Of a DNA stretch of 64,000 bases, positions 1 through 64,000 are shown one piece after another. The notes under the pieces were generated by a model. That model ran no database searches. It was not told the origin of the DNA and saw nothing but the letters and a program-made list of their open reading frames with translations. A program made the translations under genes and the position numbers. The first letter of the stretch is position 1. Every line of letters begins with the position of its first letter. Source of the stretch: Methanolobus sp. (GTDB taxonomy: Archaea > Halobacteriota > Methanosarcinia > Methanosarcinales > Methanosarcinaceae). The stretch spans positions 1 through 64,000 of the forward strand of contig NZ_JAUXNK010000031.1 in the NCBI RefSeq assembly GCF_030682845.1, written 5' to 3'.

Positions 1-257
1 AGGAAACTGTTCAGGCTTCGATTAACCACTTTTAATGTCTGCTGAGCATTATCGCTATGTAGCAAGCTATAATTCTCGTTTTCTTTACAATGGTGGTAGT
101 TTTCTTCGTAGGACAGGAATTCGTTATTATTGGAATAATGATTGTTGATGGAATACAATCCTACATTGAACATGTTCTTTGATAGAAAACAGAGAGTATC
201 GATTATCTGATATTGCTTTTTCGATAACCTGAGGTAGTTACTCACTGTTAGTAGCAT
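1..257 (-). CDS. tnpB: IS200/IS605-family TnpB (RNA-guided nuclease-type accessory protein), N-terminal part, truncated by the window edge
   Basis: Own translation of the minus strand from ATG at 257: MLLTVSNYLRLSKKQYQIIDTLCFLSKNMFNVGLYSINNHYSNNNEFLSYEENYHHCKENENYSLLHSDNAQQTLKVVNRSLNSF..., open to the window edge. It has the TnpB N-terminal pattern (YxLYxxx...YLSYxxxYHxxKxNENYxxLxSxxAQQTLxxxxxxxxSF). SD-like 'aggagct' precedes the ATG. Confidence 0.8.
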   Translation of the reverse strand, partial: MLLTVSNYLRLSKKQYQIIDTLCFLSKNMFNVGLYSINNHYSNNNEFLSYEENYHHCKENENYSLLHSDNAQQTLKVVNRSLNSF

Positions 258-304
258 AATATATTATAGCTCCTGATTACATTTAATTGTTTTTAGCATC
301 GTGC

Positions 305-353
305 GAGGGCTCGTTTCCTCCCATGATTAAAATCGTGGGTTTCCACGGCCCTC
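305..353. repeat. Nested hairpins (GAGGGC...GCCCTC enclosing CCCATGATT-AA-AATCGTGGG), candidate IS200/IS605 end or guide-RNA-like structure
   Basis: Inverted repeats read directly; located between the tnpA fragment and the tnpB start. Confidence 0.5.
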
Positions 354-524
354 TGCGCTCCCATTTTTCATGATCGTATGCTGTTTTTTGCAGATATCTT
401 CAGATAGTCTTATGATATCGGTTCTTGTTGGTTCGTTTAATAATTTTTTCCGATACTTGTATACAAGGATCAGGTGGTATTGCAGCAAGTATTTATGTCG
501 GTTTTTTGATTTCCATGTATTCAT
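327..524 (-). pseudogene. tnpA: IS200/IS605-family transposase TnpA, N-terminal fragment
   Basis: MNTWKSKNRHKYLLQYHLILVYKYRKKLLNEPTRTDIIRLSEDICKKQHTI... matches the TnpA (Y1 HUH transposase) N-terminus, then loses similarity after about 50 aa. The HUH and catalytic Tyr regions are missing. Confidence 0.75.
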
Positions 525-539
525 AATATCGCCATTCAG

Positions 540-561
540 CCCATACCCGAAAAGGTATGGG
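540..561. repeat. Perfect hairpin CCCATACC-CGAAAA-GGTATGGG, candidate IS200/IS605 end (TnpA-recognised hairpin)
   Basis: 8-bp perfect inverted repeat, 6-nt loop, just upstream of the tnpA start. Confidence 0.55.
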
Positions 562-597
562 ATTTCTGGCTAGTGCTTTTTAAATATTGGAGCAAGC

Positions 598-1992
598 ATG
601 AGTGAAAAAAAGACAAACATACTTTGTTCTTTGGCAGATGCGGCAAGCAGGAATATCGAAGATAAACTGATCTCACTCCGGCAATGGAAAAGTGTAGACC
701 TTCCCAAATCATGGGAAGGCCTCTCCCGTGTTCTTGAAAATAAAAGCCACAGGATAATTGAGATCGAACAGCATCATATATACCAGGACAAAATCGACGA
801 AAAGATGAAACTGCATGGATATGACACTGATCTCATAATAGTTGCCTCCAAGCATAAAAGCAGCGATGGAAGGGCAGTCCTGACCGCACACTTCACAGGA
901 AATGTGAAAAATGCGGATTTTGGAGGGAGACCTTTTGAGCTGTCGATACCAGCTCCCTTTGTCATGTGTTCCATTCTACGGAATATGCAACTTCTTGCAG
1001 ATGGAACGGGATTTGAGGTAAATATGGAGTCAACACATCACGGACCTACAGACATCAGCACCCCAATGGTGTATGCTGAGATAGGAAGTGGTGAAGAACA
1101 ATGGTCAGACATCAGAGCTGCGGAAATAGTTGCAAAGGCAATACTTGAGGCACACCCGGAAAAGAAGCCGGTGGCCATAGGGATCGGAGGAGGGCACTAT
1201 GCAAGCAGACAGACAAAACTGCTGCTTGAAGAAAACATTACCTTCGGACATAACTTTCCGGATCACCAGCTAGGTGATATCGGTACAGACCTGATACAGC
1301 AGGCTTTTGAAAAGTCAGGAGCGGATTTTGTATATTTTGACAGGAAATCCATGCCTTCCAGAGAGAGGGACAGAATGCAGAATATTATCCGGGACCTTGG
1401 ATATATAGCCCTGCGGGAAGGAGACATAAAAGAAATAAAAGGTCTGGATTGGGACTTGTTCCTGCAAGTCCGCAAAATAACTGAGAAACTGTGCCCCGGA
1501 GGAAGGTTCAGCATCACCGAAGGCTTCCGGACAGCAACAGCCAAGGAAGTACAGGCAGGACAGCAGGTAAATTTATGTGCCGCCAGGATAAATGAACAGT
1601 TGCTTCAGGAGACATCTTCAGTCGACAGGGAAGCAATGCAGGCAGTGCTGGAAAAATTTGCGCCCATATATATTGAAAGAGGGAATGGCACCATATCCGG
1701 ATATATACTGGGAGTCGGGGAACACATGAAAATAACGACGCAGGATATCATAAATGAATGCATTAAAATACTAAAAGAGCATTATGAAGTTAAATATATT
1801 CCAGAGGAGAATCTAATTTATATAGTGACTGAGAATTTCAGTCCCAGGATGGCAAAGGGACTTGGTATCAGTCCGGGTCCTCTGTATGGAAAACTGGCTA
1901 ATAAGGAAACGATCATATTTAATGGGAAGACCATTGGACCGAAACTGGTCCATATGCGAAAGATTAAAGAAATCCCATTGACCATTCACTAA
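598..1992 (+). CDS. dtdA: D-aminoacyl-tRNA deacylase (archaeal DtdA/GEK1 type)
   Basis: ORF 464 aa with the archaeal DtdA pattern (ESTHHGPTD..., [17 protein letters not shown]). Confidence 0.88.
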
Positions 1993-2036
1993 CAATCACA
2001 CCTGTAATTGAATACACGACTTCTGAGGGAAAAAAG

Positions 2037-3146
2037 ATGAAATCCATAGTAGAAGAGGCACTGGCAAGGTCTGAACAGGAAGCACATCTTCGCAGCCCAG
2101 CTAAAACCCCTGATCACAGAGATATTAACGCTGAACTTGAAGAGATGTTGCGCGAGTTACAAACCAACATCAAGGTAATTGGTTGTGGCGGCGGCGGTTC
2201 GAACAGTACGCAAAGGATGGCGGACGAAGGAATTAAGGGAGCGGAACTGATTGCACTAAACACAGATGCTCAGCACCTCCTGCACATAAATGCTGACCGG
2301 AAGATACTCATTGGCAGGAAAAAGACAAGAGGCCTTGGAGCAGGCAGCCTTCCGCAGATCGGAGAGGATGCAGCTATTGAGAGTGTCGATGACATTGCCA
2401 GTGTGGTACAGGGCAGTGACATGGTATTCATCACAGCCGGACTGGGAGGAGGAACCGGAACAGGTTCAGCCCCGGTTGTTGCAGAGGCGGCAAGGGATGC
2501 AGGCGCACTGACAATTGCCGTTGTAACACTGCCTTTCAGTGTAGAGGGACATGTCAGGCGCACTAATGCAGAAGCAGGTCTTGAAAGATTGAGAGACGTC
2601 GCTGATACTGTCATCGTCGTACCTAACGACAAACTGCTGGAAGTTGTTCCGAGATTGCCTTTGCAGGCAGCCTTCAAGGTTTCCGATGAAGTGCTGATGA
2701 GAGCCGTGAAAGGCATCACTGAACTGATCACAAAACCAGGCCTTGTCAACCTTGACTTTGCTGATGTCAGGACTGTGATGCAGAACGGAGGCGTTGCCAT
2801 GATCGGTCTTGGCGAAGCAGAAGGAGAGGCAAAAGCAGTAGAATCCGTGCAGAAAGCACTCCGAAGCCCACTGCTGGATGTTGACATCTCAGGCGCTACA
2901 TCAGCTCTTGTAAACGTCGTCGGCGGACCGGACATGACCATCGCCGAAGCAGAGAGCGTGGTACAGGAAGTATACAACAGGATAGATCCCGAAGCAAGGC
3001 TTATATGGGGTGCCCAGATTGACAATTCCCTTGAGAACACTGTACGCACTATGATAGTTGTGACAGGAGTGAAGTCTCCACAGATATATGGCCACGGGGG
3101 AGCAAAGAACGTGACCAGGAGATATGGAATAGACTTTGTCAAATAA
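2037..3146 (+). CDS. ftsZ: Cell division protein FtsZ
   Basis: [23 protein letters not shown] tubulin signature, 369 aa. Confidence 0.97.
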
Positions 3147-3168
3147 TGGGTTCACCTGTTAAAGCACG

Positions 3169-3202
3169 CGATTGGACAGTACATAACTGCGCCGTCCAAT
3201 CG
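3169..3202. repeat. 9-bp inverted repeat CGATTGGAC...GTCCAATCG between ftsZ and secE
   Basis: Arms 3169-3177 and 3194-3202 read directly; possible terminator or regulatory hairpin. Confidence 0.5.
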
Positions 3203-3333
3203 AAAGGTATTTTATTATGTACGTTATTTAGATTCCGCCATAAACATGTATTTGGCAGAGTATACAGAACAAGATCTTATACTAAAATATAATCAATTAT
3301 CTATCCTTACTATCTCATCAAGCATAACCGGTT

Positions 3334-3552
3334 GTGAAGTATTTGGCAGAAGACTCGTTTGATATAAAAGAATTTAACAGTAATTTAGGCCAGACCCTGA
3401 AGTCTTACATCAGGGTGCTCAAGCTGACAAAGAAACCTTCCAGGGAAGAGTTCCTGACCATAGCGAAAGTTGCGGGATTGGGAATCCTTGCAATCGGATT
3501 TGTTGGCTTCATAATATACGCGCTACTGGTCGAAGTACCGAGAATGGTGTAA
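3334..3552 (+). CDS. secE: Protein translocase subunit SecE (Sec61 gamma)
   Basis: 72 aa single-TM protein; RVLKLTKKPSREEFLTIAKVAGLGILAIGFVGFIIY; directly upstream of spt5. Confidence 0.9.
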   Translation: MKYLAEDSFDIKEFNSNLGQTLKSYIRVLKLTKKPSREEFLTIAKVAGLGILAIGFVGFIIYALLVEVPRMV

Positions 3553-3554
3553 GC

Positions 3555-4019
3555 ATGGCTGGAGATTCTGTGATATTTGTAGTTAAGACCACTGCAAACC
3601 AGGAGCGCTCAGTTGCAAACATGATCACCCAGGTAGCGCGCAAGGACCACCTGGACATAAGGGCCATAATTGTCCCTGACGAACTTAAAGGATACGTACT
3701 TATTGAAGCTCCTGAGCCCGGCGTAGTGGAGCAGGCCATCCAGACCGTCCCCCATGCAAGGACCGTTGTAAAGGGCAGGTCAAGTATAGAGGAGATCTCA
3801 CATTTCCTGACTCCCAAACCAACAGTTACAGGCATAACTGAGGGTGCGATCATTGAGATCACCTCCGGACCATTCAAAGGTGAGAGAGCTCGTGTCAAGA
3901 GAGTTGATGAGGGCCATGAGGAGATCACAGTTGAACTCTTCGATGCAGTCGTACCGATACCTATAACTATCCGTGGCGATACTGTAAGAGTCCTCAGGAA
4001 AGAAGAAAATAATTCCTGA
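3555..4019 (+). CDS. spt5: Transcription elongation factor Spt5 (NusG family)
   Basis: NGN domain plus KOW motif (GAIIEITSGPFKGERARVKRV). Confidence 0.93.
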   Translation: MAGDSVIFVVKTTANQERSVANMITQVARKDHLDIRAIIVPDELKGYVLIEAPEPGVVEQAIQTVPHARTVVKGRSSIEEISHFLTPKPTVTGITEGAIIEITSGPFKGERARVKRVDEGHEEITVELFDAVVPIPITIRGDTVRVLRKEENNS

Positions 4020-4059
4020 TACAATTTATTTATAATTAAAATTTAATGGTGATGTTCAA

Positions 4060-4545
4060 ATGGCAAATGTCGTTGAAGCACTGGTCCCAGGAGGCAAGGC
4101 AAACCCAGGACCACCACTTGGTCCGGCACTTGGTCCTCTCGGGATCAACGTAAAAGCCGTGATCGAGAAGATCAATGAGAAAACAAGAGATTACAATGGA
4201 ATGCAAGTCCCCATCAAGGTAATAGTTGCTGCGGACAAGAGTTTCGAAATCGAAGTCGGTACACCCCCCACAGCTGCACTGATCCTGAAGGAACTTGGAC
4301 TTGAGAAAGGTTCAGGTGCCTCCGGGAGCGTAATGGTGGGCGACCTAAAAATACCACAGGCTGCCAAGATAGCACGCATGAAAAAGGATGATGTATTAGC
4401 ATACACCTTAAAAGCGGCTGTCAAGGAAGTCCTTGGAGCATGTGTACCAATGGGTGTTACCGCAGAAGGAATGCACGCCAAGGAATGTCAGAAAGCCATC
4501 GATGAAGGCAAGTTTGACGAAGTGCTGGCAGGCGAATCCTGGTAA
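4060..4545 (+). CDS. rpl11: Ribosomal protein uL11
   Basis: PGGKANPGPPLGPALGPLGIN signature. Confidence 0.97.
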   Translation: MANVVEALVPGGKANPGPPLGPALGPLGINVKAVIEKINEKTRDYNGMQVPIKVIVAADKSFEIEVGTPPTAALILKELGLEKGSGASGSVMVGDLKIPQAAKIARMKKDDVLAYTLKAAVKEVLGACVPMGVTAEGMHAKECQKAIDEGKFDEVLAGESW

Positions 4546-4613
4546 CCGGACTTGACATCAGAGATAACCGATAGGTTTAAAACTGTTGTTTAAGTAAAAG
4601 GTGCCCGTCAGAG

Positions 4614-4702
4614 AGAGTTTCAGGCATATATCTGAAACTCTAAATAAGCCGTAGTAGACCGTAACGGTCCTGCCTGAACTGTTTGTTCAAACTACGGGAG
4701 GT
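4614..4702 (+). promoter_or_regulatory. Structured leader upstream of rpl1 (candidate L1 autoregulatory mRNA element)
   Basis: Hairpin AGAGTTTCAG(4614-4623)/CTGAAACTCT(4632-4641), then a three-way junction: GTAGT(4651-4655)/ACTAC(4691-4695) enclosing GACCG-TAA-CGGTC(4657-4669) and TGAAC-TGTTT-GTTCA(4675-4689), directly abutting the SD GGGAGGT. Confidence 0.55.
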
Positions 4703-4707
4703 AAAGA

Positions 4708-5349
4708 ATGGCAGAGCAAAGAACAATAGAAGTTATTAACAGGTTATTGCAGGAGTCGCCGCAGCGTAAATTCGCTGAGAGCGTAGACCTGGCGATCAAC
4801 CTGAAGAATCTTGACATGAGTCAGCCTAAAAACCGTGTCGATGAGGAAATCATATTACCGCATGGTTTAGGTAAAGACCTCAAGATCGCTGTTTTTGCAA
4901 AAGGAGAAGTAGGTCTCCAGGCAAAGGAAGCAGGCGTCAAGTATGTGTTCACGGATACAGACATCGCCGAGCTTGGAGGAGACAAGTCACGCGCAAGAAC
5001 AATTGCCAACGAATGTGACTTCTTCATTGCTGAAGTTCAATACATGGCCCAGATCGGTAAGAACCTGGGTGCGATCCTTGGTCCCAGAGGAAAGATGCCG
5101 ATACCCTTGCCGCCTGGCAAGAATGTCGGAGATGTCGTGAACAATGCAAAGAACTCTATCAGGATCAGGTCCAAAGATAGGCTTACATTCCACGTTTCCA
5201 TCGGACGGCAGGATATGGATGTCAAGAAGCTGGCAGAAAATATAGAAACTGTCCTGGGCAGGGTCGAACAATCCCTTGAGAAGGGAAAGCATAACATAAG
5301 GTCAATTTATGTTACAACGACCATGGGCAAATCCGTGAAGGTGGTATAA
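4708..5349 (+). CDS. rpl1: Ribosomal protein uL1
   Basis: 213 aa; ILGPRGKMPIPLPPGKNVGD. Confidence 0.96.
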   Translation: MAEQRTIEVINRLLQESPQRKFAESVDLAINLKNLDMSQPKNRVDEEIILPHGLGKDLKIAVFAKGEVGLQAKEAGVKYVFTDTDIAELGGDKSRARTIANECDFFIAEVQYMAQIGKNLGAILGPRGKMPIPLPPGKNVGDVVNNAKNSIRIRSKDRLTFHVSIGRQDMDVKKLAENIETVLGRVEQSLEKGKHNIRSIYVTTTMGKSVKVV

Positions 5350-6369
5350 ATGCAAGACATTCACCACGCAGAGCATGTTCCTCAATGGAAGAAACAGGAA
5401 GTTGAGGAGATCAAGGAACTTGTAAAGAAGTATCCCCTGTTCGGAGTAGTGGGCGTCGCCGGAATTCCCGCCAAGCAACTTCAAAAAATGAGAAGGAACC
5501 TCCAAGGTACCGCTATTTTGAAGGTTGCAAGGAACACACTTATAAAAAGGGCATTTGACGAGTCTAGTGAAGACATCCAGAAGATGGATGGTTACATTGA
5601 CACACAGACAGCCCTGATATTCACCGAACAAAACCCGTTCAGACTATACAAATTGCTTGAACAGAGCAAAAGTCCCTCACCTATAAAGGGAGGTACTGTT
5701 GCACCGAAAGATATAATTGTTCAGGCAGGTCCGACAGGTTTCCCACCAGGCCCCATACTCGGGGAAATGCAGGCCGTAGGAATTCCTGCAGCCATAGACG
5801 CCGGGAAAGTGGTTGTAAGGGAAACTAAGACGGTTGCAAAGGAAGGAGAGGTCGTCTCACAGAAACTGGCAGCCATGCTCACAAGACTTGAGGTCTACCC
5901 AATGATAGTGGGCCTTGATCTGAGAGCAGTCCTTGAAGCAGGTTCGATCTTTACACCGGATGTCCTGGCAATCGATGAGACAAAGTTCTTGTCAGATGTC
6001 ATGCTGGCAGCCCGGCAGGCACTTAACTTATCAGTCAGTGCAGCATACCCGACAGCAGACAATATCCGCACTATCATCGCAAAGGCTACAACAGAATCAC
6101 GCAACCTTGGTATCTACGCAGTTGTGCTCGAGCCGGACATCATGGATGCCCTGCTTGGAAAAGCATACTCACAGATGCTTGCAGTTGCATCTGCAGCATC
6201 AGATGTTAATGAGGAAGCAATTGACGATGAGCTGAAAGAGACCCTTGGAGCAAGGGCCACATCAGCAGCGGTAGCAACCGAAGCAACTGAGACAGTTGAA
6301 GAGAAGGAAGAAGAGGAAGAGAACAGCGAAGAAGAAGGAATGGCTGGCCTCGGAGCACTCTTTGGATGA
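5350..6369 (+). CDS. rplP0: Ribosomal protein uL10 (acidic P0 homolog)
   Basis: 339 aa, P0 fold plus acidic tail [12 protein letters not shown]. Confidence 0.96.
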   Translation: MQDIHHAEHVPQWKKQEVEEIKELVKKYPLFGVVGVAGIPAKQLQKMRRNLQGTAILKVARNTLIKRAFDESSEDIQKMDGYIDTQTALIFTEQNPFRLYKLLEQSKSPSPIKGGTVAPKDIIVQAGPTGFPPGPILGEMQAVGIPAAIDAGKVVVRETKTVAKEGEVVSQKLAAMLTRLEVYPMIVGLDLRAVLEAGSIFTPDVLAIDETKFLSDVMLAARQALNLSVSAAYPTADNIRTIIAKATTESRNLGIYAVVLEPDIMDALLGKAYSQMLAVASAASDVNEEAIDDELKETLGARATSAAVATEATETVEEKEEEEENSEEEGMAGLGALFG

Positions 6370-6422
6370 ACAAGACGGACATAATTACAACATTTACATT
6401 AACAAACAAAAGGTGATTTCAC

Positions 6423-6737
6423 ATGGAATACATATACGCAGCACTTTTATTGCACAAAGCAGGTAAAGAGATTTCAGAAGCAACAGTTACTGCCGTACTT
6501 CAGGCAGCAGGCGTAGAGGTCAACGATGCACGCGCAAAGGCACTCATCGCAGCTCTTGAAGGCGTAGACATCGAGGAAGCAATGGCAACTGCAGCAGTCG
6601 CAGCAGCACCAGCAGCCGCAGCAGCACCAGCAGCCGCAGCAGCAGCAGCACCAGCAGCAGCAACCAAGAGCGAAGAAGAAGACAAGGAAGAAGCAGAAGA
6701 GAGCGGAATGGCCGGTCTCGGTGCACTCTTTGGGTAA
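6423..6737 (+). CDS. rpl12: Ribosomal protein P1 (L12 stalk)
   Basis: [17 protein letters not shown]..., Ala-rich hinge, [10 protein letters not shown] tail. Confidence 0.96.
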
Positions 6738-6752
6738 ACAAATATCAAAAAT

Positions 6753-6784
6753 GCTCGCCTTGTGCGAGCAAATCTCTTTTTTTA
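6753..6784 (+). terminator. Hairpin GCTCGC-CTTGT-GCGAGC followed by T-tract
   Basis: 6-bp stem then CTCTTTTTTT downstream of rpl12. Confidence 0.7.
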
Positions 6785-6956
6785 AATAGCGTTTTTTGAA
6801 TATCCGACACTTCACATTGTATTTTGAAGTAAGTGTCCTTTACCATAACAAGTCTATTCCTCATTAATATAAGAATAACATTGTTCCAGCCCTCATATCA
6901 TGCCAGTGCATAGAGAAGTAACATGTCAGCTTTTTATGATTGACCCATTTACCCCT

Positions 6957-8579
6957 TTAAGGCCGTTTAAAGAACATTATTCCAAAGAGTATGATAGCAC
7001 TAGTGAACCCGATTATTCCAAGTGCAGGCAGATACCCGGTTCCTCGGACTGACAGGTAGGCTGAGGACACAAGGATAGCCAGCAGGAAGACATATTTAAA
7101 GATGGTATCTATTGTCCGGTATCTCTTGATTTCACTGCTCTTTTTCTCCAGCTTCTCGATCCTGTAGCCTCTTATAGTCTCGATGACATCGTTAACGCCC
7201 TGCGGGAGGTTCTTGATTATGTCAAGATATCTGTCCCCTTCCAGTTGCAGGTATTCAGCCGCCTCGAAGGGAGAATATCGCTTTATAAAAACCTGCATTA
7301 TAACAGGCTTGGCATCTTCCAGCAAATTGAACTTCGGATCAAGTTCCAGACAATTAGCTTCGATGAGTATCAAAGCCCTCTCAAGGGTCGAGAACTCACT
7401 GGGAAGAGAAAGGTTATACTTAAGCCCCAGAGTGGCATAGTTGTCACTCTGCCTCTCACCAACGGAGTAATTCTGTTTGGAGATAATATCATCAAGGTCT
7501 ATCTTGAAACGACGGACATCAATGTCTTCTTTGTTTATCCCGGATATTTTCAGAAAAGCCTCAAAGACTATGTCCACTTTCTTCTTGTATATGCCGTAAA
7601 AAAGGTTGAGCATATTGCGGCGCAGCTCATCGTCGATTGTGCCCACTGCACCAAAATCGATGTAAGCTATTCCATCCTGCTGGATGAGTATATTGGAACT
7701 ATGGGGATCTGCATGGTAGAACCCATCAATATAGACCTGTTTCAGGTAACTGGTGCTGATGAGCTTTGCATACCACTTCCTCTTATCAGCCGGGATATGT
7801 GAAAGCTTCCTGATGGGTATGCCTTCCATATAATCCATGATCAGGACATTCTCATTAGAGAATTCATCATAGACACCGGGCACGCGGATCCCATCCACGC
7901 CTTCAAAGTTATCCCTGAAACGCTTAAGATTCCTTGCCTCGTTCCTGAGGTCCAGTTCCCTGTTAAGGACATCCTTGAACTCAAAAAGGAAAGCATCAAT
8001 ATCAAAATTACTGCCCAGGCCAAGGGCTCTAACTATGACGGGCTTCAGGTCGTCCAGTATGGCGAGATCCTGGTTGATAGTATTGATAAGATTTGGCTTT
8101 GTTATCTTTACAGCAACCCTCTTACCATCATATACAGCCTCATAGACCTGTGCTATTGAAGCGCAGGCAATGGGAGTTGTGTTAAATTCATCGAATATCG
8201 CAAGTATATCAAAATCATCCTTTTCCGGAGTATCCGCATCCAATGGCTTACAACTAAGTCCGTTGAAGGCGACCTTCATGAACTCGAAATCAACCCTTTT
8301 TACATTGTCCTGAAGATGAGACAGCTCCTCCACATATATGGCAGGAACAATATCCGGCCTTTTACTCAGCATCTGTCCCAGCTTGACAAATGTGGGCCCA
8401 AGCTCCTCAAGGGCCATCCTCAGGTTCTCAGCATTCTTCCTGATCTTAATATCTGCAACGCATAAATTGCGCTTATTTGAAACATAATAATTGTTGACTT
8501 CGCTGTAGAGAATGCTGAAAAGGCCATACTTGTAGAATAACCTGGAAATAGTGATATACCTGCGGAGTTTTTTAAACAT
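6957..8579 (-). CDS. ABC1/UbiB (AarF)-family atypical protein kinase-like membrane protein
   Basis: KLGQMLSKRPD, VAVKI, HADPHSSNILI, YIDFGAVG motifs; C-terminal TM pair. Confidence 0.9.
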   Translation of the reverse strand: MFKKLRRYITISRLFYKYGLFSILYSEVNNYYVSNKRNLCVADIKIRKNAENLRMALEELGPTFVKLGQMLSKRPDIVPAIYVEELSHLQDNVKRVDFEFMKVAFNGLSCKPLDADTPEKDDFDILAIFDEFNTTPIACASIAQVYEAVYDGKRVAVKITKPNLINTINQDLAILDDLKPVIVRALGLGSNFDIDAFLFEFKDVLNRELDLRNEARNLKRFRDNFEGVDGIRVPGVYDEFSNENVLIMDYMEGIPIRKLSHIPADKRKWYAKLISTSYLKQVYIDGFYHADPHSSNILIQQDGIAYIDFGAVGTIDDELRRNMLNLFYGIYKKKVDIVFEAFLKISGINKEDIDVRRFKIDLDDIISKQNYSVGERQSDNYATLGLKYNLSLPSEFSTLERALILIEANCLELDPKFNLLEDAKPVIMQVFIKRYSPFEAAEYLQLEGDRYLDIIKNLPQGVNDVIETIRGYRIEKLEKKSSEIKRYRTIDTIFKYVFLLAILVSSAYLSVRGTGYLPALGIIGFTSAIILFGIMFFKRP

Positions 8580-8622
8580 TATTTTATTATTTGTCCTGTA
8601 ACTAGATATATTTTCTTGCTAC

Positions 8623-9552
8623 CTAATCCGTCTTTTTCTGACGATGATGGTTGTAGAATTGCATTAAATCAGATATTTCTTTATGAGTATGCTCATGAAT
8701 GTGCAAGTGAACATGTCCTTCCCTGCCCTCTATGGTTTTTGTCAGCACCTCAACAGCTTCATCAAAAGATAAGGGAAGATCATCCGAAGAATAACCAAAA
8801 CAATTCAATACCTTGAATAGCTTGAAAACATCAGGTGCCTCCAGGTTGTTCGTCTTTAGAAGCTCCCAGTCAGAGAATATTTCCCTCGGAGACCCTTCGG
8901 CAACAATCCTGCGATTGAGTACATAGACCCGGTCGGCAAGCTCAGGAAGCGCATTGACATCATGCATTGCAATTATCGTGGTTATACCATCACGTTTGTT
9001 CAGATCGTTAATAAGACTTATAAAATCTGCACGGCTTCTAGGATCCAGATTCGCAGTGGGCTCATCCAGCACAAGCACTTTTGGTTCCATTGAAAGTACT
9101 GATGCAAGAGCAACTCTTTTTTTCTGCCCGTAACTAAGGTTATGGGGAACTCTTTCTTCAAACCCCTCAAGACCTACTTTTGAAAGAGCCACATGTACGC
9201 GCCTTTTAACTTCCTTTTCATCAAGTCCCATATTTATCGGACCAAAAGCAACATCATCGAACACATTTGGCATGAAAAGCTGGTCATCAGGATCCTGGAA
9301 CACAACACCCACCTGGCGGATCTTCTCTTCAATTCGCATGTCAGAAATAGATCTGCCGAAAACTGAGACATTACCAGTAGGATTTTTGATCGTGCCGTTC
9401 AGATGAAGGAAAAATGTGGTCTTCCCAGCGCCGTTAGGACCGACTATCACCACTTTCTCACCTTCGTTGATCGTGAGATTTACATCCTCAAGAGCTGCTG
9501 TCCCATCAGAATATGAATAGCTCAGACCCTCGACCTTAATTGCTTCTACCAT
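8623..9552 (-). CDS. cbiO: Energy-coupling factor (Ni/Co) transporter ATP-binding protein
   Basis: Walker A GPNGAGKT, Q-loop, LSYGQKKRVALA, Walker B VLVLDEPT. Start chosen at MVEAIKVEGLSYSY (9552). His-rich C-terminus HVHLHIHEHTH. Confidence 0.92.
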   Translation of the reverse strand: MVEAIKVEGLSYSYSDGTAALEDVNLTINEGEKVVIVGPNGAGKTTFFLHLNGTIKNPTGNVSVFGRSISDMRIEEKIRQVGVVFQDPDDQLFMPNVFDDVAFGPINMGLDEKEVKRRVHVALSKVGLEGFEERVPHNLSYGQKKRVALASVLSMEPKVLVLDEPTANLDPRSRADFISLINDLNKRDGITTIIAMHDVNALPELADRVYVLNRRIVAEGSPREIFSDWELLKTNNLEAPDVFKLFKVLNCFGYSSDDLPLSFDEAVEVLTKTIEGREGHVHLHIHEHTHKEISDLMQFYNHHRQKKTD

Positions 9553-10313
9553 AATGATCCCAACTGATAAGCATGCACAAAGATAGCAATTCCCACCATA
9601 CATGTACTTAATACATAATCCTTTGTGCTCATTCTGAGATTTATCAGAGTCATTGGTTTACCTGTGTATCCCTTGGAAACCATAGCCTGATACACCCTGT
9701 TTGTACGGTCATAGCTTTTAATGATCAACATACCCAAAAGATTACCAAATATGGAAAGACCGTGGTAATTAGCCTTTAAGGTAAATCCCTTGCATTCCAT
9801 TGACTCCCACATCCTGCTGAATTCATCCATTATGACGAAAATGTACCTGTATGTGAACATGAGCATCTGCACAAGTATGCCTGGAACCCTGAGGGCATAT
9901 AATGCTTTTATGGTCATATCAAATCTTGTAGTTGCCAGCATGGTAATAGCGAGTGTAACTGCAGCAAGGGCCCTGATTATTATAAGGGAAGCATATGCCA
10001 GGCCTTCCATTGAAACCGAAACTCCGGCTATGTTTATGAGTTCCGTGCCTTCAACCGTAAGAGGCATGATCAGCAATAAAGGGAAAAGGAAAAAGAAAAC
10101 CATGCGTATTCTCTTCAGGGCAAAACCAATTGGTAACCCGGATATAAGTAATATGAATAGTGAGAACAAGAACCCTAATAAAGCAATCCTGATATCGTTT
10201 ACAAAAACAAAAGAGAAAATAAGCAAGGTGAAAGACACTATCTTGGCACGGGGATCGAAGTGATGTATTGGCGAATCCATTGATGCAAATTCATCTATCT
10301 CCGGATATTCCAT
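9546..10313 (-). CDS. cbiQ: ECF transporter transmembrane protein CbiQ/NikQ
   Basis: MYRYIFVIMDEFSRMWESMECKGF-type EcfT signature (RYIF...EFSRMWESMECKG). Confidence 0.92.
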   Translation of the reverse strand: MEYPEIDEFASMDSPIHHFDPRAKIVSFTLLIFSFVFVNDIRIALLGFLFSLFILLISGLPIGFALKRIRMVFFFLFPLLLIMPLTVEGTELINIAGVSVSMEGLAYASLIIIRALAAVTLAITMLATTRFDMTIKALYALRVPGILVQMLMFTYRYIFVIMDEFSRMWESMECKGFTLKANYHGLSIFGNLLGMLIIKSYDRTNRVYQAMVSKGYTGKPMTLINLRMSTKDYVLSTCMVGIAIFVHAYQLGSLW

Positions 10314-10347
10314 TAAACACCACCTTCAATCAAATATAAGTGTTAAC

Positions 10348-10803
10348 TTATTCACTTTTAGATTTCCTTGATGACAAGTACAGTGCTATACCTGCAATTC
10401 CAAGAATATACCCAAAGCCCGCACCAATTCTTGTAGCCAGTGGCAATTCAGCTTCTTCCGGTTCACTAACCGCATCACCTGTGAGACTAAAAGTCTTTTC
10501 GTTCTTGTGGCCGCTTTCAGAAACAACTACCCTGTATTCAGACACACCTATTTTGGGTGTAAAGTAATACACCCCATCCGAATCGGTCGTGTCTTCAATA
10601 TACAGTTCCTCTACACCATTCTTAATAGTATAGATAATGACATCTGCATTGGCCATAGGATCCCCGCCACCAAACCAGGCCTTAACCTCAACTTCCGTAA
10701 TCCGTTCCTGAACATAGACCCTGTGTGCAGAAACTGCAGGCATCAAAAGTGTCAGGGCCACACTTACCAAAACTAAGATCCTGATAATCTTTAAAGAATC
10801 CAT
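10348..10803 (-). CDS. Secreted/membrane accessory component of the Ni/Co ECF system (NikL-like, carboxypeptidase-regulatory-like fold)
   Basis: Signal peptide, one beta domain, C-terminal TM; positioned between cbiM and cbiQ where NikN/NikL-type subunits lie. Confidence 0.65.
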   Translation of the reverse strand: MDSLKIIRILVLVSVALTLLMPAVSAHRVYVQERITEVEVKAWFGGGDPMANADVIIYTIKNGVEELYIEDTTDSDGVYYFTPKIGVSEYRVVVSESGHKNEKTFSLTGDAVSEPEEAELPLATRIGAGFGYILGIAGIALYLSSRKSKSE

Positions 10804-11429
10804 TATCTCATATCCCCCTTGTCCAGTGGTAACAATTCAGGTCTCACTTTCAAGAGGAAAGTAACAACCGAACCTGTTATGACCCCTTCAATGAACATTA
10901 CCGGAACATGGGCCATTATCACCACATAAGCTATCTCCCTGAACTCTTCTCCAGTACTTATCAACATCAAAGCCAGAAGAATACCTGATAAGAATATCCC
11001 CAGTGATCCACACAGGGCACCTAACAATGAAGGGTTGATACCCTTCCTATATCCGAACCTGAAAGTCGCATATGCAAGAAGGGCCGGCACACCCATCATT
11101 ACATTATTGATACCAATGGTCGTGATGCCACCGTGCTGGAAAAGGAATGACTGCAAAGTGAGGCCAACAAGCATTGCAGGAAATGCCATGATGCCAAGTA
11201 CAACTCCAAGGAGTCCGTTTAACAGAAGATGTACACTTGTCGGACCAATGGAAACATGAACCAGGGAAGCGACAAAAAAAGCACCTGTCATGATGGAGAT
11301 CTTTGGAATCTCTTCAGCCATGTTGTGCTTGCATTTGCAACTCCAGAGAATCACAGCATTCAAAGCTAGTGCTATTGCCCAGCCGGCAACAATGACCGAA
11401 AAAGACAACACACCGTCTGAAATATGCAT
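10803..11429 (-). CDS. cbiM: ECF transporter substrate-binding membrane protein CbiM/NikM
   Basis: Starts MHISDGVLS, the CbiM/NikM signature. Confidence 0.95.
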   Translation of the reverse strand: MHISDGVLSFSVIVAGWAIALALNAVILWSCKCKHNMAEEIPKISIMTGAFFVASLVHVSIGPTSVHLLLNGLLGVVLGIMAFPAMLVGLTLQSFLFQHGGITTIGINNVMMGVPALLAYATFRFGYRKGINPSLLGALCGSLGIFLSGILLALMLISTGEEFREIAYVVIMAHVPVMFIEGVITGSVVTFLLKVRPELLPLDKGDMR

Positions 11430-11558
11430 AATTTTAGCCTCAGAATTAAGATAAGTTATGAATTGCTTTTACATTAATGTGATTTCGACCAGAGAATGAA
11501 TAGCAATATATAAAAAACAATTGATAGGGCGGATAGATGGTCACCCCATCAGTCAGAT

Positions 11559-12503
11559 CTATTCTTTCCTCGTTATCTTATAGAGAGCACCAAGTATGCC
11601 TGCAAGGGCAATTGTTGCTACAAATCCGGGAGTACTCGCTGTCTTGCCTGAAGGGGTAGCTTGTGTTTCCCCTGCTGCTTTTGGAGGGAAAGACTCTATT
11701 ATCGGGACTATAAATACGCCCCTTACCGGCTGACCCTGTTCAGGCTCCATGGTTACTCCAACGAACCAGATTCCCGGCTCGTCGAGGGTATAAAGGAACT
11801 CACCATTATCATTTGTCTTGGCAAGTCTGGTGAATACCATCGGTGCATCATAGGGGAACATCTCTTCAGCTGCTTCCACTATCTCAATACCATCCTCCAG
11901 GGTATTATATATCTCTATTTCAACATTAGCACCAGCAAGAGCCTCACCATTGTAGAGTGCTTTCCCGGCAAAGACAAATCCTTCCTCCATTCCATAGGGT
12001 CTCATATAAGGAATGATCTCGGTTTCCTGGCCAACCTCAGTATCCCAGCCAACCCACATTTCCTCGCCAGAGTGAATAATGGCTTTGGTGAAGTCTACCA
12101 TATCTTCATCAACATCCTCATATTTTACAGAGATGACTGAATCTCCCATCTGATCTACTGTAAAAGAGGTTTTATATGCAACAAAGGTGCCCATGTTTCC
12201 GTCTTCATCCATTCCGTCAACGGTTATTTCTTCAACTGTGAGTTGCTCAACCGTACCGTCTGGTTTGGTAACTGTTACTTCAGGAACATTAGACATATCA
12301 AAAAGGATATGTTCGTAAGGGTGACCCCACATAATGTAAATGTCTTTAGTGTCTCCAAGTTCTGCAATGTAGTCTATCGGAGCTACATCCCAGATGGTAT
12401 CTTCGCTATCACTGGGGAAAACCATAGTGAAATGCGCAGCTGCAATACCTGATGAACAAAGAATGATGCCTGTTAATAATAAACTAAAGATAATCCGTCT
12501 CAA
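11559..12503 (-). CDS. DUF4198-type secreted nickel/cobalt uptake protein (NikK-like) with PGF-CTERM-like anchor
   Basis: Signal peptide, DUF4198-like sequence (HFTMVFPSD...MWGHPYEHILFD), C-terminal STPGFVATIALAGILGALYKITRKE. Confidence 0.75.
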   Translation of the reverse strand: MRRIIFSLLLTGIILCSSGIAAAHFTMVFPSDSEDTIWDVAPIDYIAELGDTKDIYIMWGHPYEHILFDMSNVPEVTVTKPDGTVEQLTVEEITVDGMDEDGNMGTFVAYKTSFTVDQMGDSVISVKYEDVDEDMVDFTKAIIHSGEEMWVGWDTEVGQETEIIPYMRPYGMEEGFVFAGKALYNGEALAGANVEIEIYNTLEDGIEIVEAAEEMFPYDAPMVFTRLAKTNDNGEFLYTLDEPGIWFVGVTMEPEQGQPVRGVFIVPIIESFPPKAAGETQATPSGKTASTPGFVATIALAGILGALYKITRKE

Positions 12504-12711
12504 ATTGAACCTCCGATGGTTTAGTAATTGAAGATGGTAGATAACACTAAATAAATACTTGTTGCTACTAAAAGCGCTTATTAATAAAGACTATCATAAT
12601 AGATGCTATGATTAAGCACAATAATGGCAAGTCACATAGAAATGATTAAAAAAGGATTTTTACATGACGCAAGGTTTCAATAAGAAAGAAACACTATCCT
12701 AGATTGTTGTC

Positions 12712-13686
12712 ATGACAAACTTTTCACCAATAACTGCCGCAAAAGCCCTCTGGCAAATGCGGATCAAAAAAAGACCTTTTGTACTCTCCCATGCAGTTAA
12801 TTCTTCATGCAACATGAGATGCAAATTCTGCGAGTACTGGAAGGAGAGCGGACCCCAGATGGAGCTTCAAAAGGTTTTCAGTTTGCTTGATGAGGCAAGG
12901 GGGTTTGGTATACAGGTCTACAACGCATGGACTGTTGAGCCGTTGCTGAGAACTGACCTTCCACAGATATTCGAACACGCCAAAGGCCTCGGAATGACGA
13001 CATCCATGATAACCAACGGCCTTCTGCTGGAGAAGAGAGCCGAGGAACTTGTTCACCTTGACTATCTTTCTGTGTCAGCCGACGGCACATCCAGCTATAG
13101 GGAGATAAGAGGAGTCGATTTTGAGAGGATATTGCCTGGCATCATCAGGGCACGAGAAGTAATGGGCAAGCCCGTGCTGTTGAACTGCGTCATCAGCGGA
13201 AAGAATCTTGATGATATCGAGGAACTCATTCTCCTTGCAAAGAACCTCGACCTGAAGATATCCTTTGAACCCATGTATGAGTTTGGCAGCATTGCCTCAG
13301 ATACATGGAAAGAGCTTGGCATAAGGGATATGGAAAAATATCGCAGGACTGTGGATAAGATCATCGAATTGAAAAAGGAGGGTTACCCCGTAATCAATTC
13401 CCTGACATACCTTGGAATGGTAAGAGACCTGAGAACTGATTATACATGCCATGCCAATGACCTGATACTGTGTGTTGCATCAGACGGGAGCATTGAGAAC
13501 TGCAGGGTACACAGGGAACCGGTAGGCAATATAAGGGACGGAATTGCAAATGTATGGGAGAGGACGCGGAAAGAAAGAAAGGAAAACGCGGCAAAATGTG
13601 AAAAATGTCTGTTCTTCGGATATGTGGAAAACAGCATGCTCTATGATTTCAATCTTGAGGTCATGAGACACTATGACTGGATGTGA
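12712..13686 (+). CDS. Radical SAM protein (SPASM-like C-terminal Cys motif)
   Basis: CNMRCKFC (CX3CX2C), SVSADG, C-terminal CVASDGSIENCR...CEKC. Confidence 0.88.
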   Translation: MTNFSPITAAKALWQMRIKKRPFVLSHAVNSSCNMRCKFCEYWKESGPQMELQKVFSLLDEARGFGIQVYNAWTVEPLLRTDLPQIFEHAKGLGMTTSMITNGLLLEKRAEELVHLDYLSVSADGTSSYREIRGVDFERILPGIIRAREVMGKPVLLNCVISGKNLDDIEELILLAKNLDLKISFEPMYEFGSIASDTWKELGIRDMEKYRRTVDKIIELKKEGYPVINSLTYLGMVRDLRTDYTCHANDLILCVASDGSIENCRVHREPVGNIRDGIANVWERTRKERKENAAKCEKCLFFGYVENSMLYDFNLEVMRHYDWM

Positions 13687-13756
13687 GCTGAAGTCCATAT
13701 ATCTAAGACTAATTTTATATAAGTTATATGATAATATATGAGATATCTAAGACAGG

Positions 13757-14392
13757 TTGATTTCCATGATATCTACAAACACCCGCAGGGTCCTTCTTCT
13801 AATAATAGTATCCTTTCTGCTGGCATTGCCGACATTAGTAGCAAGTGCGAGCGCAGAAACTGTTGTACGCATATCCCCCGAGGTGACGCGCGTCAGTGAG
13901 AACGGGAACTTCTCCCTGGAAGTGTTCATTGAGCCTGATGCTGCGGTTTCAGGTGCTGAGTTCGCGTTGACATACGACCCTTCACTGGTGAAAATAATTC
14001 ATGTTTCTGAAGGTGTTTTCCTTAGTCAGGAAGAAGAACAAACCATGTTCTCACCCGGCAGTGACAATACCAACGGTACACTAAGCGGAGTGTACGGACT
14101 GGTGCTTGGAGGAGAGAAGGCACTTGATGCAGGTACCTTCGCAAACATAGAGTTCATCGCCACAGGAAAGGAAGGTATTGCCCATATTGAACTCAGGGAT
14201 GTTACAATCACTAATTCCACTGGTACGAAATTACCGGTGGTAATTAAGAACGGCAGAGTGCTTGTAGGTGATGTACGGGACATCAGCCCATCATCGAACA
14301 CAGACCAGACAAAGGAAGCAGGCTACCGACAATCGGCGCTGATTATTTTTGCACTGGCAGGTATGTTCCTGGCAGCAAAGAAGAAATTGTAA
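13757..14392 (+). CDS. Secreted cohesin-domain-like protein with C-terminal TM/basic anchor
   Basis: Signal peptide; SGAEFALTYDPSLVKIIHVSEGVFL...GTFANIEFIATGKEG is cohesin-like; C-terminus SALIIFALAGMFLAAKKKL. Confidence 0.75.
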   Translation: MISMISTNTRRVLLLIIVSFLLALPTLVASASAETVVRISPEVTRVSENGNFSLEVFIEPDAAVSGAEFALTYDPSLVKIIHVSEGVFLSQEEEQTMFSPGSDNTNGTLSGVYGLVLGGEKALDAGTFANIEFIATGKEGIAHIELRDVTITNSTGTKLPVVIKNGRVLVGDVRDISPSSNTDQTKEAGYRQSALIIFALAGMFLAAKKKL

Positions 14393-14416
14393 GATTATGG
14401 GGTGCCGGGGCTCTTG

Positions 14417-15196
14417 TCACTTATTTTGTGTGATCTGAATATTTACTCGGTCCCCATTACGCAGGCCCAGTATTTCTGCAGCACTTCCCTGGTTCACTGC
14501 AATCTCGAAAAACCCATGGCTTCCTATGATACAGAGTATGTCGCCAACCTGCACTTGCCCGTATGTTTGCAGGAATGGGACGCAATGATCTGCTATCTGC
14601 AGGACTGTACCGGACATGATTTTCCGGTGAACGAGATTATGAGGGATATTAGTTATCACATTCCCAAAGTCGTCAATATAATTAACTTCAGCCAGTATAC
14701 AGTTATCCCGTATTACTGCGTCCGAAATATCAAGACCGATATAATCATCGATCTTTCCGCCAACTTCTCCGGCAGCCATACCCTTTGCGATAAAAGCCCC
14801 TACGCGTGCGAAGATATCCCTGCCATGAAAGGTTGATGAGACAGTGCTTAGAAGATCCTTATTGGTAATTTCGTAAACCTTCGGATCACCCAGCTTCCCT
14901 GCTGCAGGCACCATGAGTCCATTGTCGGGACCTACGAAGTACTGTCCTCCTGAGACTATTACTATCGCTTTTCTGGAGGTGCCCACCCCGGGGTCAACAA
15001 CAGCTATATGGACTGTCCCTTCCGGAAAATATTCTGCCACACTGTAGATGGCAAAGGCGCCTGCGCGTATATCAGCATGCGGGACAGAGTGTGTGATATC
15101 CACAATATCCATACCGGGACAGATACCAAGTATCACAGCTTTGAGAGAAGCAGGATAGAGGGTCCCGAAATCAGTTGTAAGGGTCACGATTGCCAT
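14417..15196 (-). CDS. SAM hydroxide adenosyltransferase family (DUF62; SAM-dependent chlorinase/fluorinase-like)
   Basis: VTLTTDFGTLYPASLKAVILGICP..., VVDPGVGTSRKAI, GPDNGL. Confidence 0.88.
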   Translation of the reverse strand: MAIVTLTTDFGTLYPASLKAVILGICPGMDIVDITHSVPHADIRAGAFAIYSVAEYFPEGTVHIAVVDPGVGTSRKAIVIVSGGQYFVGPDNGLMVPAAGKLGDPKVYEITNKDLLSTVSSTFHGRDIFARVGAFIAKGMAAGEVGGKIDDYIGLDISDAVIRDNCILAEVNYIDDFGNVITNIPHNLVHRKIMSGTVLQIADHCVPFLQTYGQVQVGDILCIIGSHGFFEIAVNQGSAAEILGLRNGDRVNIQITQNK

Positions 15197-15292
15197 AATA
15201 GCCGGATTTACGCGGTACTATAAAAGTTGTATGATACACAAAGAGATACTCCGGAAAGAGAGATCAATAAAAAAGAAAAAGAGTGAGAAAAC

Positions 15293-15319
15293 AAAGTAAT
15301 GCCCAGAGGGCATTACTTT
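15293..15319 (-). terminator. Strong hairpin AAAGTAATGCCC-AGA-GGGCATTACTTT at thiC 3' end
   Basis: 12-bp perfect stem, overlaps the thiC stop; followed on the minus strand by a T-rich run. Confidence 0.7.
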
Positions 15320-16599
15320 AAGAGGTTGTAGCTCTTGTTGACTATCTTGAGTGCGCAGAAGTCACCGCACATCGTGCATGCGTCTTCATCGCCCGGTGCC
15401 CTGCTGTTCCTGATGCTCCTTGCAAGCTGCGGGTCAAGTGCCAGATTGTACATTCCTTCCCAGTCTAGTCTTGCGCGTGCTCTGCCCATTGCAAGGTCAA
15501 CGTCGCGGCTTTCCTTGTATTTTACCATGTCACCTACGTGTGCTGCGATCTTTGATGTCCTGACACCCTCGACAACGTCTTCAAGGTTTGGAAGTGCAAG
15601 GTGTTCTGCGGGTGTTACGTAGCAAAGGAAGTCACAGCCTGCTGCTGCAGCAGTAGCCGCACCTATTGCTGTTACGATATGGTCCCGACCTGCACCGATA
15701 TCAGTTACCAGTGGACCGAGCATGTAGAATGGCTTTCCGCCGCTCATTGATTTCATGAGCTTGACGTTCATCTCAACCTCATCAAGTGGAACATGACCCG
15801 GACCTTCGACTATGACCTGCAGGTCGTATTTGTCGTGTGCCTTCTGTGCGCACTCAGAGTTGATGATGAGTTCCTGAACCTGTGCCCTGTCGGTCGCGTC
15901 GTGGATTGCGCCTGCACGCATTCCGTTACCTGTTGAAAGGGTGACTTCGTGCTCTTTGAGGATCTCACAGAGATAATCAAAATGTTCAAAAAGTGGGTTT
16001 TCTTTCTCGTTGTGCAGCATCCATGTGCTCATGAATGCACCGCCACGGGAGCAGAGACCACCGAATCTGCCATGTGCCTTCAACCTGTCAAGAACAATGT
16101 TGTTGATACCTGTGTGAATCGCCATGAAGTTTGTACCGAGTTTTGCCTGCTCCTCGGTCGCATACCAGAGGTCATCTTCCGTCATATGTATGATGGAACC
16201 GTCTCTCTTTGCTGCGGTAATGAATGCCTGGTAAAGTGGTACTGAACCTACTGAAAGAGAAATTGCGTCACACACCTTCTTCCTGATACCAAGGAAGTCC
16301 CCGCCGGTACCGAGTTCCATAAGTGTGTCTGCGCCTGCTGCTTCTGCTGCCTTTGCCTTTGCTATTTCCATTTCTTCATCAACTATGTCTGATGATGCAC
16401 CTATGGATGCATTGACCTTGGTCCTGAGCCCTTCACCGATACCACAGAGCTTGATGTCCCTGTAGGGAGTCATTGGGATGACGATCCTGCCTGAAGCGAT
16501 ACCGCGCCTTATGAAATCAGGGTCTTTGCCTTCATCCTTGGCTACGATCTTCATCTCTTCTGTAATTTTACCATTCTTTGCATCTGTTACTATTGTCAT
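15313..16599 (-). CDS. thiC: Phosphomethylpyrimidine synthase ThiC
   Basis: VEGPGHVPLDEVEMN, GPLVTDIGAGRDHI, C-terminal CTMCGDFC Fe-S motif. Confidence 0.97.
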   Translation of the reverse strand: MTIVTDAKNGKITEEMKIVAKDEGKDPDFIRRGIASGRIVIPMTPYRDIKLCGIGEGLRTKVNASIGASSDIVDEEMEIAKAKAAEAAGADTLMELGTGGDFLGIRKKVCDAISLSVGSVPLYQAFITAAKRDGSIIHMTEDDLWYATEEQAKLGTNFMAIHTGINNIVLDRLKAHGRFGGLCSRGGAFMSTWMLHNEKENPLFEHFDYLCEILKEHEVTLSTGNGMRAGAIHDATDRAQVQELIINSECAQKAHDKYDLQVIVEGPGHVPLDEVEMNVKLMKSMSGGKPFYMLGPLVTDIGAGRDHIVTAIGAATAAAAGCDFLCYVTPAEHLALPNLEDVVEGVRTSKIAAHVGDMVKYKESRDVDLAMGRARARLDWEGMYNLALDPQLARSIRNSRAPGDEDACTMCGDFCALKIVNKSYNLLK

Positions 16600-16954
16600 G
16601 ATCTGTTCCTCGGTATTTGATGTACCCTACAAGAATCATATCGTATATAACACTTTTTAAAAAATTTACTTTCATGCAAATCAACTTAACTTTATTTGCC
16701 AAATGTAATGTAAAAAAGTAAAACATATACATCAGAAGATTTAACAGAAAAAGAGATAATAGAGGTTGCAAAATAAATGAAAGCAGATCTTTGCTAAACT
16801 GAACTTGAATTGATATTAAATTAAGTTGTCTTGTTTTACACATAGGGAGACTTTTGCAGGAGATGGTTAAAAGCCCTGCTGTAATAACAATGAAAATGAG
16901 ATGAATGAATAAAAAAATAACAGGTTGGAAAAACTCAGGTTCAGCCTGATATTA

Positions 16955-17932
16955 TCACTTTTTGTCTTCAAGAGACCTCAGGTCCTCGGATAATTTGCGG
17001 AGCATGCGCAGGTTCTCCCGGTGAAGGGAAACCGTAAGATCGCTCAGCATTCCAAAAAAGAACATCTGGAAACCTGCAAGAAGAAGAATAGCGGTAAGAA
17101 TTGTAAGAGGTATGCGGGTAACACCCTGAACCCATTGAAAGACCACGAACAGGCCCGTAATAAAACCAGCCAGCATAAATGCCACGCCTATGATACCAAA
17201 GTAGAACATAGGATTATGCAGCCTGGCCATCTTGTAGATAGTCCTGGCTATTCGCGCACCATCTTTCACCGGATGGAGCTTGGTATCAGCTTTATAATGC
17301 CTTTTCAGGTAGGAAATCGGGACGACCTTTATCCTGTGATCCTTCTTGATGCTGTCAATGGTCATCTCGGACTCTATTTCAAAGCCCATCTCCCTCAGTT
17401 CAAAGGACTTAACAGCTTTATAGGTATAACCCCTGTAGCCTGTCAGAACATCATCAAGCCATTCCCCGTATGCAAAACCGAATAGCTTGTTAAGCATCCG
17501 GTTACCAAAGTGATTCAGCTTTGTAAAAGCTCCTGCTTCGTAATCTGCAAACCGGTTCCCCATGACATGGTCAGCACTGCCGTCCAGGAGAGGTTTCATA
17601 ATTGCATGCACGTCGCTTGCGAGATATGTGCCGTCGCCGTCTATCATTACAACATATTTGCTGTCGATAAGGCTAAATGCTTCCTGGATAGCCTGGCCCT
17701 TGCCTTTACCACTCTGGACGATCACACGGGCACCCTCTGCTTCCGCTATACTTCGTGTAGCATCAGTGCTGTTACCGTCAATTACAAGGATATTGTCGAA
17801 GCCCTCGGACCTGAAATTCTGTATCAGCTGTCCGATAGTGGCTTCCTCGTTAAGTGTGGGTATCAGAACACACACTTCTTCAGTCGGCAATGAACTCACA
17901 CTTTTCCGATTAGAGGAGGCCCATACTGTCAA
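16955..17932 (-). CDS. aglJ: Glycosyltransferase family 2, dolichol-phosphate/AglJ-like S-layer N-glycosylation enzyme
   Basis: [25 protein letters not shown], two C-terminal TM segments. Confidence 0.82.
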
Positions 17933-18461
17933 GCTGCTGCCTTACGACCTCAACACCCTGCTCACAGTTCTCAGGGGATTTGCCGCCGGTGACAACCAGT
18001 TTACCTGAGCTGAAAATGAGCACTACTACCTTGGGGTCCTCAATGCGGTAGACAAGCCCCGGGAACTGCTCTGGCTCATATTCGATGTTCTCAAGACCAA
18101 GCCCTATTGCAATCGCATTCAGGTTCAGGACAGCCTGCAGATCTGCGGAAGCAACTATATTCTGGACGGTGATCTCTGGTTTTTCGAGGGTCTTGATGCC
18201 TATTCCATTGAGCTTTTTGGCCATGTTGCCTATGACCGTGTGGACATCAGCTACATTCTTTGCGCCGGTGCATACCACTTTTCCAGATGTGAACACCAAG
18301 AATGCAGCCTTTGGATCAGTAACCCTGTAAACGAGACCGGGAAACTTTTGTTTGTTATACTCTGCACCCTCGAACTCGGCCTCTATCTTAGTGAGATCGA
18401 ATTCTTCTGCAAGCTTTGTAGACGCTACTACATTCTCAATCTTGATATTATAATCTGACAT
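17910..18461 (-). CDS. tbp: TATA-box binding protein
   Basis: Two direct TBP repeats ([29 protein letters not shown] / [29 protein letters not shown]). Confidence 0.97.
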
Positions 18462-18612
18462 GGTATATCCTCGTATTTAAAGCGAAGTTATATTCAGCGA
18501 TTGGATATATAAACTTATACCCTCTTGCTTATATATCTTTTTAAAGAAATGCATTTGGCATTTGTCCAGGCCCACCCATGCATACAACAAGGCAATATCC
18601 TATATAAAGTAG

Positions 18613-19716
18613 TCATCCTTGAATTTTTTTAAGGCCTGTAAGGATCGCATCATACTTGCTGCACACCCTTTCCATAAGGCTTCCATCCAGGTTCCGGTGG
18701 GTGGGAACAAGTATGTCAGCCCCTTCGCTCACATTCACGCCCCCGGCCGAAAGACCATAGTCAGGAGCTATAATTACGCCTTCTGCAGATACTCCAAGCC
18801 GCAGATCCTTAACAATACGGGCTACCATCTCTGTTGCCGGTTTGACCTTCTTACTGAAAACAAGAGCCTTTGAAACATATCTTTCTTCCAGATCCTCAAC
18901 AAGCTCGGTGCTCTCTTTCACCTTCTCAGGGTCGGAGATATTCTCCAGCGCCTTCATAGCTTCGATAAGGTCGTCAAATGTTGTAGATCCGACTTCGATT
19001 ATCTCACCGTCATAGTACTTGCTGACACGCTCCCTGTATCCCCTGGAAATTACAAGCTTATAGATATCAGCAAGATCTTCCAGTTCTTCTTCCGTCGGGT
19101 CATATGCGTTGATGACCCTGTACTCCCGGATGCCACACATCCCCATAAGGGATTCATACATTGGCGTCACTCCCACGAACCTGCGTCCAAGCCATTTGTT
19201 AAGGCCACTCTGCCCGCTCTGCTGCCTGGAAAGTTCGACTATCTTCTGCTTGATAGCCTCAGGGTCATTGGACTGCAGCCCAAAGTAATCCGCAAAAAGA
19301 GGAGTTGTTCGGAGCAGCTTGGTCCTGCCATGAGGGACAGCCTCGACAAGCCCCCTTTCCTTAAGCTCGCGGATATGGTCATAAGCAGAGTTACCTCTCT
19401 GGTCGATCAGATCCGACTGGACCAGCGGCTGATGATATGCGATCATTGAAAGGGTTCGCAGCATCGGAGCGCTCAGTTCTTTGGGGGCGAATGGACGTAC
19501 GATCTCCGCATAAGCTGGCTTCACCTGCATTACATAGCGCTCTCCCAGATCAAGTATCTCAATGCCGCTCTCACGTCCTGTGTAATCAGCAATGAGACCC
19601 CTGACAACAGTGATAACCTGTTTCTTGGGCTTGTTTAGCAGCCTTGCCAGTGTCAGTGCATCGATTGCTGAACCCGCGGCAAAAAGAGCCGCTTCAATTG
19701 CTTCCCTGTCATTCAT
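18613..19716 (-). CDS. scpB: Segregation and condensation protein ScpB with long C-terminal extension
   Basis: N-terminal winged-helix ScpB (EAALFAAGSAI..., MIAYHQPL..DLIDQRG); total 367 aa, next to scpA and smc. Confidence 0.9.
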   Translation of the reverse strand: MNDREAIEAALFAAGSAIDALTLARLLNKPKKQVITVVRGLIADYTGRESGIEILDLGERYVMQVKPAYAEIVRPFAPKELSAPMLRTLSMIAYHQPLVQSDLIDQRGNSAYDHIRELKERGLVEAVPHGRTKLLRTTPLFADYFGLQSNDPEAIKQKIVELSRQQSGQSGLNKWLGRRFVGVTPMYESLMGMCGIREYRVINAYDPTEEELEDLADIYKLVISRGYRERVSKYYDGEIIEVGSTTFDDLIEAMKALENISDPEKVKESTELVEDLEERYVSKALVFSKKVKPATEMVARIVKDLRLGVSAEGVIIAPDYGLSAGGVNVSEGADILVPTHRNLDGSLMERVCSKYDAILTGLKKIQG

Positions 19717-19734
19717 ATTTTGTCGTGCACCTCT

Positions 19735-20568
19735 TCAGACCGCCTTAAAGGCACCATCAAACGGATACACATAAAGCTCGCCAAAAAGCTCTTTCTGGGC
19801 CAGCCATATCTTCTTTTCAGTTGCCAGGAAAAGCAGGGACACGTATGTCATTATATTCTCGGACCTGTCCTCACCCAGAAGGTCTGAGAACTTTATGAAC
19901 TCCTGCTGCTGAAGATCTTGCCTGAGCTTCTCCCCAAGGCTTTTTACACGCCCCAGGATATCTTCTTCATGGGCAATGCCAAGAACTTCATCAGTAGTAA
20001 CAGCAGACCTTTCCTCCAGCCTGCGACGGACGTTGCGGTCCTTCCTGCGCGTCTCCACTTTTTCTGCCTTCTGCAGCTCAAGTATAAGTTCATGCAAAGT
20101 GACAGGTCTCGTGGCCTGGCGGCGGATGGGGAGCTTTGGCATAGGATACTCTTCCACATCATAGAAGTCCAGGTCATCTTCAAAAGCATCAAAACCAGAA
20201 TCTTCCTCCTCTTCCTGGACGATGCCTGTAGATTTCATTCTCAGGAGGATGGAAGCATACAGCAGAGTCCTTCCAGATATGCGCAGATCCATCATCTGCA
20301 TGTGCTCTATACGATCAAGGAAGATATCAGTAACACTTACGATATCAATGTCCCAGGGATTGATGTCCCCGTCCTTTGCAAGATTCAGCAGTATCTCAAC
20401 CGGCTCACTGAGTACATCCTCTGAAAACTCTATCCGGGAGATGTCAACACCCAGTGCCCTGAGAGTTTCCATGAATTGAGGGTCTATAAATCCATGCAAC
20501 GAAGACTTTACCGAAGGGATGGCCTCCACAGTCAATCCAATATCCATATCCCCGATGAGCTCGTTCAT
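19735..20568 (-). CDS. scpA: Segregation and condensation protein ScpA (kleisin)
   Basis: EPVEILLNLAKDGDINPWDIDIVSVTDIFLDRI. Confidence 0.93.
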   Translation of the reverse strand: MNELIGDMDIGLTVEAIPSVKSSLHGFIDPQFMETLRALGVDISRIEFSEDVLSEPVEILLNLAKDGDINPWDIDIVSVTDIFLDRIEHMQMMDLRISGRTLLYASILLRMKSTGIVQEEEEDSGFDAFEDDLDFYDVEEYPMPKLPIRRQATRPVTLHELILELQKAEKVETRRKDRNVRRRLEERSAVTTDEVLGIAHEEDILGRVKSLGEKLRQDLQQQEFIKFSDLLGEDRSENIMTYVSLLFLATEKKIWLAQKELFGELYVYPFDGAFKAV

Positions 20569-23500
20569 CGCAACTTCACACCTGTAATGCTTGTAATATT
20601 GTTTTCCTGCATAGCTACCCCAATGGTTCTTTCAGCAGCCTCTATCATGGGTTTTCTCAGGGAGACCACAATGAACTGAGCATTCCTTACAGCTGTTTTC
20701 ACGCGCTGGGCAACTTTTCCTGCATTGGAACCGTCAAGGAACATATCGATCTCATCAAAAGCATAAAAAGGAGCAGGACGATACTGCTGGATAGCAAATA
20801 TGAATGCCAGGGCTGTAAGGCTCTTCTCCCCTCCAGACATCGCTTCCAGGCGCTGCAGGGTCTTCTCTCTTGGTTGTGCCTTAAGGGTGAGCCCACCTGA
20901 AAATGGCTCATCGAAATTATCAAGGACCAGTTCACCAATCCCATCGGAAAGTTCGTTGAATATCTCCCTGAAAGGCTCATTTATTCCATGGAAAGTGGCC
21001 ATGAAAGTTTCTTTTTTAAGCTCCTCGTACTGCTGGATTCTTTCAAGTATCTGCTCCCTTTCCCTTGAAAGAGTGTCCCGCCTTGTGATAAGTTCATTGA
21101 TTCTCAGTTCTACCTCGGCATACTCATCGATGGCACGCATGTTGACAGGTTCAAGTTTTTCCATAGCCTTTTCGATCGAAGCTATCCTTGTGCGCACGGT
21201 CTCATAATTGGGTACTTCAGCACTGTCATCTATGCCACGTCTCTGGAGCTCTTCTATCAGCTCGCATACCTGCTCTTCCAGAGCCACTTTTGTGGCATCA
21301 AGCGCCATCTTGTGCCGCTGGGCCTCTTCATGCTTTGACCTTGTTGCATCGAACTGTTTCCTGGCAGCAACATGCTCTTCGTGAAGAGAAGCGCGCTGCT
21401 GCTGCATTTCTTTCAGCTGCTCTGCAAGTTCTTCTTCACGTTGTTTTTTCTCCAGGAGAGACTGCTCAAGCCCTTCGATCTGTACTTTAAGCTCTTTGAC
21501 ACGCTGTTTATGGGAGGATTTCTTCTCCTCCATGGTCCTGATGAGCTCCCTGTTCTCCTCCATCTTTGAGTTGGAGTAATCCCGGTCAAGTTTCAGGGCA
21601 TTTATATCAGATTCAATATCACGCACCCTGTTATCAAGGCGCCTGAGCTCCTCATCCAGCTGTTCAGCCTGCCTGTTGAGTTCAGGGATCTGGGAGCCTG
21701 CAAGTTTTTCATCAAGCACGGAGATATCCCTTTCAAGGGATTCAACAAACAAGCTTCTTTCTTCCTTGCGGGAAACAACGCTTTCCATCTCATCCCGGAG
21801 TAGCCTGCGGGACTCTTCAATGTCTGCAAGCTCGGCATTCTTTGACTCGATAAGCTGGGTAAGGCGCTCACCCCTACCGGAAATCTCCTCAAGGTGCATC
21901 TCCTTCTTTGATATTTCCTTGTCGCATTCATGGATCTCGCGGTTGACCTGGGCTATATGACCCTCTATCTGGTCGAGCTTCTTGATAGAAGTGCTGCGCC
22001 TTGAGTCGAACTCGGTTATCTTTTCGGCGAGCTTGACAAGTTTATCCTTTTCGGAGGCTGCAAATGAAAGACCCGAACGCTGCTGCTTCGAACCTCCCAC
22101 CATAGCACCGCTCTTCTCGACCATATCACCCTCAAGGGTCACCATCCTCAGGCCACCCATAAGACGACGGGCGTTGGTCATGGTGTCAACGATAAGAGTA
22201 TCCCTGAAAACGTACCAGAAAGCGGACTCGAACCTGGAGTCAAAATCAATGAGATCTATCGCATACCCTACAACCCCCTGCCGGTCAGACAGGTCCTTAT
22301 ATGGTCGGCGTGGCTCCATTTTGTTCAAAGGCAGAAATGTTGCCCTGCCACCCTGCCTCTGCTTAAGATAATCAATTGCTCTTGCCGCATCTTCGTCATT
22401 CTCTACAACCACGGACTGCATCTTTCCGCCTGCCGCTATCTCAAGAGCAGTGGAATATTTATGGTCCACACTCCCAAGCTCTGCAATAGTGCCATATATC
22501 CCAGGAAGTCCATGGTGCTTCTTTTCGTTCATGACCATCTCGACAGCCTTGGAATAATTGCTGTGATCTTCGGCACCCCTGACACGCACCTCAATTCGGG
22601 CGTAATCCTTCTCATAGTTACGCAGCTCAGCCTCAAGATCTTTTATGACGCTCTGTATCTGGGAGCGGTTACGTTCAAGGTCATCAATATCCTTGGTGAG
22701 AGAGTCTATTTTCTCATTCAGTTTTTCAATATCATATTTTACTGAAAGCGTGTCACTTTCAGAGGATTGGGATTTTGACTGCGCATCCTCTATCTCGCTT
22801 TCGATGTCTCGCACTTCAGCGGATTTCCTTCTGAGAGAGTCCAGCAGGCGGTCCTCATTGCGCATCAGCTCGTTCTTCTCGTTCTTTGCTGTTTCCAGCT
22901 GGGACCTGAGCGCGGATATCTCATCCCTGGTCTGCGCGAACCTGGCATCCACATCCGCGATCTTGCTCTGCAGTATCATCCGCTGTGTCCGGCGGTCCGA
23001 CATCTCTGCCAGGATGCCTTCCTTGCGCTCGGACTCTTCAGATACCCTGGAATCAAGCACCTCAAGCTTGCCTTTGATCTCATCGATCTCGACAAATGTC
23101 TTCCTTCGCCGGGCCTCGATATCCTCAACCTCGTTATCTGCAAGCTCGATGCTGTCCCTGCATCGGGACATTTCACCCCTTATCCCTTCAATATCCTTCT
23201 TAATCTGGATCTGCTCATCCTCTCCGGTCTTCTGTATGGAGGATGTCAGCTCCTCTAAAGCCCTTTCAAGCTCTTCCACCCTGCTTTGTCTTTCTGCAAG
23301 CGAGGTTGCCAGTTTCTCAAGCACATCTTCCTTCGCTTCAATATCAGCAGTCACTGAACCCAGTTCCGTCTTTGCATCCTTGAGCTTGGCAAGTAACACA
23401 AAGCCCTCGAACTTCATCTTCTCTGCTTTTAGGGACTGGTACTTAAGAGCCTGGTCACGCTCCTCTTTAAGTTTCTCAAGCTGCTGGCCAACTTCTCCTA

Positions 23501-24089
23501 TGATGATGTCGACACGCTCGACCCTTTCGCGCACGATCTCAAGTTCATTCAAAGCCCTCTCTTTCTTGCTGTCGAATTCTGCCACGCCTGCGATTTCGTC
23601 AATGATCTTGCGTCTTTCAACAGGAGTCATGTTGATAATACGGGTAACATCACCCTGCATTACAACATTGTAGCCTTCCGGGGTGACTCCCGCCTTTGCA
23701 AGGTGAGTGTGTATGTCAGTAAGGCTAACTGCCTTGCCGTTGAAATAGAAATAGCTGTAGTAACCACTATCTGTCTCGCGTATCTTCCGCGTAATGGATA
23801 CTTCATCACTTGCGACCGGCATCTTGTGGTCCGAGTTATCGAACTTGATAGTGACCTGAGCGAAGTCCGGTCTCTTTGCGCTCTCGCCGTTATAGATAAG
23901 GTCTGTGAGCTTCTCAGCCCTCATTGTCCTTGAGCTTGAGAGGCCCAGCACAAAAAGAATACCATCTATTATGTTGGACTTACCACTACCATTGGGCCCG
24001 GATATGGTGGTAAAACCTTCGTAGAAAGGGATCTTGACCTTTTTACCGAAGGACTTGAAGTTTATAAACTCAATTTCCTTAATATGCAC
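20565..24089 (-). CDS. smc: Chromosome segregation protein SMC
   Basis: GPNGSGKSNIIDGILF, hinge, LEAMSGGEKSLTALAFIFAIQ, FYAFDEIDMFLDGSN; 1174 aa. Confidence 0.98.
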   Translation of the reverse strand: MHIKEIEFINFKSFGKKVKIPFYEGFTTISGPNGSGKSNIIDGILFVLGLSSSRTMRAEKLTDLIYNGESAKRPDFAQVTIKFDNSDHKMPVASDEVSITRKIRETDSGYYSYFYFNGKAVSLTDIHTHLAKAGVTPEGYNVVMQGDVTRIINMTPVERRKIIDEIAGVAEFDSKKERALNELEIVRERVERVDIIIGEVGQQLEKLKEERDQALKYQSLKAEKMKFEGFVLLAKLKDAKTELGSVTADIEAKEDVLEKLATSLAERQSRVEELERALEELTSSIQKTGEDEQIQIKKDIEGIRGEMSRCRDSIELADNEVEDIEARRRKTFVEIDEIKGKLEVLDSRVSEESERKEGILAEMSDRRTQRMILQSKIADVDARFAQTRDEISALRSQLETAKNEKNELMRNEDRLLDSLRRKSAEVRDIESEIEDAQSKSQSSESDTLSVKYDIEKLNEKIDSLTKDIDDLERNRSQIQSVIKDLEAELRNYEKDYARIEVRVRGAEDHSNYSKAVEMVMNEKKHHGLPGIYGTIAELGSVDHKYSTALEIAAGGKMQSVVVENDEDAARAIDYLKQRQGGRATFLPLNKMEPRRPYKDLSDRQGVVGYAIDLIDFDSRFESAFWYVFRDTLIVDTMTNARRLMGGLRMVTLEGDMVEKSGAMVGGSKQQRSGLSFAASEKDKLVKLAEKITEFDSRRSTSIKKLDQIEGHIAQVNREIHECDKEISKKEMHLEEISGRGERLTQLIESKNAELADIEESRRLLRDEMESVVSRKEERSLFVESLERDISVLDEKLAGSQIPELNRQAEQLDEELRRLDNRVRDIESDINALKLDRDYSNSKMEENRELIRTMEEKKSSHKQRVKELKVQIEGLEQSLLEKKQREEELAEQLKEMQQQRASLHEEHVAARKQFDATRSKHEEAQRHKMALDATKVALEEQVCELIEELQRRGIDDSAEVPNYETVRTRIASIEKAMEKLEPVNMRAIDEYAEVELRINELITRRDTLSREREQILERIQQYEELKKETFMATFHGINEPFREIFNELSDGIGELVLDNFDEPFSGGLTLKAQPREKTLQRLEAMSGGEKSLTALAFIFAIQQYRPAPFYAFDEIDMFLDGSNAGKVAQRVKTAVRNAQFIVVSLRKPMIEAAERTIGVAMQENNITSITGVKLR

Positions 24090-24114
24090 GTGATTCCCCT
24101 TTCATTACAAAGGA

Positions 24115-24933
24115 TTATTTCCTGCGGGTAACAGTTATCACTGCATCTTCATTATCGCGGGATTCGACCGTCTCGTAATCTGTCTCAGTCTGCTTGCGCC
24201 TGGCCTTGTTCTCGTCTTCTGCGACAATATAATCACAGGAATTATGTGGCTCCGGGAGGGTTTTACGCATTTTCCTCTCATCATCGGTTTCTGCGACAAT
24301 ATACTCTGAACGGGACGGCGGTCTCTGCGGAGGCTTTGCTTCAACCTGCGGAGCTGCTTCCCTTATATTAAGACGCACATTGGCAGGCCTGCCGACAGCG
24401 TTGAAGGAATCATTGCGGGACTGTTCTGTGGACCTGACAGAAACATTGGCCCTGTTTGCAGGAATCGCTGGTTGCGGCGGAACAAATTGCCTGACAGGAG
24501 CTGTTATAATGGGAGTGGCTGAAGGAGGAGAGGCTCGGGCTCGTGGAGGCTCGGGCTCGTTTTCAGGCTCAGGTCTGTATAACCTGGGCTCCATTTTCTC
24601 GACTGACTTCTCAACTGCCTTTTCAACAGCCACTTGCGGTTTGGACTCCTCTTTTTTCTGCTGCCGGGAAACAGAGATCTCACTCAGGGAGCGAATCATG
24701 GATTTCTGGTCGAGCAGTTCATCCATTACACCATTGAGGTTGCTGGCAAGCGACTGGATCTTGTGTTCAAGGTTGACGATCCGGTTATTAACATCAAAAT
24801 CACTCTTCAGATCACTGCGTATTTCCCGCAGAATCGAATCTCTTAGCGTGTTTTTAATATCCTCGAGTTCCGCTTCCTTTTCCTTCAACTGGCGTTCAAG
24901 CCTCTCAACGATAAAGTCTCTGTTGTCATTCAT
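24115..24933 (-). CDS. Coiled-coil/disordered protein immediately upstream of smc (unknown function)
   Basis: 272 aa; N-terminal heptad-like charged helix, Pro-rich middle, duplicated YIVAE-D-E-K-RK motif near C-terminus; 25-nt gap to smc. Confidence 0.7.
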   Translation of the reverse strand: MNDNRDFIVERLERQLKEKEAELEDIKNTLRDSILREIRSDLKSDFDVNNRIVNLEHKIQSLASNLNGVMDELLDQKSMIRSLSEISVSRQQKKEESKPQVAVEKAVEKSVEKMEPRLYRPEPENEPEPPRARASPPSATPIITAPVRQFVPPQPAIPANRANVSVRSTEQSRNDSFNAVGRPANVRLNIREAAPQVEAKPPQRPPSRSEYIVAETDDERKMRKTLPEPHNSCDYIVAEDENKARRKQTETDYETVESRDNEDAVITVTRRK

Positions 24934-25067
24934 GCAAAGCCTCGCAAAACCATTCGGTCCCTCATGTGTTTCAAAAATCCTGATATATTATATGGACAAA
25001 AGTATAATATAACTTATGGTTGCTTTTTTTAATATAATTCTTAAATAAGCCTTTTTTGCAGCAGGAA

Positions 25068-27728
25068 TCATTTTGCAATGATCGCCGAACTATTAGTCAC
25101 AGGGTCTTTCTCCACAGCAAATACATGGTCCGCAGAATCTATCAGTGACTCATCATGCGATACTACAAGGATCTGACCCACACCGATGTCGCGCATCATG
25201 TCTATCAGTTTGATCAACTGGTTAACATGCCCTTTATCCAGGAAAACTGTAGGTTCGTCCATGATCAGAGGAGGAAGTCCGGCCTGTTTTCCGGCTACGC
25301 CAAGCGAAAGCAGGCGATATATAGCGCACCTTAGTACAAGGTTGAACAAAGCCCGCTCCCCACCGCTCAGGAGTCTGGGTTCAAGGGAAGTTCCGTCCTT
25401 CTCGAACACAGTAAGGTTGTAGTCCGCGTCAAGCCTTACATGGGAGTAAGCGTTATTAGTGTACATGAAAGTGAATATCTCATTAATGAAAGTGTCCAAG
25501 GCCCCGATATTGTTGGAGCGCAACTGAGATCTGATGCGCATATACATCGCCTCGAGCTCTTGCGCATCCGCATAGATAGCATTGAGATAATCCACCTTGT
25601 TATTGAGCTGGTCAAGAACAAGTCTCAGGCTTTCGAAGCGCTTAAGCTCACTTTCAAGCATTCCCGCCTGCTTTGTGATCTCTTCCCGCTCCGCTTGCAG
25701 CCTGACGATCTCAGATTTTATGACTCCGAAGGCTTCATCATAGTCCCTGAACAGGGATTCAAGTCTAGATATATCAAAGCCGCCCACCTTGCCGCTTATC
25801 TCACGAAGGGACTCATTCTTTTCAGCAACCTGACCATCAAAAATAACGATCACCTCTCTGAAATTCGTGATCTTAGCTTCCATCTGTGCAATATCGGTTT
25901 TCATCCTGTCTGCTTCAACGAGGTCCGTGCGAACCTTCCGGGCGGCCTCAAGGAGTTTCAGGCACGCAGAATGTTCTTTCTCAGCTACTTCCAGTTCCTG
26001 CTTCAATAGCCGGAGTTTGTCCTGTAATCCCCTTACAGACTCCTCTATAAGGGACCTCCGTGAAGAGAGTTCCTCTTTCTTCTTATCATGATCAAGAAGC
26101 AGGGATTGGTATTCCAGAGCCAGCTTTTCAAGACTACGTATGTTCTCTTCGGAGGACTTTACTTCCCTGACTGTGACCTCAATTTCATTTCTGTGAACCC
26201 TGGCCTCTCTTACGCGCCCCAGCTTAGAATCCAGAGCCTCCTGTTTTTTCTTCAATACAGCTAATTCTGCCTGGAGTTCCTTCGCTTTCTGGGAGTCCGA
26301 AGCTGTCGCCTCCTCAATGCATGAACCCTTAAGATCCTGCATGCACGTGGGGCACTTCCCTTCGCTGAGGAGCTGAGCAGACTTTTTTATTCGCTCCTGT
26401 ATTTCCGTAAACTTTGCCGAAAGCTCTTTTTCCTTGCCATGCAGGCTTTTTTGCTGGTCGGTCACAAGATCGAAGATCTCCTCGATGTTCTCCAGCTTTT
26501 CCAGCGTCAGTCCAAGAGGCTCAAGGTTTGAGATAACAGAAACCTTCTTTTCCTCAAGCTGTGCTATTTTGGTGCGCGATGCCTCAATATCTGACTGTAT
26601 ACCTGTAAGCTTTTCCTTGCTCTGGGAAACAGACTTTTCCAGCTCATGGACATGTTTTTGGTTTTCTGCCAGCGAGTCAGCAAAGGTCGTTTGTTCTTTT
26701 TCAAGTACTGCCTTGTTTTTGCTTATATTGCTTATCCTGTCCCTCAATGAGCGCTCACTGGTGTCTATTCCTGATATCGTCCTTTCTATGTCCGAATCAT
26801 CAAGGTTGAATTCAGAACAAACCTCCCGAATCCTCTTTCGTAGCTCCTCCTGACCGACTCTTGAGGAAGCGATACTCTTCTCCATGGACCCTATCTGGAC
26901 ATACGCCCGGTTCTTCTTCTCATCAAGTTCTTTTATCTGGGACTGGACAGAAACCTTTTTGTCTGCTAATTCCCTGAATTCGGCAATCTTTTTTGAAGTC
27001 TCGTCTTTCAATGACAGCGCACGGTCCTTCTTATCATTAAGAGAGGAGATCTCCCTTTCAAGATTCCCGGAGCGTGTGCGCAGTTCTGCAAGTTTTTCAA
27101 CAGGCTTTGAGTCTTCTATATGCCTGGCGGCTGCATCCACTTCCTTGATGCGGCGTTCCGTATCCTTCTGGTGGCGGCCAACACCTATGCGTGCACTTGA
27201 CGCCCGCTCACGATACTCTTCCAGTTTCCCAAGCTGCAGGAGATCGTCTATCATCTTCTGCCTGTCCTTTGGCTTGGAGTTTATCAGCACATCGATTTCA
27301 CCCTGCCTGATATAGACGCAATTCCGGTAGGCCTCTTCATCCATGTTGAGCAGTGAACGTATAGCATCATATGTACGTGTAGGCTGGTCGAAAAGAATCT
27401 CAGAATCTCTTCTGAGAATAGCACCCGTATTGGAAGCACGTCCCTTTTCAGGATCATTCCTGAAGAATTGCTCTACTGAATAATCATGGCCGTTCTGTTC
27501 GAAATCCAGCATTATGGAAGCTTTTGTAGCACCTTTTCGGATGATATCCGAAATGACAAAATCCTTATCAAGGGTCTTGCTTCCGAAAAGACAGGTAAAG
27601 CACGCCTCAAGCAAGCTGGATTTCCCACTCCCGTTGACTCCTGAGACTACGGTCACACCATCCTGGAAAGAGATGTCCAGCTGCTTATAGCTTCTTATGT
27701 TCTCTATCTGCAGTCTTTTTATTCTCAT
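25068..27728 (-). CDS. rad50: DNA double-strand break repair ATPase Rad50
   Basis: GVNGSGKSSLLEACF, zinc hook CPTC, LLSGGERALFNLVLRCAIYRLL. Confidence 0.97.
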   Translation of the reverse strand: MRIKRLQIENIRSYKQLDISFQDGVTVVSGVNGSGKSSLLEACFTCLFGSKTLDKDFVISDIIRKGATKASIMLDFEQNGHDYSVEQFFRNDPEKGRASNTGAILRRDSEILFDQPTRTYDAIRSLLNMDEEAYRNCVYIRQGEIDVLINSKPKDRQKMIDDLLQLGKLEEYRERASSARIGVGRHQKDTERRIKEVDAAARHIEDSKPVEKLAELRTRSGNLEREISSLNDKKDRALSLKDETSKKIAEFRELADKKVSVQSQIKELDEKKNRAYVQIGSMEKSIASSRVGQEELRKRIREVCSEFNLDDSDIERTISGIDTSERSLRDRISNISKNKAVLEKEQTTFADSLAENQKHVHELEKSVSQSKEKLTGIQSDIEASRTKIAQLEEKKVSVISNLEPLGLTLEKLENIEEIFDLVTDQQKSLHGKEKELSAKFTEIQERIKKSAQLLSEGKCPTCMQDLKGSCIEEATASDSQKAKELQAELAVLKKKQEALDSKLGRVREARVHRNEIEVTVREVKSSEENIRSLEKLALEYQSLLLDHDKKKEELSSRRSLIEESVRGLQDKLRLLKQELEVAEKEHSACLKLLEAARKVRTDLVEADRMKTDIAQMEAKITNFREVIVIFDGQVAEKNESLREISGKVGGFDISRLESLFRDYDEAFGVIKSEIVRLQAEREEITKQAGMLESELKRFESLRLVLDQLNNKVDYLNAIYADAQELEAMYMRIRSQLRSNNIGALDTFINEIFTFMYTNNAYSHVRLDADYNLTVFEKDGTSLEPRLLSGGERALFNLVLRCAIYRLLSLGVAGKQAGLPPLIMDEPTVFLDKGHVNQLIKLIDMMRDIGVGQILVVSHDESLIDSADHVFAVEKDPVTNSSAIIAK

Positions 27729-29317
27729 AAGTAGTCACCAAGGTTGTACTGCCGTGGTTTGGGAGCAGCTTTATGCTCCTTATGAGAAGGTGTTTCCGGT
27801 CCTTTTTCCTGAGCAACGACCTCATGAGCCTTCTCTAAGGGAGGGGCTTCACCTTCAGAGAATATATACTGCCGGACATTTACATCGTGTTTCTGTTCAG
27901 CGTGACCTTCAGTTACCTCGGACATTTCAGTTGTTTCAGTTGATTCGGTTGATTCAATTGATTCGGGCACTTCGGTTAATTCCGTTACTTCATCTACAGC
28001 GGAAACATCTTCTTTTGCCGTAACACCCTGGTCAAAGTTCTGCTCAAAGTTATCTGCTGCAACAGCCTCAAACTTCTCATCCGTTGTGACCACTATAAAC
28101 TCATGAGAAGTTTCATGAGAGACTCCCTGCAGGGAAGGTTCGACAGACTCGCCCTCAGGCAATGCCACAACTGCAGGAACCTCGACCCTGTTTGTGAAAT
28201 CCATCCTGTCGAGCAATTCACCAAGTCTGTCTTCGACTTCAGCGTCAACCCTGCTCTTTACGAGCACAGGGTCCCTGATTATCTCGTCGAGCATGATGCC
28301 ACCCTGTGTAAGATTCATCTTCCCCAGTTCCTCTTTAACCGCCTCATCGGGATCTGTAAAAGAAAAAGACATATATACGTCCGGGAAAATGTCACCGGCC
28401 CTGAGGTCCCTTATAGCAGGGACAAGGGCCTTGCGGGAAAACAGGAATTCCTCTATCTCACTGAACTTGATCTTTATCTCAGGATCTCCCGAGATATTCA
28501 CAAATACTATCTTGTCCTCGACATCACGCTCTTTGATAGCAGAGAATATTTCCTCGTAAGCCTGTGAGCCTTTGCTGAGCTTGACAGGTATGAATACAAA
28601 ATCCCTGGTAGGTATTACCCTCTTGCTTATATCGACCCCATCATCGCCTGCAGTGACGATATTATAGGAGCGGGGCTCAAGTTCGGATGCACCGTTGCGC
28701 TCGGTGCTGCCACAATAGGTAACCCAGGTCTCTCCTACCCTGATTATTTCATGCTTGTGATTATCACCAAGGAGCACGGCATGCACATCAAAAGGAATGG
28801 AATGCAGGACTTCCTGCACATCCCAATCACCAAAAGCAAAGGGTTTCATCATCTGATGCATTACAAGCAGATTATATTCTGCATCATCCTCATTATTGAA
28901 AACTGAATAATCGAACAGAGGAATCCGGGATTTGGGTACATGGTCAATCCCATATACAGCTACGCTGCCCAGCCTGTAAGGTGTGGCCCCAAGGCGTATG
29001 ACAAGCCCCATGCTTTCATAAAGGTCAAGCCACTGTGTGCTTTGCTTGCTCTCATGGTTACCCACAACTGCAAGCAATGGAACCTGAGCATCCCTGAGCC
29101 TTGAGAAAAGTTTCATCGTCTCCAGAATATCATCAAGAGTCGGATTCCTTGAGTCGAAAAGATCACCTGCATGTACAACAGCATCGGCTTTCATTGAAAT
29201 GGCATCATCGATCACCTTTGCAAAAGCATCGAGAAAATCCTGCCTGCGTACTTCGCTGTGGTACTGCCGGTAACCTAAGTGTGTATCCCCTGTGTGGATT
29301 ATCTTTGTTTCATCCAT
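27725..29317 (-). CDS. mre11: DNA double-strand break repair nuclease Mre11
   Basis: HTGDTHLGYRQY, HAGDLFD, VVGNHE; overlaps rad50 by 4 nt. Confidence 0.97.
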   Translation of the reverse strand: MDETKIIHTGDTHLGYRQYHSEVRRQDFLDAFAKVIDDAISMKADAVVHAGDLFDSRNPTLDDILETMKLFSRLRDAQVPLLAVVGNHESKQSTQWLDLYESMGLVIRLGATPYRLGSVAVYGIDHVPKSRIPLFDYSVFNNEDDAEYNLLVMHQMMKPFAFGDWDVQEVLHSIPFDVHAVLLGDNHKHEIIRVGETWVTYCGSTERNGASELEPRSYNIVTAGDDGVDISKRVIPTRDFVFIPVKLSKGSQAYEEIFSAIKERDVEDKIVFVNISGDPEIKIKFSEIEEFLFSRKALVPAIRDLRAGDIFPDVYMSFSFTDPDEAVKEELGKMNLTQGGIMLDEIIRDPVLVKSRVDAEVEDRLGELLDRMDFTNRVEVPAVVALPEGESVEPSLQGVSHETSHEFIVVTTDEKFEAVAADNFEQNFDQGVTAKEDVSAVDEVTELTEVPESIESTESTETTEMSEVTEGHAEQKHDVNVRQYIFSEGEAPPLEKAHEVVAQEKGPETPSHKEHKAAPKPRQYNLGDYL

Positions 29318-29463
29318 CTTGGGATATGATACGCATTACCCGTTTTTAAGATTGCCTATTAAAGGCATTGTTGCTGTCATCAAAATGAGATACAGTCGCT
29401 CGAGGAGAATGTACAAATAAGACCTGTAATATAATATTAGTTACTATAATACTAGAGGTATTT

Positions 29464-29934
29464 ATGGACAGTAAGGGACAGATGACTATCGACTATCTGA
29501 TAAGCATTATAATATTTTTGCTTGCAATGGTCTTCGTGTTCAGTTATACATCCGGGATATTCACACCGTTCCAATCCAACTCAGACGAAGTCACATTGAT
29601 AGCGGACAGAGTATCCATAGCTATCGTTGAAAAGAGAATGAGCGCCGGGGATGAGGCTGTTCCTAATCTGGTCAACAAAACAAAGATTAATGATTTTTTT
29701 GCAGATCTTAATAATGACACAAACTACCAGTCTATTATTGATTCCCTCGGGATGAACGGCAGCTATCTGCGGTATGACCTGAACGTCACTGCAGAGAACA
29801 GCAGTAGTATCATTTCTGCAGGAAAACCGATTCCTCCCCAGATCAACGTAGGGCAGACACGGAGGATAGTCCTGTGCAAAGATGAGAATTCAGAGAGGAC
29901 AGAGATGGTAATTCTGTCATTCAGGGTGTGGTGA
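29464..29934 (+). CDS. Cassette A gene 1: pilin-like membrane-anchored protein (DUF7287-like)
   Basis: MDSKGQMTIDYLISIIIFLLAMVFVFSYTSGIFTPFQ; class III signal-peptide-like KGQ motif with acidic +5; paralog of 34217-34684. Confidence 0.8.
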   Translation: MDSKGQMTIDYLISIIIFLLAMVFVFSYTSGIFTPFQSNSDEVTLIADRVSIAIVEKRMSAGDEAVPNLVNKTKINDFFADLNNDTNYQSIIDSLGMNGSYLRYDLNVTAENSSSIISAGKPIPPQINVGQTRRIVLCKDENSERTEMVILSFRVW

Positions 29935-29935
29935 C

Positions 29936-30550
29936 ATGAGAAGAAATGTACCGCACAAACTTGAAAGAGGCGAACATGCTCAGATGCATACCCTTGAAGC
30001 GATCATTGCATCGCTCATCATGGTCGCAATTATCATATTCACTGTGCAGGCAACTTCCCTTACCCCTCTCACATCCTCCACAGCTAATGCCCACATAGAG
30101 GCCCAACTCCAGGCAATGGGGCAGGATATGCTCAATGCCCTTTCATATTCAGCTTATGGTCAGAACTCGAATCTGACAAATGATGTCCTGAAATGGGATG
30201 GTGAGCAGTATGTCTGGAACGGGACAACATACAGGACAGTTAGGAATCCAGGTTACGAGCTTCAGGACAGTTCACTTGCCCATACGCTCGAATTCATCGC
30301 AGTCAAAAGAGGGATTGCACATAATGTTCATTTCAGCTGGGTGGATGAAGAAGGCGTCACAATGTCCCGAAGATACATCTATAACGGGGATCCTTCGAAT
30401 AACGCTGTGGTGATATCAAAGAGAGTGCATTTATCAGATTTTGACGTCGGTAACACAACTGAATTTGCGGCACGCAGCGGAATCCCGGATGCGGATCCGA
30501 CAGATTTCTACAATATCGTGAATGTAAAAATGACGCTCTGGAGAATGTAG
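29936..30550 (+). CDS. Cassette A gene 2: pilin-like protein (DUF7288-like)
   Basis: AQMHTLEAIIASLIMVAIIIFTVQATSLTPLTSSTANAHIEAQLQAMGQDML; paralog of 34687-35307. Confidence 0.8.
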   Translation: MRRNVPHKLERGEHAQMHTLEAIIASLIMVAIIIFTVQATSLTPLTSSTANAHIEAQLQAMGQDMLNALSYSAYGQNSNLTNDVLKWDGEQYVWNGTTYRTVRNPGYELQDSSLAHTLEFIAVKRGIAHNVHFSWVDEEGVTMSRRYIYNGDPSNNAVVISKRVHLSDFDVGNTTEFAARSGIPDADPTDFYNIVNVKMTLWRM

Positions 30551-30557
30551 TGATCGC

Positions 30558-31415
30558 ATGAGAAAATTAGATGATTCCGCTCAGTTGTTATTGATAGCAG
30601 GTTTTGCCATAGGAGTAGGCATAGTTGTAATTACAGTCATGCTAAGCAATGTGATATATGCCAGCAACATGGCATCGGAATCAAGCATTGATACTTCCCG
30701 CTACGATATTGCCAACGCGATCCAGACAACCACTGAAGCATATCAGGACGCTTACAGGTACTCCATATTGGATGAGGATAACATCACCCGTTATGAAGAA
30801 TATATTGACTCCTACTCCAGGAAAGCCTCACAGAACTATGCAACAGCAGGCTTTACTTTCCACCTGCAAGACCATGGCTTCTCAGAACCTTACTTCACCC
30901 ACAACGGGCTTGCAGAGGGGAAGGACAACTGGACCCTTGTGAGCAACGTAAACATGACTGAATCATTCTTTATTACGCCAAACACATCCACCATGGGAAA
31001 TGAATCCAATCCTCTTGTAATCGAAGCCTTCAATCATAGCGGAAGTAGCCTATGGTCAATCGGAATGTACAATTCAAGCGGGAAGGTAAACATAACTGTA
31101 ATAGACGGTTCATTCGCACCTCGGTACAAACCAGATATAGGAGCTAATCCAGAAGTCAACATAACAGGTAATCGGATCAATAATGAAACCTTCGAGTTCA
31201 ATTATTCTGCTTCCACAACAGGCCAGGATTATTCAATAAATATCTACAACGGAAGCAATACCATTGGAATCTACACAATATCCGGCAATACTTCATCCGG
31301 TCAGCCCTTCATGCTTGCAAGATACGAAGTTGCGAACCCAACCCTGAGGATGGCTTCCAGCCAGATGAGTATTAACCGGTCGGTGCCAATTCCCCTTCCG
31401 GGGGGGATGTCATGA
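30558..31415 (+). CDS. Cassette A gene 3: membrane-anchored surface protein (DUF7261-like)
   Basis: MRKLDDSAQLLLIAGFAIGVGIVVITVMLSNVIYASNMASES; paralog of 35330-36154. Confidence 0.8.
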   Translation: MRKLDDSAQLLLIAGFAIGVGIVVITVMLSNVIYASNMASESSIDTSRYDIANAIQTTTEAYQDAYRYSILDEDNITRYEEYIDSYSRKASQNYATAGFTFHLQDHGFSEPYFTHNGLAEGKDNWTLVSNVNMTESFFITPNTSTMGNESNPLVIEAFNHSGSSLWSIGMYNSSGKVNITVIDGSFAPRYKPDIGANPEVNITGNRINNETFEFNYSASTTGQDYSINIYNGSNTIGIYTISGNTSSGQPFMLARYEVANPTLRMASSQMSINRSVPIPLPGGMS

Positions 31416-31885
31416 GAGATCTGGCAGGAGATGAGAATGCAGTATCTATCTCAATTGGGTTCATACTTACCTTCTCCATAACAGTTCTTGTGATGGTAAT
31501 TGCTCTGACATCATTTTATTCACTGATGGGACAGGCTGAGCAGACCGTGATGCGCGACGAGTTCGAAATACATGGAAGCGATATTGCGGTCCGTATAACA
31601 TCTCTGGATACGACAGTTGGTATAGCAAAAGATGCAGGTTCCGATATTGGAAGGATCAGTTACAGACTATCTCTTCCTGACAAGATAGCAGGGAAGGAGT
31701 ATTCCATCGAGTTCTCAAACAGTACAAATGAAATAACTTTCATGTCTGAGGAAAGAGCTGAGACAAGGGTCAAAGTACCCTATTCCACCGAAGATACCAA
31801 TGTTACTCCAACTATTCTTTACAGTTCGAAAGGCGAATACCTGATGGTTTACAACCCGATCACCAATACAATAGATATATCCTGA
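31412..31885 (+). CDS. Cassette A gene 4: membrane-anchored surface protein (DUF7266-like)
   Basis: DENAVSISIGFILTFSITVLVMVIALTSFYSLMGQAEQTVMRDEFEIHGSDIAVRI; ATGA overlap with gene 3; paralog of 36151-36648. Confidence 0.8.
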   Translation: MRDLAGDENAVSISIGFILTFSITVLVMVIALTSFYSLMGQAEQTVMRDEFEIHGSDIAVRITSLDTTVGIAKDAGSDIGRISYRLSLPDKIAGKEYSIEFSNSTNEITFMSEERAETRVKVPYSTEDTNVTPTILYSSKGEYLMVYNPITNTIDIS

Positions 31886-31891
31886 GAGTGA

Positions 31892-32686
31892 GTGCACATG
31901 GACAGCAGGAAAAAGGCACGAAAAAATATTGTTGCATCCGATGATGCTGTTTCAGAAGTACTTGGTTTCAGTATCACTCTTGGAGTGATGGTTCTGTCGC
32001 TCGCTGTTATAGGCGTTGCAGGATATCCCATGCTTGAAAACATGCAGGAGAGAGGACATCTTCTGAACATAGAGCAAAGTTTCTCTGTGCTGCAGCCCAA
32101 CATTAACAAAGTGGCATTCGGAAAAGCACCCTCTCAGTCAGTAGAGCTTAAAATGTACGGGAGCAGCATCTCAGTTACAGGAACCAGTTACATGAATTTG
32201 AGCATGCAGGTATGGAATAGTACCAATTCGAGTTATGATACCCCTTCCCTTGAAAGACAGATGAGGACGATAGAGAATCAATATAGTGAAAATACCGTAG
32301 CCTATGAGAACACAGGCACCTGGGTCAGGTACCCGCAAGGAAGTTCCATAGCGATCTCAAAACCGGATTTCGCGTATCATGACAACGTATTACTTATTCC
32401 CATGGTAACCATTTCAGGCACAAAAAGCATTTCCGGTTCAGGGCTGACCCGTGTTGTTTCCCAGGGAGGGCAAATATCGGTTTCAGTATATGAAAATGTA
32501 TCCAGGGTCGACATTACCATTAAAAGCGATTATTACGAGGGCTGGGAAAGGTACCTGAATGAAACGCTGGGAATGGATATCAAGTACACAGATCCTGCAA
32601 ACAGCACCATATCTGCAAGCCGGGATTATAATCCCGGCATAGATGTGCTTGTGACAGTATCTCCAATGAGTGTAACTATTGAGTAG
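31892..32686 (+). CDS. Cassette A gene 5: membrane-anchored surface protein (DUF7289-like)
   Basis: SDDAVSEVLGFSITLGVMVLSLAVIG...NINKVAFGKAPSQSVELKMYGSSISVTG; paralog of 36664-37434 and more distantly of gene 6. Confidence 0.8.
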   Translation: MHMDSRKKARKNIVASDDAVSEVLGFSITLGVMVLSLAVIGVAGYPMLENMQERGHLLNIEQSFSVLQPNINKVAFGKAPSQSVELKMYGSSISVTGTSYMNLSMQVWNSTNSSYDTPSLERQMRTIENQYSENTVAYENTGTWVRYPQGSSIAISKPDFAYHDNVLLIPMVTISGTKSISGSGLTRVVSQGGQISVSVYENVSRVDITIKSDYYEGWERYLNETLGMDIKYTDPANSTISASRDYNPGIDVLVTVSPMSVTIE

Positions 32687-32697
32687 TAGGTGCGATT

Positions 32698-34137
32698 ATG
32701 GTCAAAAAATTTATTATTTCTGAAAAAGCTGTGTCTGCTGTTGTAGGAGTGATGATAATCCTTGCACTCACTATTACGTCTACAAGCGTCATCCTTCTGT
32801 ATTCAACCCCCACCATGAGAAATATGGGGGATATGGCCAACGCCCAGAGAGCTGAACAGGCATTTACGGTTTTTGACTCCAGGGTTAGCAAGGTGGCACT
32901 GGGAGAATCACCCAGCCAGACCACATCGTTCTCAATAATGGACGGTAGTGTCAGCGTCAATGGGGATGCAAGTGCCTATCAGAACAGCCAGATGGTAGTG
33001 GTGTGCACCCAGCTCAGCGGGGAATCATGGTATACTACTTTTAACAATAACAGGTTCAAATGGAACAGCTGGGAGCCTCATGTAGCCCAGCCAAACATGA
33101 CTGTGTTCCGTTCACCTATGGGAAGCATTACCTATACCCAGGGAGATCGCATCATCGGCTATGAAGGTGGCGGCGTATGGTCAAAATACCCCACCGGAAA
33201 GGCCGTCATGATATCCCCGCCGGAATTCCATTACAATGGAGAAACGCTCACCCTGCCCATAATGAAAATAGAAGGAAACGAGGTTTTCAGCGGAAGGACG
33301 GATGTTGCAGTGACCGTGAGCTCCGATAATATGCCTGTAGTACTCTATCCTGATCCAAGCAGTATAAAGAAAGTTAATCCGCTCAGCTCGGATAAAGTGC
33401 TCATCTACATAAAGAGCGAATTCTACACAGCCTGGGCCGATTATGCTAATTCCCTTACTTATGCCAGTGCAACAACAGATGACGCAAACCAGACTGCCAT
33501 CGTGGAACTGGAGGTGATGCCGGCAATGGGAAAAGATCAGCTTAAGCAGGTGTTCAAGATTGGTGCCCTTAACCAGACAAATCCTGCACCAATGTATAAT
33601 TTCACGTTCAATCTGGAAGCAAAAGCAAGCCAAGGGCTTAATCCAAGCAATTATCAGATAACTGCTTCGTCCGGCACAAAGACCCTGACGTACACCCTTG
33701 CTAAAAAAGGTGGTGCAAACCAACTTGAGCTTGGACTGATCTATAAAGATACAGCCACAGGTGGAGGTACTGAAACATGGGTAGGAACAACAGTATTCTC
33801 TGTCAGTGGTTCAAAAGAAGACCAGTCTGCAAACGTTGACTTGCTGAGCACCTCTTTCAACATGAAATATGATTCAAATACAGGTGACTTTTCTTGGCCT
33901 GATTTGGATATAACAAAAAGTAACCCAAACAGCACCCAATCATTGCACACTGTATCTCAGCATTATATGAAACTTCTCACAATGGATGGTTCAGTAATAT
34001 TCAATATCCAATCACCCGGGAAGTCAGATCCTGTGGACTATTCAGAATCAACACTGACACTCCTATATGATGGGGCGCCGGGAAGCATCACTTACCTGCA
34101 TGTGAGCAGGAACGATCTTGCAGTTACACTCAGTTGA
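32698..34137 (+). CDS. Cassette A gene 6: large membrane-anchored surface protein (DUF7289-like N-terminus)
   Basis: EKAVSAVVGVMIILALTITSTSVILLYSTPTMRNMGDMANAQRAEQAFTVFDSRVSKVALGESPSQTTSFSIMDGSVSVNG; paralog of 37442-38920. Confidence 0.8.
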   Translation: MVKKFIISEKAVSAVVGVMIILALTITSTSVILLYSTPTMRNMGDMANAQRAEQAFTVFDSRVSKVALGESPSQTTSFSIMDGSVSVNGDASAYQNSQMVVVCTQLSGESWYTTFNNNRFKWNSWEPHVAQPNMTVFRSPMGSITYTQGDRIIGYEGGGVWSKYPTGKAVMISPPEFHYNGETLTLPIMKIEGNEVFSGRTDVAVTVSSDNMPVVLYPDPSSIKKVNPLSSDKVLIYIKSEFYTAWADYANSLTYASATTDDANQTAIVELEVMPAMGKDQLKQVFKIGALNQTNPAPMYNFTFNLEAKASQGLNPSNYQITASSGTKTLTYTLAKKGGANQLELGLIYKDTATGGGTETWVGTTVFSVSGSKEDQSANVDLLSTSFNMKYDSNTGDFSWPDLDITKSNPNSTQSLHTVSQHYMKLLTMDGSVIFNIQSPGKSDPVDYSESTLTLLYDGAPGSITYLHVSRNDLAVTLS

Positions 34138-34139
34138 TC

Positions 34140-34185
34140 CTATGTAAGGGGAGTTATCCTCTTACATAGAGTAATTATCTTTTTA
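34140..34185 (+). terminator. 13-bp hairpin CTATGTAAGGGGA-GTTA-TCCTCTTACATAG plus downstream T-tract, between cassettes A and B
   Basis: Stem arms 34140-34152/34157-34169 (one G-T wobble), T-tract follows. Confidence 0.8.
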
Positions 34186-34216
34186 TATAATAAAGTATAT
34201 ATTTATAGAGAGGATT

Positions 34217-34684
34217 ATGGATAACAGTGGCCAGATGCATATGGATTACCTGATAGGGATTGCAATATTCCTTGTCAGTATCACTTTTGTTTTCTCCTAC
34301 ACAGCCGGGTTATTCACCCCGTTCCAGTCAAACTCAGATGAAGTCACCCTTATAGCCGACAGGGTCGCAACAAACATCGTTGAGCAAAATATGAGTGTAG
34401 GCAGACCCGGGGCAACTAATCTTCTGAATGACACAAAAGTAAATGACTTTTTTAATTACACTGACAGCAATTACCAAAATACTCTTGACATGCTGGGGAT
34501 GAATGGAACTTACCTTCGGTATAATCTCAATATTACGCTTGAAGATAATACAGGAATAACAAAACTAACAGGAGAGTCCCTGCCCTCTCAGGGAAACATA
34601 GGACAGACCATAAGAGTTGTGCAGCTCAGAAATGAAACAACAGGGAACATTTCCCAGGCAATTTTAGCCGTGAGAGTGTGGTAA
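34217..34684 (+). CDS. Cassette B gene 1: pilin-like protein (DUF7287-like)
   Basis: MDNSGQMHMDYLIGIAIFLVSITFVFSYTAGLFTPFQSNSDEVTLIADRV; shares TPFQSNSDEVTLIADRV exactly with cassette A gene 1. Confidence 0.8.
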   Translation: MDNSGQMHMDYLIGIAIFLVSITFVFSYTAGLFTPFQSNSDEVTLIADRVATNIVEQNMSVGRPGATNLLNDTKVNDFFNYTDSNYQNTLDMLGMNGTYLRYNLNITLEDNTGITKLTGESLPSQGNIGQTIRVVQLRNETTGNISQAILAVRVW

Positions 34685-34686
34685 GC

Positions 34687-35307
34687 ATGGAGAAAAAGAA
34701 AGGACAGACATCTCTAAAGTCGAGTTCATCCGCACAGTTACACACACTTGAAGCCTTAATGGCACTGTTACTTGTTATTGGCGTGATCATTTATACTGTC
34801 CAGGCAACATCCCTGACCCCGCTCACATCCTCAACTGCAAATGCGCATATTGAGTCCCAGTTGCAGATACTCGGACAGGACATGCTTAGTACACTTGACT
34901 ACGCCGAATACGGGCAGGATTCGCCCCTTAAAACAGACATATTGAGCTGGAATGGTAAGTACTACACATGGGACTCAAACCAATATAGATCGACTTCCGG
35001 AGATAATCTTAGTAACAGTTCAACCGCAAATATTCTGAAATCTGTTGCAATTGGGAGAGGAATAGCACATAATGTGGAGTTTGCATGGATAGAAGAAGGT
35101 GGCACCATGCGAACTATGCCATATATATACAACGGTGAGCCCTCGGATAACGCTGTAGTAATTACCAAAAGAGTATTGCTGTCAGACTCTGATTTTCCTG
35201 ATAAGGACCCAACCTCCTTCAGAAAAAGTAGCGGTATTCTGGATGCCGATCAAAGTACGGATTTCTATAACCTTATCGATGTGAAACTGACTCTATGGCG
35301 CATGTAA
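34687..35307 (+). CDS. Cassette B gene 2: pilin-like protein (DUF7288-like)
   Basis: AQLHTLEALMALLLVIGVIIYTVQATSLTPLTSSTANAHIESQLQILGQDML; start set at internal ATG 34687. Confidence 0.8.
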   Translation: MEKKKGQTSLKSSSSAQLHTLEALMALLLVIGVIIYTVQATSLTPLTSSTANAHIESQLQILGQDMLSTLDYAEYGQDSPLKTDILSWNGKYYTWDSNQYRSTSGDNLSNSSTANILKSVAIGRGIAHNVEFAWIEEGGTMRTMPYIYNGEPSDNAVVITKRVLLSDSDFPDKDPTSFRKSSGILDADQSTDFYNLIDVKLTLWRM

Positions 35308-35329
35308 AACAAAATGGCAAGTGGTTGAT

Positions 35330-36154
35330 ATGAGAAAATGGAACGACTCTGCACAGATGATATTGATTGCCGGTTTTGCCATAGGGATAGGCATCGTAGT
35401 CCTTACAGTTATGCTGAATAACATAATCTATGCAAGTAATACTGCTTCAGAGGCAAATATCGAGACTAATGTTTTTGATTTTTCCAATACAGTAAGAGTG
35501 ACAACTCAGGCTTACGAAAAGGCCTATTGCAATGGTTCTATTAACAACGCATACATCTCCAACTATAGCCAGCAAATGGCAAAGAGCTATGCACTCTCAG
35601 GGTTCATATACACCCTGGATAATGATCCCTTGCAAGAACCTTATCTAACAGAGAATGGACTCAGCAGCGGAAATCCTGAATGGGTTGTTGTCGATAGGAT
35701 TAACCAGACAGATCACTTTGAGTTGGTGATAAACACTTCTTCACTGGGAAACGAATCAAGCTGCTTTGCAATAGAAGCATTTAACCAGTCTGGTATGTTC
35801 TGGTCAGTCAGGGTCTTCAACTCCAGCGGCGCATTTTATGCTAATGTTACAAATAGTACAGACATACTGAGAACTGAGAACATTGGTGCCGGCAGCCCAT
35901 CATTGAATATATATAATAATACGCCTTTTGATTTTCATTTTAACACCCTGACAGCAGGTGAACAATACCGGATCAGATATGTAAATGGTAACCAGGCAAG
36001 TGGTACTTTCGCAATATCAGGCAACCTCACTAACGGTCAGCCTTTTGAAATTAGAAGATACCATGTGCTCAATACCACGATGTCACTTAACAAGAACGGA
36101 CATCTGGAAATGAATGTGACGATACCTGTTACATTGCCACGGGGGCATATATGA
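35330..36154 (+). CDS. Cassette B gene 3: membrane-anchored surface protein (DUF7261-like)
   Basis: MRKWNDSAQMILIAGFAIGIGIVVLTVMLNNIIYASNTASEA; start set at ATG 35330. Confidence 0.8.
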   Translation: MRKWNDSAQMILIAGFAIGIGIVVLTVMLNNIIYASNTASEANIETNVFDFSNTVRVTTQAYEKAYCNGSINNAYISNYSQQMAKSYALSGFIYTLDNDPLQEPYLTENGLSSGNPEWVVVDRINQTDHFELVINTSSLGNESSCFAIEAFNQSGMFWSVRVFNSSGAFYANVTNSTDILRTENIGAGSPSLNIYNNTPFDFHFNTLTAGEQYRIRYVNGNQASGTFAISGNLTNGQPFEIRRYHVLNTTMSLNKNGHLEMNVTIPVTLPRGHI

Positions 36155-36648
36155 ACAGAAAAATTGCCACCATGAAATTTACCCGTGACGAGAGGGCAGT
36201 ATCCCTTTCTGTGGGATTCATGCTTACACTTGCTATAACACTCATAACCACAATGGTTCTGATCAGTTCCTTTTATACCATGATGGACAGGGCAGAGCAT
36301 ACTGTAATGCGTGATGAGTTCGAGATACATGGTAATGACATCTCGCTACAGATATCAAATATCGACACTGCTATCCAGATTACCAACAATGCCGGGGGAA
36401 GAGTGGAAAGCATCACTTATCAGCTGATACTCCCGGACACTATAGCAAACAAACAGTATTCTGTGGAGTTCTCCGGCCATCCTGGAACCAAAGAGATCAT
36501 CTTTGAATCCGAAGGAAGAGAGGAGACTAAAGTGAAAGTGGCATATACAACTAATGCTGTCAACGTCACACCCACAAAACTGTATAGCGGCTCAAATGAC
36601 TTCGTTTTACATTACAATGCCACCTCAAATATGCTGGAGATACATTGA
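36151..36648 (+). CDS. Cassette B gene 4: membrane-anchored surface protein (DUF7266-like)
   Basis: DERAVSLSVGFMLTLAITLITTMVLISSFYTMMDRAEHTVMRDEFEIHGNDISLQI; same ATGA overlap as cassette A. Confidence 0.8.
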   Translation: MNRKIATMKFTRDERAVSLSVGFMLTLAITLITTMVLISSFYTMMDRAEHTVMRDEFEIHGNDISLQISNIDTAIQITNNAGGRVESITYQLILPDTIANKQYSVEFSGHPGTKEIIFESEGREETKVKVAYTTNAVNVTPTKLYSGSNDFVLHYNATSNMLEIH

Positions 36649-36663
36649 ACCGGAGAGGAGCTA

Positions 36664-37434
36664 ATGAAAAAGATATTTACAAGGTCTGAAGATGCAGTTT
36701 CCGAAATGGTGGACTTTAGCATCATCTTGAGCATAATGCTCCTTGCCACCGGGATAATAGTAGTTGCAGGAGCCCCTCTTCTGGAGAACACTCAGAATAT
36801 GCAACATACGGAAAACATCAGGCAGGGTTTCGAGGTACTTGCCCTTAACCTGAACAAAGTGGTACAGGGAAAGGCTCCATCCCAATCCGTGGAAATGAAG
36901 ATGTACGGTGGGTCCCTGTCTGTCACCGGGGAAAGCTATATGGATATTGACTTGAAGGTTTGGAACTCATCTGCAAATGCTTTTGAAACTCAGTCTCCCG
37001 GAGGTAAGATGAGGATGGTAGAGAATAATTTCCAGGATACAACTATTTCTTATGAGAACACCGGCGTGTGGACAAAGTATAGTACTGGTCAGTCACTGAT
37101 GGTTTCTGAACCACGTTTTACCTATGCGAATAATGTCCTGGTCATACCTATTGCTAAGATCGGTGGTAGCACTTCTATATCTGGTTCCGGACTTGTCAGA
37201 GTTACTGCTGACAGCGGAAGAAAGACTGTAGAGGCTTATGAAAATGTATCCCAAGTGAATATAACAGTAACAAGCGAATACTTCGAAGCATGGGGAAGAT
37301 ACCTGAACGAAAGTCTTCTAATGCCCATAGTTATGGTGGATGCTGATAATAAAACTATAAATCTTAGCAAGGATTATCTTACTAATATTGATGTGTATGT
37401 AGCCAGTTCACCCATGACAGTTACAATCAATTAA
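36664..37434 (+). CDS. Cassette B gene 5: membrane-anchored surface protein (DUF7289-like)
   Basis: SEDAVSEMVDFSIILSIMLLATGIIVVAGAPLLEN...NLNKVVQGKAPSQSVEMKMYGGSLSVTG. Confidence 0.8.
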   Translation: MKKIFTRSEDAVSEMVDFSIILSIMLLATGIIVVAGAPLLENTQNMQHTENIRQGFEVLALNLNKVVQGKAPSQSVEMKMYGGSLSVTGESYMDIDLKVWNSSANAFETQSPGGKMRMVENNFQDTTISYENTGVWTKYSTGQSLMVSEPRFTYANNVLVIPIAKIGGSTSISGSGLVRVTADSGRKTVEAYENVSQVNITVTSEYFEAWGRYLNESLLMPIVMVDADNKTINLSKDYLTNIDVYVASSPMTVTIN

Positions 37435-37441
37435 AAAGGGA

Positions 37442-38920
37442 GTGGGAACTTTGAAAACTATGTTGAAAAATGAAACTGCGGTTTCATCCGTGATCGGAAT
37501 CTCAATAATACTTCTAATTAGCCTGTTATCAATTGGCCTGATGCTTCTTTATACTGCGCCTTTGATAAGTGAAACACAGGATATTGCTAAAGCCCAGAAA
37601 GTAGAACAAGCGTTTACGGTCTTTGACTCAAGGACAAGTAAATCATCACTTGGAGAGTCTCCTCTCCAGGCAACCGCACTTTCCCTTATGGGAGAAAACA
37701 TTATCGTGCATGGAAGGATGGATTCATACAATGAGAGCAGAATCATGATAATAGCTCTGTCTTCTAATTCCTCATGGTATGATAGTTTTTATCCCAACCG
37801 AGGAGCATGGGGTGCATGGGAAAAATATGAGAATCAAGAGCATGATTTTGCAGGATTCAACGCCTCAATGGGAAAAGTAAGATACTATTCCGGAAACAGA
37901 GTTATCGCTTATGAGGGAGGAGGAGTCTGGTCCAGATATCCTGAAGGAGGAACAATAATGGTATCACCACCCGAGTTCCACTATAATGGCGAAACGTTAA
38001 CTCTCCCAATTATGAAAGTGGTTGGTAACGACTCTATTGGAGGAAGTTCGAATGTGAACATCAATGTTAAATCTTCCAACACGCCTGTGGTCCTTTATCC
38101 AAACACCACGAGGAATACCAATTTCACCAACCCCCTTAACTGTGATAAAATTCTAATCTATATTAACAGTGAATTTTATGACGGATGGGCCGAGTACGCC
38201 GAAACACTTACTTCCACTCATGCGATTCTGGATCACAAAAATAAGACAGCAATTATTGAAATGGATACAAAGCCTCCCATGGGAACATTTCCATTGAAAC
38301 ATTCGTTCAAGATAGGCAAACTGAACCAATCAAACCCCGAACCCATCTACAACTTCTCTTTCTCTTTTGAGGCTGTTACAGGTGATGCATCCAACTTCAA
38401 TTCTGTGGAAACATACGTTACTGCTACTGCAGGAACAAAGACCCTTAATTACGAGATAAAGAAAACCACTATAGAGTTCATAGAATATTCAGACTCTGCT
38501 GTTGGCACGAATAGGGAGAGATGGGTCAGTACTGGTAGCCCTAACAGTACTTTTGTAATCTATGATGATCCCACTAACAAGAAGAAAGCAAACAGTACTT
38601 TCGACCTTGTCAGTGATACTTATCCACTGAAATATCATAACAAGTACGGGGCAGAATTCTCATGGGATGAGGTCAGCCCAACAACAATGACTCCAAACCT
38701 GACCATTGCAAATGGTGATGTGCAGTCATTAAATAATATCACCCAGCACTACATGAAACTTTTATCACAGGAGGGCGTCATGACTTGTACATGGGAGCAA
38801 AAAAAGAATAAAAAGATCAATGAGGGCGCTTCAACCTATACTTTGATCTATGACGGAGGGGAGGGATACCTCACCTACCTGCACATCACAAGCAACGAGC
38901 TTGAGGTAACCCTTGATTGA
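37442..38920 (+). CDS. Cassette B gene 6: large membrane-anchored surface protein (DUF7289-like N-terminus)
   Basis: ETAVSSVIGISIILLISLLSIGLMLLYTAP...KVEQAFTVFDSRTSKSSLGESPLQATALSLMGENIIVHG; start may be TTG at about 37451. Confidence 0.78.
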   Translation: MGTLKTMLKNETAVSSVIGISIILLISLLSIGLMLLYTAPLISETQDIAKAQKVEQAFTVFDSRTSKSSLGESPLQATALSLMGENIIVHGRMDSYNESRIMIIALSSNSSWYDSFYPNRGAWGAWEKYENQEHDFAGFNASMGKVRYYSGNRVIAYEGGGVWSRYPEGGTIMVSPPEFHYNGETLTLPIMKVVGNDSIGGSSNVNINVKSSNTPVVLYPNTTRNTNFTNPLNCDKILIYINSEFYDGWAEYAETLTSTHAILDHKNKTAIIEMDTKPPMGTFPLKHSFKIGKLNQSNPEPIYNFSFSFEAVTGDASNFNSVETYVTATAGTKTLNYEIKKTTIEFIEYSDSAVGTNRERWVSTGSPNSTFVIYDDPTNKKKANSTFDLVSDTYPLKYHNKYGAEFSWDEVSPTTMTPNLTIANGDVQSLNNITQHYMKLLSQEGVMTCTWEQKKNKKINEGASTYTLIYDGGEGYLTYLHITSNELEVTLD

Positions 38921-38931
38921 ACAATAGACAG

Positions 38932-38950
38932 AGGGTTTCACAGAAACCCT
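38932..38950 (+). terminator. Hairpin AGGGTTTC-ACA-GAAACCCT after cassette B
   Basis: 8-bp perfect stem directly downstream of the last cassette gene. Confidence 0.5.
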
Positions 38951-38992
38951 TAAATCAATCACTTGCCTTACCGATTACAAAAGGTGAAACTT

Positions 38993-39424
38993 ATGAAGAA
39001 AGCAATCATTGAAACCGAGAAAGGCAACATTGTACTGGAATTGTTCGAGAAGGATGCACCAAAGACCGTAGAGAACTTTGAGAAACTGATAAGCAAAGGA
39101 TTCTATGACGGGCTCAGTTTCCACAGGGTCTTGCCCAACTTCGTGATTCAGGGAGGATGCCCTAAGGGCAATGGGACAGGAGGACCGGGTTACAGCATCA
39201 AGTGCGAAACAAAAGGCAATCCACGCAAGCACGGCAAGGGTGCGCTCTCAATGGCACACGCCGGCAAGGACACCGGCGGCAGCCAGTTCTTCATCACTCA
39301 CTCCCCACAGCCACACCTTGACGGCATACACACCGTCTTTGGCCAGGTCATCGAAGGCATGGATGTCGTGAACAAGATTAAGCCAAAAGACGTGATGAAG
39401 AAAGTCACTGTAGTTGAAGAATAA
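38993..39424 (+). CDS. Peptidyl-prolyl cis-trans isomerase (cyclophilin)
   Basis: [45 protein letters not shown]; start chosen at ATG 38993 after SD. Confidence 0.95.
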
Positions 39425-39605
39425 CTCTTTTTGAAGCAGCTGTGATGCTGCTACGTTCTTTTTCCAGTTATGGTTTAATTTTATCTTCTTTAATTATATT
39501 CTTATATTTGGCAAACTTTCTTTTTTTATATTAAGGCATACTCCTTAACTTAACAGAGGGAATCATGTGTTAGAAAAATATTTATAATAAAAAGCGGAAG
39601 TTATG

Positions 39606-39629
39606 CGTTATGTATAACAGAACATAACG
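39606..39629. promoter_or_regulatory. Palindrome CGTTATGT-ATAACAGA-ACATAACG (candidate ModE-like operator)
   Basis: Perfect 8-bp inverted repeat with 8-nt spacer, about 25 nt downstream of TATA-like AAATATTTATAA and upstream of the molybdate ABC operon. Confidence 0.65.
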
Positions 39630-39681
39630 GAGATAGACCGAATCCACCGTTGTTCTGGCCAATAAAAAGAAGGATATTAAC

Positions 39682-40482
39682 ATGGAATTAAACAAAAAAC
39701 ATATTATGGCAATAGCAGTCATATTGACGATCGTGCTTTTTGCAAGCGGATGCACGGGCAAGGATTCCGAACAGTCACAAGTTACAACTATAACAGTGTC
39801 TGCTTCCGCAGTACTTACAGAAGTTTTCACAGATATCGAGAACGAGTTTGAAACTGACAATCCTGAAATAGACGTCATAATGAACTTTGGTAACGTCGGT
39901 TCTCTGAGAATGCAGATAGAAGGAGGAGCACCTATTGATGTATACGCTCCAGCAGATTCGAATCACATGGACATTCTGGCCTCCAAAGGGTTAATTTACA
40001 ACGATTCACGGCAAGATTTTGCAGGAAACTCCCTGGTGCTAATAGTTCCAAAAGGCAACGTGCTCAACCTTACACGTATAGAGGACCTGACTAAGCCGGA
40101 AGTGAAGAGGATAGCACTCAGCGACACAGAAGCTTCAGCGGTGGGCAGGTATGCAAAACAAACACTGGTCGAAGAAGGGATTTGGAACGGAGTGCAAAAT
40201 AAATTGTTAACTGGTGACACGGTGAAGAATTCCCTCGTTTATGTGGAGCGTGGAGAAGCAGATGCGGGATTTGTGTTCATGACTGACGTATCCTCTGCAA
40301 AACCGGGATCAATTGAAGTGATAACTTCCGTTCCTGTGAGCACCCCCATCACCTACCCCATAGCTGTAATCTCATCCACCAGTCACCGTGAAGAATCCCA
40401 GCTCTTTGTTGATTTCGTCACAGGAGAAAGAGGTAAATCCATACTGGAACAATATGGTTTCAGTATTCCTAATAACGGATAA
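39682..40482 (+). CDS. modA: Molybdate/tungstate ABC transporter substrate-binding lipoprotein
   Basis: Lipobox FASGC; ITVSASAVLTEVFTDIENEFE..., ModA-like; followed by permease and ATPase. Confidence 0.9.
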   Translation: MELNKKHIMAIAVILTIVLFASGCTGKDSEQSQVTTITVSASAVLTEVFTDIENEFETDNPEIDVIMNFGNVGSLRMQIEGGAPIDVYAPADSNHMDILASKGLIYNDSRQDFAGNSLVLIVPKGNVLNLTRIEDLTKPEVKRIALSDTEASAVGRYAKQTLVEEGIWNGVQNKLLTGDTVKNSLVYVERGEADAGFVFMTDVSSAKPGSIEVITSVPVSTPITYPIAVISSTSHREESQLFVDFVTGERGKSILEQYGFSIPNNG

Positions 40483-40488
40483 ACTCGA

Positions 40489-41157
40489 ATGCTTGAACAG
40501 GTATGGTTCCCCCTTGTAATAACACTTAAGATAGCGGCGATATCCACTCTCATAGTGGCAATACTGGGCACCATCATATCTTACATCCTGGCCAGAAGGG
40601 AATTCATGGGCAAGTGGCTGGTCGATGTGCTGGTCACACTCCCTATGGTACTCCCCCCCACAGTGACCGGCTACCTTCTCATCGTGCTCCTGGGAAAGAA
40701 CGGGATCTTTGGGAAGGTCCTTTTCGACCTGACAGGTATTAGTTTACTGTTCACCTGGCAAGTGGCAGTCATAGCTGCATTTGTCGTATCCCTGCCCCTC
40801 ATGGTCAAGACCACCACAGCAGCCATCGAAGCCGTGGACAGGGATTTCGAATATGCCGCATTCACCTTGGGGAGAAAGGAACTTGAGACCGCACTTTTCA
40901 TAACGCTCCCTCTTGCTAAAAAGGGGATACTTGCAGGTATAGTCCTGAGCTTTGCAAGGGCAGTGGGAGAATTCGGTGCGACCCTGATGGTCGCAGGGAA
41001 CATTCCAGGAAGAACGAACACAATGGCCATCTCCATTTACAGCGCCTTCCAGGGGGGCAACAATGAGCTTGCCAACATGCTGGTGATCATACTTGTGACC
41101 GTATCCCTGCTCTCCATGGCTATAACTGCAAGACTTGTCAACCGCTGGAAGATATGA
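40489..41157 (+). CDS. modB: Molybdate ABC transporter permease
   Basis: LPMVLPPTVTGYLL, ARAVGEFGATLMVAGNIPGRTNTM. Confidence 0.95.
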   Translation: MLEQVWFPLVITLKIAAISTLIVAILGTIISYILARREFMGKWLVDVLVTLPMVLPPTVTGYLLIVLLGKNGIFGKVLFDLTGISLLFTWQVAVIAAFVVSLPLMVKTTTAAIEAVDRDFEYAAFTLGRKELETALFITLPLAKKGILAGIVLSFARAVGEFGATLMVAGNIPGRTNTMAISIYSAFQGGNNELANMLVIILVTVSLLSMAITARLVNRWKI

Positions 41158-41164
41158 GGTTAGA

Positions 41165-42286
41165 ATGGGCATCAAAGTGGATTTCAGAAAACGTCATTAC
41201 ATGAAAAAAAGTGATAAAAAGAAAGGTATAGACCCTGTTTTCATGCTTGATGCCAAATTCGAGGCAGGAAATGAGCTGGTGGTCCTTTTCGGACGATCAG
41301 GCTCCGGGAAGACCACGGCATTGCAGTGCATATCAGGACTGCTGGAACCCAATGGTGGCAAGATAATCGTTAACGACAAGGTATACTTTGACTGCCATAA
41401 AAGGATCGACCTGCCGGTGCAGCAGCGCAGCCTCGGATACGTGTTCCAGAACTATGCCCTTTTTCCGCACATGGATGTGAAAAAGAACATTGCCTACGGA
41501 CTAAAAGGATTCAGTGAAGAGGAAAAAGGGAGAAGGGTCGGAGAAATGCTACGGTTGCTCCATATCGAAGGCCTTGAGGATAATTATCCTTCCCAGCTCT
41601 CAGGGGGACAGAAACAGAGAGTGGCACTGGCCCGCGCACTTGCACCAAAGCCGGAAATACTGCTGCTTGATGAACCTTTTTCGGCGCTTGATGCTGTCGT
41701 GCGCATGAAATTGAGAGAGATGATAAGGAGAATACAGAAAGAACTTGGCATCCCAATACTGTTCATCACTCACAATCCGGTGGAAGCTTTCACCATGGCT
41801 GACAGGATGGTTATCTTCCATAACGGGCAGGTCCAGCAAACAGGTACTCCCGAGGAGGTGTTCTATCATCCTCAGAACACTCATGTGGCTGAACTGGTAG
41901 GCATGACCAACATATTTGAAGATGCTATTGTGGGAGACGAAGATACTGCTACAGGTACTGTCCTGCTCCGCAAGGATGAACTGCAGGTAAGCGCGATGCA
42001 GCAGAAGCTGAAGGCGGGCAGGAATGTCTCATGGGGTATCCGCCCTGAGAACATCCATATCCTATCAGAAGAAGACGAAAAAGATGTAGAGGAAGAGAAT
42101 GTATTCAGCGTATCGGTAAAGAGCATTGTTAATAAGGGCGCAAGCAAGCTTATTTACATTGATATCGGGCATCATCAAAACCTTCTCATAGCTGAAACAT
42201 CCAATCAGGCTTTTGAGAAATTGCATCTTGAAGCAGGAGATGCCTGCAAAGTGAAACTGGATAAACGGAAGATTGCGGTATTTTAG
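41165..42286 (+). CDS. modC: Molybdate ABC transporter ATP-binding protein
   Basis: GRSGSGKTT, LSGGQKQRVALARAL, LLLDEPFSALD; start taken at MGIKVDF. Confidence 0.93.
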   Translation: MGIKVDFRKRHYMKKSDKKKGIDPVFMLDAKFEAGNELVVLFGRSGSGKTTALQCISGLLEPNGGKIIVNDKVYFDCHKRIDLPVQQRSLGYVFQNYALFPHMDVKKNIAYGLKGFSEEEKGRRVGEMLRLLHIEGLEDNYPSQLSGGQKQRVALARALAPKPEILLLDEPFSALDAVVRMKLREMIRRIQKELGIPILFITHNPVEAFTMADRMVIFHNGQVQQTGTPEEVFYHPQNTHVAELVGMTNIFEDAIVGDEDTATGTVLLRKDELQVSAMQQKLKAGRNVSWGIRPENIHILSEEDEKDVEEENVFSVSVKSIVNKGASKLIYIDIGHHQNLLIAETSNQAFEKLHLEAGDACKVKLDKRKIAVF

Positions 42287-42382
42287 GGTATAAGAGCCTT
42301 CATCTTAAATGTGGTCCATGCATAGGGCTCAAAGGGCACCTTCCATCAGGCTTTTAAGATAGTATTTCATTTTTCACATATA

Positions 42383-43696
42383 ATGAAATTTCTGGAGAAT
42401 CTTTTCAGGAAAAAACCAAAAGGTGCCCCTCAGGACACTTTCAGGCTGGAATTTGAAAGACTACCGGAATTGGTCCGGACAGAATCAAAAAAAGAATTGG
42501 ACGATATCGGACCAGTTATCAGGGCGAAGTATACCGAGATAGAGACATCACTGGAAGAGCTCAGGGATATCAAAGAGAGCCTCCTTCGGGCAGAACCGAT
42601 AGAAAATGCAAACAAGAGAATGGAAAAACTTGGGGATTCTAATCGGGACAATGTAGCCCATAACCTTGACCTGATCATTGAAAAGATAGTTCCTCCCAAG
42701 AGCAATGACCCCAGGGATGCCATCGACCTTTACACGGATTCAAGGTCGGTCATGAAAACAGTCGTTGATAATACCCGCAGGAGCCAGATGTATATCAAAG
42801 CCCTTTATCCCCAGGAATTCGTGAGGATAAAACATGGCCTTACAGAACTTGAAAGCCGGTTTGGTGAGCTTCATACAATCTTAAAGGCTGAGAAGGAAAA
42901 AATGGATGCCTTAGAGAGGCTTCCCGGTGAGATAGATAACATTAGCCAGACAGAAAGGGATATGCTACAAACCCGGGAGAATATCCGCAGCCTTGAGTCA
43001 AAGCATGAAACTGCAAGTGAAAAGCTCTCTGCCTCTGTTGCGGCACTGGATGCACTTGAAAGAAGCAGTGAGTTTGAGAGGGCAAAAATACTCGAGGAAG
43101 AGATCCATGCTCTCAAAGTGAAGATATCAGCCATCGATTCAGATCTAGAACGGCTGTTCACTCCCCTGTCAAAAGCAATCTCCAGGATGGAGAAGCAGGA
43201 TAAGAACGAGATTCATGTCCTGTCAGCAGAGAACCGTACAGTCCTTGCAGCCATAAAGGATAAACCAGGTTCGCTCACAAAAAGTGAGCTTGACCCTTTC
43301 CTTGATGAACTGGCAGCACGGGTGAAGAACAAAGATCTGGGACTGAAAGAACAGATGTATGATAAGATACTCGGACAGGTCAGCAAGCTAAAAGACCCGG
43401 CAACGATATCATATCTTCGTGACATAAAAGAAGGATACTCTTCCAGAATGAAAGAACTGAGAGCTGAGCTGGGGCAAATACAGGTTTACCATGACAGGGA
43501 ACGTATGGAGAATGACAGGATAAGGTACATGAACATGATGAGTTCAATAGAAGAGGAGCTGGCTAAGGAGAAAATGCACCTGGAAAGCCTGGCAGAGCAG
43601 CAGGAGAGGTCAAAAGCGGAATTACGCCAAAGACTCATACATGTTTTTGGGGATAATATAGAGGTTATCTACCATGATCAACATACACATACGTAA
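42383..43696 (+). CDS. Coiled-coil protein of unknown function
   Basis: 437 aa, extended charged heptad-like sequence; no TM. Confidence 0.7.
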   Translation: MKFLENLFRKKPKGAPQDTFRLEFERLPELVRTESKKELDDIGPVIRAKYTEIETSLEELRDIKESLLRAEPIENANKRMEKLGDSNRDNVAHNLDLIIEKIVPPKSNDPRDAIDLYTDSRSVMKTVVDNTRRSQMYIKALYPQEFVRIKHGLTELESRFGELHTILKAEKEKMDALERLPGEIDNISQTERDMLQTRENIRSLESKHETASEKLSASVAALDALERSSEFERAKILEEEIHALKVKISAIDSDLERLFTPLSKAISRMEKQDKNEIHVLSAENRTVLAAIKDKPGSLTKSELDPFLDELAARVKNKDLGLKEQMYDKILGQVSKLKDPATISYLRDIKEGYSSRMKELRAELGQIQVYHDRERMENDRIRYMNMMSSIEEELAKEKMHLESLAEQQERSKAELRQRLIHVFGDNIEVIYHDQHTHT

Positions 43697-43709
43697 GAGG
43701 GGTTAGGCA

Positions 43710-46124
43710 ATGGAAAATAACAGATATATCCGATGGTTTGAAGAGGTAACTATAGAAGATGTTCCTTCAGTCGGAGGCAAGAATGCCTCTATAGGGGAAA
43801 TGTACAGGGAACTGACAGGTAAAGGCATTAAAGTACCTAACGGCTTTGCGATTACGGCGGACGCCTACTGGCATGTTCTCGAATCTGCGGACGCTCTTGA
43901 GGAGCTAAAGCAGACCCTTGAAGGGCTGGACACCGAAGATGTACGCGACCTTGCAATAAGAGGGAAAAAGGCAAGGAATATTATCCTCAATGCGGATATG
44001 CCTGATGATCTGTGGAGTGAGATAAAAGAGGCATATGATGAACTGAGTGAACAGTACGGTCCTGATGCCGATGTAGCAGTGCGTAGCTCGGCAACCGCGG
44101 AGGACCTTCCCAATGCTTCATTTGCGGGCCAGCAGGAAACATATCTGAACATACATGGGTACCATTCCCTGAAAGATGCATGTATCAGGTGTTTTGCCTC
44201 GCTTTTCACTGACAGGGCCATTTCCTATCGTGTCAATAATAATTTTGACCATTTCAAGGTTGGGCTGTCCATCGGAGTGATGAAGATGGTGCGCTCGGAC
44301 CTTGCCTCCAGCGGAGTTATGTTCACCATCGATACTGATAGCGGATTTGAGGAAGTCGTGTTCATAACTGCTGCCTATGGGCTTGGGGAGAATATTGTGC
44401 AGGGACTTGTCAACCCTGACGAGTTCTATGTGTTCAAGCCCACACTGAAAAAAGGCTATAAGTCAATTATCGACAAGAAACTGGGCGAAAAAGAGATCAA
44501 GATGATATACGGGCGTGGTGATTCCCGTATACTCACCCGCAATGTGGAAGTTCCGGAAGCGGACCGGAAAAGTTTCTGCATCAACGATGAGGAGATACTC
44601 CTTCTAGCTCAGTACGCAGTAACCATTGAGGATCATTATTCCAGGAAGAACGGGAAGAAGGTCCCGATGGACATTGAATGGGCGAAGGATGGCGAAACCG
44701 GAGAGCTGTTCATTGTACAGGCAAGGCCTGAGACCGTGCAGTCCCAGAAAAAGAAGGACATCCTTGAAACCTACTATCTTGATCAGAAGTCTTCAGTTAT
44801 TGTTACAGGCAGAAGCATCGGCCGCAAGATAGCAGCAGGCAGAGTGCATGTGATCCCTGATGTTTCAAGGCTCCCTTCATTTAAACCCGGAGAGGTGCTT
44901 GTGGCAGATACCACAACACCCGACTGGGAGCCGATAATGAAGAAAGCTGCCGCAATCATTACAAATAAGGGCGGAAGGACCTGCCATGCAGCTATTGTCA
45001 GCCGTGAACTGGGCATACCGGCTGTGGTGGGTGCCGCAGGTGCAACTGAAAAGTTAAAGACAGGCATGGAAGTCACTGCAAGTTGCGCTGAAGGTGATGT
45101 CGGGAGAGTCTATGAGGGCATGCTCGATTTCCATACTGAGAGCCTTGACCTGAAGGATCTGGAGAACACAAGGACAGAGGTAATGATGAACCTCGGAAAC
45201 CCTGAAGAAGCTTTTTCCCTGTCCATGATTCCCAATAGCGGTATTGGTCTTGCAAGGCTTGAGTTCATTATCTCAAGTTACATACAGGTGCACCCTATGG
45301 CGCTGGTGCATCCGGAAAGAGTTGCTGATGCAAACGATGCTGAGGAAATAGAGAGACTCACAAAAGGTTACAGCAGCAAAGAGGACTATTTTGTCGAAAA
45401 GCTCTCCTTTGGGGTCGGCACCATTGCAGCTGCATTCTATCCCAAGCCTGTGGTCGTGCGTATGAGCGATTTCAAATCAAACGAGTACGCGAGCCTGCTG
45501 GGAGGCAGGTACTTTGAGATAGAGGAAAGCAATCCAATGCTGGGATTCCGTGGTGCTTCACGCTATTACGATGAGCGCTACAGGGAAGGCTTCGCACTTG
45601 AGTGCAGGGCGATGAAAAGAGTTCGGGAAGAACTGGGGCTTACAAATCTGATCCTTATGATACCTTTCTGCAGACGTGTTGACGAGGCGGGGAAAGTGCT
45701 TGCAGAAATGAAAAAACACGGGCTTGAAAGAGGAAAGAATGGCCTGCAGGTGTACGTGATGTGCGAGATACCTAGCAACGTGCTCCTGATAGATGAGTTC
45801 AGCAAATACTTTGATGGTTTTTCGATAGGTTCCAATGACCTCACCCAGCTAACCCTTGGAGTGGACAGGGATTCAGAGATACTTGCAGAATCCTTTGATG
45901 AAAGGGATGAGGCGGTCAAGAGAATAGTGTCCATGGCCATACAGGGAGCAAAGCGCAACGGCAAGCATAGCGGGCTATGCGGGCAGGCACCCAGCGATTT
46001 CCCGGAATTTGCGGAATTCCTTGTAAGAGAGGGCATTGATTCGATTTCCCTTAATCCCGATTCCGTGATGCAGATAGTGCCCAGGATACTTCAGACAGAA
46101 AAAGATATGGAAAAGCAGGGATGA
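43710..46124 (+). CDS. ppsA: Phosphoenolpyruvate synthase
   Basis: VGGKNASIGEM, GGRTCHAAIVSRELGIPAVVG, GSNDLTQLTLGVDRD, SGLCGQAPSD. Confidence 0.97.
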   Translation: MENNRYIRWFEEVTIEDVPSVGGKNASIGEMYRELTGKGIKVPNGFAITADAYWHVLESADALEELKQTLEGLDTEDVRDLAIRGKKARNIILNADMPDDLWSEIKEAYDELSEQYGPDADVAVRSSATAEDLPNASFAGQQETYLNIHGYHSLKDACIRCFASLFTDRAISYRVNNNFDHFKVGLSIGVMKMVRSDLASSGVMFTIDTDSGFEEVVFITAAYGLGENIVQGLVNPDEFYVFKPTLKKGYKSIIDKKLGEKEIKMIYGRGDSRILTRNVEVPEADRKSFCINDEEILLLAQYAVTIEDHYSRKNGKKVPMDIEWAKDGETGELFIVQARPETVQSQKKKDILETYYLDQKSSVIVTGRSIGRKIAAGRVHVIPDVSRLPSFKPGEVLVADTTTPDWEPIMKKAAAIITNKGGRTCHAAIVSRELGIPAVVGAAGATEKLKTGMEVTASCAEGDVGRVYEGMLDFHTESLDLKDLENTRTEVMMNLGNPEEAFSLSMIPNSGIGLARLEFIISSYIQVHPMALVHPERVADANDAEEIERLTKGYSSKEDYFVEKLSFGVGTIAAAFYPKPVVVRMSDFKSNEYASLLGGRYFEIEESNPMLGFRGASRYYDERYREGFALECRAMKRVREELGLTNLILMIPFCRRVDEAGKVLAEMKKHGLERGKNGLQVYVMCEIPSNVLLIDEFSKYFDGFSIGSNDLTQLTLGVDRDSEILAESFDERDEAVKRIVSMAIQGAKRNGKHSGLCGQAPSDFPEFAEFLVREGIDSISLNPDSVMQIVPRILQTEKDMEKQG

Positions 46125-46383
46125 ACTAAGCTCTGCTCTTTGTATTGATAGATTCGCTACATATTGTTTATATGTCCCATGATTCAAAACACTTATATGC
46201 GCTCAAATAATAAGTGAATAATAGAATCGTCTCTGAATGTATACTGGCGATCAGCAGTGGGAGATAGACTGCGGGTGAATGGAGCTGAAGCTATATACAT
46301 GAGCAGGAAGTTCCTTGAAGAACGCAGTTCATTTTCCCGATTTATGGAAACATTGGAGCATTGAACATCAGAAGAGGGAGAAG

Positions 46384-46992
46384 ATGGGGAAGAAACAATA
46401 TACATTACCAGACCTGCCCTATGGTTACGCAGACCTGGAGCCATTCATGTCCGAAGAACAGCTAAGGACACATCACGATAAGCATCACAGCACTTATGTC
46501 AAAAATGCTAACTCGATCATTGAGAATGTGGAGAAAGCAATTAAAGATGGTACTGATTACAACGTCAAGACCACAGCGAAATCACTGGCCTTCAACCTTG
46601 GAGGACATGTCCTGCACAGCTATTTCTGGCCGAGCATGGGGCCCTCGGATAAAGTTAGCAAGGAGCCTGTGGGTGAGATTGCCGACCAGATAAAAAGTGA
46701 TTTTGGAAGTTATGACCGTTTCAAGAAGGACTTCACACAGGCAGCATCAACCGTGGAAGGTTCTGGCTGGGCAGTACTGACATACTGCAATGACATTGAA
46801 AAGCTTGCAATAATGCAGGTAGAGAAGCACAATGACGTTGTTTTTCCGGAGTATCCCATTCTTATGCCGCTGGATGCATGGGAGCATGCATTCTATATAG
46901 ACTACAGGAACGAGAAGGCGAAATTCTTCGATGCGTTCTGGAATATCGTAAACTGGGAAGAAATTGATAATAGATTCAAGGCATTAAAATAA
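46384..46992 (+). CDS. sod: Superoxide dismutase (Fe/Mn family)
   Basis: YTLPDLPYGYADLEPFMSEEQLRTHHDKHHSTYV, DAWEHAFYIDYRN; start set at ATG 46384. Confidence 0.95.
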   Translation: MGKKQYTLPDLPYGYADLEPFMSEEQLRTHHDKHHSTYVKNANSIIENVEKAIKDGTDYNVKTTAKSLAFNLGGHVLHSYFWPSMGPSDKVSKEPVGEIADQIKSDFGSYDRFKKDFTQAASTVEGSGWAVLTYCNDIEKLAIMQVEKHNDVVFPEYPILMPLDAWEHAFYIDYRNEKAKFFDAFWNIVNWEEIDNRFKALK

Positions 46993-47037
46993 TGCCTTCC
47001 TCTTTTTTAGATAGAAACTGGACTTGGATCACGTTTT

Positions 47038-47350
47038 TTATCTTTGCCTGGTGGGGATTGCAAAGGTGAAAGTGCTTCCTTTTCCTGGGACGCTTTTGAC
47101 ACATACCCTTCCATCATGTATTTCTACGAATTTCTTTACCAGTACCAGGCCAAGGCCGGTTCCCTCATATTCCCGGTTTGTATCAGGATCCAGTTGTTTA
47201 AACGGTTTGAATAGTTCCTTTTGCTGCAGGTCGGATATCCCGATACCATTATCCTTCACGCTGACAGATATCTCATTTGCATTGCAATTCAAGATTACTT
47301 CGACACTGCCGTATCCATCTTACCGGTTTCCTTGTATTGTATTAAAGGGA
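47038..47350 (-). pseudogene. Sensor histidine kinase C-terminal (HATPase_c) fragment
   Basis: ISVSVKDNGIGISDLQQKELFKPFKQLD...GTGLGLVLVKKFVEIHDG; N-box/HisKA part missing. Upstream translation IQYKETGK is in a different frame, implying a frameshift or decay. Confidence 0.75.
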
Positions 47351-47447
47351 TACTCATTGGACCTTGAAATAATATGTAAACAAAGAATGAGGCATTAGAA
47401 AGGATTTACAAATAAGAACGTGAAGATCACTGTTAAAAAATAGAAAG

Positions 47448-47522
47448 CGATCCCGAAGGGATTCGAACCCTCGACCCTCGGGTTAGAAGCCCGATGCTAT
47501 ATCCTGGCTAAGCCACGGGACC
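47448..47522 (-). tRNA. tRNA-Arg(TCT)
   Basis: Minus-strand GGTCCCG...CGGGATC acceptor, anticodon stem TCGGG-CTTCTAA-CCCGA, GAGGGTTCGAATCCCTT T-arm; 75 nt. Confidence 0.95.
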
Positions 47523-47681
47523 ACTTTAGATGCTCAGAGGTACGAAATAGGCGTTTATGCATAAAAGTCTTTTGTATAAAACAGGAAAGTGCATAAATAT
47601 CTGAACAGGTAATTCGATGCGCGAATAGAAATATATAATAGTTTAGCATCAAATCTACCATTAATTTAATGAGGCTTTATA

Positions 47682-48560
47682 ATGAGCGAACTACTGATCT
47701 ATTGTAATGGCGAGTATGTCCCAAAATCGAAGGCTACGACATCGGTTTATGACCATGGCTTCCTTTATGGGGACGGCGTCTTTGAAGGTATAAGAGCATA
47801 CAACGGACGTGTTTTTAAGTTACGCGAGCATGTCGACAGGCTCTATGACTCTGCAACGGCCATAGCCCTGAAGATCCCCATGACCAAGGAAGAAATGGAG
47901 GAAGCAATCCTTGAAACTCTCAGGAAGAACAATCTCAGGGATGCTTATATCAGACCTATCGTTTCAAGAGGTAACGGCGACCTTGGACTTGATCCCAGGA
48001 AATGTCCAAAGCCCAATGTATTCATCATCAGCCAGGAATGGGGTGCAATGTATGGTGATCTCTATGAGACCGGACTTACAGGAGTCACTGTCGCGGTCAG
48101 AAGGAACGCTGCAGATGCGCTTTCACCAAACATCAAATCACTCAACTACCTCAACAACATCCTTGCCAAGATAGAAGCCAACGAAAAAGGCGGCGATGAG
48201 GCGATCTTCTTTGACAGCAACGGCTATCTTTCAGAAGGTTCGGGTGACAATATATTCATCATAAAGAACGGAAAGGTCTATACCCCTCCGACAGTCAATA
48301 ACCTGAGAGGCATTACTAGAGCGACTGCCATCGAGCTGCTTGAAGAGATGGGCACTATGGTCCATGTTGAGAATCTGGGCATGTTCGACCTCTATACGGC
48401 TGATGAGATATTCGTCACCGGCACAGCTGCAGAAGCCGCTCCTCTTGTCAAGGTCGACGGGCGCGCGATAGGCGACGGAAAACCAGGACCCATCACAAAG
48501 AAAATGGTAGAGGCCTTCAAGCACATCACCCAGAATACAGGCACTCCAATATTCAAATGA
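47682..48560 (+). CDS. ilvE: Branched-chain amino acid aminotransferase
   Basis: [46 protein letters not shown]. Confidence 0.96.
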
Positions 48561-48747
48561 GCCGCTCTGGAAGGATTATCCCTTCCATGTACTTTTTTAG
48601 AACTATGTCAGGCATCACCTGATTATATACTATAAGAATTATATACAAATACGAGAATAATATCCTGCTGATAACACACTGGTTTTGTCAGCAAGATAGC
48701 CCGTTAATGTGTATTATGTATTATAGAACCTGACAGAGGGATAACAA

Positions 48748-48996
48748 ATGGAAATAACAGGAGAGAAAGGCAAAGTAGTAATGGAGAACCTGAAATATCT
48801 GAACGATTCGGTAATGGCCATATTACTGCTTATGCCTGTGACCCTTTTGATAGTCTTTGAAGCTCTTGATGACAATCCTACCTTGAAACTGCTCTCCATT
48901 CCCACGTGGGCTGTGTACCTTTTGGGGCTCTGGTATGTTACTTCAAGGATATTCAGACTTAACAAAACGCTTATAGCATATCTTGAAGAAAAGTAA
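48748..48996 (+). CDS. Small two-TM membrane protein, unknown
   Basis: 82 aa, two hydrophobic segments, 6 nt upstream of moeA. Confidence 0.65.
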   Translation: MEITGEKGKVVMENLKYLNDSVMAILLLMPVTLLIVFEALDDNPTLKLLSIPTWAVYLLGLWYVTSRIFRLNKTLIAYLEEK

Positions 48997-49002
48997 GAGC
49001 AC

Positions 49003-50919
49003 ATGGAACGTAAGGAATTCAGAGAGCTAACCCCTGTGGAAGATGCAAGAAAACTGGTAAGCCGCATAAAAGTACTTCCTGGAATCGAATATATAAATGT
49101 CGGCAATGCTGTCGGGCGCATTCTGGCTGAAGATGTGCTCTCAGGTGTTGATGTGCCTGCATTTAACCGCTCTGTGAAGGATGGTTACGCCCTGCGCGCC
49201 AAGGACACTTACAAAGCAACAGAGCCGGAACCTGTCGCCCTCAGACTGACAGCATCCATACCTGCAGGCTGTGCTGACAGGTTCTTTGTTAATGACGGGG
49301 AAACCATAGAAATCTCAACGGGTGCGCCCATCCCGGAAGGTGCTGATGCGGTCATAATGGTGGAGCAGACGAAACAGACAGAAGATACTGTACTAATCTA
49401 TCAGCCGGTGCACATCGCAGAGAACATCATGCGCGCGGGTTCGGATATAATGAAAGGAGAGCGTGTGCTCAGGAAGAATACCCGCATCGGTTCAAGGGAG
49501 ATAGGAGTGCTGGCATCCATCGGCAAAATGGAAGTTCCTGTAAAGAAGCTTATCGTGGGCATTATTTCAACTGGTGACGAGCTTATCGAACCGGGAGAGG
49601 AGCTAAAGCCAGGAAAGATATTTGATGCAAATTCCTATGCCATAGCCGCAAATGTAGAAGAATGCGGCGCAATACCCAGAATGTACGGCATTGTCCCGGA
49701 TGAAGGTAAATTGATGGAAGAAGCACTTGACAGGGCGATAAATGAATGCAACATTGTCCTGACCTCTGGCAGTACTTCAGCCGGAATCGGCGATATCATG
49801 TATAGGATCATAGAGGATAAGGGAGAAACACTTACTCATGGCATTGCCATCAAACCCGGGAAGCCGGTCGTCATCGGGATGATCAATGGGGTTCCCACAA
49901 TCGGGCTGCCCGGGAATCCGACCTCGGCACTCAGCATATTCAACGAGTTCGTGGCACCGATCATATATAATTCGCTTGGTGTCGCGCCGTCGTTTAAGAC
50001 AAAGGTAGCGGCGGTAATGGGAACAGGCATCCGCTCAGGAGGGCGCGAGGAGTTGTTCCCTGTGGGAGTGGTACGTGGCAGGGCATATCCTGCGGATAAG
50101 ACCTCAGGTGCCATTACAACCCTTGCAGATGCTGACGGCATTATCGAGATAAAGGCGCAGACAGAGTACATAGAGGCAGGCAGTCCGGTAGAGGTCACAA
50201 TGTTCGGTAATGCCAGAAGCCCGGACCTTATGTTTGTTGGCGGGCAGTGCCCTGGTGTGGATCTGCTTGAGGACATGACCGGAAAAATGATCAGGACGCT
50301 AAACATGGGATCCAGCGCAGGGTTCACCGCAATTGCAGGGGGCACCACTGATATTGCAGGCGTCAACATGCCTGGTGCAGAAGGAGAGTATAACCTTCCG
50401 GTCATTATGAAAATGGGCCTTACCCGCGTTGTGCTTGTCAAAGGATACAGGCGCGAACTCGGACTTATCTTCCGCCCCGGGAAGGGGGTGGCAGAACTTG
50501 GGGATTTGCCCGGCCTGCGCCTGATCAACAGGAACCGGGGCTCAGGGACAAGGGCTATACTGGACATGGAGATAGGAAGGCTGGCGGCACAGAAGGGCAT
50601 TTCCAGGGCGGAACTTACAAAAACCATTGAAGGCTACAACTCCGGATCAAAGACACATCGTTCTGTATGCGATGCGATAAAGGACGAAAGAGCAGATGTG
50701 GGGTTTGGCCTGAAGGCTGCGGCTGAGGAAGCAGGGCTTGCATTCATTCCTGTGACGGAAGATGAGTTCGATTTTGTGATACGCAAAGATGTAATGGATA
50801 CCCCGGAGATCAAATCGTTCCTTTCAGTATTGAGCTCGCATGAATTCTCAGAGAGACTTCCTGCAGGATTACGTACCTATGAGAGAACCGGTGAGACCAT
50901 ATCGCTGCCTGAAATGTAA
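49003..50919 (+). CDS. moeA: Molybdopterin biosynthesis protein MoeA fused to a C-terminal PBP-like (LysR-type substrate-binding) domain
   Basis: N-terminal MoeA (GAPIPEGADAVIMVEQT, SGSTSAGIGD, GLPGNPTSA); C-terminal RLINRNRGSGTRAILDMEI...RSVCDAIKDERADVGFGLKAAAEEAGLAFIPV. Confidence 0.93.
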   Translation: MERKEFRELTPVEDARKLVSRIKVLPGIEYINVGNAVGRILAEDVLSGVDVPAFNRSVKDGYALRAKDTYKATEPEPVALRLTASIPAGCADRFFVNDGETIEISTGAPIPEGADAVIMVEQTKQTEDTVLIYQPVHIAENIMRAGSDIMKGERVLRKNTRIGSREIGVLASIGKMEVPVKKLIVGIISTGDELIEPGEELKPGKIFDANSYAIAANVEECGAIPRMYGIVPDEGKLMEEALDRAINECNIVLTSGSTSAGIGDIMYRIIEDKGETLTHGIAIKPGKPVVIGMINGVPTIGLPGNPTSALSIFNEFVAPIIYNSLGVAPSFKTKVAAVMGTGIRSGGREELFPVGVVRGRAYPADKTSGAITTLADADGIIEIKAQTEYIEAGSPVEVTMFGNARSPDLMFVGGQCPGVDLLEDMTGKMIRTLNMGSSAGFTAIAGGTTDIAGVNMPGAEGEYNLPVIMKMGLTRVVLVKGYRRELGLIFRPGKGVAELGDLPGLRLINRNRGSGTRAILDMEIGRLAAQKGISRAELTKTIEGYNSGSKTHRSVCDAIKDERADVGFGLKAAAEEAGLAFIPVTEDEFDFVIRKDVMDTPEIKSFLSVLSSHEFSERLPAGLRTYERTGETISLPEM

Positions 50920-50981
50920 CGATTGTATGGGAGAATTGGGATTTATCGGGAAATCTTTTTTAGTTTAGCACGGTATTGTAG

Positions 50982-52079
50982 GTGCAAATGAGCATAAACG
51001 AAGAAATAACATCAGTAGAAGAAGAAATCAGGAAAACGCCATACAATAAGGCTACTTCCTTCCATATCGGTAGGCTTAAGGCCAAACTTGCCCGTCTGCG
51101 CGACGAGGTAATCAAAAGGGCATCCAGCAAATCAGGAGGAGAAGGATACTCCGTCAGAAAGTCAGGCGACGCCACCGTTACCCTTGTAGGTTTCCCTTCA
51201 GTTGGTAAATCCACGCTGCTGAACAAGCTCACCGGCGCCAATTCAATGGTGGGCGCCTATGACTTCACTACACTTGACGTCATCCCCGGTGTGCTTGAAT
51301 ACAAGAACGCGACGATCCAGATACTGGACGTGCCGGGGCTTGTAAAAGGTGCCGCAAGCGGGCGCGGGCGCGGCAAGGAAGTTATTGCGGTGGTAAGGAA
51401 CTGCGACCTTGTGGTGTTCCTGATGGATGTGTATCATCCTCAGCACTACCAGGTGCTCACCCAGGAGCTTTACGATGCCGGCATACGCCTCAACCAGAAG
51501 CATCCGGACGTAGTTATCAAAAGACAGGACCGTGGAGGTGTGACCATCAGCAGCACCGTTGACCTGGAAATGCCTGATGAGCTCATCAAAACCATCCTTG
51601 GAGAATATAAGATCCATAACGCCCATGTGCTGGTGAGAGAAAGTATCAACGTAGACCAGCTCATTGACGTGATCATGGAAAACAGGGTGTATGTACCAGC
51701 TGTCGCCGTGATAAATAAAGTGGATATGGCAGATGAATACGTACTGAACAAATGCAAGAAGGAATTCCCTGATGCAACCTACATATCTGCAGATAAGGAA
51801 AAGAACCTGCAGGAAGTAAGGGATGTCATCTACGATGCCCTGGACTTCATACGAATATACCTGAAACCCCAGGGAGAGCCCGCAGACCTCGAGGAGCCTC
51901 TAATAGTCCGCAGCGGTACGACCATCGGGGATATCTGTGACCGATTGCACCGTGATTTCAGGAGAAAGTTCAGGTATGCCCTTATATGGGGCACTTCCGC
52001 AAAACATCCAGGCCAGAGAGCAGGCCTTGACCACGTCCTGCACGACAAGGATCTTCTTACCCTGATAATAGCAAAGTGA
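50982..52079 (+). CDS. DRG/Obg-family GTP-binding protein with TGS domain
   Basis: GFPSVGKSTLLNKLT, DVPGLVKGAASGRGRGKEV, C-terminal TGS. Confidence 0.96.
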   Translation: MQMSINEEITSVEEEIRKTPYNKATSFHIGRLKAKLARLRDEVIKRASSKSGGEGYSVRKSGDATVTLVGFPSVGKSTLLNKLTGANSMVGAYDFTTLDVIPGVLEYKNATIQILDVPGLVKGAASGRGRGKEVIAVVRNCDLVVFLMDVYHPQHYQVLTQELYDAGIRLNQKHPDVVIKRQDRGGVTISSTVDLEMPDELIKTILGEYKIHNAHVLVRESINVDQLIDVIMENRVYVPAVAVINKVDMADEYVLNKCKKEFPDATYISADKEKNLQEVRDVIYDALDFIRIYLKPQGEPADLEEPLIVRSGTTIGDICDRLHRDFRRKFRYALIWGTSAKHPGQRAGLDHVLHDKDLLTLIIAK

Positions 52080-52135
52080 GCATAGTTTTGCATAACAAAT
52101 AAGTACCATTATGCATTTATTGTGCTGATCAACGT

Positions 52136-52208
52136 AGTCCTGTAGGGTAGTGGTCAATCCTTTCGGCCTTTGGAGCCGAAGACCGTGGTTCGAATCCGCG
52201 CAGGACTA
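52136..52208 (+). tRNA. tRNA-Gln(TTG)
   Basis: AGTCCTG...CAGGACT acceptor, anticodon arm CGGC-CTTTGGA-GCCG, GTGGTTCGAATCCGC T-arm. Confidence 0.93.
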
Positions 52209-52933
52209 CTAATATATTTTACATATTTCTAGTTTTTGAATGTAATTTTGCTTCATGTGTCATCGGTTAAGAAGAGAATTGAACTTATCGTTTTAATTTA
52301 GTTAACAGTTGGTAAAAATTCGAACCTTTAATAGACAGGAACATGGTATTGATTTCATGAAAAGTGACCATAATTTACGTCAGATATATGGTATAAAATC
52401 GATAGCATACAGGCAAAAAAATCTCTTTAACCGATGACCAATGGAATCCTCCTCAAAAGCGACAGATATCCTTTTCAAGAGCCCAGGCCTTGAAGGCAAT
52501 TCATTGTCTGCAATCTTCAGATAACATTCCATGAATAAAGGTTTGGACATAACAATCCCTTTTATCGCGAGCTTATTTAACCAGATCTGATGGCAACTAT
52601 TCAGTCCTGCTGGCTCCCACAAATACCCTTAATTAACAGATGTTTTCAATCACAGAGGATCATCGATAAGTGATTTTTGTAATCAGATACGGGTCCGGAT
52701 GTTGTCCTTGCAGGCAAGGGCATATTTACCCTGTGGAACTGTACATCCAACTAAGGCTATTTGACCTCACCCTCTTATCATGCATATACTCCGACCCAAT
52801 GCATCCTCTTTTACTTAAAGGCTATTGATGACAATCTCGGGTTTTACACAAGCTACATCCCTGATAGCAAAAAAGATAAAACTATCCAGAACATAAAATA
52901 AGGTACTAATTATTAAAACCTGGGTATGAAAAT

Positions 52934-53908
52934 ATGAAAATCCAAATATTTGCTATTCTTATCCTCCTGTCATTCTCACTCGGCTGCGTTTCAACAGAGA
53001 ATGTTCTTGCTGAAGCGCCTTCAGAGAATATTGTTAAACCGAATGCTTCAGAATACATTCAGGTCGATGAGGACACAGAGGATATCCCGATAGATGAGAC
53101 CAAGGAGGAACATCCAAACACATCTCCATCTTCCAATGAAACTATAAGGGTAGGAGCTTTTAACGTCCAGGTATTCGGAACGACAAAAGCTTCAAAGCCT
53201 GAAGTAATGGCAGTCCTGGCAAACATAATCAGGACCTACGATATAATAGCCATCCAGGAGATCCGTGACAGCTCACAGACCGCCCTTCCAAAGCTTCTGG
53301 ACCAGGTCAACTCCGACGGCTCGCAATATCAATACGTTGTAAGTGAAAGGCTTGGCAGGACCACAAGCAAAGAGCAATATGCCTACGTGTACAACAGTAA
53401 TACCGTGCAACTCACAGGAGATCCGCATACCTACCCCGAACCCGAGGGCACAGATCCTTTCCACAGGCAGCCATATATCGCAACTTTCAAGGCAGTTGAT
53501 GGGAACTATGACGCTGTCCTCATCGTGATCCACACGGACCCGGATGAGGCCACCGAGGAAATAAATGCTCTGGCTGATGTACTGAACTACACTCAAATAC
53601 TCTACCCTGACGAAGGTGACTTCATTCTCATGGGAGATCTCAACGCCGATGGTTCCTACTTTAAAAAAGGCTCTACGTCAACTCTCGATGGATACTACTG
53701 GCTCATCGATAACAGCCAGGACACCACCACCAAATCCACAAATTATACATATGACAGGATCATCCTCACGGATACCTCTGACCTGTATGGCCAGTATGGT
53801 GTGCACAGGTTTGACCTGGAATACAATTTGACGGAAGAGCAGACAGTGGCAGTGTCAGATCACTATCCCGTGTTTGCTGAGTTTTTAGTGAATGAGGATA
53901 AGGATTAA
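52934..53908 (+). CDS. Secreted lipoprotein endonuclease/exonuclease/phosphatase (DNase I-like)
   Basis: Lipobox SLGC; RVGAFNVQVFGTTKAS...IIAIQEIRDSS, GDLNADGSYF, SDHYPVFAEF. Confidence 0.85.
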   Translation: MKIQIFAILILLSFSLGCVSTENVLAEAPSENIVKPNASEYIQVDEDTEDIPIDETKEEHPNTSPSSNETIRVGAFNVQVFGTTKASKPEVMAVLANIIRTYDIIAIQEIRDSSQTALPKLLDQVNSDGSQYQYVVSERLGRTTSKEQYAYVYNSNTVQLTGDPHTYPEPEGTDPFHRQPYIATFKAVDGNYDAVLIVIHTDPDEATEEINALADVLNYTQILYPDEGDFILMGDLNADGSYFKKGSTSTLDGYYWLIDNSQDTTTKSTNYTYDRIILTDTSDLYGQYGVHRFDLEYNLTEEQTVAVSDHYPVFAEFLVNEDKD

Positions 53909-54086
53909 GTGGAGTTCTCTGGACTCCGCTGCTTTTCAAGCTCATAGGATACAAGGTACTTTGACTTTACAAAGTAGCTACTAATCCAATACCTCAGAAT
54001 ACGATTCCTGCAATCACAATAGCAAACATCATTGTGGCATATATAGAAGTGCGGCTTTAGTTGAGGATGGGCAACTTCCCATATAA

Positions 54087-54590
54087 TTACAACTCTCCCT
54101 TTAATTCCTCACTATCCCTGCATTTGCAAAAGTCGCACAAGGCCAGCTCAACACCTGACTGTTTGTTCCTGACAGGACAATAATACTCACCTCCCTGAGA
54201 TGTGATCATCAGCCCGCCGGGGAAGATCATCCCTGGAGGATGTATCGTCCGTTTTGCGACAAGCGCAAGATAGGGAATGACCACAGCCACAAAACGGAGG
54301 AATGCTCTTTGCCGGGGGTTACTTTTATTGTTCTGCTGGCTTATCCTTGTAAGCAGGTCCCTATGCTCTTCGTCGTCTACAGGCTCGGCCTTATCTGATG
54401 TTTTGCAGGTCCTGAGCTCCTGGAAAGCCTCGTACAGGTAAGTGAAATAATCAGAGGAATAGGCTTTCCTGTACTTCTCGGGCAGGTCCTGCACGCTGTC
54501 AACGACTGCGGCTCGGGCAAGGCAGATATCCTCGTTCGATATTTTCCGGGCTTCTTTTTGCAGGGCATTCAGTAGGTCTGTGGAATCCAT
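54087..54590 (-). CDS. DUF2115/UPF0305-like Cys-containing protein
   Basis: C-terminal HPPGMIFPGGLMITSQGGEYYCPVRNKQ...LCDFCKCRD. Confidence 0.65.
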   Translation of the reverse strand: MDSTDLLNALQKEARKISNEDICLARAAVVDSVQDLPEKYRKAYSSDYFTYLYEAFQELRTCKTSDKAEPVDDEEHRDLLTRISQQNNKSNPRQRAFLRFVAVVIPYLALVAKRTIHPPGMIFPGGLMITSQGGEYYCPVRNKQSGVELALCDFCKCRDSEELKGEL

Positions 54591-54687
54591 TTCAACGAAT
54601 GTATTTCCTTAATTATAGATATACCTTAAAGACATGAGTGAAAATCCATCTTTTACCACCCGTATTTAGTCATCCTTTTGGAACCTA

Positions 54688-55287
54688 TCACTTATATGCG
54701 ACAGCTGCGGCTCTGCAGTGAGACGCCACAAAGGCAGATACAGGACCATACATGTCCTGTGTGCAAAAGATGATGCTCTTCACACCATATCCACCCCGGA
54801 GCTCGATGGTATGATATTTTGGATGGAACATGACCTTGCGGACATTATTCCACCTGAGAACCTGATCCTGCCTGCCCGCCGCCATCATGCCTGCACCTGC
54901 GGCAGTGGGATTGCGGCTCAGCAGTCCCATGACGATAAGCAAGACATTAGCCACGCGGTTCCGGGACTTCTGTGCTTTCCTGGTTAATATCCTGACACCT
55001 TTCTCATCTACGGAGTATGATAGCATGTACCTGTTCCCATAGTAGATGGAAATGAAGAAACCTGTCAGCAGGAAAAGCAGAAAGACCATGAAAAGGAAAT
55101 ATCCGAATCCGGAAGTATTGGTGTCATCAGTAAGAAGGGAACCATCCATCAATGAAGGGAACAAAATTAGGAACACGATCATACCCGTGAACAAAAAAGC
55201 AACAGCCAAGGCCCTCACAACTTCAAGCATGATGAAACGGTTTGTGAGAATACTGACATCGATATCCCATTCAATGCTGTTTTTCAT
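54688..55287 (-). CDS. Two-TM membrane protein with PH-like cytosolic domain, unknown
   Basis: 199 aa; two N-terminal TM segments then RWNNVRKVMFHPKYHTIELRGGYGVKSIIF. Confidence 0.6.
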   Translation of the reverse strand: MKNSIEWDIDVSILTNRFIMLEVVRALAVAFLFTGMIVFLILFPSLMDGSLLTDDTNTSGFGYFLFMVFLLFLLTGFFISIYYGNRYMLSYSVDEKGVRILTRKAQKSRNRVANVLLIVMGLLSRNPTAAGAGMMAAGRQDQVLRWNNVRKVMFHPKYHTIELRGGYGVKSIIFCTQDMYGPVSAFVASHCRAAAVAYK

Positions 55288-55442
55288 GATCAGGCTATGT
55301 TAAGAAAACATTAAATCGTTTCCTGTTAAATTATGATTGGTAATGAGATATCAATATAGATATCAATAAGTGATGTCAATGAATAATATCAATGAACGAG
55401 AAGTATTGATGAGGCTATAGGTAATAGTTACAGGTGGTAATA

Positions 55443-55799
55443 ATGCAGGAAGATATACAGGTAAATGACGTGAAGGGGTTCCAGCCAAGGTCGGTCCGTT
55501 ATGCAAAACAGATGGATGAGGCTTTTGGGGAAGGTCTTGCCGGATTCTATAATGCGGTCTGGGCAGACAGGGAAGGAGGGCTTTCAAAGAAGGACAAACA
55601 TCTCCTGGTATTTGCAATCGCCTGCTCTAACCTTAAGACAGAGAGTGCCGTCAAGATACTCCAGAGGCTCAAGAAGTTCGGGGCGACTGCCGAGGAGATC
55701 AAGGACGCGATGATGATAGCGGCATGGACCGGAGGCATCCAGAACTTCACGGACGTATCACCGGACATGCTCAGGGAAATGGAAAGGCTGGGATTCTGA
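55443..55799 (+). CDS. Carboxymuconolactone decarboxylase/AhpD-like family protein
   Basis: LSKKDKHLLVFAIACSNLKTESAVKILQRLKKFGATAEEIKDAMMIAAWTGGI. Confidence 0.75.
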   Translation: MQEDIQVNDVKGFQPRSVRYAKQMDEAFGEGLAGFYNAVWADREGGLSKKDKHLLVFAIACSNLKTESAVKILQRLKKFGATAEEIKDAMMIAAWTGGIQNFTDVSPDMLREMERLGF

Positions 55800-55822
55800 G
55801 CCAGCCGCTTTTTCAGGCAGGG

Positions 55823-56104
55823 TCATATTATCAGGCCGAGAATATACCTTCCGAAGAGATATATCTGCAATAACAGTATCAGAGGCATCCCAATCTTAAA
55901 TGTCATGTGACGTGTCTTATGGCGGAAGTACTGCATTCCGGCAATCGATCCGATGCTTCCTCCAATGATAGCCCATAGGAAGAGAGTCTTCTCCGGTATC
56001 CTGCTGCCACGTTTTTTGGCTTTTTTCTTGTCTTTGCCCATCAGGTGAAAGGCAGCAATGTTCACAGCCATAAGGTAAAGGAGAACTAACACTGAGATAT
56101 CCAT
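55823..56104 (-). CDS. DUF1294 small membrane protein
   Basis: RIPEKTLFLWAIIGGSIGSIAGMQYFRHKTRHMTFKIGMPLIL. Confidence 0.8.
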   Translation of the reverse strand: MDISVLVLLYLMAVNIAAFHLMGKDKKKAKKRGSRIPEKTLFLWAIIGGSIGSIAGMQYFRHKTRHMTFKIGMPLILLLQIYLFGRYILGLII

Positions 56105-56308
56105 GACCTTAGATTTATAACATTGTTTTTAAATTTTTCCGGTTAAGGTTTTACATGCCATTTAAGCAACTGTGATTAACAGTCACAGCCATCAATATAG
56201 AAACCCGCTCAGCAGGCAATACTTTTATTAATCAGAGACATCACCATTAAATTGAGATACTATAGTATCATTAGTAAGATAGCAATATTCAAATGGTAGG
56301 TGGCACTC

Positions 56309-56722
56309 ATGAAAAGTAAATGGTTATTGTTTATTATATTGATCGCACTTGTGATGGGATCCGGGTGCGCGGATGATCAGACAGAAGCAGATGACATGAC
56401 GGAAGGACAGGCACAGACACCGGCAGACGAACAGGAGGTCAGCGAAGCACCTGTGTCAGCTGTTGAATCCGCGAAATATATGGCAAGTATGGAGTTTTAT
56501 GGCTTCGTACCCCCAGAGGTGGAGATAAACAGGGGAGACGCGATCACCTGGAGAAATAACAACAAGCAAAAAGTATATACATTTATCAGTGACGACGGGC
56601 TCTTCGATGATCAGGAGATAAAGTACGGAAACACATTCCACCACATCTTTGAGAGCAGCGGGACATACACATTCAGCATCGCAGACACTCCTGATATGAC
56701 CATGACCGTAAATGTAAGATGA
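56309..56722 (+). CDS. Cupredoxin-fold lipoprotein with degenerate copper ligands
   Basis: Lipobox GSGC; FYGFVPPEVEINRGDAITWRNNNKQKVYTF...FHHIFESSGTYTFSIADTPDMTMTVNVR. Confidence 0.75.
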   Translation: MKSKWLLFIILIALVMGSGCADDQTEADDMTEGQAQTPADEQEVSEAPVSAVESAKYMASMEFYGFVPPEVEINRGDAITWRNNNKQKVYTFISDDGLFDDQEIKYGNTFHHIFESSGTYTFSIADTPDMTMTVNVR

Positions 56723-56806
56723 AAGTTGATAGTATCTGTTTTAAACATACTTAGAGGCCATTCTTAGATGGCCTCGATAATTACATGATCTAATTTCAAT
56801 CTTCTT

Positions 56807-57205
56807 TCAATTCTCTTTTTTGAAATCAAGGGATATGGAGTTCATGCAGAACCTTTCGCCTGTGGGCGCAGGACCATCATCGAACACATGACCCAGATGG
56901 CTTCCACACCTGCTGCAAAGCACTTCTATCCTCTTCATAAAATAGCTGTTGTCCTCATGCCGTACAATGCGGTCCTCAGAAATAGGTCTTGTGAAACTTG
57001 GCCATCCCGTGCCGGAGTCATACTTTGATTCCGAACTGAAAAGTTCCTGTTTGCATGCAGCACACAGATAAGTGCCCTTTTCCTTGGAATTGTAATACTT
57101 GCCTGTAAATGCTGGTTCAGTGCCTTTTTGCCTCAAAACCAGATACTTGTCCTTGGAAAGTATCTGTTTCCACTCATCTTCTGATCTCTTGATTGTTTCT
57201 GGCAT
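56807..57205 (-). CDS. msrB: Peptide-methionine (R)-S-oxide reductase MsrB
   Basis: YLCAACKQELFSSESKYDSGTGWPSFTRPI, CSRCGSHLGHVFDDGP, RFCMNSISLDF. Confidence 0.97.
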   Translation of the reverse strand: MPETIKRSEDEWKQILSKDKYLVLRQKGTEPAFTGKYYNSKEKGTYLCAACKQELFSSESKYDSGTGWPSFTRPISEDRIVRHEDNSYFMKRIEVLCSRCGSHLGHVFDDGPAPTGERFCMNSISLDFKKEN

Positions 57206-57439
57206 ATCCTAACCCCTTCATTAGTTCGAACTACCGGGAGCGGCATTGGAAACATTTCAACCGGACTCCCCTTTCAGGCTGGAAAGAAAATTCTCAGCCA
57301 TTGAAAGTGGCGGATATAGAGATAAATAAATAACGATAACATTAGTTTAATAATTAGATAAGTATAAATATTAGTACAAAGCAATAAATATTGAGAAAAC
57401 AAAATCTCATTGATAGTTTTAAGCTCCAGTCAGGATAGA

Positions 57440-57785
57440 ATGCCAGGGGGGTATTAATACCGAATGGATTGCATACTATGAAGAGAACAGGAAGCAAGCA
57501 TTGTCCCTGATTGGGAACATGCCGCTTTCCACACGATACAGGAGAGAACTTGACCTGTGGATCAACCATTATCTGGACCCTTTTGTCCTTAACAGGGCAG
57601 TAGCATCAAGAAAGCGGGATTCTGCAGATCCGTTTGCCCTGATCCGCACGGAAGCCGAAAAAGACCTTGAATTCACCGTGCTCAACGCCACAGGAAGGGA
57701 CAGGAGCGGAGGAGACATACTCCTTATGGAAAGTAATCTTTTATTGCAGTTCAATATGCTGCTATCACACATCAAAACATCCTGA
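57440..57785 (+). pseudogene. Small ORF of unknown function with apparent frameshift in a G6 tract near its start
   Basis: ATG 57440 is out of frame with EWIAYYEENRKQALSLIGNMPLSTRYRRELDLWINHYLDP...; one fewer G at 57446-57451 would give MPGGINTEWIAYYEENRKQ.... Confidence 0.5.
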
Positions 57786-57951
57786 TAGCTCCGGGGGAAG
57801 TTGTTCTCTTACACTTCCCTTTGAAGATTTATTCAGGTTTGATAGGACCACAAACGTGAATCTATAGTCTGACACGGATATTGGAGCTGTTTTTTAATCC
57901 AACGCCTCCAAAAACAACGCATTTATGAACCTTCAGGACTATTTTATTTAC

Positions 57952-59499
57952 ATGTCTCAAGTCAGAAAACCCCTTTTGCTCATGATACTTGACGGGTGGG
58001 GTTATACACAAGAAACAATAGGAAACGCAGTGCTTGCCGCCAGGACACCGGTGCTTGACGGCCTTATAGACAAATATCCTTCATGTCTTCTGGAGGCTGC
58101 GGGAGAGTCTGTCGGCCTGCCCATGGGACAGATGGGGAATTCAGAGGTCGGGCATCTGAATATCGGTGCAGGGAGGACCATATACCAGGATTTTACCAGG
58201 ATCAATAAGTCCATAGAAGATGGTGACTTTTCCAGGAACCCCATATTTCTTCAGGCCATCGCTAATGTAAAAAAGAACAGTTCTTCACTTCATATAATGG
58301 GGTTGTTCTCCTACGGTGGTGTCCACAGCCACATGTATCATATGAGAGCCCTGATCGAGCTGGCAAAAAAAGAAGGGCTTGAAAATGTATACATACACGC
58401 CTTCCTTGACGGCAGAGACGTGCCACCCAGGGCTGCCCTGGAAGATATGAAAGGCCATAAGGAGTTCTGCCGCTCCATCGGATTTGGCAAAGTAGCCACA
58501 GTAATGGGCAGATACTATGCAATGGATCGCGATAAAAGGTGGCAGCGAACACAACTTGCTTACGATGCACTCACTTTCGGAGAGGGCCTTCTCGCAAGAG
58601 ATCCCGTGTCTGCCATAGAAATGGCTTATGATAGGGGGGAGAACGACGAATTCGTCAAACCCACAGTAATAATCGATGAGCAGGGCATACCTGTAGCAAC
58701 TGTGAAGGAGGGGGACTCGCTGGTGTTCTTCAACTTCAGGCCGGACAGGGCCCGCCAGCTGACATATGCACTCGTGAATGAGAACTTTGAAGGATTTGAA
58801 AGGAAGGCGCATCCTCATGTATTCTTTGTATGTATGACCGAGTATGACGAGACACTTGACGTTCCCATTGCCTTCCCGCCTGAGAATATAGAGAACACCC
58901 TTGGAGAAGTCCTGAGCAGGGCAAACTTAAAACAGCTACGCATTGCCGAAACCGAGAAATATGCCCATGTAACCTTTTTCTTCAACGGTGGTGTGGAAAA
59001 ACTGAATGATGGCGAAGAGAGATGCCTCATACCGTCTCCCAGGATAGCAACCTACGACCTCAAGCCAGAGATGAGCGCCTATGAGGTCACCGAAGAACTC
59101 GTGAAGAGAATAAGATCCGGGAAATATGACGTCATCATCCTCAACTTTGCCAATATGGACATGGTCGGCCACTCGGGTACATTTGATGTGACTGTGAAAG
59201 CTGTAGAGGCTATTGATGACTGCGTCGGCAGAGTGATCGGTGCGCTGGTGAGTGAAGGAGGAGCTGCGTTCATCACAGCGGATCATGGCAATGCAGAGAA
59301 AATGACAGATTACATTACAGGAAAACCGCATACTGCACATACATCCAACCCTGTGAGGTGCATACTTGTCAACGGAGGCGAAGGCATCACACTCAAACCC
59401 GGAAAACTCGCAGACATTGCACCTTCCATGCTGGAACTACTTGGCATCAGCAAGCCGGATGAAATGACAGGAATTTCCCTGCTTGTAAGGAATAGATAA
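57952..59499 (+). CDS. gpmI: 2,3-bisphosphoglycerate-independent phosphoglycerate mutase
   Basis: [35 protein letters not shown]. Confidence 0.97.
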
Positions 59500-59512
59500 A
59501 TTCAATAAAAAA

Positions 59513-60529
59513 TCAGAACCAGCTGTCAAGTGTCTTCTGGCCTCCACCGGAAGACGCCTCCAGTTTTTCTAAAGCCTTGCTGACCCTCTCACGGGAAAAA
59601 TCATGCTCATCACATAGTAATTCCAATACAGAATCTGTTTTTGGTTTTTTCCAGTTGAGCCCATAATCCTTTGTAACCGGGGGGTTCATAAAAAAATCTT
59701 TTATGATATCCAGGTCAGGGATCTCATTACCCATTGAACTAAGGATCTTTTCGATACTCCCATGCTCCTTAACGAGCTTTAGAGCCTTCCTGGGACCTAT
59801 GTTCGCAAGCCCCTGATTGTAATCCGTGCCTACACAAAGAGCAATATCTATCAGCTGCTCACGGGTTACACCCATCCCGGCAAGAGTTTCTTCCAGTTCC
59901 ATAACCTCGGGTTTCACATCCACATAGAGGTTCTTTTTTGGCAATTTCCTCTTCCCGGATACCGTCAGGTTCCTGACAACGCGTGGGGCGCCGAAAAGTA
60001 AAGAGTCATAATCCTGCGATCCTGCGTAATCAGCATCTCCTTTGATTACCATATAAGCCGCCTGGGCTTCACCCTCCGATGGAGCATCCACAAATGGGAT
60101 ACCCATGGCATTCAGCAATTTCCTGGAATCTTCGACAATTGTCGCATCTATCCGTGAAGAAGCCTGAGCGTATTTGTATGCCTCCTCAGCAAGTCCCTCT
60201 TCCTGTGCCTGCTCCCATTTCATTTGTGCATTTTCACGGGCCTGCACGCGCTTTTCGATTGTAGGGGACTTCATCTGAGGAGGCTTACCGTCAAAAACAA
60301 ACACCGGCCTTATCCCTGCTTCCATAAGGCTTGACATCCTGTAAAGAAGCCCTGAGAGATGGGAGGTGATATTGCCCTTTGAATCCTTCAAGGGAGTGCC
60401 ATCCTTCTGGCGTATAATGCTGAGAAACTGATAAAGGGTGTTATAGGCGTCTATGGCAATTACCTTAGAGGAAAAATCTGACAGCTCTACTGATTTCTTT
60501 TTCAGAAGGTCCCCTAGATCAACACCCAT
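59513..60529 (-). CDS. fen: Flap endonuclease FEN1
   Basis: [31 protein letters not shown]-terminal PIP box QKTLDSWF. Confidence 0.97.
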
Positions 60530-60572
60530 TGTATTGCCTGCCTAACCTGCTTACTTCACTGGCTGAAACTAT

Positions 60573-60860
60573 TTATTCCAGCCTGACATCGATGACGGAA
60601 TCATCATTAGCGTCTATTTTCCCCACTCTTAGGATGTTTCCCGCCCAATCGATAAGATTTGTTTTTGTAATCTGTACCTGATGAATATCATTGTTGACCT
60701 TATTTTTGTGTATTATAAGGAGATTGCGTCCTGCATCTTCGTTCTTACCCAGTTTTGAGACGATATTCTTTATCAGTTGCTCAAACTCAGAGTATATAAG
60801 AACCTCAGAACATTTCCCAGCTTTCTTTATAATACCTACCGGTTCTAAATTAATGCGCAT
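60573..60860 (-). CDS. Conserved archaeal hypothetical protein
   Basis: 95 aa ORF, MRINLEPVGIIKKAGKCSEVLIYSEFEQLI; reasonable spacing, no overlap. Confidence 0.6.
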   Translation of the reverse strand: MRINLEPVGIIKKAGKCSEVLIYSEFEQLIKNIVSKLGKNEDAGRNLLIIHKNKVNNDIHQVQITKTNLIDWAGNILRVGKIDANDDSVIDVRLE

Positions 60861-60980
60861 ATACGCACCCCTATGTTAGAATGAAAAACTATCGAATCTT
60901 AGTACGTCATTCGACGTATATATGGTTTTCGGATTTGTATTTAGGACTGGTAGAAAATAGTTATAACGAATTCATTCGAT

Positions 60981-61304
60981 TTATCTGTAACGGGTTCTGT
61001 CCATAGAAGCAGCCACCTCGTCTATCCTGACAAGCACTTCACCAACTCGCTTATCGAGATTGCCTTCAACGCTCTGGATATTTATCCTCAGTGAGCGCTC
61101 TTTTGCTTCCAGCATATTATCAATCTTTCTCAGGCGCATATCCACGGAAAGGATCATTGCGGCTAAAGCTCCCACCATTACCATGGCAGACAGCACAATT
61201 AAGGCATTTGCGGGGCTGTACTGGAATCTTCCAAGCCATTCGTAGGTAAGAACAAATGCAGATACTACCATTACTATTGAGAATATTATATCCCGGCTTT
61301 CCAT
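60981..61304 (-). CDS. Small two-TM membrane protein, unknown
   Basis: 107 aa with two TM segments and a C-terminal coiled region. Confidence 0.6.
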   Translation of the reverse strand: MESRDIIFSIVMVVSAFVLTYEWLGRFQYSPANALIVLSAMVMVGALAAMILSVDMRLRKIDNMLEAKERSLRINIQSVEGNLDKRVGEVLVRIDEVAASMDRTRYR

Positions 61305-61458
61305 TGCGTTCCCTCTTGCGTTATATGCGCATCCCTTGTATTTATATCATTTGTTTTTAATAAAGAGTGGCATAGCATTAAATAGTGCATATACATCTAA
61401 CATATTCAATAGAAATATAAAGATTTATATTTACTAATAAATAACGGGAGTTAAGATA

Positions 61459-62382
61459 TTGAGTTCAGAAAACAAGAGTATTCAGGAATATGTGCCTATG
61501 CTTGTAATGGCAGGTATCATATTGGTGGTACAGGTAATTGCCTTACTGCTTGCAGCACCCATGGCAGCTAACGACATGAGAGCTTTTGAAGATCCGGATT
61601 CAGCCGCAAACAGCATATTATATATTATTTTCGTGCTTGCCTTCACCTTTGTCCTGTTGATGGCTATCAAAAGGAATATGAAATGGATCATTCAGCTGAC
61701 AATCCTGCTGGCTGTGGGAGCTACGATGTATTATGTATTCTTTGCCCTGCTCTCAATTGCAAATATATCCTCTCTGACAAACAATGTCATTTCCATTACT
61801 GTCGCAGCTGTTCTCACTATCCTGCTCTACAAGTTCCCCGAGTGGTATGTCATTAATATCATCGGACTCATAATCGGTGCCGGAGCAAGTGCCATATTCG
61901 GCATATCCCTTTCGATACTTCCTGTAGTGGTATTGCTGGCACTGCTGGCGATATACGATGCAATCGCCGTCTACAAGACCAAACATATGATAGACCTTGC
62001 AGAAGGCGTGATGGACCTGCGGCTACCCATACTATTCGTTATACCAAAACACTTGAAGTATTCATTTATCCAAGATTCATTCAAAAAGGAAGAAGGCCAG
62101 AAGAGAGAGGCTTTCTTTATGGGCCTGGGGGATGCAATAATGCCAACCATACTGGTCGTTTCTGCAAATGTTTTCCTTGTAGAAAAATATGGAATAGAGC
62201 TTTTAGCCGGTTTCATCACAATTCCTGCAATTGCAGCAATGGTTGGAACCATAATAGGATTCATAGCCCTGAGTATTCTGGTAATGAAAGGAAAACCACA
62301 GGCAGGACTTCCGTTCCTCAACGGCGGAGTCATCCTGGGTTATATAGCAGGTGTCCTTATAAGCGGAACACCACTATATTGA
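61459..62382 (+). CDS. Presenilin/SPP-family intramembrane aspartyl protease (archaeal PSH)
   Basis: Catalytic motifs AIYDAIAVYKT and MGLGDAIMP; 8-9 TM segments. Confidence 0.88.
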   Translation: MSSENKSIQEYVPMLVMAGIILVVQVIALLLAAPMAANDMRAFEDPDSAANSILYIIFVLAFTFVLLMAIKRNMKWIIQLTILLAVGATMYYVFFALLSIANISSLTNNVISITVAAVLTILLYKFPEWYVINIIGLIIGAGASAIFGISLSILPVVVLLALLAIYDAIAVYKTKHMIDLAEGVMDLRLPILFVIPKHLKYSFIQDSFKKEEGQKREAFFMGLGDAIMPTILVVSANVFLVEKYGIELLAGFITIPAIAAMVGTIIGFIALSILVMKGKPQAGLPFLNGGVILGYIAGVLISGTPLY

Positions 62383-62402
62383 AGCTTCCTGTATCGAAGA
62401 GG

Positions 62403-62873
62403 TTAGTCCTCTTCAGGAAGCTGAGAAACGATACTGCAGACAGAACAGTTACCCTCCCTGCCAGCCGTTTCAGTCTTGATGCTGTTAAGCTGGGAATCCA
62501 GGGAGCGCGTACCTTCTGCAAGTACCGCTGCGCTGGAAATGGTGGCTGCTATAAGCGTAGCACTGAACATCTCCTCTTTTGAGATTCCCAGACGCTTGGC
62601 GACCCTCACATGTGTCCTGAGACAATACTCGCACCGTAGTGCAGAAGCCACCGCTATGCTTATAAGTTCAACTGTTTTGGGATCTATGAAATCCATCTGG
62701 CGCATGACACTGTTCTCATAGATCATCCTTGAAATGAATAAGCTTGGCATATCTTTCATGAAGTTGATGATATAGGGAATCTCACCATAGCGCTCTTCCA
62801 CATCCTCAAGCAGTTCCGCAACAGCTTCTTCCGGCTCCTGGTCCAGGATCTTTTTGATCTTTTCAATTTCCAT
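62403..62873 (-). CDS. Carboxymuconolactone decarboxylase/AhpD-like protein
   Basis: ALRCEYCLRTHVRVAKRLGISKEEM with redox CxxC. Confidence 0.85.
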   Translation of the reverse strand: MEIEKIKKILDQEPEEAVAELLEDVEERYGEIPYIINFMKDMPSLFISRMIYENSVMRQMDFIDPKTVELISIAVASALRCEYCLRTHVRVAKRLGISKEEMFSATLIAATISSAAVLAEGTRSLDSQLNSIKTETAGREGNCSVCSIVSQLPEED

Positions 62874-62910
62874 GCTATAACCCCGATGAATCGGATACCT
62901 GCGGATTCAC

Positions 62911-63846
62911 CTAGATGGCAAAACCGACCTCTGATTCACGTTTGATCTTGATCAGTATATAATTCTTCATTTTGGATGGGAGCACCCGTGCGAGCTCTAT
63001 AAGGCGGGTCCCTTCATCAAATTGAAGGTCTTCGACCTTCTTATGGAACTCAGCATAGGGAAGTTTTACGCGCAGACCATCCAGTTGCAGAGTCACCGGT
63101 GCTGGTGTAAGCACCTGTTCTATCTGAGGGATCTGTTCATATATCTCTTTCATGACACGCGGAGGAAGCACCGAGAGAGGGTCCTTTGACATATCCTCCC
63201 TCATGAGGCCAACGACTTCGGCAACTTTATGGTTCATTATATCCAGAGAGCTCAGCTCTTCAGATTTTCGCAGGCGATGGGCCACCCTGCCGATATTCCC
63301 TACATAGACATCAGCGTTTGGGACATCTTCTGTCCTGAGGTCCGGACCTCCGGTTGCAATAATAGGTATATCTATTCCTTCAAATAGCTTGGGTTTTTTA
63401 TTTTTGATACAATCTGCAAATGTCCCGAAAGAGAAAAGAGCGATATCATGTTCGTTGATAAGCCGTCGTTCATAATCAGCAGAAAGTGCAACTCTCCTTC
63501 CCATTCCTCTGGCCAGTCCTATCATATTGGTATTTGCCCCGTCCCTGCGCAGATGCTCAGCAACGTCGCAGGCCGAGTGGGGGAGATGATGGGCAGCAAG
63601 TGTGGGCGAAACCACAGCTATTTCAGTACCTGTAAGAGGCGCACTGGTCAGCTTGCCAAGTAATTTCGTGCCCAGCTCCTCAATAAGAGGAACATCTTTT
63701 TTCGGGATCAGCATTATTAGCGTGACTTCCGTAGCTGCGGGAATCTTCTGGATAAGGTATCCTCCCAGGTCTTCAAGGAGTTCGGTGATAAGTGTATGCT
63801 TATGAATGCCGCCTTCGTAGATATATGGTTCAAGCACAGCCGCCAT
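62911..63846 (-). CDS. Methanogenesis marker protein 7
   Basis: MAAVLEPYIYEGGIHKHTLITELLEDLGGYLIQKI..., IATGGPDLRTEDVPNADVYVGNIGRVAHRLRK; start at ATG 63846 overlapping the upstream TAA. Confidence 0.75.
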   Translation of the reverse strand: MAAVLEPYIYEGGIHKHTLITELLEDLGGYLIQKIPAATEVTLIMLIPKKDVPLIEELGTKLLGKLTSAPLTGTEIAVVSPTLAAHHLPHSACDVAEHLRRDGANTNMIGLARGMGRRVALSADYERRLINEHDIALFSFGTFADCIKNKKPKLFEGIDIPIIATGGPDLRTEDVPNADVYVGNIGRVAHRLRKSEELSSLDIMNHKVAEVVGLMREDMSKDPLSVLPPRVMKEIYEQIPQIEQVLTPAPVTLQLDGLRVKLPYAEFHKKVEDLQFDEGTRLIELARVLPSKMKNYILIKIKRESEVGFAI

Positions 63847-64000
63847 TATTGCTCCTCCTGCAGTTCGGCAAGCATCTGGTGAGCCTGCTGTATCCATGCC
63901 GGTTTTAAAGTGTCTTCGCTTGCTACAAAAATAAAACTGTTCTCTTTCATGGCATGATACCGGACCCTGAAGCCTTCAGGGGTCGACCTGATAGCCATTT
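63846..64000 (-). CDS. Partial CDS (C-terminus), possibly methanogenesis marker protein 17
   Basis: Own translation ...MAIRSTPEGFRVRYHAMKENSFIFVASEDTLKPAWIQQAHQMLAELQEEQ*; TAATG overlap with marker 7. Identity inferred from neighbourhood. Confidence 0.45.
   Translation of the reverse strand, partial: MAIRSTPEGFRVRYHAMKENSFIFVASEDTLKPAWIQQAHQMLAELQEEQ

Follow-up and report, generated by a model that had tools for sequence, protein, structure and literature searches.

This locus raises the question of why an archaeal genome should carry two complete sets of six pilin-like genes side by side, and of what would assemble their products. The window analysed here is a stretch of 64,000 nucleotides from a Methanolobus sp. 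(contig NZ_JAUXNK010000031.1, assembly GCF_030682845.1). Within it the same six-gene order recurs twice, as cassettes A and B, and 12 of 12 open reading frames of the initial annotation were recovered at the same coordinates and on the same strand (Table 1), with alternative starts slightly upstream for B2 and B3 (34678 and 35321, respectively). In both cassettes genes 3 and 4 share an ATGA overlap (31412–31415 in A, 36151–36154 in B). In Methanolobus, A and B are bracketed by mre11-rad50 and by a block of peptidyl-prolyl isomerase (PPIase) and modABC.

Table 1 Features of the doubled pilin-like locus and its flanks (positions in the window).
Feature	Position	Strand	Basis
rad50-mre11, divergent left flank, outside the system	25068..29317	-	Adjoins the array in every Methanolobus locus reaching that far
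A1, DUF7287 pilin-like, 156 aa	29464..29934	+	Pfam PF23958 E 4e-33; prepilin-like N-terminus KG|QMTIDY
A2, DUF7288, 204 aa	29936..30550	+	PF23959 E 1e-46; N-terminus HA|QMHTLEA
A3, DUF7261-like, 285 aa	30558..31415	+	PF23922 21.5 bits, below cut-off of 27; gene order; N-terminus SA|QLLLIAG
A4, DUF7266, 157 aa	31412..31885	+	PF23928 E 6e-11; PilA-like N-terminus NAVSISIG; ATGA overlap with A3
A5, DUF7289, 264 aa	31892..32686	+	PF23960 E 2e-27; N-terminus DAVSEVLG
A6, DUF7289 + DUF7308, 479 aa	32698..34137	+	PF23960 E 1e-22, PF23985 E 3e-18; N-terminus KAVSAVVG
Hairpin 3' of A6, possible terminator	34140..34169	+	Intergenic fold -19.5 kcal/mol; strong in this genome only
TTTATATA box, 35 bp 5' of B1	34182..34189	+	Positional conservation across B cassettes
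B1, DUF7287, 155 aa	34217..34684	+	PF23958 E 9e-37
B2, DUF7288, 205–209 aa	34678..35307 (34690, other possible start)	+	PF23959 E 3e-43
B3, DUF7261-like, 274–277 aa	35321..36154 (35330, other possible start)	+	PF23922 19.3 bits, below cut-off; 42% to A3
B4, DUF7266, 165 aa	36151..36648	+	PF23928 E 3e-11; Pilin_N E 0.019
B5, DUF7289, 256 aa	36664..37434	+	PF23960 E 4e-30
B6, DUF7289 + DUF7308, 492 aa	37442..38920	+	PF23960 E 2e-13, PF23985 E 6e-16
Inverted repeat AGGGTTTC-ACA-GAAACCCT 3' of B6, possible terminator	38932..38950	+	Read by eye
Peptidyl-prolyl isomerase followed by modABC, marking the right flank; outside the system	38963..39424	+	Locus comparison

The initial annotation had proposed that the whole set was duplicated in the same order, a view that similarity confined to the transmembrane helix would have undone. 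All six A/B pairs were similar over their full length, with identities of 56.5, 55.4, 44.5, 51.0, 52.0 and 45.6% for genes 1–6 (BLASTP E 2e-55 to 3e-141). When the first 50 residues were removed, 6/6 pairs still aligned (E 3e-32 to 4e-127), so the resemblance extends past the helix and duplication of the complete set is upheld. The only other open reading frames in the window that paired at E ≤ 1e-6 were an SMC/Rad50 pair and two ABC-ATPase genes. A further paralogy links gene 5 to gene 6 (28–31% identity). At the DNA level, the A/B alignment is reduced to 1.3 kb (63%) and 76 bp (74%). The dN/dS values of the 12 genes (0.07–0.22) indicate purifying selection on every one of them.

Sequence comparison places the duplication before the split of Methanolobus and Methanomethylovorans. 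A and B fall into distinct clades, and Methanomethylovorans has an ortholog of each, at different genomic places. In a FastTree LG tree of 92 cassettes, A groups with the lone cassettes found in other genera, leaving B outside, whereas a mixture-model tree joined A to B, a long-branched entry (G002) being of uncertain placement; A and B as one clade were not rejected by the AU test (p-AU 0.325). The duplication is therefore dated only to before the Methanolobus–Methanomethylovorans split and not to the family root. Single-gene trees separated A from B in nearly all cases, the exception being gene 6 of A, which formed no clade. Gene conversion, considered as the source of the near-identical motifs TPFQSNSDEVTLIADRV and VQATSLTPLTSSTANAHIE, is not needed, since the same motifs are conserved across genera and A and B stand apart in nearly all gene trees. 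The term "tandem duplication" thus holds for the arrangement and fails for a recent event. An ordinary recent duplication, with functionally equal copies kept for redundancy or dosage, would be in keeping with two adjacent cassettes of identical order and families, but it is contradicted by the trees, by the 44–57% identity, by the separate positions in Methanomethylovorans and by the purifying selection on both copies, and we consider it highly improbable.

In both cassettes, Pfam matches exceeded the cut-offs for DUF7287, DUF7288, DUF7266, DUF7289 and, in the last gene, DUF7289 with DUF7308. Gene 3 matched DUF7261 below the 27-bit gathering cut-off in A and B alike, over its N-terminal part only, while its position in the operon agrees with that family. 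Of the five families named in the initial annotation, four were therefore recovered and DUF7261 stayed below its cut-off. A class III prepilin signal (motif read by eye) and a single N-terminal hydrophobic helix were found for every gene of A and B and for their counterparts in relatives, and these prepilin-like N-termini are conserved across genera. Together with the Pfam families, they bear out the original description of the products as pilin-like subunits. AlphaFold2 models of A2 (pLDDT 84.8) and A6 (pLDDT 88.6) show, respectively, a 58-residue N-terminal helix with a beta-sheet head and a long N-terminal helix with a beta-rich head. Foldseek and sequence searches of the PDB with A2 and A6 returned no significant match, so structural comparison does not confirm a pilin fold, a point that we count against our preferred explanation. 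The genome encodes one prepilin peptidase (Peptidase_A24, on contig C82).

In 5/5 haloarchaeal loci fetched (L108–L112), the same families occur in largely the same order next to genes for a PilB-type ATPase and a PilC/TadC protein, with gene 3 undetected in L109 and L112. This linkage identifies the six genes with the pilins of a PilB4-type type IV pilus, a euryarchaeal system predicted by Makarova, Koonin and Albers in 2016 (PMC4858521). As in that prediction, the haloarchaeal motor pair includes a large extended ATPase, and the duplication-prone pilin of 250–550 aa fits the DUF7289 genes 5 and 6, which would correspond to arCOG02911. Unlike that system, Methanosarcinales keep the motor pair elsewhere, and Methanolobus carries two or more full paralogous sets next to each other. 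The earlier statement that the function of these families is not established is thus superseded in so far as they correspond to a predicted pilus; it holds in that the literature searched contained no experiment on them, nor any paper mentioning the DUF names.

No ATPase or TadC gene was found near the cassettes, either in the window or in the Methanosarcinales loci. An orphan ATPase/TadC pair is, however, present on contig C9. Across 101 genomes of the family, 56 had both this pair and a cassette, 40 had neither and 5 were discordant; an ortholog of the C9 TadC (at least 57% identity) occurred in 56/58 cassette-bearing and 3/43 cassette-less genomes (Fisher p 4e-22, uncorrected for phylogeny). 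Both cassettes would thus seem to share a single assembly motor encoded elsewhere in the genome. Two observations weaken this: the correlation is owed largely to a few lineage-level losses, Methanosarcina and its relatives lacking both, and the C9 TadC outscores the C59 protein only modestly in similarity to the PilB4-type TadC of haloarchaea (~274 versus ~215 bits). Stand-alone canonical PilA genes lie on C4 and C59; the Pilin_N genes of C4, as canonical PilA, are not distinctive and were discarded as a marker of the system.

Our preferred explanation, with a probability of about 0.6, is that A and B are anciently diverged and separately maintained PilB4-type pilin sets, each with its own promoter, that share one motor and yield at least two versions of a filament or of its tip. 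Each operon would supply six different prepilins, genes 1–3 of a G/A-Q class and genes 4–6 of a PilA-like AVS class, with a large extra head predicted on gene 6. These prepilins should be substrates of the prepilin peptidase and pack via their N-terminal helices, and both sets would be assembled by the C9 ATPase/TadC pair. The stoichiometric assembly, perhaps a hexamer, put forward in the initial annotation is a conjecture. The position of the TATA-like TTTATATA box is kept in 11/18 B cassettes of Methanolobus and 2/2 of Methanomethylovorans, and the box is likely a separate promoter for B; a promoter per cassette would allow the two to be expressed separately. Sharing of a motor is supported by an experimental precedent in Haloferax, in which one PilB-C pair can serve a different pilin set (PMC6491452). 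The Haloferax volcanii PilB1-C1 and PilB3-C3 systems resemble the present case in that archaeal motors and pilin sets are partly interchangeable, but PilB1 falls in a different clade of ATPases (4C) and no doubled pilin cassette was described (PMC6491452).

Several motors are encoded in this genome, and A and B have diverged strongly; both points would suit a model in which A and B each encode a complete, independent pilus that has a separate major pilin and runs on a separate motor (C9 for A and C80 or C59 for B, say), as would the dedicated major pilin (arCOG03926) predicted for a PilB4-type set without dependence on PilA (PMC4858521). The distribution of the other motors argues against such independent pili and makes them rather unlikely. 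C80 and C94 do not track the cassettes and were rejected as cognate motors, C80 being missing from several genomes with A and B (e.g. G061, G144, G247 and G429) and C94 from G073 and G247, which carry both; the C59 motor is accompanied by PilA-type pilins of its own, and Methanosarcina, which lacks the cassettes, also has this type of TadC. Short pseudopili for protein secretion have a comparable subunit layout, since type II secretion systems use several different pseudopilins of unequal size (GspG–K), like the several unequal pseudopilin-like subunits per set seen here. Archaea, however, have no outer membrane or secretin, neither A nor B is linked to a secreted enzyme as substrate, and relatives cluster with adhesion-linked pilus systems (PMC6491452), so that secretion in place of a surface filament appears improbable.

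A narrower version of the preferred explanation is that the cassettes encode alternative minor-pilin complexes for the tip or priming of a PilA-type filament. Its precedent is Myxococcus xanthus, in which one major pilin and one machine work with three gene clusters, each encoding four minor pilins and a PilY1 (PMC7541494). The stand-alone PilA genes agree with this proposal. So does the make-up of each set, whose six pilins differ from one another, occur once each and in some cases bear very large heads, and so does a third, compact pilin cassette inserted in half of the Methanolobus genomes, in which it is paired with an adjoining Ig/vWA protein of ~1,950 aa. That giant protein is absent from this genome and none is linked to A or B, and the predicted PilB4-type system would have its own major pilin; we therefore regard tip complexes on a PilA filament as a tentative proposal. 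With Myxococcus the archaeal loci have in common several paralogous multi-pilin clusters per genome, a single machine and, in the compact cassette only, a large vWA-containing partner; they differ in that the sequence families are unrelated, the bacterial side also possesses a secretin and a motor for retraction, and here a vWA partner is lacking for A and B (PMC7541494). Our best reading of the locus is that alternative pilin sets would draw on a common motor, comparably to the three Myxococcus minor-pilin/PilY1 clusters. It is possible, though doubtful, that the two cassettes and the compact set, the latter with a putative adhesin, form an array of interchangeable tip complexes on one motor, which would make them an archaeal counterpart, of independent origin, to the minor-pilin/PilY1 clusters of myxobacteria.

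The component parts of the locus are of an already known kind, and the multi-cassette arrangement is a new variation on it. Two sets with one motor suggest that alternative surface filaments or filament tips are possible, with a role in adhesion conceivable, and the six DUF families gain a concrete working hypothesis. The majority of archaeal pilin families are uncharacterised and the matching of pilin sets to assembly motors is an open question, for which this locus offers a ready-made test case, with two complete paralogous sets in conserved order, a co-distributed orphan motor and variants within one genus. Among Methanolobus genomes there are some with A and B, some with A and B plus the third set and the giant protein, and some with the third set in place of B. 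If the cassettes do act as interchangeable tips, such gain and loss at one site would change the adhesion targets of the cell.

Full-length alignments of each A/B pair between the two neighbouring six-gene cassettes gave 44–57% identity, and the similarity survived removal of the first 50 residues. The claim of the initial annotation that the whole set had been doubled with gene order kept was thus borne out, and the likeness goes beyond the N-terminal helix, contrary to the outcome that would have refuted the claim. The DNA itself has diverged so strongly that only short stretches still align, and self-comparison of the window's 58 ORFs revealed no second duplicated block. Genes 5 and 6 are also homologous to one another, gene 6 having an extra C-terminal domain. 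In both sets, genes 1, 2, 4 and 5 exceeded curated Pfam cut-offs as DUF7287, DUF7288, DUF7266 and DUF7289, respectively, and gene 6 as DUF7289 plus DUF7308. DUF7287, DUF7288, DUF7266 and DUF7289 had been named in the initial annotation, as had DUF7261, to which gene 3 matched below cut-off and at its N-terminus only. In keeping with the pilin-like appearance described there, the products of all six genes have prepilin-like N-termini, with G/A-Q preceding a hydrophobic helix in genes 1–3 and xAVSxVxG, like archaeal PilA proteins, in genes 4–6. AlphaFold2 models of A2 and A6 (pLDDT 84.8 and 88.6) comprise an N-terminal helix of 55–58 residues and beta-rich heads; fold searches with these models and profile searches by sequence alike found no solved structure of significant similarity. 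Genes 3 and 4 reach 790 and 597 aa in another family of the order, far above their sizes here, so these two subunits can have greatly enlarged heads.

Features and their coordinates in the window and in fetched loci (L).
Feature	Location	Remark
12 ORFs, one direction	window:29464-38920	two sets of six, identical order
Cassette A	window:29464-34137	compared with L185
Cassette A	L185:9532-14199	compared with window
B gene 6, G266	L089:15863-17381	broken into two ORFs
A gene 1, G177	L099:7746-8209	split
Cassettes, other family	L103:3574-6835; L106:5631-9198	long genes 3 and 4
Giant secreted Ig/vWA proteins	L085:11616-17513; L083:6548-12493; L089:6821-12349; L201:14535-20078	
C94 motor pair, window's genome	L080:5989-10498	ATPase 859 aa, T2SSE

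Besides Methanolobus, the genus of the window, the relatives covered include Methanomethylovorans, Methanococcoides, Methanohalophilus, Methanosalsum and Methanoperedens. Wherever the fetched stretch extends far enough, the Methanolobus array is flanked by rad50-mre11 and by a PPIase gene followed by modA. Including a compact cassette, S, the arrangements in 24 Methanolobus genomes were A-B only (12), A-S-B (4), A-S-S-B (1), A-S-B-S (1), A-S (5) and S only (1). Methanomethylovorans is the other genus with both A and B; there, A adjoins mre11, and B or S adjoins the PPIase gene elsewhere (about 60 kb off in G177). Trees grouped the A cassettes of these two genera (98) and likewise their B cassettes (100), the latter together for each gene, and the duplication therefore predates both genera; with respect to the remaining genera (p-AU 0.325) it is dated only as older than these two. 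Within Methanolobus, dN/dS was 0.07–0.22 for all twelve genes, so both cassettes have been maintained. Very uneven dS along cassette A between the window and L185 (0.12 in gene 5, 0.74 in gene 6) suggests that parts of the cassette have recombined between species. The split genes in two genomes possibly reflect decay or sequencing error. Five Methanococcoides loci (L095, L096, L150, L151, L154) hold a single cassette in which gene 6 is present twice, the same tendency to duplicate on a smaller scale.

Each S cassette has five genes, with a long DUF7287 gene and without gene 6. Where the fetched stretch extends far enough, the cassette is followed on the opposite strand by a gene for a secreted protein of 1,840–2,020 aa that combines Ig-like domains (Big_1) with two vWA domains. 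Long matches to it occurred in 12/12 Methanolobus genomes with S and 0/12 without; being adjacent, the two are perhaps gained or lost as one unit. The window's genome has neither. The same convergent arrangement was seen in Methanolobus, Methanococcoides and Methanohalophilus, and in Methanomethylovorans the giant protein is also encoded 3' of cassette A, in the same orientation as the cassette. It is possibly an archaeal tip adhesin; PilY-like tip adhesins were proposed for a different archaeal pilus clade, with another domain type (PMC4858521).

In all five haloarchaeal loci (L108–L112), genes 1, 2, 4 and 5 share the locus with an ATPase and TadC, as do genes 3 and 6 in most. The layout agrees with the predicted PilB4-type pilus, for which Makarova et al. 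(PMC4858521) describe extended haloarchaeal ATPases and its own pilin set, including a pilin of 250–550 aa prone to duplication; the pilin set itself is already known, as a prediction. No motor genes were found beside the cassette in about 50 Methanosarcinales loci, and the six pilus- or archaellum-type ATPases of the window's genome are all on other contigs. Among its motors, the ATPase/TadC pair on contig C9, without neighbouring pilins, is nearest to the haloarchaeal pair. Across 101 family genomes, the C9 TadC ortholog and DUF7287 were both present in 56 and both absent in 40, with DUF7287 only in 2 and TadC only in 3; four of these five discordant genomes are assemblies <90% complete. The association (Fisher p 4e-22) counts genomes without regard to relatedness, and the independent events behind it are few because most joint absences are Methanosarcina-like genera. 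One joint absence (G411) falls within a genus in which most other members carry the two together. Neither the C94 nor the C80 motor follows the cassette in its distribution. The C94 ATPase is a very divergent orphan whose partner protein has no Pfam match; the pair is kept in most Methanosarcinaceae, Methanosarcina included, with pilins absent nearby.

The best-supported reading is that A and B would be two versions of one pilin set, forming whole filaments or only tips, with a single motor in common. Work on Haloferax shows a PilB-C pair serving a second set of pilins (PMC6491452), and in Myxococcus several minor-pilin clusters with PilY1 act on one machine (PMC7541494), a working example of several sets per machine. 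The multi-cassette site is probably what is new: the literature searched contained no report of two or more full paralogous sets lying at a single conserved site, served by a putatively shared motor far away and joined in some genomes by a vWA module.

A TTTATATA box lies 33–37 bp upstream of B1 in 11/18 Methanolobus and 2/2 Methanomethylovorans B cassettes, within intergenic sequence that differs between genomes. It also occurs in 9/21 A cassettes, the window's A not among them. Together with a hairpin 3' of A6 in the window's genome, the box before B1 makes separate transcription of A and B likely.
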